A DNA stretch of 60,134 bases from Acidimicrobiia bacterium. Lineage in GTDB: Bacteria; Actinomycetota; Acidimicrobiia; Acidimicrobiales; Acidimicrobilacustridaceae. The translations under genes were made by a program, and so were the position numbers. The notes beneath the pieces are model-generated. The model saw only the letters and a program-made list of their open reading frames with translations. It had not been told where the DNA came from and ran no database searches. The DNA is taken from contig JAFIEP010000095.1 in assembly GCA_020832495.1 (NCBI GenBank), forward strand, positions 1 through 60,134, in the 5' to 3' direction. Below are positions 1-60,134 of this stretch, piece by piece. Numbering within the stretch: the stretch's first letter is position 1; each line of letters begins with the position of its first letter.

Positions 1-137
1 AGACAGCGGGGAAGGCCCCCCAAGCCACCCGAACCGGACGACAACAACGGGGCGACCTTCCCCACACACCATCGTTCACGGCGACCCTCGACCAGGTCAA
101 CCGAAGAACCGCTTGACAACCGATCCCCGATAGGGAA
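1..137. other. Left-edge non-coding stretch
   Basis: No gene is supported here. One forward frame is open from base 1 to 444, but it runs antisense across the small membrane gene and into the reductase gene, and its translation is Arg/Pro rich. Just before the stop of the small gene is a weak imperfect hairpin (about 121-139), seen in the sequence but without a U-tract. Confidence 0.5.
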
Positions 138-230
138 TCAGCTGTTCACGTACCAGGCGAAGAGCACGCTGGCCACGAGCGCCGTAGCGGTGATGGCAGC
201 CACGAGCGCAGTCGTCAGTCGGTGGCGCAT
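138..230 (-). CDS. 30-residue single-pass membrane peptide
   Basis: This reading frame is too short for usual gene finders. It starts ATG (228-230) with MRHRLTTALV and ends at a TGA (138-140). The product is a short basic N-terminus, a hydrophobic stretch from about residue 8 to 27 that fits one membrane helix, and a short polar end. A strong ribosome binding site, AGGAG, lies 9 nt before the ATG, which is the main reason to believe it is translated. It sits 56 nt behind the ferric-reductase-like gene on the same strand, so it is probably the last gene of that operon and could be a small partner subunit of that membrane flavocytochrome. No family was recognised. The function is inferred from position only. 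Confidence 0.5.
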   Translation of the reverse strand: MRHRLTTALVAAITATALVASVLFAWYVNS

Positions 231-286
231 TGGTCGGGACTCCTGTGGTGGCGATTGGAGGTCGTGTCCGAGCGGCGGGTGGGCGC

Positions 287-1627
287 TCAGGCGAAGGCGA
301 ACTGCTCGTGGTGGATGCGGTCGAGGGGCACGCCGAGCTCGCGCAGGTGGTGTTCGACCACCGACGTCATTGCCGGCGGTCCACAGATCAGGTACTGCTG
401 GCGGCGGCGCGCTGCGGGCGACTCGGGGAGGTAGCGGTCGATGAGCTCCTCGTCGATGCGGCCCGTTTCCATCTCGACCGCCTCGGGCGTTGTCTCGGGA
501 GGGGACTCGACCACGGCGACGAACCGCAGGGACAACACGCCGGCGAGCTGTTCGAGTTCCTCACGGAAGGCCATGTCGCCCCACGACCGGTCCCCGTAGA
601 GCAGCGTGACCGTCCGCCGGTCGTCGCGGTCGGCCATGGTGCGCAGGGCGCTCATGATCGGGGTGATGCCGATGCCACCGGCCACCATCAGGTAGCTGGG
701 CCCCTCGGCGCGGTCAGGAGTGAAGACGCCGTAGGGGCCGTCCACGTAGGCCACCGCGCCGGGCTGGATGCGGTGGACCTGCGAGGTCCAGTCGCCCAGG
801 TCCTTGATGGTGCACTCGATCACGCCGTCGGGGAGTTCGGCGGAGGACGAGATCGAGAACGGGTGTTCCTCGGGCGAGAACGGTCCGTCGTTGACCCGCA
901 GCCAGACGAACTGGCCGGGCTGGAACTTGATGCCGCCGTGGCCGTCGGGTTCGAGCCGCAGCGTGTAGGCGTTGCCGCGTTCCTCGCGGACCTCCGTCAC
1001 CCGCCACGGCCGTCGGAACTGCAGGAGCGGCCCCACCAGGCGGGTCCATCCCAGGATGGCGACCAACCCCAGGGTCATGAGCGCCCACAGGACCTGCTTC
1101 CACACGGTGGCCACGTAGTAGTCGACCAGGTAGACGTGCACGAGCGCGGCGCCGACGATGATCACGGCCAACACGCCGTGGAGCACCTTCCACACCTCGT
1201 AGCTGAGCCCGAGCCGCGTGCGCCACAGTGAGGTCACTACCAAGGCGATGAGCGAGACGGTTGCCAGGACGGCGAAACGAGCCCGCCACGGCGCGTCGAG
1301 GACGTTGAGGAGTTCGAGGGTCTCGGGCCGGGCCACGAAGAGCATGACGGGGTGGGCCAGGATGAGGACGAAGGCCACCACCGACATGCGACGGTGAAAG
1401 GTGACGACCACGTCCTGGCCGAAGGGCGCAGCCAGACGCTTGGCCCGGGCGGTGACGGCGAACTGCAGACCCAGCAACGCCAGGCCCACGAAGCCGAGCG
1501 CTGCGGAGAGGTCGATCCAGAAGGAGCGGCCGGCGGGTCGATCGCCCACCAGGGCGAACAGCAACGGCGCGATGGTCACGACCAGGTAGAGCTGGAGGTA
1601 GAGCAGACCCCGAACGAATGTGGTCAC
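287..1627 (-). CDS. Ferric reductase-like transmembrane flavocytochrome
   Basis: A 446-residue membrane oxidoreductase of the ferric reductase/NADPH oxidase type. The first ~200 residues hold about six hydrophobic helices with histidines at 78, 92, 150 and 164 placed like bis-histidine heme ligands. The C-terminal half is a ferredoxin-NADP reductase module with the FAD motif HPFSIS (255-260), the nucleotide motif GGIGITP (317-323) and CGPPAM near residue 415. Family knowledge predicts electron transfer from cytosolic NAD(P)H through FAD and heme across the membrane. The acceptor (ferric iron, oxygen or other) cannot be read from sequence. The start is GTG at 1625-1627, with GGAGG about 11 nt upstream. 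It follows the 226-residue gene by 98 nt on the same strand and precedes the 30-residue membrane peptide. Confidence 0.85.
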   Translation of the reverse strand: MTTFVRGLLYLQLYLVVTIAPLLFALVGDRPAGRSFWIDLSAALGFVGLALLGLQFAVTARAKRLAAPFGQDVVVTFHRRMSVVAFVLILAHPVMLFVARPETLELLNVLDAPWRARFAVLATVSLIALVVTSLWRTRLGLSYEVWKVLHGVLAVIIVGAALVHVYLVDYYVATVWKQVLWALMTLGLVAILGWTRLVGPLLQFRRPWRVTEVREERGNAYTLRLEPDGHGGIKFQPGQFVWLRVNDGPFSPEEHPFSISSSAELPDGVIECTIKDLGDWTSQVHRIQPGAVAYVDGPYGVFTPDRAEGPSYLMVAGGIGITPIMSALRTMADRDDRRTVTLLYGDRSWGDMAFREELEQLAGVLSLRFVAVVESPPETTPEAVEMETGRIDEELIDRYLPESPAARRRQQYLICGPPAMTSVVEHHLRELGVPLDRIHHEQFAFA

Positions 1628-1700
1628 CTTCCGGACGACCTCCGAGGACTGGGATCGGCGGTGACGAGTTCAGCGCCTCGAGCTGGGCGCGCTGGTCGTC

Positions 1701-1719
1701 GGGGTGACAGAGGCACCCC
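1701..1719 (-). terminator. Hairpin behind the 226-residue gene
   Basis: A perfect 6-bp stem (1701-1706 with 1714-1719) and a 7-nt loop lie directly behind the stop codon of the 226-residue gene. No U-tract follows, as is common in high-GC actinobacteria. It may attenuate read-through into the reductase gene rather than end transcription. Confidence 0.35.
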
Positions 1720-1725
1720 ACTGGT

Positions 1726-2406
1726 CTACCCGATGGGGTCGACCGTCATGCGCTGCGAGTGTTCGGTTCGAGCCCACCGGAGGGCATCGTGGGCCACCGC
1801 CGGATGGAACCGCCAGCGGTGGAGTTGCCGTTCGACGTCGTCGTCGGCTTCGCCCAGCTCGACGAGCGTGAGGGCCAGCGACCGCGCCCGACGCCGTCGT
1901 TCCTTCACGCCGGCGGCCGCCGTCTCCTGTGCGAGGGCGTCGTGGCGGAGGCGCAGATCTCGGGGGAGCCGCCCGACCTGTCGCTGGTTCAACGGCGGCA
2001 GTGCTCGTCGAACCAGCAGCCGCTCGTCGAGTTGTTGGGCCATGCCGAACGTGCAGCACCGCTCCACGGAGCGCAACAGCGGCCCGTGCCGGGTGACGTG
2101 TCCCCCGAGTCCCAGAGCCCGCGATGCGGCGGCGAGGTCGACGTCGAACCCTTCGGGTTCATCCTCGAGGCCGTCGGCCAGTCGGCGGAGCAGCAACGTA
2201 CTGGTGGGTCCGAGCACCGGCAGCCAGAACAGCTCGACGTAGCTGCTGCGGGGATCGTGTCCCACCTGATCGATGGCCGGGTCCACCCAGGGCTCCACCC
2301 GGAGCGAGCACGGTCCGTGCGGCCGGGACCGGGCAGGGGGCGGAGGCGCGGACCCAGGTCGAGCGGTGGATCCTGTGGCAGGTCCTGCAGTGGTGGTCGT
2401 GTCCAT
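1726..2406 (-). CDS. Hypothetical actinobacterial protein, 226 residues
   Basis: I do not recognise a named family. The coding frame is convincing. It has an ATG preceded by GGAGG with 7-nt spacing, normal amino-acid composition, and a compact middle part (about 37-150) rich in Leu with ELFWLPVLGPTST and CCTFGMAQQLD stretches. A Pro/Thr-rich N-terminal 35 residues and an Arg-rich C-terminal part (about 165-220) flank it. There is no signal peptide and no membrane helix, so it is probably cytosolic, perhaps nucleic-acid or ribosome associated given its basicity. That is only inference. It is divergent from the sirtuin gene across an AT-rich promoter region and is upstream of the reductase gene on the same strand. 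Confidence 0.65.
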   Translation of the reverse strand: MDTTTTAGPATGSTARPGSAPPPPARSRPHGPCSLRVEPWVDPAIDQVGHDPRSSYVELFWLPVLGPTSTLLLRRLADGLEDEPEGFDVDLAAASRALGLGGHVTRHGPLLRSVERCCTFGMAQQLDERLLVRRALPPLNQRQVGRLPRDLRLRHDALAQETAAAGVKERRRRARSLALTLVELGEADDDVERQLHRWRFHPAVAHDALRWARTEHSQRMTVDPIG

Positions 2407-2460
2407 GGTGAGGCCTCCAGGGCGTGGGGACGTGAGCGGCGTGCCTCCGGAGCTTCTCGC

Positions 2461-2496
2461 ATTCTTCAGTGCATATCAATATATTCCAGTATTCCT
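2461..2496. promoter_or_regulatory. AT-rich divergent promoter region with TATTCC repeats
   Basis: In a window of very high GC this 36-bp island is mostly A/T. It carries two TATTCC copies 8 bp apart (2482-2487 and 2490-2495) and the palindrome AATATATT. It lies between the divergent 226-residue gene (start 2406) and the sirtuin gene (start 2551), so it probably holds both promoters and perhaps an operator. No exact -10/-35 pair could be fixed. Confidence 0.45.
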
Positions 2497-2550
2497 CGCT
2501 CTGCGCTGTCGGATGGTGACGGGGAGTGGCAGCGATGCCACAGTGGTCGG

Positions 2551-3375
2551 ATGGGATCCGATCCGCGAGACGCCGACGCCGACAGCGCTGTCGGTGGCGG
2601 GGACGAGGCCGTGGCTCGGGCTGCCGCCCTCGTGCGGGCCGCCGAGCGGGTCTGTGTACTCACCGGTGCCGGGATCTCCACCGATTCGGGCATCCCGGAC
2701 TTCCGGGGCCCCAATGGGCTGTGGACCCGAGATCCGCAGGCAGCACAGACCTCCGACATCACCCACTACGTGGCCGACCCCGACGTTCGCCGCCGGGCGT
2801 GGCAGGGACGACTGGCATGGTTCGAGCGGGCCCCGCAGCCCAATGTCGGCCATCGCTGCCTGGCGGCGTTCGGTCGAACCGGGCGACTGCACGGTCTGCT
2901 GACCCAGAACGTCGACGGGCTCCACCAGGCCGCAGGGAGCGACGCCGCTGCGGTGCTCGAGGTGCACGGCACGGTGCGCTCGGTCCGCTGTCTCGACTGC
3001 GGGGACACCACCCCGACCGAGGTGGTGCTCGACCGGGTGCGCAGCGGGGAGCCGGATCCGGGCTGCACGGTCTGCGGAGGGCTGCTGAAGACGGCCACCG
3101 TGTCGTTCGGCCAGTCGCTCGACTCCGAGGTGCTCGAGCGGGCCTTCACCCTGGCCGCCACCTGCGACCTGTTCCTGGCCGTGGGGACGACGTTGGCGGT
3201 GCACCCCATTGCCCACGCGGCAGCGGTGGCGGTGGAGGAGGGTCAGCCGCTCGTGATCCTCAACGCCGAGTCGACGGCCATGGACGACCTGGCCTCGGCG
3301 GTGGTGTGCGCCGACATCTCGGCCACGCTGCCCACCCTTCTCGGCGTCGATCACGAGGACTTTGGGAATACCTGA
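2551..3375 (+). CDS. Sir2-family NAD-dependent protein deacylase
   Basis: A 274-residue sirtuin that removes acyl groups from protein lysines using NAD. It has the NAD-binding GAGIS (39-43), a QNVDGLH motif (119-125), the catalytic His139 in EVHGT, and two zinc cysteine pairs (C147/C150 and C172/C175). It ends with the GTT and ILNAES nucleotide-binding segments of the family. ATG 2551 was chosen because the frame further upstream is antisense to another gene and shows no family similarity. The ribosome binding site is weak. Two acyl-CoA pathways (methylmalonyl-CoA mutase, biotin carboxylase) are encoded later in the window, but no operon link exists. It is cytosolic. Confidence 0.88.
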   Translation: MGSDPRDADADSAVGGGDEAVARAAALVRAAERVCVLTGAGISTDSGIPDFRGPNGLWTRDPQAAQTSDITHYVADPDVRRRAWQGRLAWFERAPQPNVGHRCLAAFGRTGRLHGLLTQNVDGLHQAAGSDAAAVLEVHGTVRSVRCLDCGDTTPTEVVLDRVRSGEPDPGCTVCGGLLKTATVSFGQSLDSEVLERAFTLAATCDLFLAVGTTLAVHPIAHAAAVAVEEGQPLVILNAESTAMDDLASAVVCADISATLPTLLGVDHEDFGNT

Positions 3376-3390
3376 CCTGATTGGTAGGGT
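3362..3390 (+). promoter_or_regulatory. Sigma70-type promoter for the rhodanese-E1 gene
   Basis: TTGGGA (3362-3367) and TAGGGT (3385-3390) are 17 bp apart, the best -35/-10 pair seen in the window. Transcription would start near 3397, about 75 nt before the ATG at 3471. The -10 overlaps an inverted repeat GGGT-TTT-ACCC (3387-3397), which could be an operator. The -35 overlaps the end of the sirtuin gene. Confidence 0.55.
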
Positions 3391-3470
3391 TTTACCCCGT
3401 GGCGGCGCGGTCGTGGCTCGGTTCGCCGAGTCGACCGTCGACCGTCGTGGATGGACTGACTGGAGCAACC

Positions 3471-4649
3471 ATGGCCACTTTCCGAGACCTCTTGGCCCGC
3501 ACGAAGGCGGAGATCACCGAAGTCGATACCGCCACCGCCGACGAGCTGCGCTCGCGGCCGGGCGCCGTGGTGCTCGACGTGCGCGAACCCGACGAGCACG
3601 AACAGGGCGCCATCCCCGGCGCAGTGTTCATCCCCCGTGGCCAGCTCGAGGGCCAGATCGAGAACCGCATCCCCGATCGGGACGCAACGGTGGTGATCCA
3701 CTGCGCCAGCGGTATCCGCTCGGCGTTCGCCGCCAAGACCATGGCCGAGCTGGGGTACACCGACGTCGTCTCAGTGGCGGGTGGCTTCAACAAGTGGAAG
3801 GACGAGGGGCGCGACTGGCGGGTGCCGCAGGTGCTCACGCCCGAACAGCGCAACCGCTACCACCGCCACCTCCTCCTGCCCGAGGTGGGCGCCGAAGGTC
3901 AGCAGAAGCTGCTCGACGCCAAGGTCCTGCTCCTCGGAGCGGGCGGGCTGGGCTCGCCGGCGGCGCTCTACCTGGCAGCGGCCGGCGTGGGCACCATCGG
4001 CATCATCGACATGGACGTGGTGGACGAGTCGAACCTGCAGCGCCAGATCTTGCACAACATCGACCGCGTCGGCGAACGGAAGGTCGACTCGGCCAAGAAG
4101 ACGCTGACGCTGCTGAACCCCGACGTCGACGTGGTCACCCACGACGTGCGTCTCGACGCCTCCAACGTGGTCGAGTTGCTGAGCCAGTACGACCTGGTGG
4201 TGGACGGCGCCGACAACTTCCCCAGCCGGTACCTGCTGAACGACGCCTCGTTGGTCACCGGTACGCCCGTGGTGCACGGCTCCATCTTCCGCTTCGAAGG
4301 GCAGGTCACCGCCTTCCTGCCCCACGAAGGCCCCTGCTACCGCTGCTTCCTTCCCGAACCCCCACCGCCCGAGTTGGCACCGTCGTGCGCCGAGGCCGGC
4401 GTGCTCGGTGTGCTGCCGGGCATCATCGGGTCGATCCAGGCCCTCGAGGCCATCAAGCTGATCCTGGGCCTCGGCGATTCGTTGTCGGGACGCCTCATGG
4501 CCTACGACGCCCTCGAGCAGTCGTTCCGCACCTACAAGATCCGTCGCGATCCGGCCTGCCCGGCCTGCTCGGTGCCGGCCGACGCGCTGCAGATCGCCGA
4601 ATACGACGAACACTGCGCACCTCACCCGGTGGCGGCATCTGCCAGCTGA
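3471..4649 (+). CDS. Rhodanese-E1-like (MoeB/ThiF) sulfur-carrier activating fusion
   Basis: A 392-residue two-domain protein. Residues about 13-117 are a rhodanese domain with catalytic Cys78 in HCASGIRS. Residues about 128-390 are an adenylating E1-like domain with GAGGLGS (156-162), the ATP-site Arg/Asn stretch ESNLQRQ, zinc pairs CYRC and CPAC, and the conserved SCAEAGVLG segment. Family knowledge says such enzymes adenylate and thiocarboxylate ubiquitin-like sulfur carriers (MoaD, ThiS, CysO type). The mycobacterial MoeZ has the same two domains in the opposite order. The start is ATG 3471 with GGAG 5 nt upstream. The frame stays open 30 codons further up, but that stretch overlaps the promoter. 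It is probably a single-gene transcript. Confidence 0.85.
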   Translation: MATFRDLLARTKAEITEVDTATADELRSRPGAVVLDVREPDEHEQGAIPGAVFIPRGQLEGQIENRIPDRDATVVIHCASGIRSAFAAKTMAELGYTDVVSVAGGFNKWKDEGRDWRVPQVLTPEQRNRYHRHLLLPEVGAEGQQKLLDAKVLLLGAGGLGSPAALYLAAAGVGTIGIIDMDVVDESNLQRQILHNIDRVGERKVDSAKKTLTLLNPDVDVVTHDVRLDASNVVELLSQYDLVVDGADNFPSRYLLNDASLVTGTPVVHGSIFRFEGQVTAFLPHEGPCYRCFLPEPPPPELAPSCAEAGVLGVLPGIIGSIQALEAIKLILGLGDSLSGRLMAYDALEQSFRTYKIRRDPACPACSVPADALQIAEYDEHCAPHPVAASAS

Positions 4650-4683
4650 GCCCCAGCGTCTGGTCGGCCGAGGCGGGGGTTGG

Positions 4684-4713
4684 CTGATCGGGGTGGGGGT
4701 CGGGTGATCAGGG
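4684..4713 (+). other. G-rich hairpin with G-quadruplex potential
   Basis: Four G-runs (4690-4693, 4695-4699, 4702-4704, 4711-4713) with loops of 1, 2 and 6 nt meet the usual G-quadruplex pattern. The runs lie between CTGATC (4684-4689) and its complement GATCAG (4706-4711). It sits behind the rhodanese-E1 gene and before the flippase promoter, so it may act in termination. This is sequence inspection only. Confidence 0.35.
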
Positions 4714-4765
4714 TGGCCCGCCGGGTCGAGGCCGGCGGAAGTCGGTGACCACCCGGTAGGCCGCC

Positions 4766-4771
4766 TAGGCT
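4766..4771 (+). promoter_or_regulatory. Candidate -10 (TAGGCT) of the flippase gene
   Basis: TAGGCT lies 52 nt before the flippase start. GGTGAC (4744-4749) 16 bp upstream could serve as a -35. Predicted leader about 45 nt. Confidence 0.4.
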
Positions 4772-4823
4772 CGGGCGGTCCCCAACGCCCATCGAGCCGC
4801 CGGCGAGGCCTTCCATCACCTCC

Positions 4824-6140
4824 GTGCTGCACACCCTGCGCGAGCGCAACCCGCTTCCCCCCGGCGCCACCGTCGTCGGTGGTGGCTTGGCCGTGTCGGG
4901 GGTGGCCACGTTCGCCTTCTTCGCCGTCACCTCGCGGGCGCTCGACCCGGCGAGTTATGCGGCACTCGGGGTCCTGTGGTCGTTGCTGTTCGCCGTGGGC
5001 AACGGGGTGATGCAGCCGCTCGAGCAGGAGGTGGCCCGAGCGGTCGCTGCCCGACGAGCGCACGGCCTGGGCCCCGGACCGGTGGTGCGCCGGGCCATGG
5101 TCATCGGGGCCGCCTTCACGCTGGCGCTGGTGCTGGTGGGGCTGGTCACCCATCAGTGGTTGCTGAACCGGCTCCTCGACGGTCGCACCGCGCTGGTGGT
5201 GGCCTTCCTCATCGGGTTGGGCGGGTTCTGCGCCGGCCACCTGGCCCGAGGCACGCTCTCGTCCCACGGACGGTTCCGCAACTACGCCTTGTTCTTCGGT
5301 GTCGATGGCCTCACCCGCGTGATCGCCGCGGTGGCCCTGTTCGCCCTGGGCGTGGCCGCCGTCGGCCCTTACGGAGCGGTGCTGGCCGCCGCCCCGTTCG
5401 TGGCCGTGGGCATTGCCCTGGCGGGCCAACGCGGGCTGCTCGAGCCCGGCCCACCTGCGTCGTGGCAAGAGCTCTCGAAGGCGTTGGGTTGGCTGCTGTT
5501 GGGTACCTCGTCGCTGGCTCTGGTGGTCAACGGGGGCACCATTGCCGTCCAGCTCCTTGCCACCGACGGCGAGCGGGACGCTGCGGGGGTGTTCCTCAAC
5601 GGTCTCCAGGTGGCCCGCATCCCGCTGTTCCTGTTCCAGGCGGTACTGGCTTCGCTGTTGCCGCGCCTCTCGCGCTTGGCCACCCGCGGAGATCTGGACG
5701 CCTTCGCGTCGACCCTGGCTCGGCTGGTGGGCGCGATCGCCGCCTGCGGGGTGGTGGCGACCGCGGCCGCCTTCCTCGTCGGCCCACACCTCGTCGAGCT
5801 GCTGTTCGGCTCCGAGACCGTCCTCGGTGGACGAGACCTGGCGCTGCTGGCCGCCACCTTCGTGGCCATCATGGTGGCCATCAGCTTGGACCAGGCGCTC
5901 ATCGCCCTGGGCGGCCACGCCCAGATGGCGCTCGGCTGGCTCCTGGCGCTGGCCACCTTCGTGGGCGTGACGGCGCTGGGCAACGATCTCTTCCTGCGGG
6001 TGGAACTCGGGCTGCTGGCGGCGTCGGTGGTGGCGGTGGTGTGGCAGGCGAGTTGGCTCACCTGGCGCCGTCGCAGCCATGCCACCCCCGAGTTGGTGTC
6101 CATGGCAGAGGCGGCGGCCGAAGCGCCTTTGCCCGAGTGA
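4824..6140 (+). CDS. Wzx-like lipid-linked glycan flippase (MOP superfamily)
   Basis: A 438-residue integral membrane protein with about 12 hydrophobic helices and short polar loops, as in polysaccharide transporters of the MATE/MOP superfamily. It fits translocation of an undecaprenyl-linked oligosaccharide across the membrane. Diagnostic stretches are the N-terminal helix pair ending in FFAVTSRALDPASYA, typical of actinobacterial O-antigen flippase-like proteins, and a second half starting near residue 215. The start is GTG 4824; a clear ribosome binding site is missing, so the exact start is uncertain. It is far from the glycosyltransferase operons but precedes two exported or membrane genes possibly involved in the envelope. 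Substrate is unknown. Confidence 0.75.
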   Translation: MLHTLRERNPLPPGATVVGGGLAVSGVATFAFFAVTSRALDPASYAALGVLWSLLFAVGNGVMQPLEQEVARAVAARRAHGLGPGPVVRRAMVIGAAFTLALVLVGLVTHQWLLNRLLDGRTALVVAFLIGLGGFCAGHLARGTLSSHGRFRNYALFFGVDGLTRVIAAVALFALGVAAVGPYGAVLAAAPFVAVGIALAGQRGLLEPGPPASWQELSKALGWLLLGTSSLALVVNGGTIAVQLLATDGERDAAGVFLNGLQVARIPLFLFQAVLASLLPRLSRLATRGDLDAFASTLARLVGAIAACGVVATAAAFLVGPHLVELLFGSETVLGGRDLALLAATFVAIMVAISLDQALIALGGHAQMALGWLLALATFVGVTALGNDLFLRVELGLLAASVVAVVWQASWLTWRRRSHATPELVSMAEAAAEAPLPE

Positions 6141-6195
6141 TCGCCCGTGGCGGCGGATCGCCCCAGCCTGCCACCAGCGACGAAATCCCAGCCGC

Positions 6196-6201
6196 TAGCG
6201 T
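6196..6201 (+). promoter_or_regulatory. Candidate -10 (TAGCGT) for the SLH-protein gene
   Basis: TAGCGT lies 60 nt before the ATG at 6261. No good -35 is visible. It would give a leader of about 50 nt containing the GAGGA ribosome binding site. Confidence 0.3.
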
Positions 6202-6260
6202 GGTCCCGGGCGGAGCGCAGGTGCGGCGAGGCGAGCTCGCCCGATTCCCCGAGGACGACC

Positions 6261-8555
6261 ATGGTCGAGTCCCCACAACCCAGCCACGCCCGTGCGCCCC
6301 GCCGCTCCGTCGGGGGCCCCTCGTTGCCAGGGCGGCTGGTCTCCCACGCCGTGCGCGCCCTGATGGTGTCGGTGGTCGTGGCGGTGGCCGGCGTCGCCGT
6401 CGGGGTGGCCTCTGCGCTGCCGGGACCGCTCGATCGGACCGACCCCGCCGGTGCCACCACCCGCACCTTCGGGGGCACCCCGCTCGACGAGGTGCTGGCC
6501 GCAGCACAGGCCAACGCTCGACCGGACTGTGGGCTGAGTCGCGACCGCCTGGCCGCCATGATGATCGTCCCCACCTTCATCGAGACCGGTGCACCGGCCA
6601 ACCGGGCGCCGGGGCCGATGACGCTCAGTCGCTGGGACCTGCAGTCGTCGCTGTACGCCTTCGGCTCCTCTTCGACGGCGTACCAGCGTGCCTACTGGCA
6701 TCCGGGTGTCGGCCAGTGGCAGTTCGACTCGGCGGGTTTCTGGCCGCTCACTGCGGCCGACGCCATCGATGCACGCCAGTCGGCGCAGTTGGCAGCGCAG
6801 ATCATGTCCAGCCGCTACTGCGCCTCGACGGCCACCACTGTCGGCAACAAGATGCGCTTCGCCTGGGGTCCCTGGTACTACTGCACCACCTCGGGCGACA
6901 ACGTCTGCATCCTGCGCTTCCGTGAGATCTTCCAGAACGGCGAGCTCACCAACATCGTGCGGGACAACAGCGTGAGCCGCTACGGGGGCATGGTGCAGCG
7001 CACCTGCCGAGTGCGCGGCATCGGCGAGGTGTCGTGCTGGTACATCGATCCGGCCAAGGCCGAGGGACACGCCTCGTGGGCCGTGCCCTCCGCTGCCCCG
7101 ACGCCGGTGACGTCGCCCTTCTACGTGTTCGAGGCCAACGGTCGCGAGTACCGCTACTGGCTGCGGCAGGACTCGGGCTACGACCGCACGGTGCTGGCCC
7201 ACAAACCAGTGACGGCCAACGCCCGCACCAGCCTCACCTGGAAGCTGGCCACCGACGCCGTCGACGGACTCTGTGACCTCGACGCGGGGAGGGGTGCCTG
7301 TAGCGAACCCTTCGGCTCACTCGACGCCCTGGTGGCCCAACCCGGAGGGGTGTTGGTAGCCGGTTGGGTGATCGACCCCCACACCTCCGATCCGATCCCC
7401 ATTCGCATCGAGTCCGACGGTCGTGTCGTGGCCGAGGTGCTCGCCGATCGACATCGGGACGACCTCGGCGCCGCCTTCCCGGCGTACGGGCCGAACCATG
7501 CCTTCCACCACTTCCAGCCGCTGGCGGCGGGTCAGCAGCGGGTGTGCGTGTACGGCGTGGACACGGCACCACCCATCGTGGGTGACCTCGAGATGGGGTG
7601 CGCCACGGTGACGGTCATGTCGGGGTCGCCGTTCGGGTCGCTCGACCATGTGGACGTCACCGGGCCGGGGTCGATCCGTGTACGCGGGTGGACGATCGAT
7701 CCGGACACCGCAGCGTCGATCCCGGTGCACGTGTACGTGAACGGGATCGGCAGAGCGAACGTCGTCGCTGACCGACCACGCACCGACGTGGCCGCTGCCT
7801 TCCCGCTGTACGGACCAGATCATGGCTTCGACATCGCAATCGACGGCTTGTCAGCCGGCGAGAACACCGTGTGCGTGTTCGGCATCGAGTCGGCGGGGCC
7901 GGGGTCGAACACGCTGTTGGCCTGTCGAACGGTGACGTTGGACCTGGGGGCGCCGCCGTTCGAGCCGGGGACGTGCGAGGCCGGGTCCGGCAACGGTCCG
8001 TTCCGAGATGTGCCGGCCCAGCACCAGTTCTGCCGTCCCATCGAATGGCTCGTCGAGGCCGGCCTCTCCTCGGGCTTTCCGGATGGGACCTTCCTGCCGA
8101 CGTCCCCGGTGAGTCGTCAAGCGGTTGCGGCGTTCCTGCATCGTCTGGCCGGTGAGCCGGCGTCGGGGGCGTCGGAGCCGTCCTTCGACGATGTGCCGGC
8201 GAGTCATCCCTTCTTCGAGGCGATCCAGTGGATGGCGGCGACGGGCGTCTCGACCGGGACCCCCCAACCCGATGGGAGCACGTTGTTCGCTCCGGCGTCC
8301 CCGGTGAGTCGTCAAGCGGTTGCGGCGTTCCTGCATCGTCTGGCCGGTGAGCCGGCGTCGGGGCTGTCAGAGCCGTTCTTCGACGATGTGCCGGCGAACC
8401 ACCCGAACTTCGAGGCGATCCAGTGGATGGCCGCCGTGGAGTTGTCGACGGGGTCGATCGGCGCCGACGGTTCTCGGAGGTTCGCTCCCGGGGAGGTAAT
8501 CTCCCGTCAGGCAATGGCAGCCTTCCTCCATCGCAGCGCCGCGGGCGCGACGTGA
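6261..8555 (+). CDS. Exported SLH-domain cell-surface protein
   Basis: A 764-residue exported protein. After a basic N-terminus, one hydrophobic segment (about 37-53) ends in a signal-peptidase-like ASALPG. Residues about 75-190 resemble a lysozyme-like or lytic-transglycosylase-like fold, with FIETG followed by WHPGVGQWQFDSAG, and contain several cysteines; catalysis is only inferred. Two ~104-residue modules follow, starting FGSLD (about 352 and 456), each with a GW-IDP core and conserved Cys pairs. Three S-layer homology domains (about 581, 641 and 707 onward) close the protein, each with a SRQA-AAFLHR helix, and would bind cell-wall polymer. ATG 6261 was chosen for its GAGGA site and position before the signal peptide. 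A longer frame to 6147 exists but would bury the signal. Confidence 0.8.
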   Translation: MVESPQPSHARAPRRSVGGPSLPGRLVSHAVRALMVSVVVAVAGVAVGVASALPGPLDRTDPAGATTRTFGGTPLDEVLAAAQANARPDCGLSRDRLAAMMIVPTFIETGAPANRAPGPMTLSRWDLQSSLYAFGSSSTAYQRAYWHPGVGQWQFDSAGFWPLTAADAIDARQSAQLAAQIMSSRYCASTATTVGNKMRFAWGPWYYCTTSGDNVCILRFREIFQNGELTNIVRDNSVSRYGGMVQRTCRVRGIGEVSCWYIDPAKAEGHASWAVPSAAPTPVTSPFYVFEANGREYRYWLRQDSGYDRTVLAHKPVTANARTSLTWKLATDAVDGLCDLDAGRGACSEPFGSLDALVAQPGGVLVAGWVIDPHTSDPIPIRIESDGRVVAEVLADRHRDDLGAAFPAYGPNHAFHHFQPLAAGQQRVCVYGVDTAPPIVGDLEMGCATVTVMSGSPFGSLDHVDVTGPGSIRVRGWTIDPDTAASIPVHVYVNGIGRANVVADRPRTDVAAAFPLYGPDHGFDIAIDGLSAGENTVCVFGIESAGPGSNTLLACRTVTLDLGAPPFEPGTCEAGSGNGPFRDVPAQHQFCRPIEWLVEAGLSSGFPDGTFLPTSPVSRQAVAAFLHRLAGEPASGASEPSFDDVPASHPFFEAIQWMAATGVSTGTPQPDGSTLFAPASPVSRQAVAAFLHRLAGEPASGLSEPFFDDVPANHPNFEAIQWMAAVELSTGSIGADGSRRFAPGEVISRQAMAAFLHRSAAGAT
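8101..8168 (+). repeat. 68-bp direct repeat, copy 1 (SLH-coding)
   Basis: Identical base for base to 8296-8363, exactly 195 bp (65 codons) downstream. It encodes the SRQAVAAFLHRLAGEPASG part of the first SLH domain. Confidence 0.9.
8296..8363 (+). repeat. 68-bp direct repeat, copy 2 (SLH-coding)
   Basis: Second identical copy, in frame with the first. Recombination between the copies would delete or add exactly one SLH unit without breaking the frame. Confidence 0.9.
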
Positions 8556-8678
8556 TCCCGCGTCTCCCGCTTCTCGGACCTGAGCGGGTCACCACGTTCA
8601 CGGTCATCTGCTGAGCAACCGCGCCATGCACGCTGGACCTCCTGGGAACCGTCGCTGCCGTCTCCTGCGAGGGACGCG

Positions 8679-11540
8679 ATGACCGCTCGTGACACTCCGG
8701 CGCCTGCGATCGCTGCCCTCCGCCGCTCGTGGCCCCTGCTCGTCTTCGTCCTGCTGGCCTTCGCTTTCACCCCCAAGGCCTTGACCGGACAACGCGTGCT
8801 GGCCCCGGTCGACATGCTCGAGGCAGAAGCTCCCTGGCGGGCGGACCTGCCCCACGACCCCTACGTCCACTCGCCCGAGCAAACCGACCAGATCGAAGGA
8901 CTGCCCAACACCGTCGAGTTCTTCCGAGAGTTGCGCAGTGGCCGCTTCCAGCAGTGGGACCCACAGATCGGCGCCGGTGGTCCGACGGGTACCCAGCCGC
9001 TGTGGGGACTGCTGTCGCCGTTCCACGCCGGCTATCTGTTTGCACCCGAGTGGTACGCCCCTGCGCTGCGGGTGTTCGCCGCACTGGTGGCCGGCATGGG
9101 GTTCACCTTCCTCTTCCTGCGCAACCTCGGCGTGTCGCGCACCGCGGCCGTTTTGGCCGGCGCCGCCTATGCGTTCAACGGGGCCAACCTGGTGTTGCTG
9201 AACCGGATCATGGCCGTGTTCTTGCTGCCGGGCTTGTTGTGGGCCTGCTGGCGGGTGCTGCATCGACCTTCGGTCGGGTCAGTGGCCGGGGTGGCGGTCT
9301 TCACTGCCTGGGCCTGGCTGGAGGGCTTCCCGTCGGGGTTCTTCTACAACCTGGCCACCGCCGCGCTGCTCGTCACCTGGGTGCTCGTGTGGCGGCTGGT
9401 GGAATCCCGCGCCGGACCCGAAGGTGCGCCGGCGCGCCGGTGGCCCTCTCCGGAGGCATGGCGGGCGGCACTCGCCCGTGGTGTCGCGGCGGCGGTCGGG
9501 GTGGGCTGGGGGGTGGCCGTGGCCGCCATCAACCTGCTGCCCTTCCTGAGCGAGATCGTGCGAATCGGGTCGCTCGACAGCCGCGTCTACGACCGCCGCT
9601 TCCACCTGTCGAGCCTCACCATGTTCGGCCTGGTGGACCCCACCGCTGGCGTGGGTCCTCCGGCGGTCGGCGTCACCTGGGCCGGGATCCACCCGGTGGA
9701 GGGGACGGTCGTCGTCGGGCTGCTGGCGGTCGTGGGCGCGTTGGCGGCGGTGGCCGCTGCGGCGGCCGGTCGCCTGCGCATCCCCGAGCAGGCAGCCTCG
9801 GTGTGGGCCTTCTTCGCCGTGGGCACACCGCTCGTGACGTTGCTCGTCTACTTCCCGACCCCGCTGCTCGATCTCGTCTACAAGGTGCCGGGGTTGGCCC
9901 AGGGGCCGTTCACCCGTGCCCGGTACCTGATCCCCTTCGGCATCGTGGTGCTGGCAGCCATCGGTTTCGACGGACTCGTCCGTCGCTCCACAGCGGTGCA
10001 CCGGCCGTGGCGCGGGTGGGCGATCGGCTCGCTGGCGCTGACCGGTGCCATGGCATTGTGGGCGGCACCGTCGTGGTTCGACACGGCCTCGGCGGCTGAC
10101 CAACTTCCGATCGTGGCTCGCTCCCTGGCGGTCGGCGCCGCGCTCACCGCTGTGGTGGTGGCCCTCGTCGTGGTGGCTCGCCGACGACCGTCACTGCGGC
10201 CGCTGGTGGTGGTGGCCGGCTGCGTGGTGGTCTTCGTGCAGTTGGCGGTACCGCTGCGTGGGTACACGCCCGAGGCGCCCATCGGGCGGTTCTTCCCCGA
10301 GACCGAGGGACACGCCACCATGGCGGAACTCACCGACGGTCGCTACCGCTTCGCAGCGACCATGTTCAACTTCTACCCGAACTCCTCCACCGTCTACGAC
10401 CTGCACGACCTGCGTGGGCTGGTGTTGCGCGACGACGCCTTCCGCGGGCACATCCTGGCGGCCAACCCGGGGGCGTTCGACCGGGACCCGCTGAAGCTGC
10501 TGATCGATCGTGACGAGTGGACGCTCGACGCACCTGTCTACGACGAGTACGCCGTGCGCTACCTGGCGCTGGACCTCACCGAGACCCCCTACGGCGACAT
10601 CGAGCCGGTGGTGGCCGAATGGGACCGCTGGGAGTCGACCGCAGGCCGGCCCGACGAGATCCTGCCGGCGCCCGACGGCGAGGTGACCGCCCTGGCAGTG
10701 GGACTACGTGCGGGGGAGGGCTGCGAGGCCGCTCGGACCACGGTGACCGTGACCGACGACAACGGTGCATCGGTGTCGGCCACCCGACGCGCTGCCGTGG
10801 CCGGTGGCGGGACGTGGCAGTGGTTCGGGCTGCCGGTCGATGCCGGGCTGTCGGGTGGCGAGTTGGCGGTGAGTATCGAGGTGGACGACCCCGTGTGCGA
10901 CTTCGAGGTGGGGGTGAACGACGCCGCCGGCGGCGCACTCGCCGCACAGTGGATGGTGGACGACCCCGACGACGGCGTGCGCCTGGTGGCCAACGAGGGT
11001 GCGCTCGTCTACGAGCGTCCGAATGCCTTCGAGCTGGTCACGGTGCACGACCGGTGGGAGGTGGTGGACGATCCCACCACGGCCGTCGAGCGCCTGGCCG
11101 AGCGGACCCCGGGCGTGGAGTACCCGGCGCTGGTGGTGGGACCGGTGCCGGCGGAGGCGGCGTCGGGCCAGGGCGGTGCTGCAGAGGTGCACGGCTGGCG
11201 TTTCGGCGACGACCGGGTCGAGGTCGACGTGACCGCCGAGGACACGGCGCTGCTGGCCGTACGCCAGAATCACTCACCGGACTGGAAGGTGCACATCGAC
11301 GGCGAGCCGGTGGAGCTGGTGGCCCTGAACGGTTCGCAGCAGGCGGTGTTCGTACCGGCAGGGGACCACCGCGTGGTGTTCACCTACGAACCAGCCGCCT
11401 TCCGTGTCGGTGTGACGGTGAGCGCCGTGGCGCTGCTGGCGCTGGTCGTCGCCGGGGCGTGGGTGGGGTGGCGTCGGCTCGCTCGTCGGGCGTCCCACCA
11501 CGACGAGCCGGAACTCGTCGAACCCACCGACGGTTGGTGA
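8679..11540 (+). CDS. YfhO-like large membrane protein (GT-C type)
   Basis: A 953-residue protein with about 11 hydrophobic helices between residues 18 and 510, then a long extracytoplasmic domain (about 520-910) and one last helix (about 912-935). The first extracellular loop has the acidic LEAEAPW and WDPQIGAGGP segments typical of YfhO/GT-C membrane glycosyltransferase-like proteins. C-terminal features NHSPDWKVHIDG and ALNGSQQAVFVPAG also match the YfhO family. Relatives are implicated in glycosylating wall polymers with lipid-linked sugars; the substrate here is unknown. The start is ATG 8679 with GAGGG 5 nt upstream. An 18-codon frame (8626-8682) overlaps the start as ATGA. It ends 131 nt before a convergent GT2 gene. 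Confidence 0.78.
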   Translation: MTARDTPAPAIAALRRSWPLLVFVLLAFAFTPKALTGQRVLAPVDMLEAEAPWRADLPHDPYVHSPEQTDQIEGLPNTVEFFRELRSGRFQQWDPQIGAGGPTGTQPLWGLLSPFHAGYLFAPEWYAPALRVFAALVAGMGFTFLFLRNLGVSRTAAVLAGAAYAFNGANLVLLNRIMAVFLLPGLLWACWRVLHRPSVGSVAGVAVFTAWAWLEGFPSGFFYNLATAALLVTWVLVWRLVESRAGPEGAPARRWPSPEAWRAALARGVAAAVGVGWGVAVAAINLLPFLSEIVRIGSLDSRVYDRRFHLSSLTMFGLVDPTAGVGPPAVGVTWAGIHPVEGTVVVGLLAVVGALAAVAAAAAGRLRIPEQAASVWAFFAVGTPLVTLLVYFPTPLLDLVYKVPGLAQGPFTRARYLIPFGIVVLAAIGFDGLVRRSTAVHRPWRGWAIGSLALTGAMALWAAPSWFDTASAADQLPIVARSLAVGAALTAVVVALVVVARRRPSLRPLVVVAGCVVVFVQLAVPLRGYTPEAPIGRFFPETEGHATMAELTDGRYRFAATMFNFYPNSSTVYDLHDLRGLVLRDDAFRGHILAANPGAFDRDPLKLLIDRDEWTLDAPVYDEYAVRYLALDLTETPYGDIEPVVAEWDRWESTAGRPDEILPAPDGEVTALAVGLRAGEGCEAARTTVTVTDDNGASVSATRRAAVAGGGTWQWFGLPVDAGLSGGELAVSIEVDDPVCDFEVGVNDAAGGALAAQWMVDDPDDGVRLVANEGALVYERPNAFELVTVHDRWEVVDDPTTAVERLAERTPGVEYPALVVGPVPAEAASGQGGAAEVHGWRFGDDRVEVDVTAEDTALLAVRQNHSPDWKVHIDGEPVELVALNGSQQAVFVPAGDHRVVFTYEPAAFRVGVTVSAVALLALVVAGAWVGWRRLARRASHHDEPELVEPTDGW

Positions 11541-11646
11541 GCGGCGCGCCCGAGCCTGGACGACCGACGCGACCGCCCGAGGTGTCTCGCACCGGAGCAC
11601 CAGCGTTCTGAGGCAAGTTGAGGTGCATAGGTGTGCTTCAACGCGC

Positions 11647-11666
11647 CCCAGTTCGTGGAAGCTGGG
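11647..11666. terminator. Weak hairpin between convergent genes
   Basis: CCCAG (11647-11651) and CTGGG (11662-11666) form a 5-bp stem with a 10-nt loop in the 131-bp gap between the convergent YfhO-like and GT2 genes. No T-tract. It is the only terminator-like structure I see in this gap. Confidence 0.25.
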
Positions 11667-11671
11667 CCGCC

Positions 11672-12601
11672 TCAGTCGGGTGTCTCGGCGATGTCGAGCT
11701 GCAGCGACGTCAACAACAGCTGGAACCCCATGAGGAACGGCACCACGGCCAACAGCACCGTGCCGGTGGTTGGCGTCGTGCCCCCCAGCGCCACCGCCAC
11801 CACCCACAGCCCGACCGCGCTGCCGATGGCGGTGAGGAAGATGCCGGAGAACAGCAAGAGCGCCACGGGCGAGAACGTGCCGATGACGTACTTCAAGATG
11901 ATGCGGCGCCAGAAGCCGAACATGAGCAGGCGCACGAGCGCCGGCACCACCTTGGACAGCCGGATGCCGGACACCTCCTCGCCGTACACGGCCGGCACGG
12001 GCACGTCGCGGGCGCGCACCCCCAAGATGTTGAGGTTGATGAGGAAGTCGTTCTCGAACTCGTAGCCCCGCCGGATGCTGTCGAAGTCCAGCCGCTCCAG
12101 CGCCTGGCGACTGGTGGCCGTGTAGCCGTTCTGTGGATCGAACAGGTTCCAGTAGCCGCTGGCCACCTTGGTGAGGAACGACAGCACCACGTTGCCGAAT
12201 ACCCGGTTGGCCGGCATGCCCTTGAACGACGTCGACGAGTAGAAGCGGTTCGCCTTGGTGAAGCCGTAGCCCTCGTGGACGATGGGGTCGAGCAGTGCCG
12301 GCAGGTAGGCGGGGTCCATCTGACCGTCGCCGGCGAACACCACGTTGATGTCGCTGCCAGCGTCGAGCGCTGCCCGGTGGGCGGTGAGGATGGCGCCGCC
12401 GACGCCCTGGTTCTCCTGACGAATCACTTCGAGACGAGGGTCGCCGGTGGCCACGGCGCGCTCGTAGGTCTCGTCGGTACTGCCGTCGTCGACCACCACG
12501 ATGATGTCGACGATGTCGGGCATCCGCTCCACCACGCCGGCGATGAGCTCCTGCTCGTTGTGTGCCGGCACGACGGCGGCGACGGTGCGTCCCTCGTACA
12601 C
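11672..12601 (-). CDS. Membrane-anchored family 2 glycosyltransferase
   Basis: A 309-residue GT2 enzyme of the polyprenyl-phosphate sugar synthase (DPM1/GtrB) type. The catalytic domain (about 1-225) shows VVPAHNE at 9-15, the nucleotide-binding VVDDGSTD, and the metal-binding region FAGDGQMDP. The C-terminal ~80 residues hold two hydrophobic helices that anchor it in the membrane. Family knowledge suggests it transfers a sugar to a polyprenyl phosphate on the cytosolic face, supplying donors for GT-C enzymes such as the convergent YfhO-like protein. The start is GTG, 2 nt after the stop of the oxidoreductase gene, with GGAG 6 nt upstream. It is therefore the last gene of the minus-strand operon beginning at 17922. 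Confidence 0.85.
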   Translation of the reverse strand: MYEGRTVAAVVPAHNEQELIAGVVERMPDIVDIIVVVDDGSTDETYERAVATGDPRLEVIRQENQGVGGAILTAHRAALDAGSDINVVFAGDGQMDPAYLPALLDPIVHEGYGFTKANRFYSSTSFKGMPANRVFGNVVLSFLTKVASGYWNLFDPQNGYTATSRQALERLDFDSIRRGYEFENDFLINLNILGVRARDVPVPAVYGEEVSGIRLSKVVPALVRLLMFGFWRRIILKYVIGTFSPVALLLFSGIFLTAIGSAVGLWVVAVALGGTTPTTGTVLLAVVPFLMGFQLLLTSLQLDIAETPD

Positions 12602-12603
12602 GG

Positions 12604-13563
12604 TCAGCTCCGCTCCACTGGCGCCCCGGTGGCGTCGATCACCGCCAGGGCCACCTCCAGCGCCCGGCGTCCGTCGTGACCGTCGACGCGGGGGCGGTCG
12701 CCGGCCAGCACGGCCCTTTCGAACTCGGTGAGCTCCACCAGCAGCGGCTCGCCGCGCTGTTCGAGGTAGGGGATCTCCACCACGCCGGTCTGGCGGTAGC
12801 GGGTGCCGCCCTCGTCGACGTACTCGGCGTGGTCCACCTTGTTGATGGTCACCTTGGGGTTGACGAGGTCGACGTCGACGTAGGAGTCGGGTTGGGTGAT
12901 TTCGAGTGAGCGGATCTTCTGCTGGCCGAGTCGGCTGGCGGTGAGGTTGGCCGTCGTGCCGTCGGCGAACGTCAACAGCGTGGCCACCAGGTCGTTCGTC
13001 TGGTTACGGATCCGGCGGCCGACGGCGGCCACGTGGGTGACCGGCGCGTCCACCAAGGAGCAGACGATGTCGATGTCATGGATCATGAGGTCGAGCACCA
13101 CGTCGTCGGGAACCCGCGGCGAGAACACGCTCACCCGCTCGGCGTGGACGTGGAGCACCTCGTCGAGTAGCCGGGGAAGCTCGGCCACCGCCGGGTTGAA
13201 GCGCTCTACGTGGCCGACCATGAGCTGTGCCGCACCGCGCTCGGCGGCGGCGATCATGGCGTCGGCCTCGTCGAGGGTGGTGGCGATGGGCTTCTCCACC
13301 AGACACGAGATGCCGGCATCGAGCAGGAGACACGCGATCTCGGCATGCAGCGGCGTGGGCGAGGCGATCACCGCGGCGTCGACGGCACCGGGGAGGTCCT
13401 CGACCGAGGTGGTCGCCGTGGCGCCGGTGGCGCCGGCCAATGCCTCGGCTCGAGCCCGGTCGGGGTCGACCACGTGGGTGAGCGTGGTGTTGCGCAGCGC
13501 GGTGGCGATGCGGGCGTGGTTGGAGCCCATGATCCCTGCACCGATGACCGCCAACCTAAGCAC
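12604..13563 (-). CDS. Gfo/Idh/MocA oxidoreductase, WbpB-like
   Basis: A 319-residue NAD-dependent dehydrogenase with GAGIMG (8-13) in the Rossmann fold and EKPIA (90-94), the catalytic Lys motif of the family. HVERFNP and the DLMIHDIDI segment carry further active-site residues. Next to a WbpE-like aminotransferase and a WbpD-like acetyltransferase it is best read as UDP-N-acetylglucosaminuronate 3-dehydrogenase, the first step to a 2,3-diacetamido uronic acid. The start is GTG 13563, preceded by GGGAGGT, and it overlaps the aminotransferase stop by 8 nt. The frame is open upstream, but that part is antisense-free shadow of the aminotransferase gene. The pathway assignment is inference from context plus family. 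Confidence 0.82.
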   Translation of the reverse strand: MLRLAVIGAGIMGSNHARIATALRNTTLTHVVDPDRARAEALAGATGATATTSVEDLPGAVDAAVIASPTPLHAEIACLLLDAGISCLVEKPIATTLDEADAMIAAAERGAAQLMVGHVERFNPAVAELPRLLDEVLHVHAERVSVFSPRVPDDVVLDLMIHDIDIVCSLVDAPVTHVAAVGRRIRNQTNDLVATLLTFADGTTANLTASRLGQQKIRSLEITQPDSYVDVDLVNPKVTINKVDHAEYVDEGGTRYRQTGVVEIPYLEQRGEPLLVELTEFERAVLAGDRPRVDGHDGRRALEVALAVIDATGAPVERS

Positions 13564-14662
13564 CGAGCACCTCCCGCACCCCGCCGACGATGCGCTCCAG
13601 TTCCGACGGACCCAGCCCGGGATGAACCGGCAGCGACAGCACCTCGGTGGCCACCCGACGGGCCACGGGCACGTCGGCGGCGGCCACGAGCGGATGGTCC
13701 CGGTAGCAGTCGTGGTCGTCCACCACCCCCGGGTAGTAGACCCCGCAGCCGATGCCTCGTTCATCGAGGCCCTCGGCCACCTCGTCGCGGGTGCAACGGG
13801 CAGCGTCGGTGACCCGGATCGTGTACTGGTGCCACACGTGGTGGACGCCGGGACGGACTGACGGCGTCACCAGACCGTCGATGCCGGCCAGGCCCTCGGT
13901 GAGCGTGGCGGCGTTGGCCGAACGGGCAGCGTCGGTCTCGGCGATGCGGCGGAGTTGGGGGATACCCACCGCAGCCTGGAGTTCGGTCATGCGGAAGTTG
14001 TGGCCCGGGACCTCGTAGCGGTAGCGGGCGCGCATGCCCTGGTTGCGCAACAGACGCAACCGGTCGGCCACCTCGGCGTCGCTGGTGGTGACCATGCCGC
14101 CCTCGCCGCAGGCGATGTTCTTCGTGGCGTAGAACGAGAACGACCCCACACCGTACGAGCCGACGGGCCGGTCGCCGATTCGTGCCCCGTGGGCCTGGGC
14201 GGCGTCCTCTACCAGGGTCAGCCCGTGGCGCTCGGCCATCGGGGAGAGGACCTCCATTCGAGCCGGCTGGCCGTAGAGGTGCACGGGGAGCAGCGCCGCG
14301 GTGTCGGGGCCGATGGCATCGGCCACGGCGTCGGGGTCGACACAGAAATCGTCGGGGTCGATGTCGGCGAAGCGGACACGAGCGCCGCGTTCGAGGATGG
14401 CGTTGAGGGTGGCCACGAAGGTGAACGGGCTGGTCACCACCTCGTCGCCCGGTCCGATGCCGAGCGCCTCGAGGGCGGCCACCAGCGACACGGTGCCGTT
14501 GCTCACCGCCACGGCGTGCTCGACCCCGCACAGGGCGGCCATCAGCTCTTCCAGTTCGGCCACCATGGGGCCCTGGGCCAGTCGCCCCGACCGCAGGACC
14601 GACAACACCAGCTCCTCGGTGCCCTCGGGGAGGGCCACCGTCGAGATGGGGATGGGGTCCAT
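13556..14662 (-). CDS. DegT/DnrJ/EryC1 sugar aminotransferase, WbpE-like
   Basis: A 368-residue PLP-dependent aminotransferase of the DegT/DnrJ/EryC1/StrS family. Lys181 in the FYATKNI motif is the predicted Schiff-base lysine. VEDAAQAHGA (151-160) and the nucleotide-sugar-binding SNGTVSL and TSPFTFVAT segments are all present. Within the trio it would aminate the 3-keto group made by the WbpB-like dehydrogenase. ATG 14662 is preferred: its A overlaps the TGA of the acetyltransferase gene and GGAGG lies 7 nt upstream. A GTG one codon earlier (14665) is the alternative. It is translationally coupled on both sides. Confidence 0.85.
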   Translation of the reverse strand: MDPIPISTVALPEGTEELVLSVLRSGRLAQGPMVAELEELMAALCGVEHAVAVSNGTVSLVAALEALGIGPGDEVVTSPFTFVATLNAILERGARVRFADIDPDDFCVDPDAVADAIGPDTAALLPVHLYGQPARMEVLSPMAERHGLTLVEDAAQAHGARIGDRPVGSYGVGSFSFYATKNIACGEGGMVTTSDAEVADRLRLLRNQGMRARYRYEVPGHNFRMTELQAAVGIPQLRRIAETDAARSANAATLTEGLAGIDGLVTPSVRPGVHHVWHQYTIRVTDAARCTRDEVAEGLDERGIGCGVYYPGVVDDHDCYRDHPLVAAADVPVARRVATEVLSLPVHPGLGPSELERIVGGVREVLGA

Positions 14663-15189
14663 CACAGCCCCTCCGGGCGCTGGTGGTCGTGGCTGACGAC
14701 CTGGCCGTCGCGGTCGACCCAGCCCACCCGACGCGCCGGGTTGCCCACCACCAGTTCATTTGCCTGCACGTCGCGGGTCACGACGGATCCGGCACCGATC
14801 ATGGCGTGGCTTCCGATGGTGATGCCGCACACGATGGTGCTGTTGGCGCCGAGCGAGGCGCCGTTCGCCACCACCGTGGGGTGGACTTCCCACGTGGTCA
14901 GGAAGGCGCGGGGGAACAGGTCGTTGGTGAACACGACGCTCGGCCCGACGAACACGTCGTCGCCCAGGGTCACCCCGGTGTAGACCGACACGTTGTTCTG
15001 GACCTTGGTGCGCTCGCCGACCACTGCTCCGTCGTCCACGTAGGTGTTCTTGCCGAGGTTGGCGCCGGCACCGATGCGGGCACCGGAGCGGATGTGGGCA
15101 TGGTGCCAGATCCGCGCGCCGGCGCCGATGTGGGCGCCGTCTTCCACGGTGGCGGTGTCGTGGGCGTACCAGTCTCGTTCGCTGTCCAC
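14662..15189 (-). CDS. Left-handed beta-helix N-acetyltransferase, WbpD-like
   Basis: A 175-residue hexapeptide-repeat acyltransferase. Isoleucine-rich triplets such as GARIGAGANLG and GVTLGDDVFVG run from about residue 14 to 150. NDLFPRA and the NPAR near the C-terminus are typical of the WbpD/WlbB group that N-acetylates the 3-amino group of UDP-2-acetamido-3-amino uronic acid. The length is close to the family norm. The start is GTG 15189 with GAGG about 6 nt upstream; the open frame extends further but only as shadow. Directly followed by the WbpE-like gene with a 1-nt overlap. It is cytosolic. Confidence 0.82.
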   Translation of the reverse strand: MDSERDWYAHDTATVEDGAHIGAGARIWHHAHIRSGARIGAGANLGKNTYVDDGAVVGERTKVQNNVSVYTGVTLGDDVFVGPSVVFTNDLFPRAFLTTWEVHPTVVANGASLGANSTIVCGITIGSHAMIGAGSVVTRDVQANELVVGNPARRVGWVDRDGQVVSHDHQRPEGL

Positions 15190-15256
15190 TGTGATCCTCG
15201 GGTTCGGCCGAAGAGCGACGCTAGCGGAGCGCCGCAACGCTCCGCACGCCTCGTGC

Positions 15257-16894
15257 TCACCAGCGGGCGGTGGTCCCGTCGGCGAACACGAGCGGGCGGA
15301 CGAAGTCCACCGAGTCCTGACGGAAGTTGGGGTTGTAGTACGGATCGCCGCTGCCGTAGCGCGAGGCCCACCGGTCGACGAGCAACGTCCGTTCCCAGCC
15401 GAGGACCTCGGGCTCGCGGCTGGACGACTCGTGGTGGTACAGCTCGGCATCGGGGGAGTAGACGATGCGCAGACCGCGACTGTGCAGTTTCAGGCAGTAG
15501 TCGACGTCGTTGTAGGCGCCCGGGAAGACCTCGGACAGTCCGCCGACTTCGCCGTAGACCTGTCGCGGTGTCATGAGGCATGCCGCCGTCACGGCCAGGA
15601 AGTTCCCGGGCAGGTGCACCATGGCGTAGTAGCCGCCGTAGTTGGGCTGGAAGCCCCGGTAGATGTGCCCCGGCATGACGCCGGGCAGGAAGCACAGGCC
15701 GGTGTGCTGGAGGCGCCCGTCGCCGAAGCGGAGCCGGGCACCGACCGCCCCCACGCCCGGGTCGCGTGAGTACATGAGCAGGTGCTCGATCCACTCGGGT
15801 GTGATGACCTGGGTGTCGTCGTTGAGCAGCAGCAGGTGGTCGCCGTCGGCCACCACCGCACCGAGGTTGCACTTGCTGGCGAAGTTGAACGGCTGGTCGA
15901 ACGGCACGATGCGCACGGCGTCGCCTCCGGCGCTACGCAGTCGGTCCACGTCGGCGGCAGCCACGTGGTCGTCCACGACGAGGACCAACTCGTAGTTGTC
16001 GTAGGTGCTCCGCTCGACGATCGAGGTGAGACACCGTTCGGCCAGCAGGACCGCTTCGCCGGCGATGTCGCGGCGTCCCGCCGCGGTGGGGATCACGATG
16101 CTCACCGGGGGCCGTTCGCTCAGCGCCGGACGCAGGCGGAACACCCCGGGCACCACCATGTCCTCGCTGACGGTGGCTTCGAAGCCGGTGCGCTCGAGGT
16201 GCGACGCGATGGCCCGGTGCGAGGCCAACCAGGCGTAGGGCTTGGCGTCGGGGGAGGCATTGACCGAGGCGTCGGTGATCCGCCAGTGGTACAGCACGCG
16301 CGGGACATGGCAGACCCGCCCGCCCTGCTCGGTGACGCGGAAGACCAGGTCGTAGTCCTGGGCGCCTTCGAATCCCTCCCGGAAGCCGCCCACGTCGAGG
16401 GCCACCTGTCGCCGCACGACACCGAGGTGGTTGCTGTACATCTGGCAACGGAAGCGGTCGGGCGACCACCCGGGCTTGAAGAACGGCTCGCTGTGGCGAC
16501 CGTGTTCGTCCAGGAGATCGGAGTCGGTGTAGACGTAGTCGACGTCGGGGGCCACGACGGCGGCCACGGCAGCCAGGGCTTCGGGGTGGAGTGTGTCGTC
16601 GTGGTCGAGCATGGCCACGAACTCGCCACGGGCGGCGTTGAGTCCGTCGTTGGAGGCGGCCACGATCCCGCCGTTGGCGGGTCGCCGCAGCACCTTGATG
16701 CGCGCGTCGGAGGCCGCCGCCGCGGTCAGGACGTCGCCGATGTGCGCTGCGGTCGAGCCGTCGTCGACGAGGAGGAGTTCCCAGTCGACGAACGTCTGCG
16801 CCTGTACCGAGGCGATCACCTCGTCGAGCAGTGCCGGCGGCGTGTCGAAGACAGGGGTGAGGACGCTGATCAGCGGAGCCGACGAGGCGCTCAA
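15257..16894 (-). CDS. Two-domain family 2 glycosyltransferase
   Basis: A 545-residue protein with two GT2 catalytic domains in one chain. Domain 1 (about 8-215) has ISVLTPVFDT, LLVDDGST and the metal-binding DHDD of MLDHDDTLHPEAL. Domain 2 (about 270-530) has SIVIPT, LVVDD, FNFASKCNLGA and LLLNDDTQV, then the YNDVDYCLKL acceptor-site segment. Such double-GT2 proteins are typical of rhamnan and O-antigen assembly and may add two sugars. The likely start is TTG 16894, which overlaps the upstream stop as TTGA and has GGGAG 7 nt upstream. Any longer start would run over the methyltransferase gene. It acts in the cytosol on a lipid-linked acceptor. Confidence 0.82.
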   Translation of the reverse strand: MSASSAPLISVLTPVFDTPPALLDEVIASVQAQTFVDWELLLVDDGSTAAHIGDVLTAAAASDARIKVLRRPANGGIVAASNDGLNAARGEFVAMLDHDDTLHPEALAAVAAVVAPDVDYVYTDSDLLDEHGRHSEPFFKPGWSPDRFRCQMYSNHLGVVRRQVALDVGGFREGFEGAQDYDLVFRVTEQGGRVCHVPRVLYHWRITDASVNASPDAKPYAWLASHRAIASHLERTGFEATVSEDMVVPGVFRLRPALSERPPVSIVIPTAAGRRDIAGEAVLLAERCLTSIVERSTYDNYELVLVVDDHVAAADVDRLRSAGGDAVRIVPFDQPFNFASKCNLGAVVADGDHLLLLNDDTQVITPEWIEHLLMYSRDPGVGAVGARLRFGDGRLQHTGLCFLPGVMPGHIYRGFQPNYGGYYAMVHLPGNFLAVTAACLMTPRQVYGEVGGLSEVFPGAYNDVDYCLKLHSRGLRIVYSPDAELYHHESSSREPEVLGWERTLLVDRWASRYGSGDPYYNPNFRQDSVDFVRPLVFADGTTARW

Positions 16895-17922
16895 CCGGCT
16901 GCTCCCGTGCGCTCGCGGATCTTGCGGTAGGGGGTCATGATCCTCCACATGAGGCGCCAGGTGGTGGAGTGCACCACCTCGTGGTAGCGCTCCGGGAGGC
17001 CGGTGTAGGAGCTCAGCTCGCTCTCGGCTTCGGCGAGGCGACCCAATGCCGTGCCCAGCTCCTCCTCCCGGCCGATGACCCGGTCGCGGAGGCGGAGCAC
17101 CTCGAGGCGTCGCTCGTGCAACTCGGACCGGGACGCCTCGGCGTCCGCCGACAGGCGGGCCACCTGTTCGCCGTAGCGCTCGTTGAGCTCGGTCAGCTCT
17201 GCCGCCTGCTCGGCCACCACCTTGTGCGCGTGGTCCCGCTCGGCGAGGGCGGCATCGAGCTGGTCCTCGAGCGCTCGCAGCTCTTCGGGGCGGGCCGGCG
17301 GTGCGGCGGCCACCGAGGCCAGGTCCGTCTCGAGTTCGTCGACCCGGGATCGCAGTTCGTGTAGCTCGCGTTGCTGGCGGAAGATGGTGCGCTCCGACGA
17401 CTGCACCACGTCCACCAACGTCGGTGCGGGGTGGGCCTCGTAGACGGCGAGATGGTCGGGCAGCAGGCCGACGCCCGACGTGGGTGAGCGCAGGAAGCCA
17501 CAGGTGGCGAGCAGCGCAGCCAGGTCCTCGACGGCCACTGTGCCCACACCACCGGGAGCGGTGCCGACCACCAGCCTGCCGGTCATCGACGTGAGGTGGC
17601 GCACGGCGGACTCGACCTCGTCGGGTGCGAGATCCTCCAAGGCGTCGACGGCCAGCACGAGCTCGTACTTGCCCTCGTGCGGTTCGTCCGGTCGAGCCAC
17701 GTGCAGGTGTTCGCGCACGTCGGCGGAGGCATCCCGCCACGCCCGCTCGTCGACGTCGGTGCCGGCAGCATCGACGCCCATCGTGCGCAGTGCCTCCACC
17801 AGCGATCCGTCCCCGCAGCCCACCTCGAGCACCGACGCCGGGTGGAACACCCGGACCAGCCGGGCGGCCAGCTCGCCGGGCGACGCGCCGAAGGGGGACT
17901 CCTGGTGGGCGGGTGCAGCCAT
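16891..17922 (-). CDS. SAM methyltransferase with coiled-coil tail
   Basis: A 343-residue protein. Residues about 28-165 form a class I methyltransferase with the SAM motif VLEVGCGDGS near 30 and an acidic ALEDL post-motif. From about 185 to 305 the chain is a continuous heptad-rich coiled coil rich in Glu, Arg and Leu. The last ~35 residues (TTWRLMWRIMTPYRKI) are amphipathic and resemble tails of envelope glycosyltransferases that touch the membrane. It heads the glycan operon and may cap or methylate a polymer while the coiled coil measures chain length, as in WbdD-like enzymes; that is inference. The start is ATG 17922, 6 nt after a TATAGT -10, so the mRNA may be leaderless. Confidence 0.75.
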   Translation of the reverse strand: MAAPAHQESPFGASPGELAARLVRVFHPASVLEVGCGDGSLVEALRTMGVDAAGTDVDERAWRDASADVREHLHVARPDEPHEGKYELVLAVDALEDLAPDEVESAVRHLTSMTGRLVVGTAPGGVGTVAVEDLAALLATCGFLRSPTSGVGLLPDHLAVYEAHPAPTLVDVVQSSERTIFRQQRELHELRSRVDELETDLASVAAAPPARPEELRALEDQLDAALAERDHAHKVVAEQAAELTELNERYGEQVARLSADAEASRSELHERRLEVLRLRDRVIGREEELGTALGRLAEAESELSSYTGLPERYHEVVHSTTWRLMWRIMTPYRKIRERTGAAG

Positions 17923-17928
17923 GGCAGC

Positions 17929-17938
17929 ACTATAGGGT
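17929..17938. promoter_or_regulatory. Overlapping divergent -10 elements (methyltransferase operon / rmlC)
   Basis: On the minus strand TATAGT (17934-17929) lies 6 nt before the methyltransferase ATG. On the plus strand TAGGGT (17933-17938) could serve rmlC with a leader of about 75 nt. The two hexamers share two base pairs. The minus element is the stronger call. Confidence 0.5.
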
Positions 17939-18019
17939 CCATGCCCGATGCGGCCCCGGACCTGTGGAACCCGGCGTCGGCACTTGCGTCGACGCTCCCG
18001 GTCGGACAAGGTGCCGACC

Positions 18020-18589
18020 ATGGCAGAGGTCACCGAGTCCGACACGATCGCCGGCGTCTTCCTCGTGGAGCCGACCGTGCACGGCGACGAGAGGGGGTAC
18101 TTCGTCGAGACCTACCGGCGACAGTGGTTCCCGAACGGGGGCCGCGAGATGGTGCAGGCCAACCGGGGTGATCGCAAGGCCGGCGCCATCGTCGGGCTGC
18201 ACTACCACCTGCACCAGGCCGACTACTGGTACGTGCCGTTCGGGACGGCGCGCGTGGTGCTCCACGATCTGCGTGACGGTGGTCCGACCGATGGCGCCAC
18301 TCTGTGCTTCGATCTCGGTCGCCAGCCCGACGGGACGCACAGTCATCGTGGGGTCTTCATCCCGCCGGGCGTGGCCCACGGGTTCGCCTCCCTCACCGAC
18401 ATGACCATCACCTACCTGGTGGACGGCTACTACAACCCGGCCGACGAGTTGGGCGTCGCCTGGGACGATCCCGACATCGCTGCCGACTGGGGCCTCGACG
18501 ACCCCGTGCTGTCAGCCCGCGACCAGGCCAACCCGTCGCGTGCCGAGCTGCCCGAGGGGCGCCGCCCCTACTGGCCGATGCGCACCTGA
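18020..18589 (+). CDS. rmlC: dTDP-4-dehydrorhamnose 3,5-epimerase
   Basis: A 189-residue cupin-fold epimerase. It shows the RGYFVETYRR start of the RmlC fold, the catalytic His in GLHYHLHQ, and SHRGVFIPPGVAHGF with the second conserved His/Asp network, then the TYLVDGYYNPADE segment. It catalyses the third step of dTDP-L-rhamnose synthesis in the cytosol. ATG 18020 was chosen; AAGGTG lies upstream. A frame from ATG 17948 would add a 24-residue Arg-rich extension that lacks similarity. The rmlB and rmlD genes follow 0.5-2 kb downstream, separated by an opposite-strand gene. Confidence 0.88.
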   Translation: MAEVTESDTIAGVFLVEPTVHGDERGYFVETYRRQWFPNGGREMVQANRGDRKAGAIVGLHYHLHQADYWYVPFGTARVVLHDLRDGGPTDGATLCFDLGRQPDGTHSHRGVFIPPGVAHGFASLTDMTITYLVDGYYNPADELGVAWDDPDIAADWGLDDPVLSARDQANPSRAELPEGRRPYWPMRT

Positions 18590-18647
18590 GACGCCGCCGC
18601 AGCCCTGCGGGTCGGGCCGCGTCGGCGAACGCCGACGTTGTGGGCTG

Positions 18648-19097
18648 TCAGTCGACGCCGCGGAAGGCGAGGAACAGCGCCGTTGGCCACATCGACGGGA
18701 CGAGTGCCATCCGTTGCCACGACGGCTTCAGCTCGCCCCACCACGGTGGTCCGTGCTCCTCGAGGATCACGAAGACCGCAATGGCCACGATGATGTTGGT
18801 GCACAACACCACCCACAGCGGCATCGTCCGGAGCTGCTGACGCAGCGGCGAGCGTGGCGCCTGCCCGAGCGCTCGGCGGTGGGTGGGGTTCGCTCCGGTC
18901 AAGCGGGACGGCGCGGCGCGTGGGCGTCGACGGGTGGCGATGCCGTGCGCGCCGCTCAGGTGCGCGGCCAGATCAGGGGCCGCAGTGAAGGGTTCACCGC
19001 ACTGCGGGCAGGGCACCGGTTCAGCAGGTCGCTCGACTGGTTGGCCGAACCAGTCCCGCTCGGGCAGGCTCTCGGCAGGGGGGTCAGGGGCGGTCAT
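18648..19097 (-). CDS. C2H2 zinc-finger-like membrane protein
   Basis: A 149-residue protein of no family I recognise. It has a perfect C2H2 spacing, Cys30-x2-Cys33-x12-His46-x4-His51, in a stretch reading CPQCGEPF then LAAHLSGAH. Two hydrophobic segments follow, one strong (about 92-112, MPLWVVLCTNIIVAIA) and one weaker near the C-terminus (WPTALFLAF). The finger would face the cytosol and could bind metal, nucleic acid or a partner protein. ATG 19097 gives MTAPDPP; a longer frame to ATG 19133 overlaps the rmlB start on the other strand and is less likely. It lies alone between rmlC and rmlB in opposite orientation. Confidence 0.6.
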   Translation of the reverse strand: MTAPDPPAESLPERDWFGQPVERPAEPVPCPQCGEPFTAAPDLAAHLSGAHGIATRRRPRAAPSRLTGANPTHRRALGQAPRSPLRQQLRTMPLWVVLCTNIIVAIAVFVILEEHGPPWWGELKPSWQRMALVPSMWPTALFLAFRGVD

Positions 19098-19134
19098 TCG
19101 CTCGGAGTGCGTTCGTCTGCTTGCATAGCGGACC

Positions 19135-20097
19135 ATGAAACTGTTCGTCACCGGCGCTGCCGGGTTCATCGGATCGAACTACATCCACCATGTGATCGCC
19201 ACGAGCGACGACGAGGTGACCGTCTTCGACGCACTCACCTACGCCGGCAACCTCGACAACCTGCGTGACGTGGCGGACGATCCCCGCTATTCGTTCGTCC
19301 AGGGCGACATCTGCGACCGCGAGGCGGTGGCGGCGGCCATGGAGGGCCACGATGCCGTCGTGCATTTCGCCGCAGAGAGCCACGTCGACCGTTCCATCGT
19401 GGATCCGGACGCCTTCGTGCGCACCAACTGCGACGGCACGAACGTCGTGTGCGACGTGGCCCGGCGGGTGGGGGTCGATCGCTTCCTGCACATCTCCACC
19501 GACGAGGTCTACGGCTCGATCGAGAAAGGGTCCTTCCGTGAGACCGACCGCCTCGGTCCGCGGTCGCCCTACTCGGCGTCGAAGGCGGGATCCGACCTCA
19601 TCGCCCTGGCCTACGGCGAGACCTACGGATTGCCGGTGATCGTCACCCGCTCGTCGAACAACTTCGGGCCGTACCAGTTCCCCGAGAAGGTCATTCCGCT
19701 GTTCGTGACCAACCTGTTGGAAGGTCGCAGCGTCCCGCTGTACGGCGACGGTATGAACGTGCGCGACTGGTGCTACGTGGCTGACAACTGCGCGGCGGTC
19801 GACCTGGTGCTCCGGTCGGGGACGATCGGCGAGATCTACAACATCGGTGCCGGCAACGAGGTGACCAACCGGGAACTCACCTACGCGCTGCTCGAGTTGC
19901 TGGGCAAGGGTGACGACATGATCGACCACGTGGAGGACCGCCTCGGTCACGACCGACGCTACTCCATCGACTGCTCCAAGGTGCGGGCCCTCGGGTGGGA
20001 GCCGGCTCGCCACTTCAGTGAGGCGCTCGAGGCCACCGTCCGGTGGTACACCGACAACCGTTGGTGGTGGGAGCCGCTGCGGTCGGCACAGGGCTGA
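19135..20097 (+). CDS. rmlB: dTDP-glucose 4,6-dehydratase
   Basis: A 320-residue extended SDR enzyme. GAAGFIGS (7-14) binds NAD. STDEVYG holds the catalytic Thr/Asp/Glu set, and YSASKAG the catalytic Tyr and Lys. FAAESHVDRS and NNFGPYQFPEK are RmlB signatures. It converts dTDP-glucose to the 4-keto-6-deoxy sugar, the second step of dTDP-rhamnose synthesis. The ATG is 38 nt from the divergent zinc-finger gene start. No ribosome binding site is visible, so translation may start on a very short or absent leader. rmlD follows after 6 nt. Confidence 0.92.
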   Translation: MKLFVTGAAGFIGSNYIHHVIATSDDEVTVFDALTYAGNLDNLRDVADDPRYSFVQGDICDREAVAAAMEGHDAVVHFAAESHVDRSIVDPDAFVRTNCDGTNVVCDVARRVGVDRFLHISTDEVYGSIEKGSFRETDRLGPRSPYSASKAGSDLIALAYGETYGLPVIVTRSSNNFGPYQFPEKVIPLFVTNLLEGRSVPLYGDGMNVRDWCYVADNCAAVDLVLRSGTIGEIYNIGAGNEVTNRELTYALLELLGKGDDMIDHVEDRLGHDRRYSIDCSKVRALGWEPARHFSEALEATVRWYTDNRWWWEPLRSAQG

Positions 20098-20103
20098 TCG
20101 GCC

Positions 20104-20955
20104 GTGCGCGTACTGATCACCGGCGCCGCCGGGCAGGTGGGCCGCGAACTGGTCGAGCGCTTCGAGGGCTACGACCTGGCCGCGCCCGACCGGTCATCGC
20201 TCGACATCGGGGACCGCGACGCCGTGCTCGGTGCCGTCACCACCTTCGAACCCGACGTGGTGGTGAACCCGGCAGCGTTCACTGCCGTCGACGCCTGTGA
20301 GACCGAGCGGGATGCTGCCTGGCGGGCCAATGCCCTCGCCGTCCGGCACCTGGCCGAAGGCTGCCGCCTCGTGGGGGCACACCTCGTCCACCTCTCCACC
20401 GACTACGTGTTCGACGGGACCAAGCCGGCGCCCTACGTCGAGTGGGACCTGCCCGCCCCGGCCTCGGTCTACGGCGCCTCCAAGCTGGGTGGCGAGCAAG
20501 AGGCGTGGGCGGCCCCGTCGACCACGGTCGTGCGCACGTCGTGGGTGTGCGGTCGGTACGGCTCCAACATGGTGAAGACGATTCGGCGGGTGGCAGCCGC
20601 CAACCCCGAACTCAGCTTCGTCGACGACCAGCGTGGCCACCCCACCTTGGCCGACGACCTCGCCCGCATGGTGCAGAAGCTGGCGGTGCAGCGGCTGCCG
20701 GGGCTGTTCCACGTCACCAACGCGGGGGCGGTGTCGTGGTACGAGTTCGCTCGTGCCGTGCTGGAGGCATCGGGGGAGGACCCCGACCGGGTACGGCCCA
20801 TCAGCACGGCCGATCTCGACCCACCTCGCCCGGCACCCCGCCCGGCCAACTCGGTCCTCGACAACGCAGCACTGCGACTGTCGGGCATCGAACCCTTGGG
20901 CGACTTCCGCGAAGCCCTGGCCCGCACCGTGGCCTGGCTGGAGGCACATGGGTGA
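20104..20955 (+). CDS. rmlD: dTDP-4-dehydrorhamnose reductase
   Basis: A 283-residue SDR. It has ITGAAGQVG at the N-terminus for NAD(P)H, the STDYVFDG segment, and YGASKLGGE with the catalytic Tyr and Lys. It makes dTDP-L-rhamnose, the last step of the pathway. The start is GTG, 6 nt after rmlB, without a strong ribosome binding site. The next gene, a GT2, overlaps its end by 8 nt, so rmlB, rmlD and the GT2 are probably co-transcribed. The GT2 may use the rhamnose made here. Confidence 0.92.
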   Translation: MRVLITGAAGQVGRELVERFEGYDLAAPDRSSLDIGDRDAVLGAVTTFEPDVVVNPAAFTAVDACETERDAAWRANALAVRHLAEGCRLVGAHLVHLSTDYVFDGTKPAPYVEWDLPAPASVYGASKLGGEQEAWAAPSTTVVRTSWVCGRYGSNMVKTIRRVAAANPELSFVDDQRGHPTLADDLARMVQKLAVQRLPGLFHVTNAGAVSWYEFARAVLEASGEDPDRVRPISTADLDPPRPAPRPANSVLDNAALRLSGIEPLGDFREALARTVAWLEAHG

Positions 20956-22252
20956 GCCAGCGGACGCGCTCCCGTTCGTGCGCGTCGTCGTGCTCAACCA
21001 CAACGGCGGCCAGCGGGTGCTGGCCTGCCTCGATGCCCTCGCCGGCCTCGACTACCCCCGCCACCGGTACGAGGTCGTGGTGGTGGACAACGCCTCGACC
21101 GACGGGAGCGTTGCCGCCATCGAGGTCCGACACCCGGCAGTCGAACTGATCCGCAACCCCCGCAACAGCGGCTTCGGTGCCAACAACTTGGCCATGGTGG
21201 ATCGTCGCGGGGTCGACTACGTGGCGTTGTGCAATGACGACGCCTACGTCGAGCCGTCCTGGTTGCGTGACCTCGTGGACGTGTGCGAAGGCGACCCCTC
21301 CGTGGGGGCGGCATGTCCGAAGATGCTCTTTGCCGATCGCTACGTCCGGGTCGACGTCGAGGCTCCCCCTTTCACCCCGGGTGACGGAGATCCCAGGTCG
21401 CTCGGGATCCGGCTGTTCGGCGCAGTGGCTGATGGCGACGACCGGTGGGGATCGGTGCGGGTCGAGCACGGCTGCTGGGATCTCGAGTGGGCACGAGACG
21501 GGAGCTTCCGCTGGACCTCGCCGACATCGGTGCTGTGGATCCCGGTTGGACCGGCCAGCCGCAGGGACCCAACGGTCGGGATCCTCTTCGAGGCGCCAGT
21601 TGCAGGCGAGGTGGCGTTGCGGTGTGGGAACGCCGAGGTCGTCGCCGAGGTCGAGCCAGGGTTGCACTCACTCGAGGTGCTCGTCGGCCAAGAGCCGGTC
21701 GAGTTGATCAACAACGCCGGGTCGATGGTGGCTCCCGACGGGGCGGGATCCGATCGCGGTTTCGGTCGCCCCGATGGCCCTCCCTTCGATGAGCCGGTCG
21801 ATGTGCAGGCGTGGTGCGGTGGATCCGTCCTGTTGCGCAGCGACTATCTCGACGACGTCGGCCTGTTCCACGAGCCGTTCTTCCTCTACTACGAAGACAC
21901 CGACCTCTCGCTGCGGGGTCGGGCGCGGGGCTGGCGCTACCGCTACGTACCGACCGCGGTGGCACGCCACGACCACTCGGCGTCGTCTGGGGTGGGTTCG
22001 TCGGTGTTCTTCCACTACACCGAACGCAATCGCCTCCTGCTGCTCGTCCGCAATGCTCCACCGGCGGTTGTTCGGCGAGAGGTGCGGGCCTACCTCGCCG
22101 AACTGGTGGCCACCGCCCGTCGTGAGATCCTCGGGCCACTGCGGCGCAGGCGGTTGCCGTGGCCGGTCGTGTCCTTGCGGCGGCTGCGGGTGCTGGGTTC
22201 GCTCCTCGTGCTGTTGCCCCGAGAGCTGTGCGAGCGCCGCCGACCCACGTGA
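20948..22252 (+). CDS. Family 2 glycosyltransferase with inserted domain
   Basis: A 434-residue rhamnosyltransferase-type GT2. The N-terminal half shows VVLNHNGG, VVVDNASTDGS, NSGFGANNLA and the metal-binding CNDDAYVEP. The acceptor part is at FFLYYEDTDLSLR followed by ARHDHSASSG. Between them, from about residue 140 to 280, is a Val/Glu-rich beta-sheet-like insert that most GT2 enzymes lack; it ends with a Gly-rich VAPDGAGSDRG segment. The C-terminal ~60 residues are basic and hydrophobic and probably touch the membrane. ATG 20948 overlaps the rmlD end by 8 nt with GGAGG 3 nt upstream. Coupling to rmlD makes rhamnose the likely donor. Confidence 0.8.
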   Translation: MGEPADALPFVRVVVLNHNGGQRVLACLDALAGLDYPRHRYEVVVVDNASTDGSVAAIEVRHPAVELIRNPRNSGFGANNLAMVDRRGVDYVALCNDDAYVEPSWLRDLVDVCEGDPSVGAACPKMLFADRYVRVDVEAPPFTPGDGDPRSLGIRLFGAVADGDDRWGSVRVEHGCWDLEWARDGSFRWTSPTSVLWIPVGPASRRDPTVGILFEAPVAGEVALRCGNAEVVAEVEPGLHSLEVLVGQEPVELINNAGSMVAPDGAGSDRGFGRPDGPPFDEPVDVQAWCGGSVLLRSDYLDDVGLFHEPFFLYYEDTDLSLRGRARGWRYRYVPTAVARHDHSASSGVGSSVFFHYTERNRLLLLVRNAPPAVVRREVRAYLAELVATARREILGPLRRRRLPWPVVSLRRLRVLGSLLVLLPRELCERRRPT

Positions 22253-22304
22253 GGTCGCTCGCCGCCGGGCGACGCCAGTTGGTGGAGGAGCGAGCCATGT
22301 GCTC

Positions 22305-22310
22305 TAGGAT
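22305..22310 (+). promoter_or_regulatory. Candidate -10 (TAGGAT) before wzm
   Basis: TAGGAT lies in the 227-bp gap before wzm. A TTGGTG at 22279-22284 is 20 bp away, too long for a good -35. It would give a leader of about 165 nt. Apart from this the gap holds nothing I recognise. Confidence 0.25.
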
Positions 22311-22479
22311 GCTCCCTCCGGGTGACGGCCCGACCGGGCTGGGTGACACCCCGATCGCGCACCGGCGATTCGACCGTTCCCATGCTCAACGCACGTTGCT
22401 CTCAGCCGCTCACGACGCGGCCACAGACCACCGGCGAGATGCCGTGTCCTGAGCGGACGACGGCTTCCGGCGGGGCGAG

Positions 22480-23283
22480 GTGACCGCCGTTCGCGAGGTG
22501 TGGGACTACCGCAACCTCGTCTACAACCTTGCTCAACGCGAGCTGCGCAGCCGCTACAAGAAGAGCTTGCTCGGCTGGCTGTGGTCGCTCATCAACCCGG
22601 TCTCCGTCCTGCTCGTGTACACGATGGTCTTCGGGTTCTTCCTGCGGATTCCTCCGCCAGTGGCCGGCAACGGGACCACCGAAAGCTTCGCCCTCTACCT
22701 GTTCTGCGCCCTGATCATGTGGAACTTCTTCTCGGGCACGGTGAACGGCTCCATGACCGCGCTGCAGGGGTCTGCCGGGCTGCTCAGCAAGGTCTACTTC
22801 CCAGCGGTGTGTCCGGCCATCGCCAACCAGATCACGGTCGCCCTGCAGATCGCCATCGAGTTCGCCATCCTGGTCGTGGTCATGGCCATCATCGGGAACC
22901 TGTCGCCGATGGCCATCGCCTTTCCGCTGGTCGTCATACCACTGGCGCTGTTCTCGCTCGGCGTCGGGCTGGCGGTGAGCGTGTTCAACGTCTTCTTCCG
23001 CGACATCGGTTACCTCGTGGGCATCGTGATGAACGTGTGGTTCTACGCCACGCCCATCGTCTATCCGCTCAGCCTGGTGGCCGATCGCGGTCCTCGGTGG
23101 TTGCAGATCTGGGAGCTCAACCCGCTGACCCAGTTCGTGGAGATCTCTCGTGATCTGCTCTACCTGCACCAGTTCCCCAGCCTGACCCGCTGGGCCTTCA
23201 CCTACGGTGTCAGTCTCGCCGTACTGGCCATCGGCTGGTGGATCTTCCAGCGCAAGGCCGGCGAGCTCACCGAGGAGCTGTGA
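22480..23283 (+). CDS. wzm: Polysaccharide ABC exporter permease (Wzm)
   Basis: A 267-residue ABC-2 type permease. The N-terminus has the RELRSRYKKSLLGWLWSLINP signature spread over residues 20-40, then six hydrophobic helices and the ATPIVYPLSLV segment before the last two helices. Family members export lipid-linked glycans (O-antigen, galactan) across the membrane together with a Wzt ATPase, which is encoded next after a 3-nt gap. The start is GTG, with a GGGG run 4-5 nt upstream. It is an inner-membrane protein. Confidence 0.9.
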   Translation: MTAVREVWDYRNLVYNLAQRELRSRYKKSLLGWLWSLINPVSVLLVYTMVFGFFLRIPPPVAGNGTTESFALYLFCALIMWNFFSGTVNGSMTALQGSAGLLSKVYFPAVCPAIANQITVALQIAIEFAILVVVMAIIGNLSPMAIAFPLVVIPLALFSLGVGLAVSVFNVFFRDIGYLVGIVMNVWFYATPIVYPLSLVADRGPRWLQIWELNPLTQFVEISRDLLYLHQFPSLTRWAFTYGVSLAVLAIGWWIFQRKAGELTEEL

Positions 23284-23286
23284 TCC

Positions 23287-24534
23287 GTGGCTGACCGACC
23301 TGCCATCGTCGTCGACGACGTGTCGAAGCGGTTCCGTCTCTACCACGAGCGGGCCAGCAGCCTGAAAGAGCGTGTCACCCGCCTCCGTCAGGACCGCTAC
23401 GAAGAGTTCTGGGCGTTGCGCAACGTCAGCCTCGAGGTGCCCGAAGGGTCGGTGTTCGCCCTGGTGGGCCACAACGGGTCGGGCAAGTCGACGCTGCTGC
23501 GCACCATGTGTGGCATCTACCGGCCGACCAGTGGTCGCATCCAGATCGACGGGCGCATCTCCCCACTCTTGGAACTCGGCGCCGGGTTCCACCCCGACCT
23601 GTCCGGTCGGGAGAACGTGTACCTGAACGCCTCCATCCTCGGCCTGTCGAGGCGAGAGATCGACGCCATCTTCGATGACGTGGTGGCGTTCTCCGGACTC
23701 GAGAAGTTCATCGACTCGCCGGTGAAGGTCTACTCGTCGGGCATGTACGTGCGGCTGGGCTTCTCCGTGGCCGTCCACGTGAACCCCCAGATCCTGCTGG
23801 TGGACGAGGTCATCGCCGTGGGTGACGAGGAGTTCCAGCGCCGCTGTTTCGAACACCTCTACAAGCTGCGCACCAACGGCGTCACCATCGTGCTGGTCAG
23901 CCACGGGCTGACCTATGTGCAGACCATGTGCGACCAGGCGGCGTGGCTGGACCACGGCGAGTTGCAGGTGGCCGGCGCGGCGGCAGAGGTCGCAGAGGCC
24001 TACCTGAGCCAGGTGAACGCCGCCGAGGTGGAGCGGATCGAGTCGGTGGAGGAGGGCGAACAGCCCCAGAGCTCGGCGGTGGTGAGCGGTCCCGGTGGCG
24101 ACGACGTCTCTTTGCACCCCATCCGCATCCGCGAGATCGAGGTGCTCGACGACAAAGGGGAGCGGACCCACGTGGTCGACGGGCTCTCACCGGTACGGGT
24201 GCGCATCCACTACCGGGCCTCCGAGGTGGTGGACAACCCGCGGTTCGCCTTCACCTTCAAGAACGACGGTGAGGTCCCCCTCGCTGGGCCGTCCTACCAC
24301 CCCGACCAACCTGGTGTGGGGATCGTTCCCGTGGGCGACGGCTACGTGGACTATGTGATCGATCACCTGCCGCTCAGCCCTGGGGAGTACCACCTGAACG
24401 CGGTGGTGCGTGATCGGCACTCGATGATCCGCTTCGACCACGTCCAAGGTGCCTACGACCTGCGCGTCCACCCCTCCGGTCGCTCGCTCACCGGACTCGT
24501 CGACCTGCGGGGCCGCTGGGAGTACCAGAGCTGA
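23287..24534 (+). CDS. wzt: Polysaccharide ABC exporter ATPase with carbohydrate-binding tail (Wzt)
   Basis: A 415-residue ATPase. Walker A is GHNGSGKS (61-68), the signature YSSGM, Walker B ILLVDEVIAVGD, and the switch His in LVSHG. After the ATPase domain (about 1-245) and an acidic linker (about 255-285) there is a Wzt_C-like beta-sandwich (about 290-415). In Gram-negative homologues this domain recognises the cap on the finished polymer. The start is GTG with GAGGAG 9 nt upstream, 3 nt after wzm. The operon-heading methyltransferase on the other strand could make such a cap, but this is inference. Confidence 0.9.
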   Translation: MADRPAIVVDDVSKRFRLYHERASSLKERVTRLRQDRYEEFWALRNVSLEVPEGSVFALVGHNGSGKSTLLRTMCGIYRPTSGRIQIDGRISPLLELGAGFHPDLSGRENVYLNASILGLSRREIDAIFDDVVAFSGLEKFIDSPVKVYSSGMYVRLGFSVAVHVNPQILLVDEVIAVGDEEFQRRCFEHLYKLRTNGVTIVLVSHGLTYVQTMCDQAAWLDHGELQVAGAAAEVAEAYLSQVNAAEVERIESVEEGEQPQSSAVVSGPGGDDVSLHPIRIREIEVLDDKGERTHVVDGLSPVRVRIHYRASEVVDNPRFAFTFKNDGEVPLAGPSYHPDQPGVGIVPVGDGYVDYVIDHLPLSPGEYHLNAVVRDRHSMIRFDHVQGAYDLRVHPSGRSLTGLVDLRGRWEYQS

Positions 24535-24558
24535 GTCGTCGGTAGCCGAGCGGTCGGT

Positions 24559-25206
24559 TCACCGTGGCCTTCGGTGGCGCCAGCGCCCGAGGAGGCCGGA
24601 CTGTTCGGCGCCAGACGTGGGGTCGCGCTCGTCGGCGGGCGTGTAGGCGCCGCGGTTCTCGTGCGGGAACGGACGGTCCGGCACGGGACGACCGAGGAAG
24701 CTGCACAGTTCGTCCCAGCCGGCGCCGCCCTCCCAGTCGACCACGAGCAGTGCGTCGGGACGGTGGGCGAAGTGGCGGCGCACGGCGGCGTCATGACCGG
24801 CCACGACCCCGAGTAGCTCCTCGTCGCTCAACTGCTCGGGGTCGGTGCCGTAGATCGCCCGCCGGACGGCCGCCAGCTCCTCCGACGGTGGTGGCTGGCG
24901 CCCGACCATGTTGCGGTAGCTGGCCAGCCAACGGGCCGGCTCGCGTGTGGTGAGCACGAAACGGCTGTCGGGGAAGGCGGCATCGAGCTCGGCGTAGACG
25001 AGCGGCCAGGGCCAGTCGTCGAAGCTCTCGTGCTGTTCCGCCACCGCGAGCACCGGTCCGAGGTCGCCGCTGGTGGCCGGGAGCACCAGGTCGAGCCGAG
25101 TGGTGCAGTGGTCGAAGCCGAGGGTGCGCAGCGACGTGCCCAGTGTCGTGGTGCCGGTCTTGGCCCAACCGATGCCGAAGACCTTGGCTCCCGAGCGCGT
25201 GCTCAC
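24559..25206 (-). CDS. Sulfotransferase family protein
   Basis: A 215-residue PAPS-dependent sulfotransferase-like protein. The N-terminal [18 protein letters not shown] matches the 5-prime phosphosulfate loop, and [15 protein letters not shown] the 3-prime phosphate-binding region. The length is short but within the range of actinobacterial members. The acceptor is unknown; a glycan or glycolipid is plausible because a GT4 gene is in the same operon. The start is GTG 25206, overlapping the meaB stop as GTGA, with GGAG 8 nt upstream. It is convergent with wzt, 24 nt apart, with no visible terminator. Confidence 0.75.
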
Positions 25207-26219
25207 GAGGTGCTCTCCGTCGAGGACGCGGCGTCGCCGGCCACGGCCCGCCAGGCCTCGAGCACTCGCTCGGCGGCGACCGGCGGGAGGAGGTCGCCGT
25301 TGCTCACGGCGTGTTCGAGCGTGGGGAGCAACTCGGCCACAGCGGGGTGTCGACGCAGCTCGTCGTCCACACGGAGCGTGACCTCCTTCCACAGCCAGGC
25401 CGTGGCCTGTCGGGCGCGGTGCTCGTCGAGCTCGCCGCTTTCCTGCAGTGCCGCCGAGCAGCGCTCCACGGCGTCCCACACTTCGGCGATACCGGTGTCC
25501 TCCACCGCCGAGCAGGTCAGCGTCTCGGGGGTCCAGCCACGCCACCGCGGCCGCAGGAGGTGCAGCGCGTTGCGATAGTCGGCTGCGGTGCGTTGCGCCG
25601 CCGGTGCCAGGTCGCCGTCGGCCTTGTTCACCACCACGAGATCCGCCAGCTCCATGATCCCGCGCTTGATGCCCTGCAGCTCGTCGCCGCCGCCGGGGTT
25701 CACGAGCACGCAGAACACGTCGACCATGTCGGCCACCGCCACCTCGGACTGACCGACGCCGATGGTCTCCACCATGACCACGTCGTGTCCGAAGGCCTCG
25801 CACAGCAGCATCGCCTCACGGGTCCGGCGGGCCACGCCGCCGAGTTCACCGCCACCGGGCGAGGGGCGGATGAACGCCTCTGGTCGGCGCGCCAGCTCGG
25901 CCATGCGGGTCTTGTCGCCGAGGATCGAACCTCCTGACCGGGCCGAGGAGGGATCGACGGCCAACACGGCGATGCGGTGGCCCTCGTCGATGACCCGCAA
26001 CCCGAACCGTTCGGTGAAGGTCGACTTCCCCACGCCCGGGGGGCCCGAGAGGCCGATACGGACGCTGCGGCCGGCCAACGGGAGTACGGCGTTCACCAGG
26101 GTCTCGGCCTGGGCCCGGTGCTCGCGTCGGGTGGACTCGACCAGGGTGATCCCTCGGGCCAGGGCGCGACGGTCACCGTTGGCGATTCGCTCCGCCAGCT
26201 CGGTCGGGTCCTGTGTCAT
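25203..26219 (-). CDS. meaB: Methylmalonyl-CoA mutase chaperone GTPase (MeaB/ArgK)
   Basis: A 338-residue G3E GTPase. It has the P-loop GPPGVGKS (59-66), [15 protein letters not shown], the [10 protein letters not shown] switch and NKAD for guanine recognition. C-terminal residues (about 265-335) form the dimerisation arm. MeaB protects and reloads the adenosylcobalamin of methylmalonyl-CoA mutase. The mutase gene lies two genes upstream on the same strand. The start is ATG 26219, which overlaps the stop of the GT4 gene as ATGA. It is cytosolic, and its coupling to a glycosyltransferase and a sulfotransferase is unusual. Confidence 0.92.
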
Positions 26220-27616
26220 GTCGGTTCCACTGGCTCGGGAACGGGTCGGCCCACCAGCCGGCGGGCGCGACGGCGGGCGGCGCCGGCTGCGCGCCGGGCA
26301 ACGGCGGGCGCGCCGCCGTCCTCCCACGTGTCGCGCAGCACGACCCGCGCCCGCTGGGCGTAGGTGGGCTCGATCACCGGGGGTGGCTCCAGCGGATCGG
26401 CCAGGGCGCCGGCGTCGGGTGCTCGTTCGGGGTGCTCGCACAACGCCACGAGGGGAGCCAGGGCCTTCTCCCAGGTGAACCGTTCGGCCACGGCCGCCAC
26501 CCGCGCGGCGCAGCGCCGACGCTCGTCGGGGTCGGCGAGTGTGGCGATGGCGTCGGCCAAGGCGTCCACGTCAGCTGCGGGAACGGTACGCCCCAGGCCT
26601 TCCTGCTCGACCATCTCGGCCAGGGCGTCGCCTTGTGTGCACACCATGGGGAGTCCGCACCACAGGTAGTCGAGGACTCGGGTCCGAAACGACAGCTCGG
26701 TCTCGAGATGGTCCAAGTGACACGACACACCCACATCGGCGTCGAGGAAGTGGTTCTGGCGCTCGTCGTAGGGGACCCACCCCTCGTTGAAGATGACGTG
26801 ACGACCGGCCACCCCGAGATCTTGGGCCAGATGGCGGGCATCGACCGCCATGCGCATCTCGTCGATCTCGGGGTTGGGGTGGCCCCCGCCGAGGAACACC
26901 AGACGGATCTGGGGAACGCGGCTCCGCACCTGTGCCACGGCGCGCACGAGGGTGAGCGGATCGAACCAGTTGTAGATGCCACCTCCCCACAGCAGCACCA
27001 GCTCGTCGTCGCCGATGCCGGGGGTGACACCCCGGATGCCTGCGCCCGTGCGCACCGGCGGTTCCGACGGCAGCCCGAACGGCACCACGTCGATGAGTCG
27101 GCGTCCGGTGGGGTCGCGGTCGTAGGTGGCCGGGTTGATCCGGCCCATGGCCGAGAGCCCACCCAGCCAGAAGAGGCGTTGGCGGTCCGAGGCACACAGG
27201 AAAGCGTCGCCACGCCGCAACTGGCCGTTCAGGGCCCGCACCGAGGTGGACACCACCTCCTCTCGCCGTTCGGGGTCGTCGAGGCGGTACAGCTCGAGTT
27301 GCTCTAGGTGGAAGGGATCGTAGAGATCCGCAATCACCACCAGGTCCGACTCGGCCAGGGACGGGTACTGCTGGAGGAGGTAGCCCTGGTACACGAGCAC
27401 GTCGGCCCAGCGGCCGAGCTCACGCCAGGCGTCGTCGTCGGTGGCTGCTTCACAGCGGTGGTCGGCCTGGTCGGCGAGCGTGCACGACGAGGTGCTCACC
27501 AGCCGGACGTCGTGGTGGGCGCCGAGTGCCTCGGCCATGTGACGGGCGCGGATGCCCGGTCCGGCCAGTCGCTCGGAGAGGGCGTCACCGGTGGCGACGA
27601 CGATGCGGTGCCCCAC
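26216..27616 (-). CDS. Family 4 glycosyltransferase inside the mutase-meaB operon
   Basis: A 466-residue GT-B enzyme. The N-terminal domain has [13 protein letters not shown] for the acceptor side. The C-terminal domain has [23 protein letters not shown] and the loop [18 protein letters not shown] where GT4 enzymes usually have the E-x7-E donor motif. Its C-terminal 70 residues are Arg/Ala rich. It resembles uncharacterised actinobacterial GT4 proteins of rhamnan/O-antigen loci. The likely start is GTG 27616, 8 nt after the mutase stop; the ribosome binding site is poor, so coupling to mutase translation is likely. Its stop overlaps meaB. Why it sits between these partners is not explained by sequence. 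Confidence 0.8.
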
Positions 27617-27624
27617 GGTGCGGC

Positions 27625-29784
27625 TCAGCTCGACGAGCGGGCGCGGACCAGCTCGAGGACCCGCCGGGCGGCCACGGGGATGTTCGTCCCTGGCCCGAAC
27701 ACGGCCGCCACCCCCGCTGCCTCGAGCATCGAGTAGTCCTGCGGCGGGATCACCCCGCCGCACACCACCACCACGTCGTCGGCACCGGCCTCGGCGAGGG
27801 CGTCGATGAGCGCCGGCACCAGGGTCTTGTGCCCGGCGGCCTGCGACGACACACCCACGATGTGCACGTCGTTCTCCACGGCGTCGCGGGCGGCTTCCTC
27901 GGGTGTCTGGAACAGCGGGCCGACGTCCACGTCGAAGCCCAGGTCGGCGAACGCCGTGGCGATGACCTTTGCGCCTCGGTCGTGGCCGTCCTGGCCCAGC
28001 TTCACCACCAGCATCCGGGGTCGGCGACCTTGCTCGTCGGCGAAGGCATCGATCTCCGAGCGCAGCTCGGCGTAGTCCTCGTCCCCTTCGTAGGCGGCGC
28101 CGTACACACCCGAGATGCTACGGACCTCGGCGCGGTGCCGCCCGAAGGTGGCTTCCATGGCGTCAGAGATCTCACCGACGGTGGCCCGGGCACGGGCGGC
28201 GTCGATGGCCAGCTCGAGCAGGTTGGCGTCCCCCGCCGCCCCCTGGCGCAGTCGTTCGAGGGCCGCCTCACAGGCGGCGGTGTCTCGCTCGGCCCGGACC
28301 CGCTCGAGGCGAGCCACCTGGGCGTCGCGCACTTTGGTGTTGTCGATGTCGAGCACGTCGACGAGTTCCACGTCCTCGGGGACGTAGCGATTGACGCCCA
28401 CGATCACGTCGTCGCCGCGGTCGACGCGCGCCTGGCGTCGGGCGGCCGACTCCTCGATGCGCAGTTTGGGCATCCCCGAGGCCACCGCTGCGGTCATGCC
28501 GCCGAGCTCCTCCACCTCGTTGATCAGCGCCCAGGCCTTGTCGGCCAGCTCGGCGGTGAGCGACTCGACGTAGTACGACCCGCCGAGGGGGTCGACCACG
28601 TCGGTGATGCCGGTCTCCTCGGCCACGATGAGCTGGGTGTTGCGGGCGATTCGGGCCGAGAAGTCGGTGGGGAGTCCCAGCGCTTCGTCGAAGGCGTTGG
28701 TGTGGAGGCTCTGGGTGCCGCCGAGCACCGCAGCGAGCGCCTCGATGGTGGTGCGCACCACGTTGTTGTACGGGTCCTGCTCGGTGAGCGACACGCCGGA
28801 GGTCTGGCAGTGGGTGCGCAGCATGAGGCTCTGGGGCTTGGTCGGCTCGAACTGGCTCATCACCCGGTGCCACAGCAGACGGGCGGCTCGCAGCTTGGCC
28901 ACCTCCATGAACAGGTCCATGCCGATGGCGAAGAAGAAGCTGAGCCGGGGCGCGAAGGCGTCGACGTCGAGACCGCGGGCCAGAGCGGTGCGCACGTACT
29001 CCAGCCCATCGGCGATGGTGAAGGCCAGCTCCTGGTCGGCGGTGGCCCCCGCCTCTTGCATGTGGTAGCCGGAGATGGAGATCGAGTTGAACCGACCCAT
29101 GTGCTCGGCGGTGTAGGCGATGATGTCGGCCACGATCCGCATGGAGGGCTCGGGCGGGTAGATGTAGGTGTTGCGGACCATGAACTCCTTGAGGATGTCG
29201 TTCTGGATGGTTCCGCTGAGCTGGGAGGGTTCGAGCCCCTGTTCCTCGCCGGCCACGATGAACATGGCCAGGGTGGGGATGACCGCGCCGTTCATCGTCA
29301 TCGACACCGACATCTTGTCGAGGGGGATGCCGTCGAAGAGGATCTTCATGTCCTCGACCGAGTCGATGGCCACACCGGCCTTGCCCACATCGCCCACCAC
29401 CCGTGGGTGGTCGGAGTCGTAGCCCCGGTGGGTGGCCAGGTCGAACGCTACCGACAACCCCATCTGACCGGCGGCCAGGTTGCGGCGATAGAAGGCGTTG
29501 GACTCCTCGGCCGTGGAGAAGCCGGCGTACTGGCGGATGGTCCAGGGCCGGTTGGCGTACATGGTGGCCCGCACGCCCCGCAGGAACGGCGGCGCGCCCG
29601 GCAGTGTGTCGGCTTCAGCGATCCCGGCGGCGTCGGCGGCGGTGTACAGGGGACGCCGCTCGATGCCCTCGGGGGTGAGTGTCCGGAGGTCGTCGGGGTC
29701 GGCGCCCTTGAGCTCGCGCCGGGCGAGTTCCGCCCAGGCGTCGGGGTCGGCGGGCTGGTGGTTCGGCGGGGACGTGTCGCTCAC
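27625..29784 (-). CDS. mutB: Methylmalonyl-CoA mutase
   Basis: A 719-residue adenosylcobalamin enzyme that interconverts methylmalonyl-CoA and succinyl-CoA. The TIM-barrel part has TMYANRPW with the substrate Tyr, [10 protein letters not shown] with the Arg typical of methylmalonyl- rather than isobutyryl-CoA mutases, and SGYHMQEAG. The C-terminal cobalamin domain has GQDGHDRG (about residue 600) with the axial His, then VGVSSQ and CGGVIPPQD. The length fits the large or homodimeric form; no small subunit (MutA) is present here. The start is GTG 29784, 7 nt after a TAGCCT -10, so a leaderless mRNA is likely. It leads the operon mutB-GT4-meaB-sulfotransferase. Confidence 0.93.
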
Positions 29785-29791
29785 GTGCGCA

Positions 29792-29797
29792 AGGCTA
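29792..29797 (-). promoter_or_regulatory. -10 (TAGCCT) 7 nt before mutB start
   Basis: Read on the minus strand. The spacing puts the transcription start at or within 1-2 nt of the GTG, as in leaderless actinobacterial genes. No clear -35. Confidence 0.5.
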
Positions 29798-29884
29798 CGA
29801 GGTCCGTCACGACGGCACCGAATGGGGTTCGCACGGCGACGAGGACCTCACCGAGTGGATCGGTCGGCGTGTCAGACTGCTGGC

Positions 29885-30640
29885 GTGTCCTCCGGCGATG
29901 CAGCGCACTCGTTCCGCTTCGAGGGGGTGTCGCTCGATCGCACCGGGTCCGATGGTGGCGTGCTGCGCGTGCTCGACGACGTGTCGACGGAGTGGTCGCT
30001 CGGCGGCCCGCAGTGTGTCGTCGGACCGTCGGGATCGGGTAAGTCGACGCTGCTGCGGCTCTGCAACCGCCTCGACGTGCCCACCGGCGGCCGCGTGCTG
30101 TTCGACGGCGAGGACGTGGCCACGCTCGATCCGCTCGTCCTGCGGCGCCGGGTGGGCATGGTGTTCCAGCGGGTCACGCTCTTTGCCGGCACGGTGGCCG
30201 CCAACTTCGCTGTGGCCCGCCCCGACGTGACAGCGGAGGAGGGTGCGGCCGCGTTGCGGCGTGTCGACCTCCCTTCGAATCTGCTCGACCGGCCGGCGGG
30301 GGAACTGTCGGGGGGTGAAGGGCAGCGGGTGTGCCTGGCCCGCACCCTGCTCACCGATCCCGAGGTGGTGCTGATGGACGAGGTCACGTCCTCGCTCGAC
30401 ACCGCCAGCCGGCACGAGATCGAGCATCTGGCGCACGACCTCACCCACCAGGGCATCGGCGTGGTGTGGGTGACCCACGACCTGGCGCAGGCCCAGCGTC
30501 TGGCCTCGAGCATCACCGTGGTGCGCAGCGGGAAGGTGCTCGACGACGACGATGCCCGCCGTTACCTGCGCCAGGCCACCGCCCACGGGACCGGCACCGA
30601 TCACGACTGGCATCACGACCAGCCCGGCGAGGGAGGCTGA
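29885..30640 (+). CDS. ABC transporter ATPase, FetA (YbbL)-like
   Basis: A 251-residue ABC ATPase. Walker A is GPSGSGKST (near 48-56), the signature LSGGEGQRV, Walker B VVLMDEVTSSLD, and the switch His in WVTHDLAQ. MVFQRVTLF is the Q-loop. The partner permease gene begins 2 nt after its stop and belongs to the FetB/UPF0014 family, so the pair resembles FetAB, linked in E. coli to iron export and oxidative-stress resistance. The start is GTG 29885, six nt after CAGACT, possibly leaderless. It is divergent from mutB with 100 bp between. The C-terminal tail is His/Asp rich (TDHDWHHD), which may bind metal. Confidence 0.82.
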   Translation: MSSGDAAHSFRFEGVSLDRTGSDGGVLRVLDDVSTEWSLGGPQCVVGPSGSGKSTLLRLCNRLDVPTGGRVLFDGEDVATLDPLVLRRRVGMVFQRVTLFAGTVAANFAVARPDVTAEEGAAALRRVDLPSNLLDRPAGELSGGEGQRVCLARTLLTDPEVVLMDEVTSSLDTASRHEIEHLAHDLTHQGIGVVWVTHDLAQAQRLASSITVVRSGKVLDDDDARRYLRQATAHGTGTDHDWHHDQPGEGG

Positions 30641-30641
30641 C

Positions 30642-31421
30642 GTGGACACCACGAGCATCGGGTGGGTGGGACTGGCGGCGTCGCTGGTGCTGGTGGCCGT
30701 GGCCCTGGGCCTGTCGACGGTGTTCCGGCTGGGGTTGGCGCGGGAGATGCTCTGGGCGGTGGCCCGGGCTGCGGTGCAGCTGTTGGCCGTCGGGCTGGCG
30801 CTGGGGTTGGTCCTCGATCCCGACACTCCGGTGGCCTGGGCCTGGGCCTGGGTGGCAGCCATGTGTGTCCTGGCGGCGTGGACCGTGCAGCGCCGCGTGC
30901 CCGAGGTCCCCGGGCTGCTGCCCCTGGCCCTGGCGGCCAACGTCGCCGTGGCCGTGGTCAGCCTGGGGGTCATCTTCGGCCTCGGGATCTTCCCGGTCTC
31001 GGCGCGCACCGTCGTTCCTCTCGGCGGCATGATGCTCGGGAACTCGATGACGGCCACCGTGGTGGTCGCCCGTCGGGTGGTGGCCGAACTGCGAGACCGG
31101 CGCGACGAGGTGGAGGCCCGTCTGGCGCTGGGTTGTCCGTGGACCGAGGCGTCGAGGCCCTACGTGCGCCAGGCCATGCGGGTGGCCACTACCACCCAGG
31201 TGGAGTCCACCAAGGCCGTCGGGCTCATCTTCCTGCCCGGGGCCATGACCGGCCTGGTGCTGGCCGGCGTCGACGCCACCGATGCCGTGCAGGTGCAGCT
31301 GGCCATCATGTACCTGATCCTCGGTTCGGTGGCCACCAGCGTGGCGGTCATGGGCCTCGGTCTGGCCCGACGCCTCTTCACTCCCGACCACCGGCTCGTG
31401 CCGCTGCGTCGGGAGGCCTGA
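30642..31421 (+). CDS. ABC transporter permease, FetB (UPF0014)-like
   Basis: A 259-residue membrane protein with seven hydrophobic helices, the same length as E. coli FetB. Family motifs are RAAVQLLAVG (helix 2), the PLGGMMLGNSM loop, and the cytosolic helix LALGCPWTEASRPYVRQAMR that docks on the ATPase. FLPGAMTGLVLAG then closes the signature. With the upstream ATPase it would form a putative metal exporter. The start is GTG 30642 with GGAGG 5 nt upstream, 1 nt after the ATPase stop, so it is in the same operon. Confidence 0.85.
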   Translation: MDTTSIGWVGLAASLVLVAVALGLSTVFRLGLAREMLWAVARAAVQLLAVGLALGLVLDPDTPVAWAWAWVAAMCVLAAWTVQRRVPEVPGLLPLALAANVAVAVVSLGVIFGLGIFPVSARTVVPLGGMMLGNSMTATVVVARRVVAELRDRRDEVEARLALGCPWTEASRPYVRQAMRVATTTQVESTKAVGLIFLPGAMTGLVLAGVDATDAVQVQLAIMYLILGSVATSVAVMGLGLARRLFTPDHRLVPLRREA

Positions 31422-31487
31422 CGTGGGTGGCCGCTCACGCCTGGCATGTGGCGGCTGCCGCTGGTCCGGTGGGTGAGCGTCGACCGG

Positions 31488-31493
31488 TACGCT
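31488..31493 (+). promoter_or_regulatory. -10 (TACGCT) 6 nt before the LpdA-like start
   Basis: The hexamer and the 6-nt gap to ATG 31500 predict a leaderless transcript for the flavoprotein gene. No convincing -35. Confidence 0.5.
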
Positions 31494-31499
31494 GAGCCG

Positions 31500-32861
31500 A
31501 TGCCCAAGCGGTTCGTCATCATCGGTGGAGGCCCGGCCGGCAACGAGTGTGCCACCCACGCCGCCAGCTTCGGCGCGGATGTGGTGGTCGTCGAGAAGGA
31601 CGTGGTGGGTGGGGCAGCGCACCTGTGGGACTGCATCCCCTCGAAGGCGATGATCGCCACCGGTGGAGCCCTGCGACTGATCAACGAGGCCCGGGGCATG
31701 GGCCTGACCCACGTGTCGGCCGAACTCGATTTCGAGGCGCTGCGCGAGCGCATCACCAGCATCGAACAGCGCCTGCAGCACTCGGCATCGGGCCTGCTCG
31801 AGAGCCAGGGCGTGCGCCTGGTGCAGGGAACGGCCCGCCTCGACGGCCCCAACGCAGTGGTGGTGGATTCGCCCACCGGTGTCGAGCGTCTCGATGCCGA
31901 CGTGATCCTCTTGTCGACCGGCAGCCGCCCCCGCCTGCCGCCGTGGGCACCGGTGGACGGCGAGCGCGTGCTCACCACCCGCGACGCCTACCCGCCTCCG
32001 GAACTGCCCGAGCACCTGGTGGTCATCGGCTCGGGTGTCACCGGCGTCGAGTTCGTCCACATGTTCTCGGCCTTCGGCTGCGAGGTGACCCTCATCGTGA
32101 GCCGCCAACAAGTCCTGCCGGGCAAGGATCCCGAGGTGGCCGCTGCGCTCGAGGCCGACTTCCTCGACCGGGGGGTGCACCTCCTGAAGGGGGCCCGCGC
32201 CCAGGGGATCGACGTGGAGGGTGACCGGGTCACCGTCCGCTGCGACGACGGTCGCCGAGCCGAGGGCAGCCACGCGCTCCTGGCCATCGGTTCGGTGCCC
32301 AACTCGGCCGGACTCGGGCTCGAAGAGGCTGGTGTCGAGGTGGACGGTGGCGGCTACGTCGTCGTCGACCACAACTGCCTCTCGAACGTGGCGGGCATCT
32401 ACGCCGCCGGCGACCTGTCGGGCAAGCTGCCGCTGTCGTCGGTGGCGTCAATGCAGGGCCGCAAGATCGCCGAGCACGCCATGGGCCGCCACGTCGGTCC
32501 GCACCGGCACCTCGACTACGACAAGGCGGCGTCGGCCATCTTCACCGTGCCCGAGATTGCCGATGTCGGCCTGGCCGAGGCCGATGCGTTCGCCAGCGGG
32601 CGGAAGATCCGCGTCACCAAGGTGCCGTTCTCGGCCAACGCCAAGGCGCTCATCGAGAACGACCCGCGGGGGTTCGTGAAGATCATCTCCGACCCGGCGA
32701 CGGGCGTGGTGCTCGGCGGATCGATCGTGGGCCGTCACGCGGCGGAGTTGATCTCGGTGATCGCCGTTGCCGTGACCGCCGGCCTGCGGGTGACCGACAT
32801 CACCGAGAGCCTCCTCGTGCACCCGGCGCTGGCCGAGGCCCTGGCCGACGCCGCCGAGTAG
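31500..32861 (+). CDS. lpdA: LpdA-type FAD-dependent NAD(P)H dehydrogenase
   Basis: A 453-residue member of the pyridine nucleotide-disulfide oxidoreductase family. It has the FAD motif IGGGPAGNE (8-16), the NAD(P) motif GSGVTGVEF, the second FAD motif YAAGDLSG, and a C-terminal VHPALAEAL with the His-Glu pair. The usual redox-active Cys-x4-Cys is incomplete. Residue 40 is Ala and only Cys45 remains in the DCIPSK motif. The same loss occurs in mycobacterial LpdA (Rv3303c), which does not act as a lipoamide dehydrogenase but reduces quinones. That activity is therefore the best guess here. It is followed by the convergent biotin carboxylase gene after 62 nt. Confidence 0.85.
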   Translation: MPKRFVIIGGGPAGNECATHAASFGADVVVVEKDVVGGAAHLWDCIPSKAMIATGGALRLINEARGMGLTHVSAELDFEALRERITSIEQRLQHSASGLLESQGVRLVQGTARLDGPNAVVVDSPTGVERLDADVILLSTGSRPRLPPWAPVDGERVLTTRDAYPPPELPEHLVVIGSGVTGVEFVHMFSAFGCEVTLIVSRQQVLPGKDPEVAAALEADFLDRGVHLLKGARAQGIDVEGDRVTVRCDDGRRAEGSHALLAIGSVPNSAGLGLEEAGVEVDGGGYVVVDHNCLSNVAGIYAAGDLSGKLPLSSVASMQGRKIAEHAMGRHVGPHRHLDYDKAASAIFTVPEIADVGLAEADAFASGRKIRVTKVPFSANAKALIENDPRGFVKIISDPATGVVLGGSIVGRHAAELISVIAVAVTAGLRVTDITESLLVHPALAEALADAAE

Positions 32862-32891
32862 GCCCGTCCCTGGGCGCTGGGCGGTGCCCGA

Positions 32892-32921
32892 GGGCGGGGG
32901 CGGGGGAGCCCGAGGGTGGGG
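32892..32921 (+). other. G-quadruplex-forming G-rich tract between convergent genes
   Basis: Five G-runs (32892-32894, 32896-32900, 32902-32906, 32914-32916, 32918-32921) with short loops fit the G-quadruplex pattern on the plus strand. It lies between the stops of lpdA and the biotin carboxylase gene and touches the latter stop. It could pause RNA polymerase and act as a terminator for lpdA. Two GCCCGAGGG copies are also present. Confidence 0.4.
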
Positions 32922-32923
32922 CG

Positions 32924-34696
32924 CTACTCGATGACGCAGACCACGTCGCCGGTGCCGACGGTGTCACCGGGGGCGACCTTCACCTCGGTGACGGTGCCGG
33001 CGGCGCCAGCGGTGATGTTGTTCTCCATCTTCATGGCCTCGAGCACGCACACGGCTTGGCCCGCTTCCACGGTCTGTCCCGCCTCGACCAGCACCTTGAC
33101 GATCGTGCCCTGCATGGGCACGGTGACGGCACCGGAGACAGCCGCGAGGGCACCACCGCCACCGCTGCGGCGGGGCTTGCGCTTCGCTCCGCCGGCAGCA
33201 CCGGCGGGGGCGGCCGCACCCAACTGGGACTCGGGGGCGATGACCTTCACCGAGAACCGGCGTCCGTTCACCTCGACGTCGAGGTCGCGCTGCACCTTGG
33301 GCTCGTCCTCGTCGGCGGCTCCGTCGGACGGGGCGGGCGCGCTCGATACGCCGGTGAGGTCGAGGCGCTCCTCCACCCATTTGGTGGAGTGCTCCGCCGC
33401 CACGAAGTCGGGATGCTCGAGGATGGCGATGTCGGCAGGGATGGTGGTGGCGATGCCGGCGATGCGGAACTCGCGCAGGGCTCGCAGGGTGCGGGCGATC
33501 GCCGTCGGCCGGTCCTTGCCCCAGCAGATCAGCTTGCCCACGAGGTTGTCGTAGAACTGGCTGATCTCGTCACCCGACTCGTAGCCGCCGTCCCAACGGG
33601 TGCCGAAGCCCTGCGGGGGCACGAGTTCGGTGATGCGGCCCGGCGCCGGCAGGAACGCCCCACCGGCGGGATCCTCTGCGTTGATGCGGATCTCGACGGC
33701 ATGGCCGGTGCGTCGCACCTCGTCCTGGGTGAACGACAGCGGTTCGCCGGCCGCCACCCGGAGCTGCTCGGCCACCAGGTCGATGCCGGTCACCATCTCG
33801 GTGACGGGGTGCTCCACCTGCAGCCGGGTGTTCATCTCGAGGAAGTAGAACTCGCCGTCCTGGTACAGGAACTCGACGGTCCCGGCGTTGGTGTAGCCAC
33901 ACGCCTTGGCCACCTTCACGGCGGCTTCGCCCATGGCCTGGCGCACGCTGTCGGGGAAGTCGGGGGCCGGGCTCTCCTCCACCAGCTTCTGGTGGCGGCG
34001 CTGGGCCGAGCAGTCGCGCTCGCCCACCCAGACGCAGTTGCCGTGGGTGTCGGCGATGATCTGCATCTCCACGTGGCGGGGCCACGTGAGGTACCGCTCG
34101 ATGTAGCACTCGTCGCGACCGAACCCCTTGAGGGCCTCCGACTGTGCCGAGGCGAGCGCGTCGGCTGCTTCTGCGGCCGAGGGAACCACCCGCATGCCGC
34201 GTCCGCCGCCGCCGTAGGCCGCCTTGATGGCCACCGGCCAGCCGAACTCTTCGCCGAACGCCACCACCTCGTCGGCCGAGGTCAGGAACTCTGTGGTGCC
34301 AGGGACCCCTTGCACACCGGCGGCCTGGGCGGCCTTGCGGCTCGACACCTTGTCGCCCATGACCTCGATGGCCTCGGGCGGCGGGCCGATGAAGGCAACG
34401 CCACGGGCGGTGATGGCCCGGGCGAAGTCGGTGTTCTCCGAGAAGAAGCCGTAGCCCGGGTGGACGGCATCAGCCCCGGACTGCTCGATGATGCCGAGAA
34501 TGGTCTCGGTGTCGAGATAGCTCTCCGCTGGGGTCTGGCCGCCGAGGGCATAGGCCTCGTCGGCGAGGCGGACGTGGAGGGCGTCACGGTCGAAGTCGGA
34601 GTAGACCGCTACGGTCGGGATGCCCAGTTCCTGGCATGCCCGGATCACCCGCACAGCGATCTCGCCACGGTTTGCGATGAGAACCTTGGTCAGCAC
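32924..34696 (-). CDS. Acyl-CoA carboxylase alpha subunit (biotin carboxylase-BCCP)
   Basis: A 590-residue protein. The biotin carboxylase part (about 1-445) has the ATP-grasp loop YGGGGRGMR, the EMNTRLQVEHPVTE active site and KVLIANRGEIA at the N-terminus. After an Ala/Gly/Lys-rich linker (about 505-520) the C-terminal ~70 residues form a biotin carrier domain with EAMKMEN; Lys556 is the biotin site. It carboxylates biotin for an acetyl- or propionyl-CoA carboxylase; the beta subunit is not in this window. Propionyl-CoA carboxylation would feed the nearby mutase. The start is GTG 34696, 6 nt after AAACAT, so perhaps leaderless. Biotin ligase is divergent. Confidence 0.9.
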   Translation of the reverse strand: MLTKVLIANRGEIAVRVIRACQELGIPTVAVYSDFDRDALHVRLADEAYALGGQTPAESYLDTETILGIIEQSGADAVHPGYGFFSENTDFARAITARGVAFIGPPPEAIEVMGDKVSSRKAAQAAGVQGVPGTTEFLTSADEVVAFGEEFGWPVAIKAAYGGGGRGMRVVPSAAEAADALASAQSEALKGFGRDECYIERYLTWPRHVEMQIIADTHGNCVWVGERDCSAQRRHQKLVEESPAPDFPDSVRQAMGEAAVKVAKACGYTNAGTVEFLYQDGEFYFLEMNTRLQVEHPVTEMVTGIDLVAEQLRVAAGEPLSFTQDEVRRTGHAVEIRINAEDPAGGAFLPAPGRITELVPPQGFGTRWDGGYESGDEISQFYDNLVGKLICWGKDRPTAIARTLRALREFRIAGIATTIPADIAILEHPDFVAAEHSTKWVEERLDLTGVSSAPAPSDGAADEDEPKVQRDLDVEVNGRRFSVKVIAPESQLGAAAPAGAAGGAKRKPRRSGGGGALAAVSGAVTVPMQGTIVKVLVEAGQTVEAGQAVCVLEAMKMENNITAGAAGTVTEVKVAPGDTVGTGDVVCVIE

Positions 34697-34721
34697 ACCC
34701 CTATGTTTACGTTTCCGGCGG

Positions 34722-34727
34722 TACCCT
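34722..34727 (+). promoter_or_regulatory. Candidate -10 (TACCCT) of birA
   Basis: TACCCT in the 104-bp divergent gap would start a 67-nt leader that contains the birA ribosome binding site GGAGGA. No -35 at good spacing. Confidence 0.35.
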
Positions 34728-34800
34728 GCGCCAGCCCATCCCAGCTGGCGTCGTCGACGAACGTGTCGGACAACCACCAGACCCGCCCGGAGGACTCCCC

Positions 34801-35658
34801 GTGGATGACACCGCCCGTGCAGCCGACAATGCAGCTGACAGCGCGACCGACCAGGTGGGTCCGTTCACGCCCGAGCACCTTGCCTCGGCATCCGCCGCGG
34901 GTTTCCGCGTGCGGTGGGTGGCCGACACCGGCTCGACCAACGCCGACCTGGTGGAGGCTGCTCGCAGCGGTGAGCCCGATGGGGCCGTGTTGGTTGCCGA
35001 CCACCAGCGCGCCGGCCGTGGCCGGTTGGACCGGCGCTGGGTGGCGCCGCCCGGCGCCTCGCTGTTGACGTCGATCCTCCTGCGGCGACCCGAGCTCGGA
35101 CCCGACGACGTGCCGCTGGTCGTGTCTGCGGTGGCCGTGTCAGCCGCTGCTGCGTGTGCCGACCACACTGGGATCCGCCCGGGCCTCAAGTGGCCCAACG
35201 ACCTGGTGATCGGCTCCGGCGCCCAGACTCGCAAGGTGGGCGGCATCCTGGCCGAGGCGGTCGTGGTGGGCGGTGCGGTCGAGGCGGTGGTGGTTGGGCT
35301 TGGGTGCAACGTCCGTTGGCCACAGGACCTCCCCGACGAGCTCGACGGCGTGGCCACTGCACTCAACCACCACAGTGAGCGCTGCGTGACCGTGCCCGAT
35401 CTGCTGGTGACGCTGCTCGAGCACCTGGGCCCGACGGTCGACGGGTTGTCGAGCGAGCGGGGTCGTGGTTCGCTGCTGGATCTCTACCGGCGGTCGTGCT
35501 CCACGCTGGGCCAGGCGGTGCGCGTCGAGCTCGGCAAGGAGACGCTCACGGGCACCGCCGTGGACCTCGATGCTCGGGGCCGGTTGGTGGTGGAGACCGC
35601 CGACGGTGGTCGGACCGTGGTGAATGCCGGCGATGTGGTCCACCTGCGCCCGCAGTGA
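34801..35658 (+). CDS. birA: Biotin-[acetyl-CoA-carboxylase] ligase
   Basis: A 285-residue class I biotin protein ligase. DTGSTNADL opens the catalytic domain, AGRGRLDR is the biotinyl-AMP loop, and KWPNDLVI holds the catalytic Lys. The SH3-like C-terminal domain is present (about 235-285). There is no N-terminal helix-turn-helix, so it is not the BirA repressor type. It attaches biotin to the carrier domain encoded by the divergent gene. The start is GTG 34801 with GGAGGA 6 nt upstream. The first ~20 residues are Ala/Asp rich and weakly conserved, so a later start is possible. Confidence 0.9.
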   Translation: MDDTARAADNAADSATDQVGPFTPEHLASASAAGFRVRWVADTGSTNADLVEAARSGEPDGAVLVADHQRAGRGRLDRRWVAPPGASLLTSILLRRPELGPDDVPLVVSAVAVSAAAACADHTGIRPGLKWPNDLVIGSGAQTRKVGGILAEAVVVGGAVEAVVVGLGCNVRWPQDLPDELDGVATALNHHSERCVTVPDLLVTLLEHLGPTVDGLSSERGRGSLLDLYRRSCSTLGQAVRVELGKETLTGTAVDLDARGRLVVETADGGRTVVNAGDVVHLRPQ

Positions 35659-35683
35659 ACGGCCCTGCGCCGGGTCGCGTCCA

Positions 35684-36529
35684 TCAGGGGTCGACGTCGG
35701 TGGACCGTTGTGCGAACACCTCGGCGACGTGGCGGGTCACGGGGCCGGGCGCTTCGTGGCGGCCATCGCCCACCGGGTCGGCATTCACCCGGGCGACGGC
35801 TTGGACGTCCCTCGTCGATGACGTGAGGAACACCTCGTCGGCAGCGACCAGCACCGCGGGATCGAGGTCGGCCTCGCGCGCCTCGGGTACCCATTCGAGC
35901 ACCAGTTCCCTGGTGATCCCCGCCAGGCATCCCGATCCGAGGGTCGGGGTCAGGATCTCCCCCCGGTGGACCACGAAGACGTTGGAACCCGTGCCCTCAC
36001 AGAGTTGGCCGGTGGTGTTGCACAGGAGTGCCTCGCTGGCCCCGGCTCGATGAGCGGCCGCCAACGCCACCACGTTCTCGGCGTAGGACGTGGTCTTCAA
36101 GCCGGCCACGGCGCTCCGTTCGTTGCGGGTCCACTGCACGGTCACGACGTCGGTGACCGGTGGCGTCTCCGGCAGCGGTGCCAGCGCCATGATCACCGAC
36201 GGTGCGGCGTCGCCACGGTCGGATCCCAGTGGTGCCACCCCGCCGGTGAGGGTGATGCGCAGCCGGGCGCGGGTCTCACGGGACGCCGCCACCACCTCGG
36301 CAGCAGCGGCCCGGAGTTCGGCCTCGCTGAAGGGCACCACGAGGCCCAGCCCCGCCGCCGAGCGGGCCAGTCGGGCCAGATGACGTCGGAGTGCGAACGG
36401 CACACCGTTGGTCACCTTCAGCGTCTCGAAGACGCCGTCCCCCACGGTGATGCCGTGGTCGAAGACCGAGAGCGACGCCTCCTGGGGCGGAACGAGCACT
36501 CCGTCGAGCCATACCACAGCAGCAGCCAT
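35684..36529 (-). CDS. Class IV aminotransferase, PabC-like aminodeoxychorismate lyase
   Basis: A 281-residue fold type IV PLP enzyme. It shows FDHGITVGDGVFETLKV near the N-terminus, the PLP Lys in VAGLKTTSYAENVVA, and LCNTTGQLCEGTGSNVF, the cofactor-binding loop. VFLTSSTRDVQAV closes the fold. Members include aminodeoxychorismate lyase, branched-chain and D-amino acid aminotransferases. A pabB gene two genes upstream on the same strand favours the lyase, which makes 4-aminobenzoate for folate. ATG 36529 lies 6 nt after CACGAT, a near-match to a -10, suggesting a short or absent leader. Convergent with birA, 25 nt apart. Confidence 0.8.
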   Translation of the reverse strand: MAAAVVWLDGVLVPPQEASLSVFDHGITVGDGVFETLKVTNGVPFALRRHLARLARSAAGLGLVVPFSEAELRAAAAEVVAASRETRARLRITLTGGVAPLGSDRGDAAPSVIMALAPLPETPPVTDVVTVQWTRNERSAVAGLKTTSYAENVVALAAAHRAGASEALLCNTTGQLCEGTGSNVFVVHRGEILTPTLGSGCLAGITRELVLEWVPEAREADLDPAVLVAADEVFLTSSTRDVQAVARVNADPVGDGRHEAPGPVTRHVAEVFAQRSTDVDP

Positions 36530-36575
36530 CACGTCATCGTGGCGGTCGGCGCCGCCGACGGCAAGGACGGTGCCG

Positions 36576-38714
36576 TCACCGATCGTGGCGGTCGTTTCCC
36601 GTGTCGTCCCCGTCGGCGTCGCCGCCGGGTTGATCGAGCCTGTCCAACTCCTCGTCGACCACCTCAGCCAGCCGACCGGCAGCGGCGACGCTGAGGTGGG
36701 TCTCGTCCCGCCACTGCAGGTCGCCGTCGATCCTGGCGGGACACTGGCCGCCGGGACACAGCGCATCGGTCAGGTCGAGCGTGGTGCCGCCCCCGACGGC
36801 CGCAGCCTCGGTCTCGACCTGGTGCGCCAGGTCGAGCAGCGGCGAGTCGTCGACCGAACCGAGGGCATCGAAGGCACAGCGTCCTGGGTCGACCAGCACC
36901 AACAGGCGGGAGCAGTCCAGCGGGTCGGTCCACGTCGGGCGTGGGACGACGTTGATGACCACGACGTCGATGCCGGCCGCTTCGAGTGTCGCCACGACGT
37001 CGGCCAGGGCACTGGTGACGGCGGCCATCCGTTCCTCGACCGTTCGCAGGACCTCACCCGTCTCTGGGTCCACGATCAGGCGGCGGCCGCCTGATGCGAT
37101 GTAGTCGTCGGTCCGGTTCCCGATGAAGACCACATCGGGTGGGTCGGCGACGAGTTCGGTGAGGGACTCGGTGATGAACCGAGCGCACTGCCCACCGCCC
37201 CCGCCGAGTTCACGGCCGCCGTCCGCCACCACGGCGGGGTCCAGGAAGGGACACAGTGACGCTGAGGCCACCACCAGGTTGGTGTCGCGCCCTTCGATCG
37301 CACCGATGAGCGTCTCGCCGAAGTGGTTGGCGTTGGAGTCTCCGATGAGCACGACGGTGTTGGTGGCGTCCTCGGGGCCCCATCGGCACGAGTCCGCTGG
37401 TCGTGCCCCCAGAGGTGCGTCGTCGTGGCAGGGGTGCTCAGCGGTGCGCGCCACGGCCACCTGTTGGGAATCGTGGATCGTCTGCACGTCGGTGTTCGTG
37501 TCGAGCATCCGGTAGACGGGGAGTGCCGCCGCCACGAGCACGAGCGGTACGGCGATGCAGACACCGGCCAGCGCAACGGCTCGACCCGGACGAGGTGCCG
37601 CTGCTCCCCTCAGTGGTCGTTCCAAGAGGCGGTAGGAGGCCACGGCGGGCCCGAGCGCGACGATCGCGGCGATCACCAGGGGCGTGGCGCCGCTGTCGGG
37701 CCAGTAGGCGCGGGCGAAGACGATGAGCGGCCAATGCCAGAGGTACCAGCTGTAGGAGATGTCCCCCAGCCACACCAGGGGCTCGAGTCCGCGGGGCGTC
37801 GTCGCCGGTCCGGGCGACGCGCTCGTGCCGCCGTAGAGGACCAGCACCGCACCGAGCACGGGGATCAGTGCGGCGGCGCCAGGGAACAGGGTCGCGTCGG
37901 AGAAGCCGAGCGAGGCCCCGCCGATCAGGGCCAATCCGAGAACGACGCCGACGCGACGCACTGCCAGTGGGGCCAGCCAGGTCGCCGGGATCAACACGAG
38001 TGCGACGCCGGCTGCGAACTCCCAGGCTCTCGTCACTGGGGAGAAGAAGGCGAAGCGGAGCGGCACGGGCAGGGGTCCCAGCGAGCTGACGTAGGTGGTG
38101 ACGAGGCACGCAGCGAACGACACCACGCCGATGGAGGCGGTGACGAGGCGCAGCATGCCGAGCGACGTCCCCCACCGCCGCCCGAGGCGCCAGGCCACGG
38201 CCAACAGCGCCGGCACCACGAAGTAGAACTGCTCCTCGACCGACAGCGACCAGGTGTGCAGCAGCGGGTTGAGCTCTGCGGCGGCGTCGAAGTAGCCGTC
38301 GGGGCTGGCGTACAGGTAGAGGTTGGCGCTGAACAGCGCGGCGGCCACGGCGGTGGCCGAGGTGACGCCGTCGGCGCCGATCGGTGCCAGCAACGGCGAG
38401 AGGACGACGGTCGCTCCCAGCAGCACGGCGAGGGCCGGGAGCAGGCGCCGCGCTCGACGGGCGTAGAACGTGCGGAATGACACCCGACCCTCGGAGCTGA
38501 GCGACCGGACGAGGATCCGGCCGATGACGAAGCCGGAGATGACGAAGAACACGTCGACGCCGACGAAGCCTCCGGGCGCCACGATGTCGGCGTGGAACAG
38601 GACGACGATGAGCACGGCGATGCCGCGCAGGACCTGGACGTCGACCCGATGGCCCTCGAGGGGAGCCAGGCCCTCCCACGTGGCGCCGGATCGCACCTCG
38701 CTGTGCTCACTCAC
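36576..38714 (-). CDS. OafA/YrhL-type acyltransferase with SGNH domain
   Basis: A 712-residue membrane O-acyltransferase. The N-terminal acyltransferase-3 domain (about 18-385) has ten or so helices, the VLFHADI histidine and the GVDVFFVISGF signature, then SYSWYLWHWPLIV. One linker helix follows and then a periplasmic-side SGNH domain (about 430-695) with the GDSNANHF nucleophile Ser block and the WRDETHLS catalytic Asp/His. Such proteins acetylate cell-surface glycans. The start GTG 38714 gives SEHSEVRSG; AGG lies 9-10 nt upstream. The frame stays open 36 codons more but those overlap the pabB stop region. It sits between two folate-type genes. Confidence 0.85.
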   Translation of the reverse strand: MSEHSEVRSGATWEGLAPLEGHRVDVQVLRGIAVLIVVLFHADIVAPGGFVGVDVFFVISGFVIGRILVRSLSSEGRVSFRTFYARRARRLLPALAVLLGATVVLSPLLAPIGADGVTSATAVAAALFSANLYLYASPDGYFDAAAELNPLLHTWSLSVEEQFYFVVPALLAVAWRLGRRWGTSLGMLRLVTASIGVVSFAACLVTTYVSSLGPLPVPLRFAFFSPVTRAWEFAAGVALVLIPATWLAPLAVRRVGVVLGLALIGGASLGFSDATLFPGAAALIPVLGAVLVLYGGTSASPGPATTPRGLEPLVWLGDISYSWYLWHWPLIVFARAYWPDSGATPLVIAAIVALGPAVASYRLLERPLRGAAAPRPGRAVALAGVCIAVPLVLVAAALPVYRMLDTNTDVQTIHDSQQVAVARTAEHPCHDDAPLGARPADSCRWGPEDATNTVVLIGDSNANHFGETLIGAIEGRDTNLVVASASLCPFLDPAVVADGGRELGGGGGQCARFITESLTELVADPPDVVFIGNRTDDYIASGGRRLIVDPETGEVLRTVEERMAAVTSALADVVATLEAAGIDVVVINVVPRPTWTDPLDCSRLLVLVDPGRCAFDALGSVDDSPLLDLAHQVETEAAAVGGGTTLDLTDALCPGGQCPARIDGDLQWRDETHLSVAAAGRLAEVVDEELDRLDQPGGDADGDDTGNDRHDR

Positions 38715-38762
38715 CGCAGCTGACCTCGCCTTCCACCCTGTGGTCACCGCCGGCCGGGTGAG

Positions 38763-38790
38763 TGTAGTGGTGGAGTGGCCCAGGTCACGA
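38763..38790 (-). promoter_or_regulatory. Promoter candidate for the acyltransferase gene
   Basis: Read on the minus strand: GTGACC, a 16-bp spacer, then TACACT, about 50 nt before the GTG start. The -35 lies at the end of pabB. Confidence 0.4.
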
Positions 38791-39843
38791 TCGGCTCGCC
38801 ACCGCTCCTTCAGGGGAGGCAATCGACAGGAGACGTCGGGCCTTCAGCTCGGTCTCGCTCCACTCACCGTGGGGCGTGGAGTCGAACGTGATCGCCCCAC
38901 CGGTGCCGAAGCAGAGGTTCCCCTCGTCCACCCAGAAGGTGCGGATAGCCACGTTGAGATCGCCGTGACCCGTATCGGCGTCCACCCAGCCGAGCGCGCC
39001 GCAGTACGGACCGCGATCGACCGGCTCGAGCCGGGCGATGTGCTCGAGTGCCGCCAGCTTCGGCGCGCCGGTCACCGAGCCCGGAGGGAAGGTGGCGGCG
39101 ACGAGTTCACCCCAACCGACACCGGGGCGCAGGGTCCCTTCGATGGTGCTCACCAGGTGGACCAGCCCGGGGTGGTGCTCGATGTCGAACAGCGAGGGCA
39201 CCGTCACCGTGCCCCACTCGCAGACGCGACCGAAATCGTTGCGCACCAGGTCGACGATCATGAGGTTCTCGGCCCGGTCCTTGGCCCCGAGCCCGTCGGC
39301 AGTGGCAGCCGTGCCCTTGATGGGCGACGACCAGACCCGTTGGTGTCGACGGGAGAGGTAGCGCTCCGGTGATGCCGAGGCGACGTGCACGCCGTGGTCG
39401 GGCAGGCGGAGCACGGCGGAGAACGGCGCCGGGTTCCCCACGGCCAGGGCCGCACCGAGGGCGGCCACGTCGGTCGACCGTCGGCGGGACGGCGCCGGCA
39501 GCGGTGCCCGGAGGGTCCGGGTCAGGTTCACCTGGTACACCTCGCCGGCGGCGATGGCCGTGCGGATCTCCTCCACGGCCAGCTCGTAGGCACACTGGTC
39601 GAGGCTCGTGGTCCACGAGGGGCGCGCCGGGCCGCGCCACGGTCGACCGGGCCACGGTCGTGCCGGCCGACGCCGGGAGAAGCGCGCACACACCGGCGGG
39701 CCGGCGAAAGGCAGGAGTACGGCCCAGGTTCCCTCGCTGTCGAGTGCGGCCACGTCGGAGGTGACATCGACGAGGCCGGTGAGGATGTGGCCGCCCACCA
39801 CCGCCAAGGGTGCGGTTGTGGGGTCCGAGGCGGATGAGGGCAC
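38785..39843 (-). CDS. pabB: 4-amino-4-deoxychorismate synthase component I
   Basis: A 352-residue chorismate-binding enzyme. The core shows SPIKGTAAT, RAENLMIVDLVRNDFG, PPGSVTGAPK and EHIARLEP, all conserved in PabB/TrpE. It is shorter than the ~450-residue E. coli form because the N-terminal part is reduced. The PIKGT motif (Lys where TrpE has other residues) favours PabB. It converts chorismate to aminodeoxychorismate with a glutamine amidotransferase that is not in this window. The start is GTG 39843, 6 nt after TACGCT, so leaderless. It is divergent from the acyl-CoA dehydrogenase gene with only 23 bp between. Confidence 0.85.
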   Translation of the reverse strand: MPSSASDPTTAPLAVVGGHILTGLVDVTSDVAALDSEGTWAVLLPFAGPPVCARFSRRRPARPWPGRPWRGPARPSWTTSLDQCAYELAVEEIRTAIAAGEVYQVNLTRTLRAPLPAPSRRRSTDVAALGAALAVGNPAPFSAVLRLPDHGVHVASASPERYLSRRHQRVWSSPIKGTAATADGLGAKDRAENLMIVDLVRNDFGRVCEWGTVTVPSLFDIEHHPGLVHLVSTIEGTLRPGVGWGELVAATFPPGSVTGAPKLAALEHIARLEPVDRGPYCGALGWVDADTGHGDLNVAIRTFWVDEGNLCFGTGGAITFDSTPHGEWSETELKARRLLSIASPEGAVASRS

Positions 39844-39849
39844 AACCCC

Positions 39850-39859
39850 AGCGTACGAT
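39850..39859. promoter_or_regulatory. Overlapping divergent -10 boxes of pabB and acyl-CoA dehydrogenase
   Basis: The minus-strand -10 TACGCT (39855-39850) is 6 nt before the pabB GTG. The plus-strand -10 TACGAT (39854-39859) is 7 nt before the dehydrogenase GTG. The two hexamers share two base pairs, so both -35 regions must lie inside the opposite coding sequences. Confidence 0.6.
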
Positions 39860-39866
39860 CAGCGGT

Positions 39867-41027
39867 GTGGATCTCGAACTGAACGAAGAACAGCTCGCCT
39901 TGGCCAAGGTGGTGCGGGAGTTCGCCGCACAGGAGGTGGCACCCCATGCCGAGCGGTGGGATGCAGAGCACACCTTCCCAACCGACGTGGTGTTGGCCAT
40001 GGGGGAGCTCGGCTTGTTCGGCATCCCGTTCCCCGAGGAGGTCGGCGGTGGAGGAGCGGATCTGACCACGTTGTGCGTGGCCATCGAGGAGCTGGCCAAG
40101 GTCGACCAGTCGGTGGCCATCACCCTTGAAGCGGGTGTCGGCCTGGGGGCCAACCCCATCTACTGCTTCGGATCCGAGGACCAGCGTGCTGAGTGGCTGC
40201 CCGACCTGGTCGCCGGCCGGGCGCTGGCCGGTTTCGGACTGACCGAACCCGACGCCGGGAGCGATGCCGGCGCCACGAGGACCAAGGCGATCTTGGACGA
40301 CGACACCAATGAGTGGGTGATCGACGGCGAGAAGGCGTTCATCACGAACTCGGGAACCCCGATCACGTCCCTGGTCACCGTGACCGCCGTGACCGACCGA
40401 ACGGACGGTCGGCCCGAGATCTCCACCATCGTGGTGCCGGCGGGAACGGCCGGCTTCGAGGTCCAACCGCCGTATCGGAAGATGGGCTGGCACGCCTCGG
40501 ACACCCACGGACTGTCGTTCGACGGATGCCGGGTCCCGGCAGCGAACCTGCTCGGGGCGCGGGGTCGAGGCTTCGCCAACTTCCTGGCCATCCTCGACGA
40601 CGGCCGAGTTGCCATTGCGGCGCTTGCCGTGGGGGTGATCGAGGGATGCCTGGCCGAGTGTCAGCGCTACGCCACCGAACGGGTGGCCTTCGGTCGAGCC
40701 ATCGGAGCGAACCAGGCCATTGCCTTCAAGGTCGCCGACATGGCGGTCATGGCCGACGCCGCTCGCGCCCTCACCTACCGGGCGGCGGCTCTCCGCGACG
40801 CCGGCAAGCCCTTCAAGCGGGAGGCGGCCGTGGCAAAGCTGTACGCCACCGAGGCAGCGGTGACGGTGACGAGAGAAGCCACCCAGGTGTTCGGGGGCTA
40901 CGGGTTCATCGACGAGACCCCGGTCAGCCGTCACTACCGCGATGCCAAGATCCTCGAGATCGGTGAGGGAACCAGCGAGGTCCAGCGGCTCGTGATCAGC
41001 CGGGAACTCGGCCTGCCCGTTCGTTAG
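39867..41027 (+). CDS. Acyl-CoA dehydrogenase
   Basis: A 386-residue flavoenzyme that oxidises acyl-CoA to the 2-enoyl thioester. GFGLTEPDAGSDA is the FAD/substrate loop, AFITNSGT the flavin-binding strand, and GGYGFIDETPVSRHYRDAK and EIGEGTSE the C-terminal signature with the catalytic Glu in the short-chain/glutaryl position. The length is typical. The exact substrate (butyryl-, isobutyryl-, 2-methylacyl-) cannot be told. The start is GTG 39867, seven nt after its -10, so probably leaderless. It is followed by the LCP gene, which has its own promoter, after 95 nt. Confidence 0.9.
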   Translation: MDLELNEEQLALAKVVREFAAQEVAPHAERWDAEHTFPTDVVLAMGELGLFGIPFPEEVGGGGADLTTLCVAIEELAKVDQSVAITLEAGVGLGANPIYCFGSEDQRAEWLPDLVAGRALAGFGLTEPDAGSDAGATRTKAILDDDTNEWVIDGEKAFITNSGTPITSLVTVTAVTDRTDGRPEISTIVVPAGTAGFEVQPPYRKMGWHASDTHGLSFDGCRVPAANLLGARGRGFANFLAILDDGRVAIAALAVGVIEGCLAECQRYATERVAFGRAIGANQAIAFKVADMAVMADAARALTYRAAALRDAGKPFKREAAVAKLYATEAAVTVTREATQVFGGYGFIDETPVSRHYRDAKILEIGEGTSEVQRLVISRELGLPVR

Positions 41028-41109
41028 CCCGGGTCGCCCGCAGCGGTGTGGGGCGAGTCGTTCTGCTGGCGACACCGGCCGGTGACGGGGCGAGCGAGGG
41101 GTCGACAGG

Positions 41110-41115
41110 TACGAT
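41110..41115 (+). promoter_or_regulatory. -10 (TACGAT) 7 nt before the LCP start
   Basis: Same hexamer and same 7-nt spacing as the acyl-CoA dehydrogenase promoter. It fixes the start at GTG 41123 and predicts a leaderless mRNA. Confidence 0.5.
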
Positions 41116-41122
41116 CGGCCGA

Positions 41123-42694
41123 GTGGACGATGCCCCGGTCGAGCCGACCGCTCAACCCGACGCACCGCCGAGCGACGGCGAGGTGGTCGAGCCCGCTGCT
41201 CCCGCTCGTCGGCAGCGCCGCACGTGGTTCCAACGGATGGTGCTGTCGCTCAATCTGTTGGTGGTGGTTGCCTGCCTGACCGCTGCGCTGGCGCTGGCCA
41301 ACGTGCACGAAGAGGTCAGCCAGATCAGCAGGATCGCCGGCAGTGGCACCCTGGCCACCGCCACCGAGGAACTCGAACCCTTGAACTTCCTCGTGGTGGG
41401 TGTCGACAACGCCGAAGGGCTCGATGCCGCCGATCCCGTACTGCGAGGTCGGAACCAGGCCTCGCTCCTGGCGGACACGATCATGGTGGCCCGTGTCGAC
41501 CCGGCCAGCGGGCGAGCCTGGCTGTTGTCCATCCCCCGGGATCTCTACGTACCCATCGCCGGCACCGGCGCTCAGGACCGGATCAACTCCGCCCTGGCGC
41601 TGGGTGACCCCACCCGCTTGATCGACACGGTGCAGGAGAGCCTGGACATCCCGATCCACCACTACGTGCAGATCAACTTCTCGGGGTTCGTGAACCTCGT
41701 GGAACTCATCGGGGGCGTGCCCGTGTGGTTCGAACACCCCGCCCGCGACGTCCACTCCGGGCTGTTCGTCGACTCGGCCGGCTGTGTGAACCTCGAGGGC
41801 GAACAGGCCCTGGCCTTCGTCCGTTCCCGGCGGGCCTACGAGGTGAACGTCGACGGGCAGTGGGAGCGGGACGGCACCTCCGACTTCGGTCGCATGGCCC
41901 GCCAACAGACTTTCGTGCGGGCGGCGCTCAACCGGGCCATCGCTCGGGGTGCTCGCAACCCCATCGAGATGCGGCGGATGATCGAGGCCACCCAGGGCGA
42001 GGTGGTGCTCGACGACGCGCTCAGCATCAGCGGCCTGGTGGACCTCGGCACCAGGTTCCGCGAGTTCGACCCCGAGAACCTCGAGTCGTTCACCCTGCCC
42101 GTGTCCGACGCCGAGATCGGCGGTGCCGCCGTGTTGATGCTGCGCGAGTCCGAGGCCCAGTCGGTGCTCGAGGTGTTCCGCGGTGGGAACGTGTTCGACG
42201 GCCTCACGGCATTGGTGCGAACCGAGGTGCGCAACGGCACGGGGGTGGTCGGTGAGGGACGGTCGGCTGCGGAGGACCTGGCCCGACACGGCTTCACCAT
42301 CGTGCGGACGGGCGACGCCGGCGACTGGCGGAACGAGCGGACCCACATCTTGTACCGACCCGACGGTCTGCTCGGCGCGGTGGTGTTGGCCAGGTTCCTG
42401 CCCGGCGACGTCGAGATCATCGAGGACGACACCGTCGGCACCGACGACGACACCCTGGTGGTGCTGGTCACCGGCGACGACTGGCGAGGGGTACTCGACG
42501 AGGCTCGGCCCGCCGAGGACTTCGAGCACCTCCTCGAACCGCTCGGACCGACCGCTGACGAGTCATCGGAGTTCGCTGACGCCCCCGACGCCCCCGACGC
42601 CCTGGCCGACGGGCCGGACGGACCGACGACACCGGAAGGGTCGACCGCGCCGAAGTTCGTGCCCACGCCGCCCGAAGGGGTGGTGTGCGGCTGA
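41123..42694 (+). CDS. LytR-CpsA-Psr family glycopolymer transferase
   Basis: A 523-residue membrane-anchored enzyme. After an acidic Pro-rich cytosolic start there is one helix (about 39-60). The LCP domain (about 85-300) shows NFLVVGVDN, DTIMVARVDP, the catalytic-site PRDLYVPI, INSALALG, and the LAFVRSRRAYE arginine pair. A LytR_C domain follows (about 370-450, VEVRNGTG-like). The C-terminus is Asp/Pro rich. LCP enzymes transfer lipid-linked glycans to peptidoglycan on the outer face. Its place before ugd and uxs suggests it attaches the glycan made by this block. The start GTG is fixed by the -10 and by the natural N-terminus. Confidence 0.88.
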   Translation: MDDAPVEPTAQPDAPPSDGEVVEPAAPARRQRRTWFQRMVLSLNLLVVVACLTAALALANVHEEVSQISRIAGSGTLATATEELEPLNFLVVGVDNAEGLDAADPVLRGRNQASLLADTIMVARVDPASGRAWLLSIPRDLYVPIAGTGAQDRINSALALGDPTRLIDTVQESLDIPIHHYVQINFSGFVNLVELIGGVPVWFEHPARDVHSGLFVDSAGCVNLEGEQALAFVRSRRAYEVNVDGQWERDGTSDFGRMARQQTFVRAALNRAIARGARNPIEMRRMIEATQGEVVLDDALSISGLVDLGTRFREFDPENLESFTLPVSDAEIGGAAVLMLRESEAQSVLEVFRGGNVFDGLTALVRTEVRNGTGVVGEGRSAAEDLARHGFTIVRTGDAGDWRNERTHILYRPDGLLGAVVLARFLPGDVEIIEDDTVGTDDDTLVVLVTGDDWRGVLDEARPAEDFEHLLEPLGPTADESSEFADAPDAPDALADGPDGPTTPEGSTAPKFVPTPPEGVVCG

Positions 42695-42841
42695 GGGCCG
42701 GACGGTGGTCCCCAGCCGTCGGTCGATGACGGTGGCCCTGCTGTGCGCCCCGGGGCCCGAGAACGTGAGTGCTCGGCGGGGACTACCATGTCGGAGCCTT
42801 GCCCCACGCGGGCCATCTGTCACCACGAGGGACCGTGCCGA

Positions 42842-42859
42842 GACCGACACCGGTCGGTC
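42842..42859 (+). promoter_or_regulatory. Hairpin in the ugd leader
   Basis: A perfect 7-bp stem (42842-42848 with 42853-42859) and a 4-nt loop end 12 nt before the ugd start, just ahead of the GAGGAG site. It could modulate translation. A TACCAT (42784-42789) is a possible -10 for a leader of about 75 nt. Confidence 0.35.
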
Positions 42860-42871
42860 CGCCGCTGAGGA

Positions 42872-44161
42872 GTGAACGTGCACGCCAAGATCGCAGTCAT
42901 CGGCACCGGTTACGTGGGGCTCACCACCGGCGCCTGCTTCGCTCACTTGGGCCACGAGGTGGTGTGCGCCGACATCGACCCGGCGAAGGTCGAGGCCCTC
43001 GAACGAGGCGAGATCCCCATCCACGAGCCGGGACTCGAGGACCTCGTGGCCGAAGGGGTGGCGGCCGGCCGGCTGCGGTTCGTTCTCGGCGGAGCCGCTG
43101 CGGTGCCCGACTGCGACGTTGCCTATCTCTGCGTGCCCACTCCCCAGGGCATCGACGGCGCTCCGGATCTCACCTACCTCGAGGCGGCCGCCCGCGAGAT
43201 CGGGCCGCTGCTCCCCTCCGAAGCCGTGGTGGTGAACAAGTCCACGGTGCCGGTGGGCTCGGCACGCGTGGTCGAGCAACACCTCGGCCGCACCGACGTG
43301 GCGGTGGCCTCCAACCCGGAGTTCCTGCGGGAGGGTTCGGCGGTGCAGGACTTCCTGCACCCCGACCGCGTGGTGATCGGGGCGCAGGACCGAGAAGCGG
43401 CCATCAAGGTGGCCGACCTGTTCGACGGCATCTCTGCGCCGGTACTCGTCACCGACCCGGCATCGGCGGAGACGATCAAGTACGTCAGCAACGCTTTCTT
43501 GGCCACCAAGTTGTCCTTCGTCAACGCCGTGGCCTCCGTCTGCGAGTCGGTGGGTGCCGACGTGGAGGACGTGCTGTTGGGTATGGGCTACGACACTCGC
43601 ATCGGCGCCGAGTTCCTCCGGCCGGGACCGGGATGGGGCGGCTCGTGCTTCCCGAAGGACACCCGTGCCCTGCTGCGCATCGCCGAGGACGCCGGGTACG
43701 ACTTCTCGTTGCTCGAGAGTGTGCTCGAGGCCAACGCCGCCCAGTTCGATCGGACTGCCAATCGGATCTGGGCCCTGGCCGGCAGCGAGCCGACCCCACC
43801 GACGGTCGCCGTGTGGGGTCTGACGTTCAAGGCCAACACCGACGATCTGCGCGACTCACCGTCCATCGAGGTGATTCGACGCCTGACACAACGAGGGGCG
43901 CTGGTGCGGGCCTACGATCCGGTGCTCGCCCCAGAGGCCATCGACCTCGAGGGTGTGACAATGGTGGACGATGCCTACGCCGCCTGCGAAGGGGCTGACG
44001 TCGTCGCCGTGTTGACCGAGTGGGACGAGTTCAAGTTCGTCGACGTGGACAAGATGGCCAACGTGCTCGCCCAGCGGAAGATCTTCGACGGGCGCAACAT
44101 CTTGGATCGTTCACAGTTCACCCCCCACGGGTTCACGCTCGAAGGCATCGGGCGGCGCTGA
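42872..44161 (+). CDS. ugd: UDP-glucose/GlcNAc 6-dehydrogenase
   Basis: A 429-residue NAD-dependent four-electron dehydrogenase. It has GTGYVGL (9-15), VNKSTVPVG, NPEFLREGSA (146-155) and the catalytic Cys257 in PGWGGSCFPKD, then LTFKANTDDLRDSPS. It makes UDP-glucuronate, which the next enzyme decarboxylates. It could also oxidise UDP-GlcNAc for the diacetamido-uronate trio, since no WbpA is found here. Start GTG 42872 has GAGGAG 5 nt upstream. Its stop is directly followed by the GTG of the decarboxylase gene. It is cytosolic. Confidence 0.93.
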   Translation: MNVHAKIAVIGTGYVGLTTGACFAHLGHEVVCADIDPAKVEALERGEIPIHEPGLEDLVAEGVAAGRLRFVLGGAAAVPDCDVAYLCVPTPQGIDGAPDLTYLEAAAREIGPLLPSEAVVVNKSTVPVGSARVVEQHLGRTDVAVASNPEFLREGSAVQDFLHPDRVVIGAQDREAAIKVADLFDGISAPVLVTDPASAETIKYVSNAFLATKLSFVNAVASVCESVGADVEDVLLGMGYDTRIGAEFLRPGPGWGGSCFPKDTRALLRIAEDAGYDFSLLESVLEANAAQFDRTANRIWALAGSEPTPPTVAVWGLTFKANTDDLRDSPSIEVIRRLTQRGALVRAYDPVLAPEAIDLEGVTMVDDAYAACEGADVVAVLTEWDEFKFVDVDKMANVLAQRKIFDGRNILDRSQFTPHGFTLEGIGRR

Positions 44162-45112
44162 GTGGGCCGGATCGTCGTCACCGGTGGGGCGGGCTTCATC
44201 GGGGCACACCTGTGCCGCGCACTGCTCGAACGGGGTGAGCAGGTGGTCGCCATGGACAACCTGCTCACCGGCTCGGTGGCCAACATCGAGGAACTGTTCG
44301 GGCACGCCCGCTTCACCTTCGTCGAGCAGGACGTGTCGTCCTACGTCTGGGTACCGGGCGAGGTCGACGCCGTGCTGCATTTCGCCAGCCCGGCCTCCCC
44401 TGCGGACTACCTGCGCTGGCCGATCCCCACGCTGAAGGTCGGGAGCCTCGGTACCCACAACACGCTGGGCCTGGCCAAGGCGAAGGGCGCCCGCTACCTG
44501 TTGGCGTCGACCAGCGAGGTGTACGGCGATCCCACCGCCCACCCACAGACAGAGACCTATTGGGGGAACGTGAACCCGGTCGGGCCACGTGGTGTGTACG
44601 ACGAGGCGAAGCGGTTTGCCGAGGCGATGACCATGGCCTACCACCGCTTCCACGGTCTCGACGTGCGCATCGCCCGCATCTTCAACACCTACGGCCCCCG
44701 CATGCGTCGCAAGGACGGTCGTGTCGTATCCACGTTCATCGTGCAGGCGCTGAGTGGCGAACCCCTCACCGTGCACGGCAGCGGCGAGCAGACGCGTTCC
44801 TTCTGCTACGTGGACGACACGGTGCGGGGCTTGCTGGCACTCCTCGACGGTGATGTCGTCGGGCCGGTGAACATCGGCAACCCGTCGGAGTTCACGGTGC
44901 GCGAACTGGCCGAGTTGGTGTTCGAAGTGGTGGGTGCCACCCAGCCCCTGGTCTTCGACGACCTGCCCGAGGATGATCCCCGCCAGCGCTGCCCCGACAT
45001 CACACTGGCCACCGAGCGCCTGGGGTGGCAGCCCGAGGTCGACCTGCGCACGGGCCTGGAGCGCACCGCTGCATGGTTCCGCCAGAGGGTGGCCGTCCAG
45101 CGCCCCGACTGA
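44162..45112 (+). CDS. uxs: UDP-glucuronate decarboxylase (UDP-xylose synthase)
   Basis: A 316-residue extended [13 protein letters not shown] binds [14 protein letters not shown] and [10 protein letters not shown] are signatures that separate UXS from GalE-type epimerases, and STSEVYGDP plus GVYDEAKR carry the catalytic Ser/Tyr/Lys. [10 protein letters not shown] closes the fold. It decarboxylates UDP-glucuronate to UDP-xylose. The start GTG follows the ugd TGA with no gap, so the two are coupled. After it, 82 nt with a TAGGCT -10 lead to the GDP-fucose synthase gene. Confidence 0.9.
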
Positions 45113-45180
45113 CGGCCGGAACCGGCTGACGGTGCCGACCACCGAGGTTCGGGAGGGTCGGCCGGAGGCACCATCGGGGT

Positions 45181-45186
45181 TAGGCT
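45181..45186 (+). promoter_or_regulatory. -10 (TAGGCT) 8 nt before fcl start
   Basis: Consensus-like hexamer with 8-nt spacing to ATG 45195. It predicts a leaderless or 1-2 nt leader mRNA for the fcl-GT4-GT4-GT4 operon. No clear -35. Confidence 0.45.
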
Positions 45187-45194
45187 CGGTCGTC

Positions 45195-46172
45195 ATGGAC
45201 GCAGAGGAGAGTCGAGCCTTCTGGCGACATCGGCGGGTGCTCGTCACCGGTGGGACCGGGTTCCTCGGCGGGGCCCTCGTGCGACGCCTGACAGAGCTGG
45301 GGGCCACCGACGTCGTTGCCCCGACCAGCGCCGCCTACGACCTCCGCGACCCGGTGCAGGTGGCGAAGCTCTTCGCCGATGCCGCTCCCGAGTTGGTGTT
45401 GCACCTCGCGGCGCGCGTCGGTGGTATCGGTGCCAACCAGGAGCGACCTGGCGACCTCTACCTCGACAACCTGCTCATGGGTACCTACGTCATCGACGAG
45501 GCCCGCCGGCGCGAGGTTCCCAAGACCGTGGTCGTGGGGACCATCTGTTCCTACCCGAAGATGACGCCCGTGCCGTTCAGCGAGACCTCGCTGTGGCAGG
45601 GCTACCCGGAGGAGACCAACGCGCCGTACGGCATCGCCAAGCTGGCGCAGTTGGTGCAATTGCAGGCCAACCGGGCCCAGTTCGGCCAGAACGGGATCTA
45701 CCTGATGCCGACCAACCTCTATGGGCCCGGCGACAAGTTCCACCCGGCGGTGTCCCACGTCATCCCTGCGCTCATCCGCAAGGCCGTCCTCGCCGCCGAG
45801 TCGGGGGCCGACCACATCGAGGTGTGGGGTACCGGAGCCGCCAGCCGAGAGTTCCTCTACGTCGACGATGCGGTGGACGGCATCCTCGCCGCCGCCGAGC
45901 GGTACGACGGCGCCGACCCGGTGAATCTGGGCGCTGACTCAGAGCTGCTCATCAGAGATCTCGTCGGCATCATCGTGGAGCTCGTGGGCTTCGACGGTGA
46001 CGTGCGCTGGGACAGCACGAAGCCCGACGGTCAACCCCGCCGGGGTGTCGACGGCAGCCGCGCACAGGAGCTGTTCGGGTTCGTGGCGGCAACGCCGTTC
46101 GAGGAGGGATTGGCCCGCACGGTCGAGTGGTACCGGGCCAACCGCGAGGAGGCAGAGGCGCGAGCGGTGTGA
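45195..46172 (+). CDS. fcl: GDP-L-fucose synthase
   Basis: A 325-residue SDR of the WcaG/Fcl family. It has VTGGTGFLGG, AARVGGIGAN, the active-site ICSYPK and YGIAKL with Tyr/Lys, NLYGPGDKF and ASREFLYVDD. It performs the epimerisation and reduction of GDP-4-keto-6-deoxymannose to GDP-L-fucose; gmd, which makes its substrate, lies 9 kb away on the other strand. The ATG start is set by the upstream -10 at 8 nt and by the family N-terminus. Its last bases overlap the next GT4 gene as GTGA. It is cytosolic. Confidence 0.88.
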   Translation: MDAEESRAFWRHRRVLVTGGTGFLGGALVRRLTELGATDVVAPTSAAYDLRDPVQVAKLFADAAPELVLHLAARVGGIGANQERPGDLYLDNLLMGTYVIDEARRREVPKTVVVGTICSYPKMTPVPFSETSLWQGYPEETNAPYGIAKLAQLVQLQANRAQFGQNGIYLMPTNLYGPGDKFHPAVSHVIPALIRKAVLAAESGADHIEVWGTGAASREFLYVDDAVDGILAAAERYDGADPVNLGADSELLIRDLVGIIVELVGFDGDVRWDSTKPDGQPRRGVDGSRAQELFGFVAATPFEEGLARTVEWYRANREEAEARAV

Positions 46173-47362
46173 GCGGTCGGGCAGCCGAGGATCCCGACCT
46201 GCGCGTCGCCGTCACCCTCGAGCAGTGCTGGCATCGGGTACCGGGCGGGACAGCTCGAGCAACCCTGGCGGCGGTGAATGGCCTGTCCGCACTGCCATCG
46301 GTCGAGGTCATCGGCGTGGCGGCCGCCCATCGGCAGCCGCCACCGGCACCGTGGCGCCCAATGGTGCGCGTCGAGCACTCGCTCCTTCCCCGCCCGGTCC
46401 TCTACGAGGCGTGGCACCGCCTCCGTGGGCCGCGCCTCGAGCGCATCACCGGGCCGGTCGACGTGGTGTGGGCCTCGGCCATGGCCATGCCGCCCACGGC
46501 GGCGGCACCGGTGGTGGCCAGCGTGCACGACCTGGCCTTCCTCGACGACTCGTCAGTGGCGACCCGACGTGGACTGCGGTTCTTCCGGCAGTCCGTCGAG
46601 CTCGTGCGCCGGCATGCGGCAGCCGTGGTGTGCCCGTCCGACGCCACCGCGGCGGACTGCGTCCGTCACGGCATCGACCCCGAGCGTGTCCGCGTCGTGC
46701 CCTGGGGCCTGGACCTTCCTGCGGCGACGGCTGCGGAGGTCGACGGGGCGCGTGCACGGTTCGGTCTGCACGGACCGTTCGTGCTGTGGGTGGGCACCGT
46801 CGAGCCCCGGAAGAACCTGCCCGGTCTGCTCGAGGCATGGCGACGGCTGGGCACGCCGACGGAACGTCCGCCACTGGTGCTGGTCGGGCCGGTGGGGTGG
46901 GGTCCGGCACTCGACGAGGCCGTGGGCTCGGATCGGCGTGGCCTGGTCGTCACTGGCTTCGTGGACCCTTCGACCCTGCGCGGTCTCTACGCAGCGGCCA
47001 CCGTCTTCTGCTACCCGAGTTCAGCCGAGGGCTTCGGTCTCCCGGTCCTCGAAGCAATGGCGCAGGGCACCCCGGTGGTCACCTCGGCTGGTACGGCCAC
47101 CGAGGAGGTGCTCGGTCCCGACGGTGGTGCCGGGTTCGCCGTGCCGCCGAGCGACCACCCTGCCATCACCGCCGCGCTCGCTCGGCTGCTCGATGATCCG
47201 GCGCTGGCCGAGCGCTGCGGGCGTGCGGGTGGCCTGCGATCGGAGCACTACAGCGAGGATCGAACCGCACGCGCCCTGGCCACTGTGTTCACCGACGTCG
47301 TCAGCCGATCGTCGATCGACGGGCGGCCGGGAGTGGCACGTCCGGGGGCGGACCAGTCGTGA
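46169..47362 (+). CDS. Family 4 glycosyltransferase (first of three)
   Basis: A 397-residue GT-B enzyme. The N-terminal part has EQCWHRVPGGTARATL, typical of the mannosyl/rhamnosyl GT4 subgroup. The donor half has GTVEPRKNLPGLLEAW, GFVDPSTL, and the YPSSAEGFGLPVLEAMAQG stretch whose Glu pair binds the nucleotide. It probably transfers mannose, fucose or rhamnose to a lipid-linked acceptor. Start GTG 46169 overlaps the fcl stop as GTGA with AGAGG 8 nt upstream. It shares the subgroup motif with the two GT4 paralogs at 56-58 kb. Confidence 0.85.
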   Translation: MSGRAAEDPDLRVAVTLEQCWHRVPGGTARATLAAVNGLSALPSVEVIGVAAAHRQPPPAPWRPMVRVEHSLLPRPVLYEAWHRLRGPRLERITGPVDVVWASAMAMPPTAAAPVVASVHDLAFLDDSSVATRRGLRFFRQSVELVRRHAAAVVCPSDATAADCVRHGIDPERVRVVPWGLDLPAATAAEVDGARARFGLHGPFVLWVGTVEPRKNLPGLLEAWRRLGTPTERPPLVLVGPVGWGPALDEAVGSDRRGLVVTGFVDPSTLRGLYAAATVFCYPSSAEGFGLPVLEAMAQGTPVVTSAGTATEEVLGPDGGAGFAVPPSDHPAITAALARLLDDPALAERCGRAGGLRSEHYSEDRTARALATVFTDVVSRSSIDGRPGVARPGADQS

Positions 47363-48507
47363 GTCGGCCTCGTGTCGGGTGCAATCTGCTGTGGTTGGTG
47401 CCCTCGGTGGTGGGTGGGAGCGAGGACTACGCCTTGGGCCTGTTGGGTGGTCTCGCCGCATCCGACGAGCTGGACCCCGCCGAGGTGGTCCTGTTCGTGA
47501 ACCGGACCACGGCAGCGACGCACCCGCACCTCTCCGAGCAGTGGTCCACCGTCGTCGCCCCGATCGAGGGCCCACGGCGACCGACGCGGGTACTGGCTGA
47601 GTCGACCTGGCTGGCGCATCAGGCGCAGCGTCGGGGACTTGGCCTCGTCCATCACCTCGGTGGTCTCGTGCCGTGGTACTCGCCGGTCCCAACCGTGGTC
47701 ACGGTGCACGACCTGCAACCCCTGGTGCTGGCCGGCAACTTCTCGCCGCTCAAGCAGCGCTACCTGGCCAGCGCCATCCCGGCCTCGGTTCGTCGAGCCC
47801 GCAGGGTGGTGGCGCTCAGCCATGCCGGCGCCCGCGATCTCGAGTACCTGCTCGGTGTGGATCCGGAACGCATCGTCACCATTCACCCCGGCCGGACACC
47901 ACCCGACCCCCGAGCACTCGACGCCGAGGAGGCACGGCGCGTGCGTGCCCGCTACGAATTGGGGGATCGTCCGTTCTTCGTGCTGCCCGCCATCACCTGG
48001 CCGCACAAAAACCACATCATGCTGGTCGAGGCCTTCGCCAGGTTGGCCGAGCGGCGACCCGAACCACTGCTCGTGCTGCCCGGTGGGGAGGGACCGGCGG
48101 AGCCGGCGCTGCGGGCTGCCGTGGCGGCCGCCGGCCTCGGCGACCGCGTCCGACGCCTGGGTCGGATACCTCGGTTGGACCTCGAGGTCCTGTTGGCCAA
48201 CGCCGTGGCGCTAGCGTTCCCCTCGAGGTTCGAGGGGTTCGGCCTGCCGGTCGTCGAAGCCATGGGTCTGCGCTGTCCTGTGCTGGCGGCGGCCACCACC
48301 TCGCTCCCCGAAGTGGTGGGCGATGCCGGCGTGCTGTTGTCTCCCGACCGACCTCAAGAATGGACCGACGCCATGGAAGACCTGCTCGACCGTCCCGACC
48401 ACCGCAGCGAGTTGGCGTCGGCCGGTGAACGGCGGGCAGCCCAGTTCAGTTGGCGGACGGCGGCGAGGCGAACGGTCGAGCTGTGGCACGAGGAGCTCTA
48501 CCGGTGA
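47359..48507 (+). CDS. Family 4 glycosyltransferase (second of three)
   Basis: A 382-residue GT-B enzyme. It has NLLWLVPSVVGGSEDYAL at the N-terminus, VTVHDLQPL, HPGRTPPDPR, AITWPHKNHIMLVEA, and FPSRFEGFGLPVVEAMGL as donor motif. Start GTG overlaps the previous stop by GTGA; the next gene overlaps its own stop in the same way, so the three GT4 genes are translated as a coupled series. The sugar specificity is unknown. Confidence 0.85.
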   Translation: MSRPRVGCNLLWLVPSVVGGSEDYALGLLGGLAASDELDPAEVVLFVNRTTAATHPHLSEQWSTVVAPIEGPRRPTRVLAESTWLAHQAQRRGLGLVHHLGGLVPWYSPVPTVVTVHDLQPLVLAGNFSPLKQRYLASAIPASVRRARRVVALSHAGARDLEYLLGVDPERIVTIHPGRTPPDPRALDAEEARRVRARYELGDRPFFVLPAITWPHKNHIMLVEAFARLAERRPEPLLVLPGGEGPAEPALRAAVAAAGLGDRVRRLGRIPRLDLEVLLANAVALAFPSRFEGFGLPVVEAMGLRCPVLAAATTSLPEVVGDAGVLLSPDRPQEWTDAMEDLLDRPDHRSELASAGERRAAQFSWRTAARRTVELWHEELYR

Positions 48508-49787
48508 ACATCCTGGTCCTGTGTCCGCACTTCGCGCCTGACGTGGCGCCAACTGGGGTGGTCATGACCGCCATCGGCACAGAGCTGGCGGCGCGCGGTC
48601 ATCGCCTGCACGTGGTCACCTCGCTGCCCTGGTACCGCCACCACCGGGTGGAGGTCGGCTGGGAAGGCCAGTTGGTGCGCATCGAGGACCGGTCGTGGGG
48701 CCGCATCACCCGGCTCCATCCATTTCCCACCGACAAGAGCAACATCCCGGCGCGTGCACTGGCCTTCGGGGGGTTCACCGCCCTGGCCTCGCTCGAAGGC
48801 CTCCTCACCCGGTCCCGACCCGACGTGGTGCTGGCCATGTCGCCTCCGCTCACCCTGGGCCTGGCCGGCTGGTCGGTCGCTCGGTCCCGGCGGGTGCCGT
48901 TCGTGTTCAACATCCAAGACGTGTTCCCCGACGTGGCCGTCGAGCTGGGCCTGCTCACCGACACGCGGGTCATCGCCGCGGCCAGTTGGCTGGAGCGTGC
49001 CACCTACCGGCGGGCCGACGCCGTGACAGTGCTGTCGGAGGATCTGGCCCGCAACGTGGTGGACAAGCTCGCCTCGGGGCCTCGCCCGCTGGAGGCCGAC
49101 GAGGCGGCATCTCGGGTGCACGTGATCCCCAACTTCGTCGACACCGAGCGCATCGTGGCCGCCCCCAGGGACAACGACTACCGCCGTGAGTTCGGCCTCG
49201 GCGACCGAACGGTCGTCATGTACGCCGGGAACGTCGGGTTCTCCCAGTCGCTCGACTTGGTGCTGGCAGCGGCCCGCGCCATGGTCGATCGCACCGATGT
49301 GGTCTTTGTCATCAACGGCGGCGGTACGGCCCGACCCACGCTCGAGGCCGACGCTGCCGGGCTCGACAACGTGGTGTTCGTCGACATGCAGCCGGCGGAG
49401 CGGTTACCCGAGGTGCTGGCTGCCGCCGATCTCCACCTGGTGCCGCTCCGCAAGGGCCTGGCCCGCGCCAGCGTCCCGTCGAAGCTCTACTCGATTCTCG
49501 CCGCCGGTCGGCCGGTACTCGCCGCCGTCGACCCCGGCACCGAGGTGGCGCGAACGCTGGCGGCCGCCGAGGCGGGACGAGCGGTACCCCCCGACGATCC
49601 CGAGGCGTTCGTGGCTGCGCTGGAGGAGCTGCTCGACGGCCCTGATGTCCTGACGGCGATGGGTGCCGCCGGCCGGCGATTCGTGGAGGCGTGGGCATCG
49701 CCTGCGGCAGTGGCTGCGTCCTACGAAGCGCTGTTCGAACAGCTCATCGCCGCTCGCAGCCGCCACCCGGTGGGCCTCGCCCGCTGA
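48504..49787 (+). CDS. Family 4 glycosyltransferase (third of three, WbuB-like)
   Basis: A 427-residue GT4. The N-terminus VLCPHFAPDVAPTGVVM and TSLPWYRHH, then FNIQDVFPDVAVELG, are typical of the WbuB/L-fucosamine transferase subgroup. The donor half has YAGNVGFSQSLDLVL, LVPLRKGLARASVPSKLY and a Gly-rich tail; the usual E-x7-E is replaced by the SVPSKLYSILAAGRP loop of this subgroup. Start GTG overlaps the previous stop as GTGA with GAGGAG 8 nt upstream. Three tandem hairpins follow its stop. The sugar moved is unknown; fucose or an amino-deoxy sugar is plausible from family and context. Confidence 0.83.
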   Translation: MNILVLCPHFAPDVAPTGVVMTAIGTELAARGHRLHVVTSLPWYRHHRVEVGWEGQLVRIEDRSWGRITRLHPFPTDKSNIPARALAFGGFTALASLEGLLTRSRPDVVLAMSPPLTLGLAGWSVARSRRVPFVFNIQDVFPDVAVELGLLTDTRVIAAASWLERATYRRADAVTVLSEDLARNVVDKLASGPRPLEADEAASRVHVIPNFVDTERIVAAPRDNDYRREFGLGDRTVVMYAGNVGFSQSLDLVLAAARAMVDRTDVVFVINGGGTARPTLEADAAGLDNVVFVDMQPAERLPEVLAAADLHLVPLRKGLARASVPSKLYSILAAGRPVLAAVDPGTEVARTLAAAEAGRAVPPDDPEAFVAALEELLDGPDVLTAMGAAGRRFVEAWASPAAVAASYEALFEQLIAARSRHPVGLAR

Positions 49788-49789
49788 GC

Positions 49790-49849
49790 CCGCCGCGCAC
49801 CGCGGCGGACGTCCGTCCCGTCGGGACGACGCCTCCACCGATGGGAGGC
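49790..49849 (+). terminator. Three tandem hairpins ending the fcl-GT4 operon
   Basis: Perfect stems: 49790-49797 with 49801-49808 (8 bp, 3-nt loop), 49814-49819 with 49823-49828 (6 bp, 3-nt loop), and 49831-49836 with 49844-49849 (6 bp, 7-nt loop). There is no U-tract. A new promoter follows directly, which fits termination here. Confidence 0.6.
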
Positions 49850-49875
49850 GATCTGTGTTGGCGAGTCGCTACCGG

Positions 49876-49881
49876 TAGGAT
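49876..49881 (+). promoter_or_regulatory. -10 (TAGGAT) of the His-rich protein gene
   Basis: TAGGAT ends 11 nt before ATG 49893. The mRNA leader would be about 5 nt, too short for a ribosome binding site, and none is seen. Confidence 0.45.
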
Positions 49882-49892
49882 CAGGTTCTCCT

Positions 49893-50702
49893 ATGGGTAA
49901 AGCATCCTCAGCCAAGAAGGTCGCCAAGGTCGCACGCGCCAGCGGTGGTCCGGGTCGCGAACGCGTCAAGTTGGGCTTCCCGATGGCCATCTTTGCCATC
50001 TTCGTCCTCGGCACCCTCGGGGTGGTGTGGGGACGTGGCGAAGCCAGCCAGGTCTCTGCCGAGAATCCCTCGGTCGGCGACCATTGGCACAACGCCTACG
50101 GCATCTACATCTGCGGCGAGTGGCAGCCCCCGTTCAGCGATGTCGGGCCCGACACCACGGGTCTGCACACCCACGACGACGGGCTCATCCACATCCACCC
50201 GTTCTCGCGTGCTGCTGCGGGCGAGCGGTCGACGTGGGGGCTGTTCGGCGAGATGGTCGGGCTCAACATCGACGACGACTCGTTCACCATGCCCGGTGGG
50301 GAGACCTACCGAGACGGTTACGAGTGCCCCGACGGCGAAGCCGAGGTGGCGCTGTACCACTGGGTGGCCGGTGAGGACGAGCCCACCGTCATCACCTCGG
50401 GTCTCGCCGATGTGCGCATCGACAACGACTTCGACCTGTGGACGTTGGCCGTGGTGACGCCCGGTACCGAGGTGCCCCAGCCGCTGAGTGCCGACATGTT
50501 GGCCACCGTGTCCGACGAGCGACGCTATGACCCCGAGACGGACGAGACGCCCGACGTGGTGCTCGACGAGGAGGGTGAGGTGATCGACCTCCGCCTCGAC
50601 GACGAGGAGGTCGACGAGGACGCTGACGGCGCGTCGGACGGCGACGATGCCGACGACTCATCCGCGGACGACGACGCCGGCGACGACGACCCGGAGAGCT
50701 GA
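49893..50702 (+). CDS. Membrane-anchored His-rich protein with acidic tail
   Basis: A 269-residue protein of unknown function. A Lys/Arg-rich start is followed by one helix (about 29-46), so the rest faces outward. The outer part opens with DHWHNAYGIYICGEW and then LHTHDDGLIHIHPF, seven His within ~50 residues plus paired Cys, a likely metal site. The middle (about 130-205) has no known motif. The last ~65 residues are almost only Asp, Glu, Ser, Gly and Ala. I recall similar proteins only as hypothetical ones in acidimicrobial genomes. The gene is followed after 5 nt by the mannose-1-phosphate guanylyltransferase gene, so they are probably co-transcribed. Metal (copper, zinc) or divalent-cation capture is inference. 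Confidence 0.65.
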   Translation: MGKASSAKKVAKVARASGGPGRERVKLGFPMAIFAIFVLGTLGVVWGRGEASQVSAENPSVGDHWHNAYGIYICGEWQPPFSDVGPDTTGLHTHDDGLIHIHPFSRAAAGERSTWGLFGEMVGLNIDDDSFTMPGGETYRDGYECPDGEAEVALYHWVAGEDEPTVITSGLADVRIDNDFDLWTLAVVTPGTEVPQPLSADMLATVSDERRYDPETDETPDVVLDEEGEVIDLRLDDEEVDEDADGASDGDDADDSSADDDAGDDDPES

Positions 50703-50707
50703 CCGAC

Positions 50708-51724
50708 GTGCGGGCCGTCGTGTTGGTGGGAGGCTTCGGCACGCGCCTGCGTCCGTTGACATCCACGACACCGAAGCAGATGCTGCCGGTGGTCGGTGTG
50801 CCCATGATCGAACACGTGGCGGTCGGCTTGGCCGCCCACGGCATCGACGACGTGGTGCTCTCGCTCGGGTATCGACCTGATGCCTTCATCGAGGCATACC
50901 CCGACGGAACCTGTGGCGGCGTGCGCCTCCACTACGCCACCGAACCCGAGCCGCTCGACACCGCCGGTGCCATCCGTTTCGCTGCCTGCCACGGCGGGAT
51001 CGACGACACGTTCGTGGTGGTGAACGGCGACGTGCTCACCGATCTGTCGGTCACCGACCTGATCGCAGCACACGGAGCGAACGGTGGCGAGGGCACGATT
51101 GCGCTCACCCCGGTCGAGGATCCGTCGCGCTACGGCGTGGTGCCACTCGAGGACGACGACCGTGTGTCGGCCTTCGTGGAGAAGCCACCCCCGGGTGAGG
51201 CACCGAGCAACTGGATCAACGCCGGCACCTACGTGTTGGAGCCCTCGGTGCTGGACCGCATCGCCGCGGACCGGCCGGTGTCGATCGAGCGGGAGGTGTT
51301 CCCCGAGATGGTGCGCAGCGGCAGCCTCTTCGGCCGCCAGGACGATGCCTACTGGGCCGACGCCGGCACACCGGAGACCTACCTGCAGGTGCAGTTGGAC
51401 CTGATCGACGGTGCTCGGCCGGTGCGCTGGGACGCCGTCGACCCAACGGCCGAGATCGCGGCGACGGCGTCGGTCCGCCACAGCGTGATCGGTGCCGGCG
51501 CGAACATCGCCGACGGCGCCGTCGTGGTCGATGCGGTGATCCTGGGCGGGGCCCGAGTGGAGCGGGGCGCCCGGGTCGAAGGCTCCATCGTCGGCCCCGA
51601 CGCCGTGGTGGGCGACGGTGCCGCCGTTGGTGACCTCACGGTGTTGGGGGCGGGTGCGGCGGTCGAGCCCGCGCAGGTGCTCTCGGGTGCGCGGGTGCCC
51701 GACCCCGCCCTTGCCGACCACTAG
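50708..51724 (+). CDS. Mannose-1-phosphate guanylyltransferase-like nucleotidyltransferase
   Basis: A 338-residue enzyme. The N-terminal nucleotidyltransferase domain (about 1-235) has GGFGTRLRPLT, KQMLPV, VNGDVL with the metal-binding Asp, and EKPPPGEAPSNWINAGTY. The C-terminal ~95 residues are a left-handed beta helix with GAGANI, GARVERGARV and GPDAVVGDGA turns, as in actinobacterial ManB/GMPP enzymes and unlike short RmlA. It probably makes GDP-mannose, the substrate of gmd. A role as RmlA, which is otherwise missing, cannot be excluded. Start GTG 50708 has GGAGAG 8 nt upstream. Confidence 0.75.
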   Translation: MRAVVLVGGFGTRLRPLTSTTPKQMLPVVGVPMIEHVAVGLAAHGIDDVVLSLGYRPDAFIEAYPDGTCGGVRLHYATEPEPLDTAGAIRFAACHGGIDDTFVVVNGDVLTDLSVTDLIAAHGANGGEGTIALTPVEDPSRYGVVPLEDDDRVSAFVEKPPPGEAPSNWINAGTYVLEPSVLDRIAADRPVSIEREVFPEMVRSGSLFGRQDDAYWADAGTPETYLQVQLDLIDGARPVRWDAVDPTAEIAATASVRHSVIGAGANIADGAVVVDAVILGGARVERGARVEGSIVGPDAVVGDGAAVGDLTVLGAGAAVEPAQVLSGARVPDPALADH

Positions 51725-51727
51725 GGT
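51722..51727 (+). promoter_or_regulatory. -10 (TAGGGT) 8 nt before the GalE-like start
   Basis: The hexamer overlaps the guanylyltransferase stop codon TAG (51722-51724) and is 8 nt from ATG 51736, predicting an almost leaderless mRNA. Confidence 0.45.
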
Positions 51728-51735
51728 CCGCTGCC

Positions 51736-52680
51736 ATGCGTGCACTGGTCACCGGCGGCGCCGGCTTCATCGGGTCGACCTTGGTCGATCGCCTGTTGGC
51801 AGAGGGCAACGAGGTCGTGGTGGTGGACGACTTCTCGAGCGGGTCGGAGGCCAACCTGGCGAACGCCACCGCCGCCCACGGTTCGGCACTGGCGGTCCAT
51901 CAGCTGGACGTCCGCGATCCTGTGGTGACCGACCTCGTGGTCGAGGCGCGTCCCGAGGTGGTGTTCCACCTCGCTGCGCAGGCCGACGTGCGTGTGTCGG
52001 TGGCCCGACCGGACTTCGATGCCGCGGTGAACGTGGTCGGGTTGCTGCACGTCGTGGAGGGCGCGCGCCGAGCCGAGAGTCGCAAGGTGGTGTTCGCCTC
52101 CTCGGGCGGCACCATCTATGGCGAGCCCGGACCCGAGGTGCTGCCGGTCGACGAGTCGCATCCTCAGCAGCCGGTGTCGCCCTATGGGGTGTCGAAGAAG
52201 GTGGGGACCGACTACCTGCACGCCTACGGAGTGCTGCACGGGCTGCGTTGGACGTCGCTGGCGCTGGCCAACGTCTACGGGCCTCGCCAGGACCCCCACG
52301 GTGAGGCGGGCGTGGTGGCCATCTTCGCCGGCAAACTGCTCGCCGGTGAGCCGTGCACCATCTTCGGTGACGGCGAGCAGACCCGCGACTACGTCTACGT
52401 GGACGACGTGGTGGACGCCTTCGTGCGGGCCGCGACCGCAGGGGACGACACGCTCTGCAACATCGGCACGGGCAGCGAGACGTCGGTGAACGAGCTCCAC
52501 GCTGCCATGGCCGCCGCGGTGGGGAGCGACGTGGCCCCGGTGTACGCGCCAGCCCGGGCCGGCGAGTTGGCGCGCTCGGCACTGGCCATCGGCCGGGCGG
52601 CCGACGTGCTCGACTGGTCGCCTCAGGTGGCCTTGGCCGACGGCACCCGTCGGGTGCTCGACTGGTTCGGCTCCCGCTGA
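51736..52680 (+). CDS. GalE-like NAD-dependent nucleotide-sugar epimerase
   Basis: A 314-residue extended SDR. It has [38 protein letters not shown] with the catalytic Ser/Thr, and SPYGVSKKVG with Tyr/Lys. LANVYGPRQDPHGEAG is the actinobacterial GalE1 signature. It most likely interconverts UDP-glucose and UDP-galactose at C4; related enzymes act on UDP-GlcNAc or UDP-xylose. The ATG is fixed by the -10. It ends 76 nt before the convergent cofE gene; I see no strong hairpin there. Confidence 0.82.
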   Translation: MRALVTGGAGFIGSTLVDRLLAEGNEVVVVDDFSSGSEANLANATAAHGSALAVHQLDVRDPVVTDLVVEARPEVVFHLAAQADVRVSVARPDFDAAVNVVGLLHVVEGARRAESRKVVFASSGGTIYGEPGPEVLPVDESHPQQPVSPYGVSKKVGTDYLHAYGVLHGLRWTSLALANVYGPRQDPHGEAGVVAIFAGKLLAGEPCTIFGDGEQTRDYVYVDDVVDAFVRAATAGDDTLCNIGTGSETSVNELHAAMAAAVGSDVAPVYAPARAGELARSALAIGRAADVLDWSPQVALADGTRRVLDWFGSR

Positions 52681-52756
52681 GCAGCGGTCACCGGGCTCCG
52701 TCGAGGTGGCTGTGCCGGCCATCGCTGCGGCGCAGCGAGGTAGCGGACGGCCCTCG

Positions 52757-53497
52757 TCAGCGGAACAGGTCCTCGGCCGGCCGGCGGATCACGTCGTCGG
52801 CCACGGAGCCGTCCCCGAACCAGGCGCGGGGTACACCGCGCACCACCGCCACCGGGAGCCCGCCGGCCTTGCCCATGACCAACTCTGCCGCCGCGGCCAC
52901 CTCATCCACCACCGCCACCTCGGTGACGGCCAGCTCCCGGCCGTAGGTGTCGGTGGTACCACGCAGGTCGATGACCGGGCGGAGCCCGGCGCAGCCGATC
53001 GCTACGTCCGTCACCCCCCGTCGCCACGGTCGACCGAAGGTGTCGGAGATCACCACGGCCACGTCCACCCCGCCGCGGTGCACGAACACGTCGCGTAGCC
53101 GGCGCGCCGAACGGTCGCTGTCGTCGGGCAGCAGCGCCGCCTGCCCGGAGGCCACGTTGGACAAGTCGATGCCGGCGTTGGCGCAGACGAAGCCGTGGCG
53201 GGTCTCGCTGATGACCAGGTCGCCGCGGCGTCGCAGAACCCGCACCGACTCGGCCAGCACCAGTGGTCGGTGGGCGTCGGGGTCGTCGGGGTCGACGTCG
53301 ACCAGCTTTCCCTCGGCCTTGGACACCACCTTCTGGGTGACGACCACCACGTCCCCATCCAACAGGTGGGTGTCCCCGCCGTCGCGACTGGCGTCGAGGA
53401 TGAGGCCGCCGAGGTCGTCGCCGGGGGCGATCTCGCCGATGCCATCGATGGCGAACACCTCGAGACGTGGCGGGTGGGTGCCGTCGGTGACGCTCAT
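52757..53497 (-). CDS. cofE: Coenzyme F420-0:L-glutamate ligase
   Basis: A 246-residue GTP-dependent ligase that adds glutamates to F420-0. It has the VVVTQKVVSKAEGKLV segment in residues 49-64, ETRHGFVCANAGID, SDTFGRPWRRGVTDVAIG and AAAAELVMGKAGGLPVAVVRG, all family signatures. Mycobacterial FbiB is fused to a C-terminal nitroreductase-like domain; here only the CofE domain exists. The start ATG overlaps the cofD stop by 4 nt (ATGA). F420 is a deazaflavin hydride carrier in the cytosol. It is the last gene of a run that starts with gmd. Confidence 0.9.
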   Translation of the reverse strand: MSVTDGTHPPRLEVFAIDGIGEIAPGDDLGGLILDASRDGGDTHLLDGDVVVVTQKVVSKAEGKLVDVDPDDPDAHRPLVLAESVRVLRRRGDLVISETRHGFVCANAGIDLSNVASGQAALLPDDSDRSARRLRDVFVHRGGVDVAVVISDTFGRPWRRGVTDVAIGCAGLRPVIDLRGTTDTYGRELAVTEVAVVDEVAAAAELVMGKAGGLPVAVVRGVPRAWFGDGSVADDVIRRPAEDLFR

Positions 53498-54456
53498 GAC
53501 CCGGCCGCCTGGTGGCCTCGGCCCGACTCGATCGTGCGCGCCGCCAGCGCAGCGGCCCGCTCGGGGGTGGACATCACGGTGGGGGCGACCACACAGCGCA
53601 TACCGGCGGCCTCCACGTCGGCTGCACGGTCGGCGTCGGCCTCGTCGATGACCAGCGTGGCGGCGACCTCGGCGTAGTGGCGGGCCACGCCGATCGCGGA
53701 CGGGTCGTGGCCCAGTTCGCGCAGCAGCCGGTCGGCGGGGCCCTTCAGCGCTCTGCCGGCGACGATGGGCGACACGGCCACGACATCGGCGCGTCGCTCG
53801 GTCAGCGCCTGGCGGACGCCGGGCACGGCCAGCACCGGGTCGATGGACACCAGCGGGTTGGACGGGGCCACCACGATCACCTCGGCCGCGTCGAGCGCAG
53901 CGAGCACCCCGGGCGCCGGGCGGGCCACGTCCGCCCCGTCGAAGCGCAGGCTGTGCACCGCCACGTCGTGGCGCCGCCGGACGAAGTAGTCCTGGAAGTC
54001 CACCTCCTCGCCCGCAGCACCGTCATCCGTGGCCAGGGTGACGCGGGTGCGGAGGGGGTCGTCGGTCACGGGGAGCACCGATACCTCCAGTCCGAAGCCG
54101 GCGCAGATACCGGCGGTGGCCTCCGACAAGGTGGCCCCGGCGGCCAACCGTCCGGTGCGGTAGAGGTGGGTGCCGAGGTCGCGGTCGCCGAGGGAGAACC
54201 AGGCGTCGGGATCGAAGCGGCGCAGTGCTTCGAGGGCGTGCCAGGTCTCGCCGGCCAGGCCCCAACCCCGCTCGGTGTCGTTGACACCTGCCAGTGTGTA
54301 GGTGACCGTGTCGAGGTCAGGGGAGATGTGCAGGCCCGACAGCACCATGTCGTCGGCCACGTTCACCACGGCGGTCACCTCGGCGGGCGGTACCACCTGG
54401 ATCAGTCCGCGCAGGAAACGGGCGGCACCCACGCCGCCGGCCAGGACGCAGATCAC
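53494..54456 (-). CDS. cofD: 2-phospho-L-lactate (phosphoenolpyruvate) transferase
   Basis: A 320-residue CofD/FbiA enzyme that joins a lactyl or enolpyruvyl phosphate to the deazaflavin Fo. Signatures are LAGGVGAARFLRGL (5-18), NVADD, LHISPDLDTVTYTLAG, LGDRDLGTHLYRT and SNPLVSIDPVLAVPG. KGPADRLLRELG is near the C-terminus. Start GTG 54456 lies 9 nt after the gmd stop with no clear ribosome binding site. The close spacing points to co-transcription with gmd, although the two enzymes share no known pathway. Fo synthase (fbiC) is not in the window. Confidence 0.9.
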   Translation of the reverse strand: MICVLAGGVGAARFLRGLIQVVPPAEVTAVVNVADDMVLSGLHISPDLDTVTYTLAGVNDTERGWGLAGETWHALEALRRFDPDAWFSLGDRDLGTHLYRTGRLAAGATLSEATAGICAGFGLEVSVLPVTDDPLRTRVTLATDDGAAGEEVDFQDYFVRRRHDVAVHSLRFDGADVARPAPGVLAALDAAEVIVVAPSNPLVSIDPVLAVPGVRQALTERRADVVAVSPIVAGRALKGPADRLLRELGHDPSAIGVARHYAEVAATLVIDEADADRAADVEAAGMRCVVAPTVMSTPERAAALAARTIESGRGHQAAGS

Positions 54457-54465
54457 CGGGGCGGG

Positions 54466-55557
<1,092 letters not shown>

Positions 55558-56457
55558 TCAGGCACCGACCCGCTCACGCCACTCGGCCAGGATGTCGGCG
55601 AGCGTGTCATCGAGGGGGATGGCCGGTTCCCATCCGGTGGCCTTGTGCAGGCGGGTGAAGTCGCCCCGCAACACCGGGACGTCGACGGGGCGTTGCAGCC
55701 CCAGGTCACCCTCGAGGCGGACCGGGCGGCGAGCCATGGCCACCAGTCGGTCGGCCAACTCGGAAATGGCGATGTCGATGCCCGAGCAGACGTTGTAGGC
55801 CTCGCCGGGGTCGCCGTGTTCGATGAGGAGCCGGTAGCTGCGCACCACGTCGCGCACGTCGGTGAAGTCGCGGCGCGGCGTGAGGTTCCCCACGGTGACC
55901 TCTTCGCGCCCTTCCAGCTCACAGGTGGCGATCCGCTCGGCCAGCGCCGGGGCCACGAAACGGTTGGTCTGGCCCGGGCCCAGGTGGTTGAAGGCCCGCA
56001 CCCGCAGCGTCTCGAGCCCGTAGCCCAGCCATGCCTGCTGGGCCAGGTGATCGGCGGCCACCTTGCTGGCCGCATACGGGCTCACCGGACGCACCGGGGA
56101 GTCCTCGGTGAGGGGCAACTCGGCCAGGGACACCTTGCCGTAGATGTCGGCGCTCGACACCACCAGGACGCGTTCCACCAGGTCGCGGCAGGCGTGCAGC
56201 AGGTTGAGGGTGCCCTCGGCGTTCACCCGGAACGTGGCCAGCGGTGCCTGCCACGACGCCCCCACGTCGCTCCAGCCGCCGAGATGGTAGACGGCGTCGG
56301 GCCGGGCGTCGCGCACCGCGGCGTTCACCGCGGCGGCGTCGAGCAGGTCGATGCCTGACTGGCGGTCGATGCCTTCCACCTCGTCGCCGCAGGCGCGCAG
56401 GTGGTCGGTGAGGTGGCGACCGACGAAGCCTTCTGCGCCGGTGACGAGCGCTCGCAC
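55558..56457 (-). CDS. GDP-6-deoxy-4-keto-mannose reductase-like SDR (Rmd)
   Basis: A 299-residue SDR. It has VTGAEGFVGRHL, YHLGGWSDVGASW, SSADIYGKV with the catalytic Ser, and SPYAASKVAADHL with Tyr/Lys. FNHLGPGQTNRFVAPALA is a motif of the GDP-4-dehydro-6-deoxy-D-mannose reductase group. With gmd as the next gene it would make GDP-D-rhamnose. An alternative is another dTDP- or GDP-sugar reductase. Start GTG 56457 is six nt after TAGGGT, which itself overlaps the stop codon of the upstream GT4 gene. Confidence 0.78.
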   Translation of the reverse strand: MRALVTGAEGFVGRHLTDHLRACGDEVEGIDRQSGIDLLDAAAVNAAVRDARPDAVYHLGGWSDVGASWQAPLATFRVNAEGTLNLLHACRDLVERVLVVSSADIYGKVSLAELPLTEDSPVRPVSPYAASKVAADHLAQQAWLGYGLETLRVRAFNHLGPGQTNRFVAPALAERIATCELEGREEVTVGNLTPRRDFTDVRDVVRSYRLLIEHGDPGEAYNVCSGIDIAISELADRLVAMARRPVRLEGDLGLQRPVDVPVLRGDFTRLHKATGWEPAIPLDDTLADILAEWRERVGA

Positions 56458-56463
56458 GTCGGT

Positions 56464-56469
56464 ACCCTA
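56464..56469 (-). promoter_or_regulatory. -10 (TAGGGT) overlapping the GT4 stop codon
   Basis: On the minus strand the first three bases of the -10 are the TAG stop of the GT4 gene. It is 6 nt before GTG 56457. A 6-bp hairpin (56471-56476 with 56480-56485) lies at the end of that GT4 gene. Confidence 0.5.
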
Positions 56470-57570
56470 CCCGACGGCCCGTCGGTAGAGCTCCAGCATC
56501 TCTGCCGTGGTGCGATCCCAGTCGAAACGGCGCAGGTTCTCCTGACCCCGTCGGACCAGCTCGGCGGCCGTGTCGGGACGTTCGAGGACGCTGGTCAAGG
56601 CCTCGGCCAGCGCATCGGTGTCCTTCGGCGGTACCAGCAGTGCGGCGTCCCCGCAGGTCTCCACCAGGGCGCCGACCGAGGTGGCCACCACCGGCACGCC
56701 GACGCTCATGGCCTCGAGCGGCGGCAGGCCGAAGCCCTCGTAGAGCGACGGGTAGGCCAGCACGGTGGCGCCGCGCAGGAGGGCGGCACGCTCGGCCTCG
56801 TTCACCCAGCCGAGGCGCACGATCTGTTGCCGGTGTTGACTGCGCTCGAGCGCCAGGTCCAGCGCCTCGCTGCCCCAACCATCCGGTCCGGCCACCACCA
56901 GGTTGACGTCGGGCGCCGACGCGGCCACGGCGTCGAACGCAGCCACCAGGCCGGGGAGGTCCTTGCGTGGCTCGACGGTGCCGAGGGCGAGCACGTACCG
57001 CTCGGCGGCGGCCAGATGTCGGCCGTCGGCCCCCTCCGCCGGTGGCACGACCGAGGGGGCGAGAGGCACGGTGACCACCCGCTCGGGCGGCACGGCGAAT
57101 GCCTCGGTCACCTCGACACCGATGCTGTCGGTGTCGGTGTGCACCCAGGCGCCCCGCCGCACTGCCCGACGCACCAGGTCGGGGTAGGCGAGCGTGTCGG
57201 CCGTACACAGCTCCGGATGGTGCAGCACGGTGAGGTCGTGCACCGAGACCACCTCGGCGGCCCGCCGGGCCGGTGGCACCACGTAGTTGGGGCCGTGGAC
57301 CACGTCGATCCGTCCGGTCCAGCGTTCGATGGTGGGATGGTCGGCCCGGAGCCAGGCGGTGCGCAGGGGTCGGGCGGCCATGGGGCGGCGCACGATGTGG
57401 GCGCCGGGCAGGGTTCGCTCGTCGAGCTCACCCCGACCGCGCCAGGTGAGGGCGAAGGCCCGCAGGGTGGTGTCGGGCCGCAGGGCCAGACGCCGACCCA
57501 GTTCGGTGACGAACACGCCGATCCCGGTGCGGGGACCGAGCATGGCGGTGGCGTCGTAGCCGATGCGCAC
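56467..57570 (-). CDS. Family 4 glycosyltransferase, tandem paralog B
   Basis: A 367-residue GT-B enzyme. It has GYDATAMLGPRTGIGVFV (4-21), VHGPNYVVPP, SVHDLTVLHHPELC, ALGTVEPRKDLPGLVAAF, and the donor loop YPSLYEGFGLPPLEAM. This is the mannosyltransferase-like subgroup of GT4. It is clearly related to the gene just upstream. Start GTG 57570, 3 nt after the stop of that gene, with no strong ribosome binding site of its own. Predicted donor GDP-mannose or GDP-rhamnose from context; not proven. Confidence 0.85.
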   Translation of the reverse strand: MRIGYDATAMLGPRTGIGVFVTELGRRLALRPDTTLRAFALTWRGRGELDERTLPGAHIVRRPMAARPLRTAWLRADHPTIERWTGRIDVVHGPNYVVPPARRAAEVVSVHDLTVLHHPELCTADTLAYPDLVRRAVRRGAWVHTDTDSIGVEVTEAFAVPPERVVTVPLAPSVVPPAEGADGRHLAAAERYVLALGTVEPRKDLPGLVAAFDAVAASAPDVNLVVAGPDGWGSEALDLALERSQHRQQIVRLGWVNEAERAALLRGATVLAYPSLYEGFGLPPLEAMSVGVPVVATSVGALVETCGDAALLVPPKDTDALAEALTSVLERPDTAAELVRRGQENLRRFDWDRTTAEMLELYRRAVG

Positions 57571-57573
57571 CGG

Positions 57574-58689
57574 TCAGCGCTCGGCTGCGGCCCGGCGGTA
57601 GAGCTCGACCAGCTCTTCCGTCGTGCGGTCCCACGAGAAGTCGGCCACCCGTGCGTGCCCGCGGGCGACGAGCTTCGCTGCGTTGGCCTCGTCGTCGAGC
57701 ACCCCCGCCAGTCCTTCGGCGATGGCATCGACGTCGAGCGGGTCGACCAGCATTGCTGCGTCGGCCACCACTTCGGGCAAGGCACCGGCTCGCCCGGCCA
57801 CCACCGGGACACCGACGCTCATGGCTTCGAGCGGCGGCAGGCCGAAGCCTTCGTAGAGCGACGGATAGGCCAGCACGGTGGCGCCGCGCAGCAGCGCCGA
57901 GCGCTCGGCCGCATCCACCCAGCCGAGCCGTACGATCCGCTCGGCGTGGCGGGCCACGGTGACGGCGCCGTCGAGGCCGTCACTGCCCCACCCGTCGGCA
58001 CCGGCGACCACCAGACGGAGGTCGGGATCGTCGTCGGCCAGGCGATCCCATGCCGCCACCAACCGGGGCAGGTTCTTGCGGGGCTCGACGGTGCCGAGCG
58101 CCACCACATAGCGGTGGCCGCCGGCCAGGCGGTGGCCGTCGGCCGCTCGGGCCGGCGGGAGTGGATCGGTGGCGTTGTGGACCACCACCACCCGCTCCGG
58201 TGGGGCGTCGAACACCTCGATGACCTCATCGGCGATGGCCCGTGACACCGTGTGGATCCACGCCCCGCGGCTGATCGCCCGCGCGATGAGCGGCGGGTAC
58301 TTGCGGGTGTCAGCCGTGCAGTGCTCCGGGTGGTGCACGAAGGTGAGGTCGTGCACGGTTGCCACCATGGCCGCCCGTCGGGCGGGGGGAGCCACGAAGT
58401 TGGGGGAGTGGACCACGTCGACCGGTCCCGTCACCCACTCGATGGGCGGCAGGTCGCCGCGCTTCCAGGCAGCGCGGGTGTGCAACGGCGACAGCACGTC
58501 ACAGCGCCGGGCCATGGCCACGCCCGGTGGGAGCTGGGCGGCGACGGCAGCCGACTGCCGCCAGGCCACGGCGTAGGCAGTGACATCGACGTCGGGCCGG
58601 GCGGCCAGGCGGTCGAGCACGGCCGACGCGAACGTGCCCACCCCGGTGCGGGGCGACAGCGCAAAGGTGCAGTCCCAGGCCACGTGCAT
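57574..58689 (-). CDS. Family 4 glycosyltransferase, tandem paralog A
   Basis: A 371-residue GT-B enzyme with the same architecture as its downstream neighbour: WDCTFALSPRTGVGTF, VHSPNFVAPP, TVHDLTFVHHPEHC, ALGTVEPRKNLPRLVAAW, YPSLYEGFGLPPLEAM. The catalytic core is nearly the same while the N-terminal acceptor half differs more, so the two may add the same sugar to different acceptors. ATG 58689 is six nt after GAGACT, a near match to a -10, suggesting a short leader. It starts the minus-strand run of two GT4 genes and the reductase. Confidence 0.85.
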   Translation of the reverse strand: MHVAWDCTFALSPRTGVGTFASAVLDRLAARPDVDVTAYAVAWRQSAAVAAQLPPGVAMARRCDVLSPLHTRAAWKRGDLPPIEWVTGPVDVVHSPNFVAPPARRAAMVATVHDLTFVHHPEHCTADTRKYPPLIARAISRGAWIHTVSRAIADEVIEVFDAPPERVVVVHNATDPLPPARAADGHRLAGGHRYVVALGTVEPRKNLPRLVAAWDRLADDDPDLRLVVAGADGWGSDGLDGAVTVARHAERIVRLGWVDAAERSALLRGATVLAYPSLYEGFGLPPLEAMSVGVPVVAGRAGALPEVVADAAMLVDPLDVDAIAEGLAGVLDDEANAAKLVARGHARVADFSWDRTTEELVELYRRAAAER

Positions 58690-58752
58690 CGGGGCAGTCT
58701 CGCATGTCTGTCCCGTGCGGTCGGACCGCCGTCGGCAGCCGTTCGGCGCCTG

Positions 58753-58926
58753 TCAGGCCTTGCGCAGGGTGCTGTCCACCTGCTGGCGGTGGCGGGCCAG
58801 GGTCTTTTCGATGTCGCGACGCTGCACCTGGAGCCGCTGGAACACGAGCACGCCGAAACCGACGCTCACGTAGAAGCTGTCCGACGCCATCGACTTGGCC
58901 GTCTCGAAGGGGTTCACGGGATCCAT
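58753..58926 (-). CDS. Small conserved-looking protein, 57 residues
   Basis: A short protein MDPVNPFETAKSMASDSFYV onward. A semi-hydrophobic helix (about 18-32, SFYVSVGFGVLVFQ) is followed by a charged helix (about 33-57) rich in Arg and Gln. It looks like a phasin- or membrane-edge-type peptide. I recall similar short proteins in acidimicrobial genomes but no function. ATG 58926 was chosen because the upstream continuation is low-complexity. No ribosome binding site is visible. It is on the same strand as the GT4 pair, 63 nt upstream of paralog A. Confidence 0.55.
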   Translation of the reverse strand: MDPVNPFETAKSMASDSFYVSVGFGVLVFQRLQVQRRDIEKTLARHRQQVDSTLRKA

Positions 58927-59245
58927 GGTAGAGGCAGCATTGCCGAGCCGATACCCGTTGGCCGCGCTCGGCGCGGGCAGGCGGGGTCCAGCGACCGATC
59001 CGATGACGTCAACCAGCAGGGAGCAGCGGGAAGTGGACCGCTTGAGCGACCTGGAGTAGCGAGCCACCTCGCGTGCCGATGGAGTGCGTCGCCCGATGTC
59101 GAAGGGACTGCCCGGCAGGGGCCGGGCCGGGCTGGAAGAATGCAGCGGTGCTGACCTTGCTCCAAGAACGCGTCGGCTCCCCAGCAACTGACGCCAGTTG
59201 GCTCACCGCCGGGTTCGTGTTGTTGGCACATGCTGGGTGTCCCCC
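58927..59245. other. 319-bp stretch without a firm gene
   Basis: It holds two inverted repeats: 58942-58948 with 58966-58972 (7 bp, 17-nt loop) and 59111-59116 with 59121-59126 (6 bp, 4-nt loop). It also holds the small 33-codon frame listed separately. The promoters of the divergent 57-residue and lipoprotein genes must lie here, but no clear -10 was found. Confidence 0.5.
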
Positions 59246-59249
59246 GTGA
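59148..59249 (+). CDS. Possible 33-codon leader ORF before the lipoprotein
   Basis: GTG 59148 to TGA 59249, product starting VLTLLQERVG with a hydrophobic AGFVLLAHAG end. Its stop overlaps the lipoprotein start as GTGA, a pattern used for translational coupling in this window. AAGAAT lies 6 nt before its GTG, one base off a -10. No homology is known to me. Confidence 0.25.
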   Translation: MLTLLQERVGSPATDASWLTAGFVLLAHAGCPP

Positions 59250-59665
59250 CGGTGCGTCGTGTGTGGCGCAGCGTCGCTGCTCGTTCGATCTGTGCGCTCG
59301 CCCTGGTTGCGTGCGGGGAAGATCGCGGGGTGCTGTCGTCGGAGCGTTGCGACACGGCTCGCGCTCAGCACAACCCATCCGGCTACGGGTTCCCTGCTGA
59401 TCTCGGCATCTACTTCAGTCCGGAGATCGACGATGATGGGCTCTCGACGGCTATGTCGGACTTACTCTTCGAGCAGGTGCCGGGACGAACTGGTGAAGCC
59501 ATGGTCGATGGGGTTCACAGCGTGCAACCCGACTACGGGGTAGCAGCCATCTATGTGGTTCTGGACGGCTGTGCCTCCGCGGCGGGGTTCGATGACCTCG
59601 TGCAGGCTGCTGAGCAGCACCCAGATGTGGTTGAGGTCCGACGTGACGTCATCGTGGGCCAGTAG
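59246..59665 (+). CDS. Small lipoprotein of unknown function
   Basis: A 139-residue exported protein. An Arg-rich start and a hydrophobic segment lead to the lipobox LVAC, with Cys23 as the lipidated residue. The mature part has two further Cys (in SERCDTA and DGCAS) that could form a disulfide. It ends in an Asp/Glu-rich domain with DDLVQAAEQHPDVVEV, a ferredoxin-like beta-alpha-beta pattern. This tail resembles the small extracytoplasmic domain found in permuted FtsX-like proteins, but this is a weak guess. GTG 59246 was chosen because it puts the signal at the right distance; GTG 59237 is an alternative. GC here is slightly lower than in the neighbouring genes. Confidence 0.6.
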   Translation: MTVRRVWRSVAARSICALALVACGEDRGVLSSERCDTARAQHNPSGYGFPADLGIYFSPEIDDDGLSTAMSDLLFEQVPGRTGEAMVDGVHSVQPDYGVAAIYVVLDGCASAAGFDDLVQAAEQHPDVVEVRRDVIVGQ

Positions 59666-59727
59666 CAACGGCGGTACGTCGATAGTGGCGTGTCTGGACC
59701 AACCCACGAACCCGTTCGCAATCAAGC

Positions 59728-59905
59728 GTGAGAAGCACGCACCGGTCGTACCCACGAGTCCACTCGAGCGCAGCTCACAGTGTCGACCGGGGACCCGGTC
59801 GAGTGGTGTTGGAACGTGAGGCCGACCTCGTCGAGGAGTTCGCCGGAGCCCTCAGCGGTGTACCGAGCCGACGAACTCGACACACTGCGCGACGAGTGGC
59901 GCTGA
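59728..59905 (+). pseudogene. VapB-like antitoxin remnant with a probable frameshift
   Basis: Two frames together resemble an antitoxin. In frame one VLEREADLVEEFAGALSG is read at 59806-59859. One base out of frame VYRADELDTLRDEWR follows and ends at TGA 59905. A missing base near 59857-59860 would join them. Typical antitoxins end in such a YR-DEL-LRDEW tail next to vapC. The N-terminal part upstream (from GTG 59728) is not convincing. This may be a decayed gene or a sequencing slip. Confidence 0.35.
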
Positions 59906-60134
59906 TCCATCTCGACGCCGGAGTCGTCATCGGGTTCCTCGACGCCGAGGATGCCCACCACACGGTCGCCCGGGCCGCGGTCGGAGAGGCGATCGAAGGC
60001 GGTGATCGGCTGGCCATGGCGGCCTCCGTTTTCGCCGAGTGCCTTGTCGGACCCGCCCGACGGGGCGACGAGGCCGTTGACCTCGCCGACGAACTCCGGG
60101 TCCGACTGCCGATCGGGATCATCGACCTGGACGT
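59896..60134 (+). CDS. PIN-domain toxin (VapC-like), cut by window end
   Basis: The first ~79 residues of a PIN-domain RNase. It shows LIHLDAGVVIGFLD with the first catalytic Asp and MAASVFAECLVGPAR with the second acidic residue. The gene continues beyond base 60134. GTG 59896 is the likely start, overlapping the antitoxin-like TGA by 10 nt, the usual arrangement of vapBC. VapC toxins cleave tRNA or rRNA; the target here is unknown. Confidence 0.65.
   Translation, partial: MALIHLDAGVVIGFLDAEDAHHTVARAAVGEAIEGGDRLAMAASVFAECLVGPARRGDEAVDLADELRVRLPIGIIDLD

Follow-up and report, generated by a model that had tools for sequence, protein, structure and literature searches.

A putative bidirectional core promoter with overlapping -10 boxes between predicted leaderless pabB and acyl-CoA dehydrogenase genes in Acidimicrobiales

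A pabB-type gene and an acyl-CoA dehydrogenase (ACD) gene of an Acidimicrobiia bacterium diverge from a junction in which two TANNNT boxes on opposite strands have their central TA in common, and this junction is probably a bidirectional core promoter of the housekeeping-sigma type, in the 23-bp configuration, giving leaderless pabB and ACD messages. The reading draws on three features that the sequence itself displays, namely the geometry of the junction, the enrichment of leaderless boxes in the genome, and the conservation of the core in relatives. The window, i.e. the whole stretch of DNA that was analysed, comprises 60,134 nucleotides of contig JAFIEP010000095.1, from an assembly of 4.46 Mb in 147 contigs (GCA_020832495.1). 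The elements of the locus, in window coordinates and as read from the sequence unless stated otherwise, are as follows.

38785..39843, minus strand: pabB-type chorismate-binding enzyme (aminodeoxychorismate synthase component I), predicted leaderless GTG at 39843
39867..41027, plus strand: ACD, predicted leaderless GTG at 39867
39841-39843, minus strand: pabB start codon, CAC in the forward sequence and GTG on the minus strand
39867-39869, plus strand: ACD start codon, GTG
39844..39866: spacer separating the two start codons, 23 bp
39855 down to 39850, minus strand: pabB -10 box TACGCT, gap of 6 nt to the GTG
39854..39859, plus strand: ACD -10 box TACGAT, gap of 7 nt to the GTG
39854..39855: TA step common to both -10 boxes
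39850..39859, unstranded: bidirectional -10 core AGCGTACGAT, from column information in 16 aligned loci

Judged from their translations, both divergent frames are real genes. The pabB product matches PF00425 far above the cut-off (2.3e-69), its top PDB match is an aminodeoxychorismate synthase (4grh, 3.8e-51), and its top NCBIfam model is PabB-clade2 with 295.4 bits, the cut-off of that model being 408.55. The translation contains PIKGT, which we take to be a motif relevant to PabB. In the ACD product, the N-terminal, middle, and C-terminal domains (PF02771, PF02770, and PF00441) are all above cut-off, with a best E-value of 6.4e-48, and the top PDB match is 7szv (2.1e-154); an NCBIfam search with this product gave no model at its cut-off. 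The closest named relatives of the ACD protein are metagenome-assembled genomes (MAGs) titled Acidimicrobiales or similar, including one Candidatus Microthrix sp. (L032), in which the 300 bases around the ACD start are identical to those of L003, a locus of the window's own family group. On the 3' side of pabB (35684-38822, minus strand) an acyltransferase-3/SGNH gene comes first, followed by a class IV aminotransferase gene, which is pabC-like as judged by its neighbourhood only; the acyltransferase-3/SGNH gene is thus flanked by two likely p-aminobenzoate genes.

The first-pass annotation described divergent GTG starts 23 bp apart, with the hexamers TACGCT and TACGAT sharing two base pairs; its coordinates and hexamers are exact in the sequence, and the observation of overlapping boxes is confirmed at this level. 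When two TANNNT boxes share their TA and each lies 6 nt from its start, the starts are 23 bp apart by arithmetic, and since one gap is longer by one base here, the distance between the predicted starts is 24 bp. Gene calling that is blind to promoter motifs places the pabB start at 39801; therefore, the start at 39843 is taken from the -10 box and the relatives. The annotation had also placed each -35 region within the opposite coding sequence. That of the minus strand does fall within ACD codons, but a consensus scan of the junction gave no -35-like site and column information across the 16 aligned core loci showed nothing clear as a -35 element, a search that is confounded by coding constraint since the minus-strand region lies inside ACD codons. 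A search of the window against Rfam at gathering thresholds gave no match.

The distance between box and start codon at the junction agrees with a signal seen throughout the genome. A total of 1128 genes were called without any upstream signal in 1.33 Mb (about 30% of the assembly), and 1111 of their starts were scored. TANNNT precedes 87, 28, and 33 of them at gaps of 6, 7, and 8 nt, respectively (148 in total), as compared with 17, 6, and 5 for the reversed motif TNNNAT (28 in total) and with 0 to 7 for TANNNT at each gap from 10 to 39 nt. The leaderless signal of the genome is therefore strong at the gaps that pabB and ACD show, and its commonest gap, 6 nt, is also that of the pabB box. Leaderless genes of Actinobacteria have TANNNT about 12 bp 5' of the start codon, according to the part of PMC3160421 considered here, and both junction boxes, with gaps of 6 and 7 nt, are placed in this way. 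They are alike in box sequence and distance, and the overlap of divergent boxes is where the junction differs from that description. Among 177 divergent pairs in the 1.33 Mb, with in-frame starts up to 45 nt away allowed, 18 have a leaderless box on both sides and none has the reversed motif on both; a box on one side only occurs in 73 pairs, versus 28 with the reversed motif. The pabB/ACD junction is the only pair with overlapping boxes in this sample.

Bidirectional promoters of prokaryotes have been described by Warman, Grainger and colleagues (PMC12825309, PMC10268837). In the accessible sections of PMC12825309, the commonest distance between divergent starts is 18 bp, distances of 10 and 23 bp occur as well, and polymerases cannot bind both ways at once. 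The layout of TANNNT boxes sharing TA corresponds, by our inference, to the box layout of the published 23-bp class as those sections present it: the -10 elements on opposite strands share bases, one orientation of the polymerase excludes the other, and at pabB/ACD the opposing elements share TA with a predicted start distance near 23 bp. By its sequence features the promoter belongs to this known class and probably works like it, being an example of a described kind and not a new kind. It differs from the examples given there in that it has high-GC TANNNT boxes instead of TATAAT and in that both predicted starts are start codons; moreover, the class is known from mapped starts, whereas the present case is known from sequence, as an ortholog-specific element through one order. 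In Mycobacterium tuberculosis, according to the passages of PMC3898074 considered here, closely juxtaposed divergent promoters are common, there is no -35 consensus, and one example is the leaderless prpD with its divergent regulator. The junction resembles the prpD case as a divergent leaderless pair in an actinobacterium with no -35 consensus, while box overlap is not described in those passages. A literature search on bidirectional, leaderless, divergent, and overlapping promoters, and on pabB with acyl-CoA dehydrogenase, gave no paper on the locus or on overlapping boxes of two leaderless genes as judged by titles and the beginnings of abstracts, among which subscription papers were few.

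On this basis, RNA polymerase would bind in either of two orientations and open the DNA around the shared TA, and transcription would start at or beside the first base of either start codon, yielding leaderless pabB and ACD mRNAs. One orientation would be occupied at a time, and the effect on expression would depend on promoter strength, being probably little at basal activity. Two-way transcription, the start sites, the sigma factor, and steric exclusion are thus what we infer for the junction. That two polymerases cannot occupy it together, as had been proposed, is a consequence of the geometry, and the sections of PMC12825309 considered say the same of the class. The further claim that the two genes are mutually exclusive at initiation, and hence in effect, is not supported by the five bidirectional promoters of E. 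coli reported in the same sections, where little competition occurs at basal activity and competition arises only once one direction is activated. Nor is this about the shortest divergent promoter imaginable, a description that is wrong because classes of 18 and 10 bp are described in that source.

Conservation of the core was assessed in relatives from 61 genomes and in named contigs. Of 110 loci examined, 61 were set aside since the fetched stretch gave no match to pabB (whether through a contig end, a paralog, or true absence) and seven as duplicates; the remaining 42 are distinct loci with divergent pabB and ACD. In 22 of the 61 genomes (L001-L022), ACD is matched over nearly its full length at about 64% identity or more; divergent pabB adjoins ACD in 18 of the 22, and the core is present in 13 of the 18. 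Overall, the core AGC[GC]TACG[AC]T is found in 16 of the 42 divergent loci, as AGCGTACGAT in eleven, AGCCTACGAT in four, and AGCGTACGCT in one. A generic search for ANNNTANNNT between pabB and ACD gives 17 of 42 loci, and the pattern read backwards gives four. L057 was rejected as a shared-core locus, as it matches ANNNTANNNT (with ACCCTACGAT) but has its pabB box elsewhere; counted in, the total would be 17/42. In the 16 aligned loci, the ten columns of the core have 1.2-2.0 bits, as compared with at most 1.1 in the 45 bases on either side. The outer A, the central TA, and the outer T were fixed by the selection of loci and are therefore no evidence of conservation; the six inner columns were free, and they are nearly identical across the 16 loci. 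Since the core is conserved across families, the overlapping boxes are better supported than the first-pass annotation, made from one sequence, could know.

The start codons vary more in position than the core does. Both lie 5-9 nt from their box in nine of the 16 loci, one in six, and none in one. In the nine loci with both starts at leaderless distance, the predicted starts are 23-26 bp apart, L012 and L052 having 23. The core is retained also in L017 and L048, whose ACD starts now stand 53 and 59 nt away from it and follow a purine-rich stretch that, read by eye, resembles a Shine-Dalgarno sequence. On the pabB side of L018 no ATG, GTG, or TTG stands at leaderless distance; a CTG lies 7 nt after TAGGCT, seemingly in frame by eye, and L018 pabB possibly starts there.

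Such variation bears on the alternative that one box only is active as a promoter, the other gene having a leadered start or relying on a promoter located within the coding sequence of its neighbour. TANNNT has three fixed bases only, and among the core loci a pabB start at leaderless distance is lacking in L002, L005, and L021 and an ACD one in L017, L046, and L048. On the other hand, both boxes stand 5-9 nt 5' of in-frame starts here and in eight other core loci, and within both boxes the inner bases hardly vary among the 16 loci, so that a single active box seems unlikely. It seems very unlikely, furthermore, that the pseudo-palindromic core is mainly the operator of a regulator and resembles two -10 boxes by chance. 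The inner bases are conserved beyond what TANNNT needs, as an operator would be, even though TACGCT and TACGAT make up just 8 and 5 of the 148 boxes that precede called starts of this genome. However, in relatives with separate boxes (L004, L036, and L057) TACGCT or TAGGCT at pabB and TACGAT at ACD recur alone at leaderless distance; therefore, the inner conservation can follow each promoter. As a regulon mark, AGCGTACGATY was rejected, occurring once in this genome versus twice for its reversed control. Across the 61 genomes it has 22 places in 21 genomes, ten being the pabB/ACD junction; at the other twelve, the sequence fetched (at most 3 kb) matched neither protein.

The two-way promoter is thus preferred over both. 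The core is present in at least six family-level groups (f1, f4, f8, f14, f15, and f24) and in three further named-contig loci. That it occurs so widely, and persists at loci whose start codon has shifted, favours selection acting on the promoter but not clearly on the sharing itself. It is quite possible, though not favoured, that the promoter is real and the sharing functionless, being forced by closeness; such a reading is compatible with the two-way promoter. Gaps of 6 and 7 nt in a 23-bp spacer force the boxes to overlap, two of the ten loci of group f1 (L003 and L004) have no core, and many loci elsewhere have separate boxes. The presence of the core in the six or more groups, also where the start codon moved away, argues against it.

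According to the first-pass annotation, the idea would be refuted by relatives that have both genes but long, unrelated spacers. The relatives divide on this point: the core is kept in the 16 loci and missing from 26 of the 42, so that sharing is not obligatory. In twelve of the 26, including L057, both genes have TANNNT at leaderless distance with the boxes apart, and the predicted starts are 39-282 bp from each other. Six loci with no shared core (L034, L036, L038, L039, L057, and L063) have kept the pabB-side half as AGCGTA or AGCCTA and are missing the outer T of the plus-strand box, a pattern that would follow from ACD having adopted a new box farther downstream; in L063 no ACD box was found.

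In a tree built from the pabB and ACD proteins together (42 rows, with some deep forks weak), the shared state requires eight changes, five of them forced by starred branches. Random labels require 13.1 on average, and 0-1 of 500 shuffles were as low as eight. The core also occurs in early branches, and one clade of eleven rows is wholly without it. From this distribution, an old shared core with repeated loss may be suggested, while counts of changes cannot separate gain from loss. It has been suggested that the junction links folate synthesis to acyl-CoA oxidation; the conserved neighbourhood is the only basis for this, and such a link does not follow from it. A bolder version is speculative and seems improbable to us: the shared core would be an old regulatory device of the order Acidimicrobiales, retained from early on because alternative use of one TA couples p-aminobenzoate/folate synthesis to the expression of ACD, and ACD would have acquired a separate -10 box downstream in those lineages that gave up the coupling. 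Bidirectional promoters are known from maps of start sites, and here one may be traced by sequence alone through many families. The order in which it was traced is represented mostly by MAGs and includes lineages with boxes apart, so that the role of sharing could be studied along a series that nature provides.

The layout may also be sought elsewhere by a simple pattern for finding candidates in high-GC genomes, CAY-N6-ANNNTANNNT-N6-RTG (23 bp, gaps of 6 and 6). It has 139 matches in the 61 genomes versus 41 for the reversed control, many of the 139 being orthologs within one genus (g12), and without that genus (21 genomes removed, 40 left) there are 74 versus 25; in this genome it has none, versus one for the control. 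The pattern with gaps of 6 and 7, the spacing of the pabB/ACD locus itself, is less enriched (162 versus 109 for the raw reversed control). This genome has fewer TA than AT steps (0.0077 versus 0.0230); therefore, raw reversed controls are not composition-matched and are probably too high. When the controls were scaled by bare-core counts of the genome itself (77/333 and 36/431), rough expectations were 9.5 versus 139 seen for the 6/6 pattern, 25 versus 162 for 6/7, and 7 versus 23 for the 18-bp pattern, figures that serve as a guide only since one genome stands for 61. An 18-bp class with two leaderless starts was rejected as a candidate, having 23 matches in 14 of the 61 genomes versus 83 in the reversed control.

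Twenty hand-chosen places, with no control places, were fetched (17 of the 6/6 pattern, two with one gap longer by one base, and one of the 18-bp pattern), and at eight of them each of the two start codons opens a frame of 150 codons or more; for two of these eight (L214 and L215), the codon scores were weak with a model that had been trained on the genome of the window. A pattern scan of the whole assembly gave a second believable overlapping pair, outside the 1.33 Mb sample, at C11:28957-28985 (L230), where a gene with a flavin-reductase domain and one with a bacterial PH domain share TA and are both predicted to be leaderless. Other matches in the assembly are less convincing: one of the overlapping pattern at C85 has no long frames, an 18-bp match at C107 is doubtful, with frames of 91 and 63 codons, and another at C26 is also doubtful and lies inside the sample of 177 pairs, yet was not picked up there. 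On the evidence of these predicted pairs, the double-leaderless layout with a shared TA is not special to the pabB/ACD locus.

As a minor observation, genes for a peptide deformylase and a small-domain methyltransferase diverge in two genera with TA-sharing boxes, at L223:1859-3065 (G003) and in L215 (G028). The stretch is a CAY...RTG of 28 bp; L223 was identified by Pfam and L215 by the likeness of its translations, and similar stretches occur in several g12 genomes and in G013.
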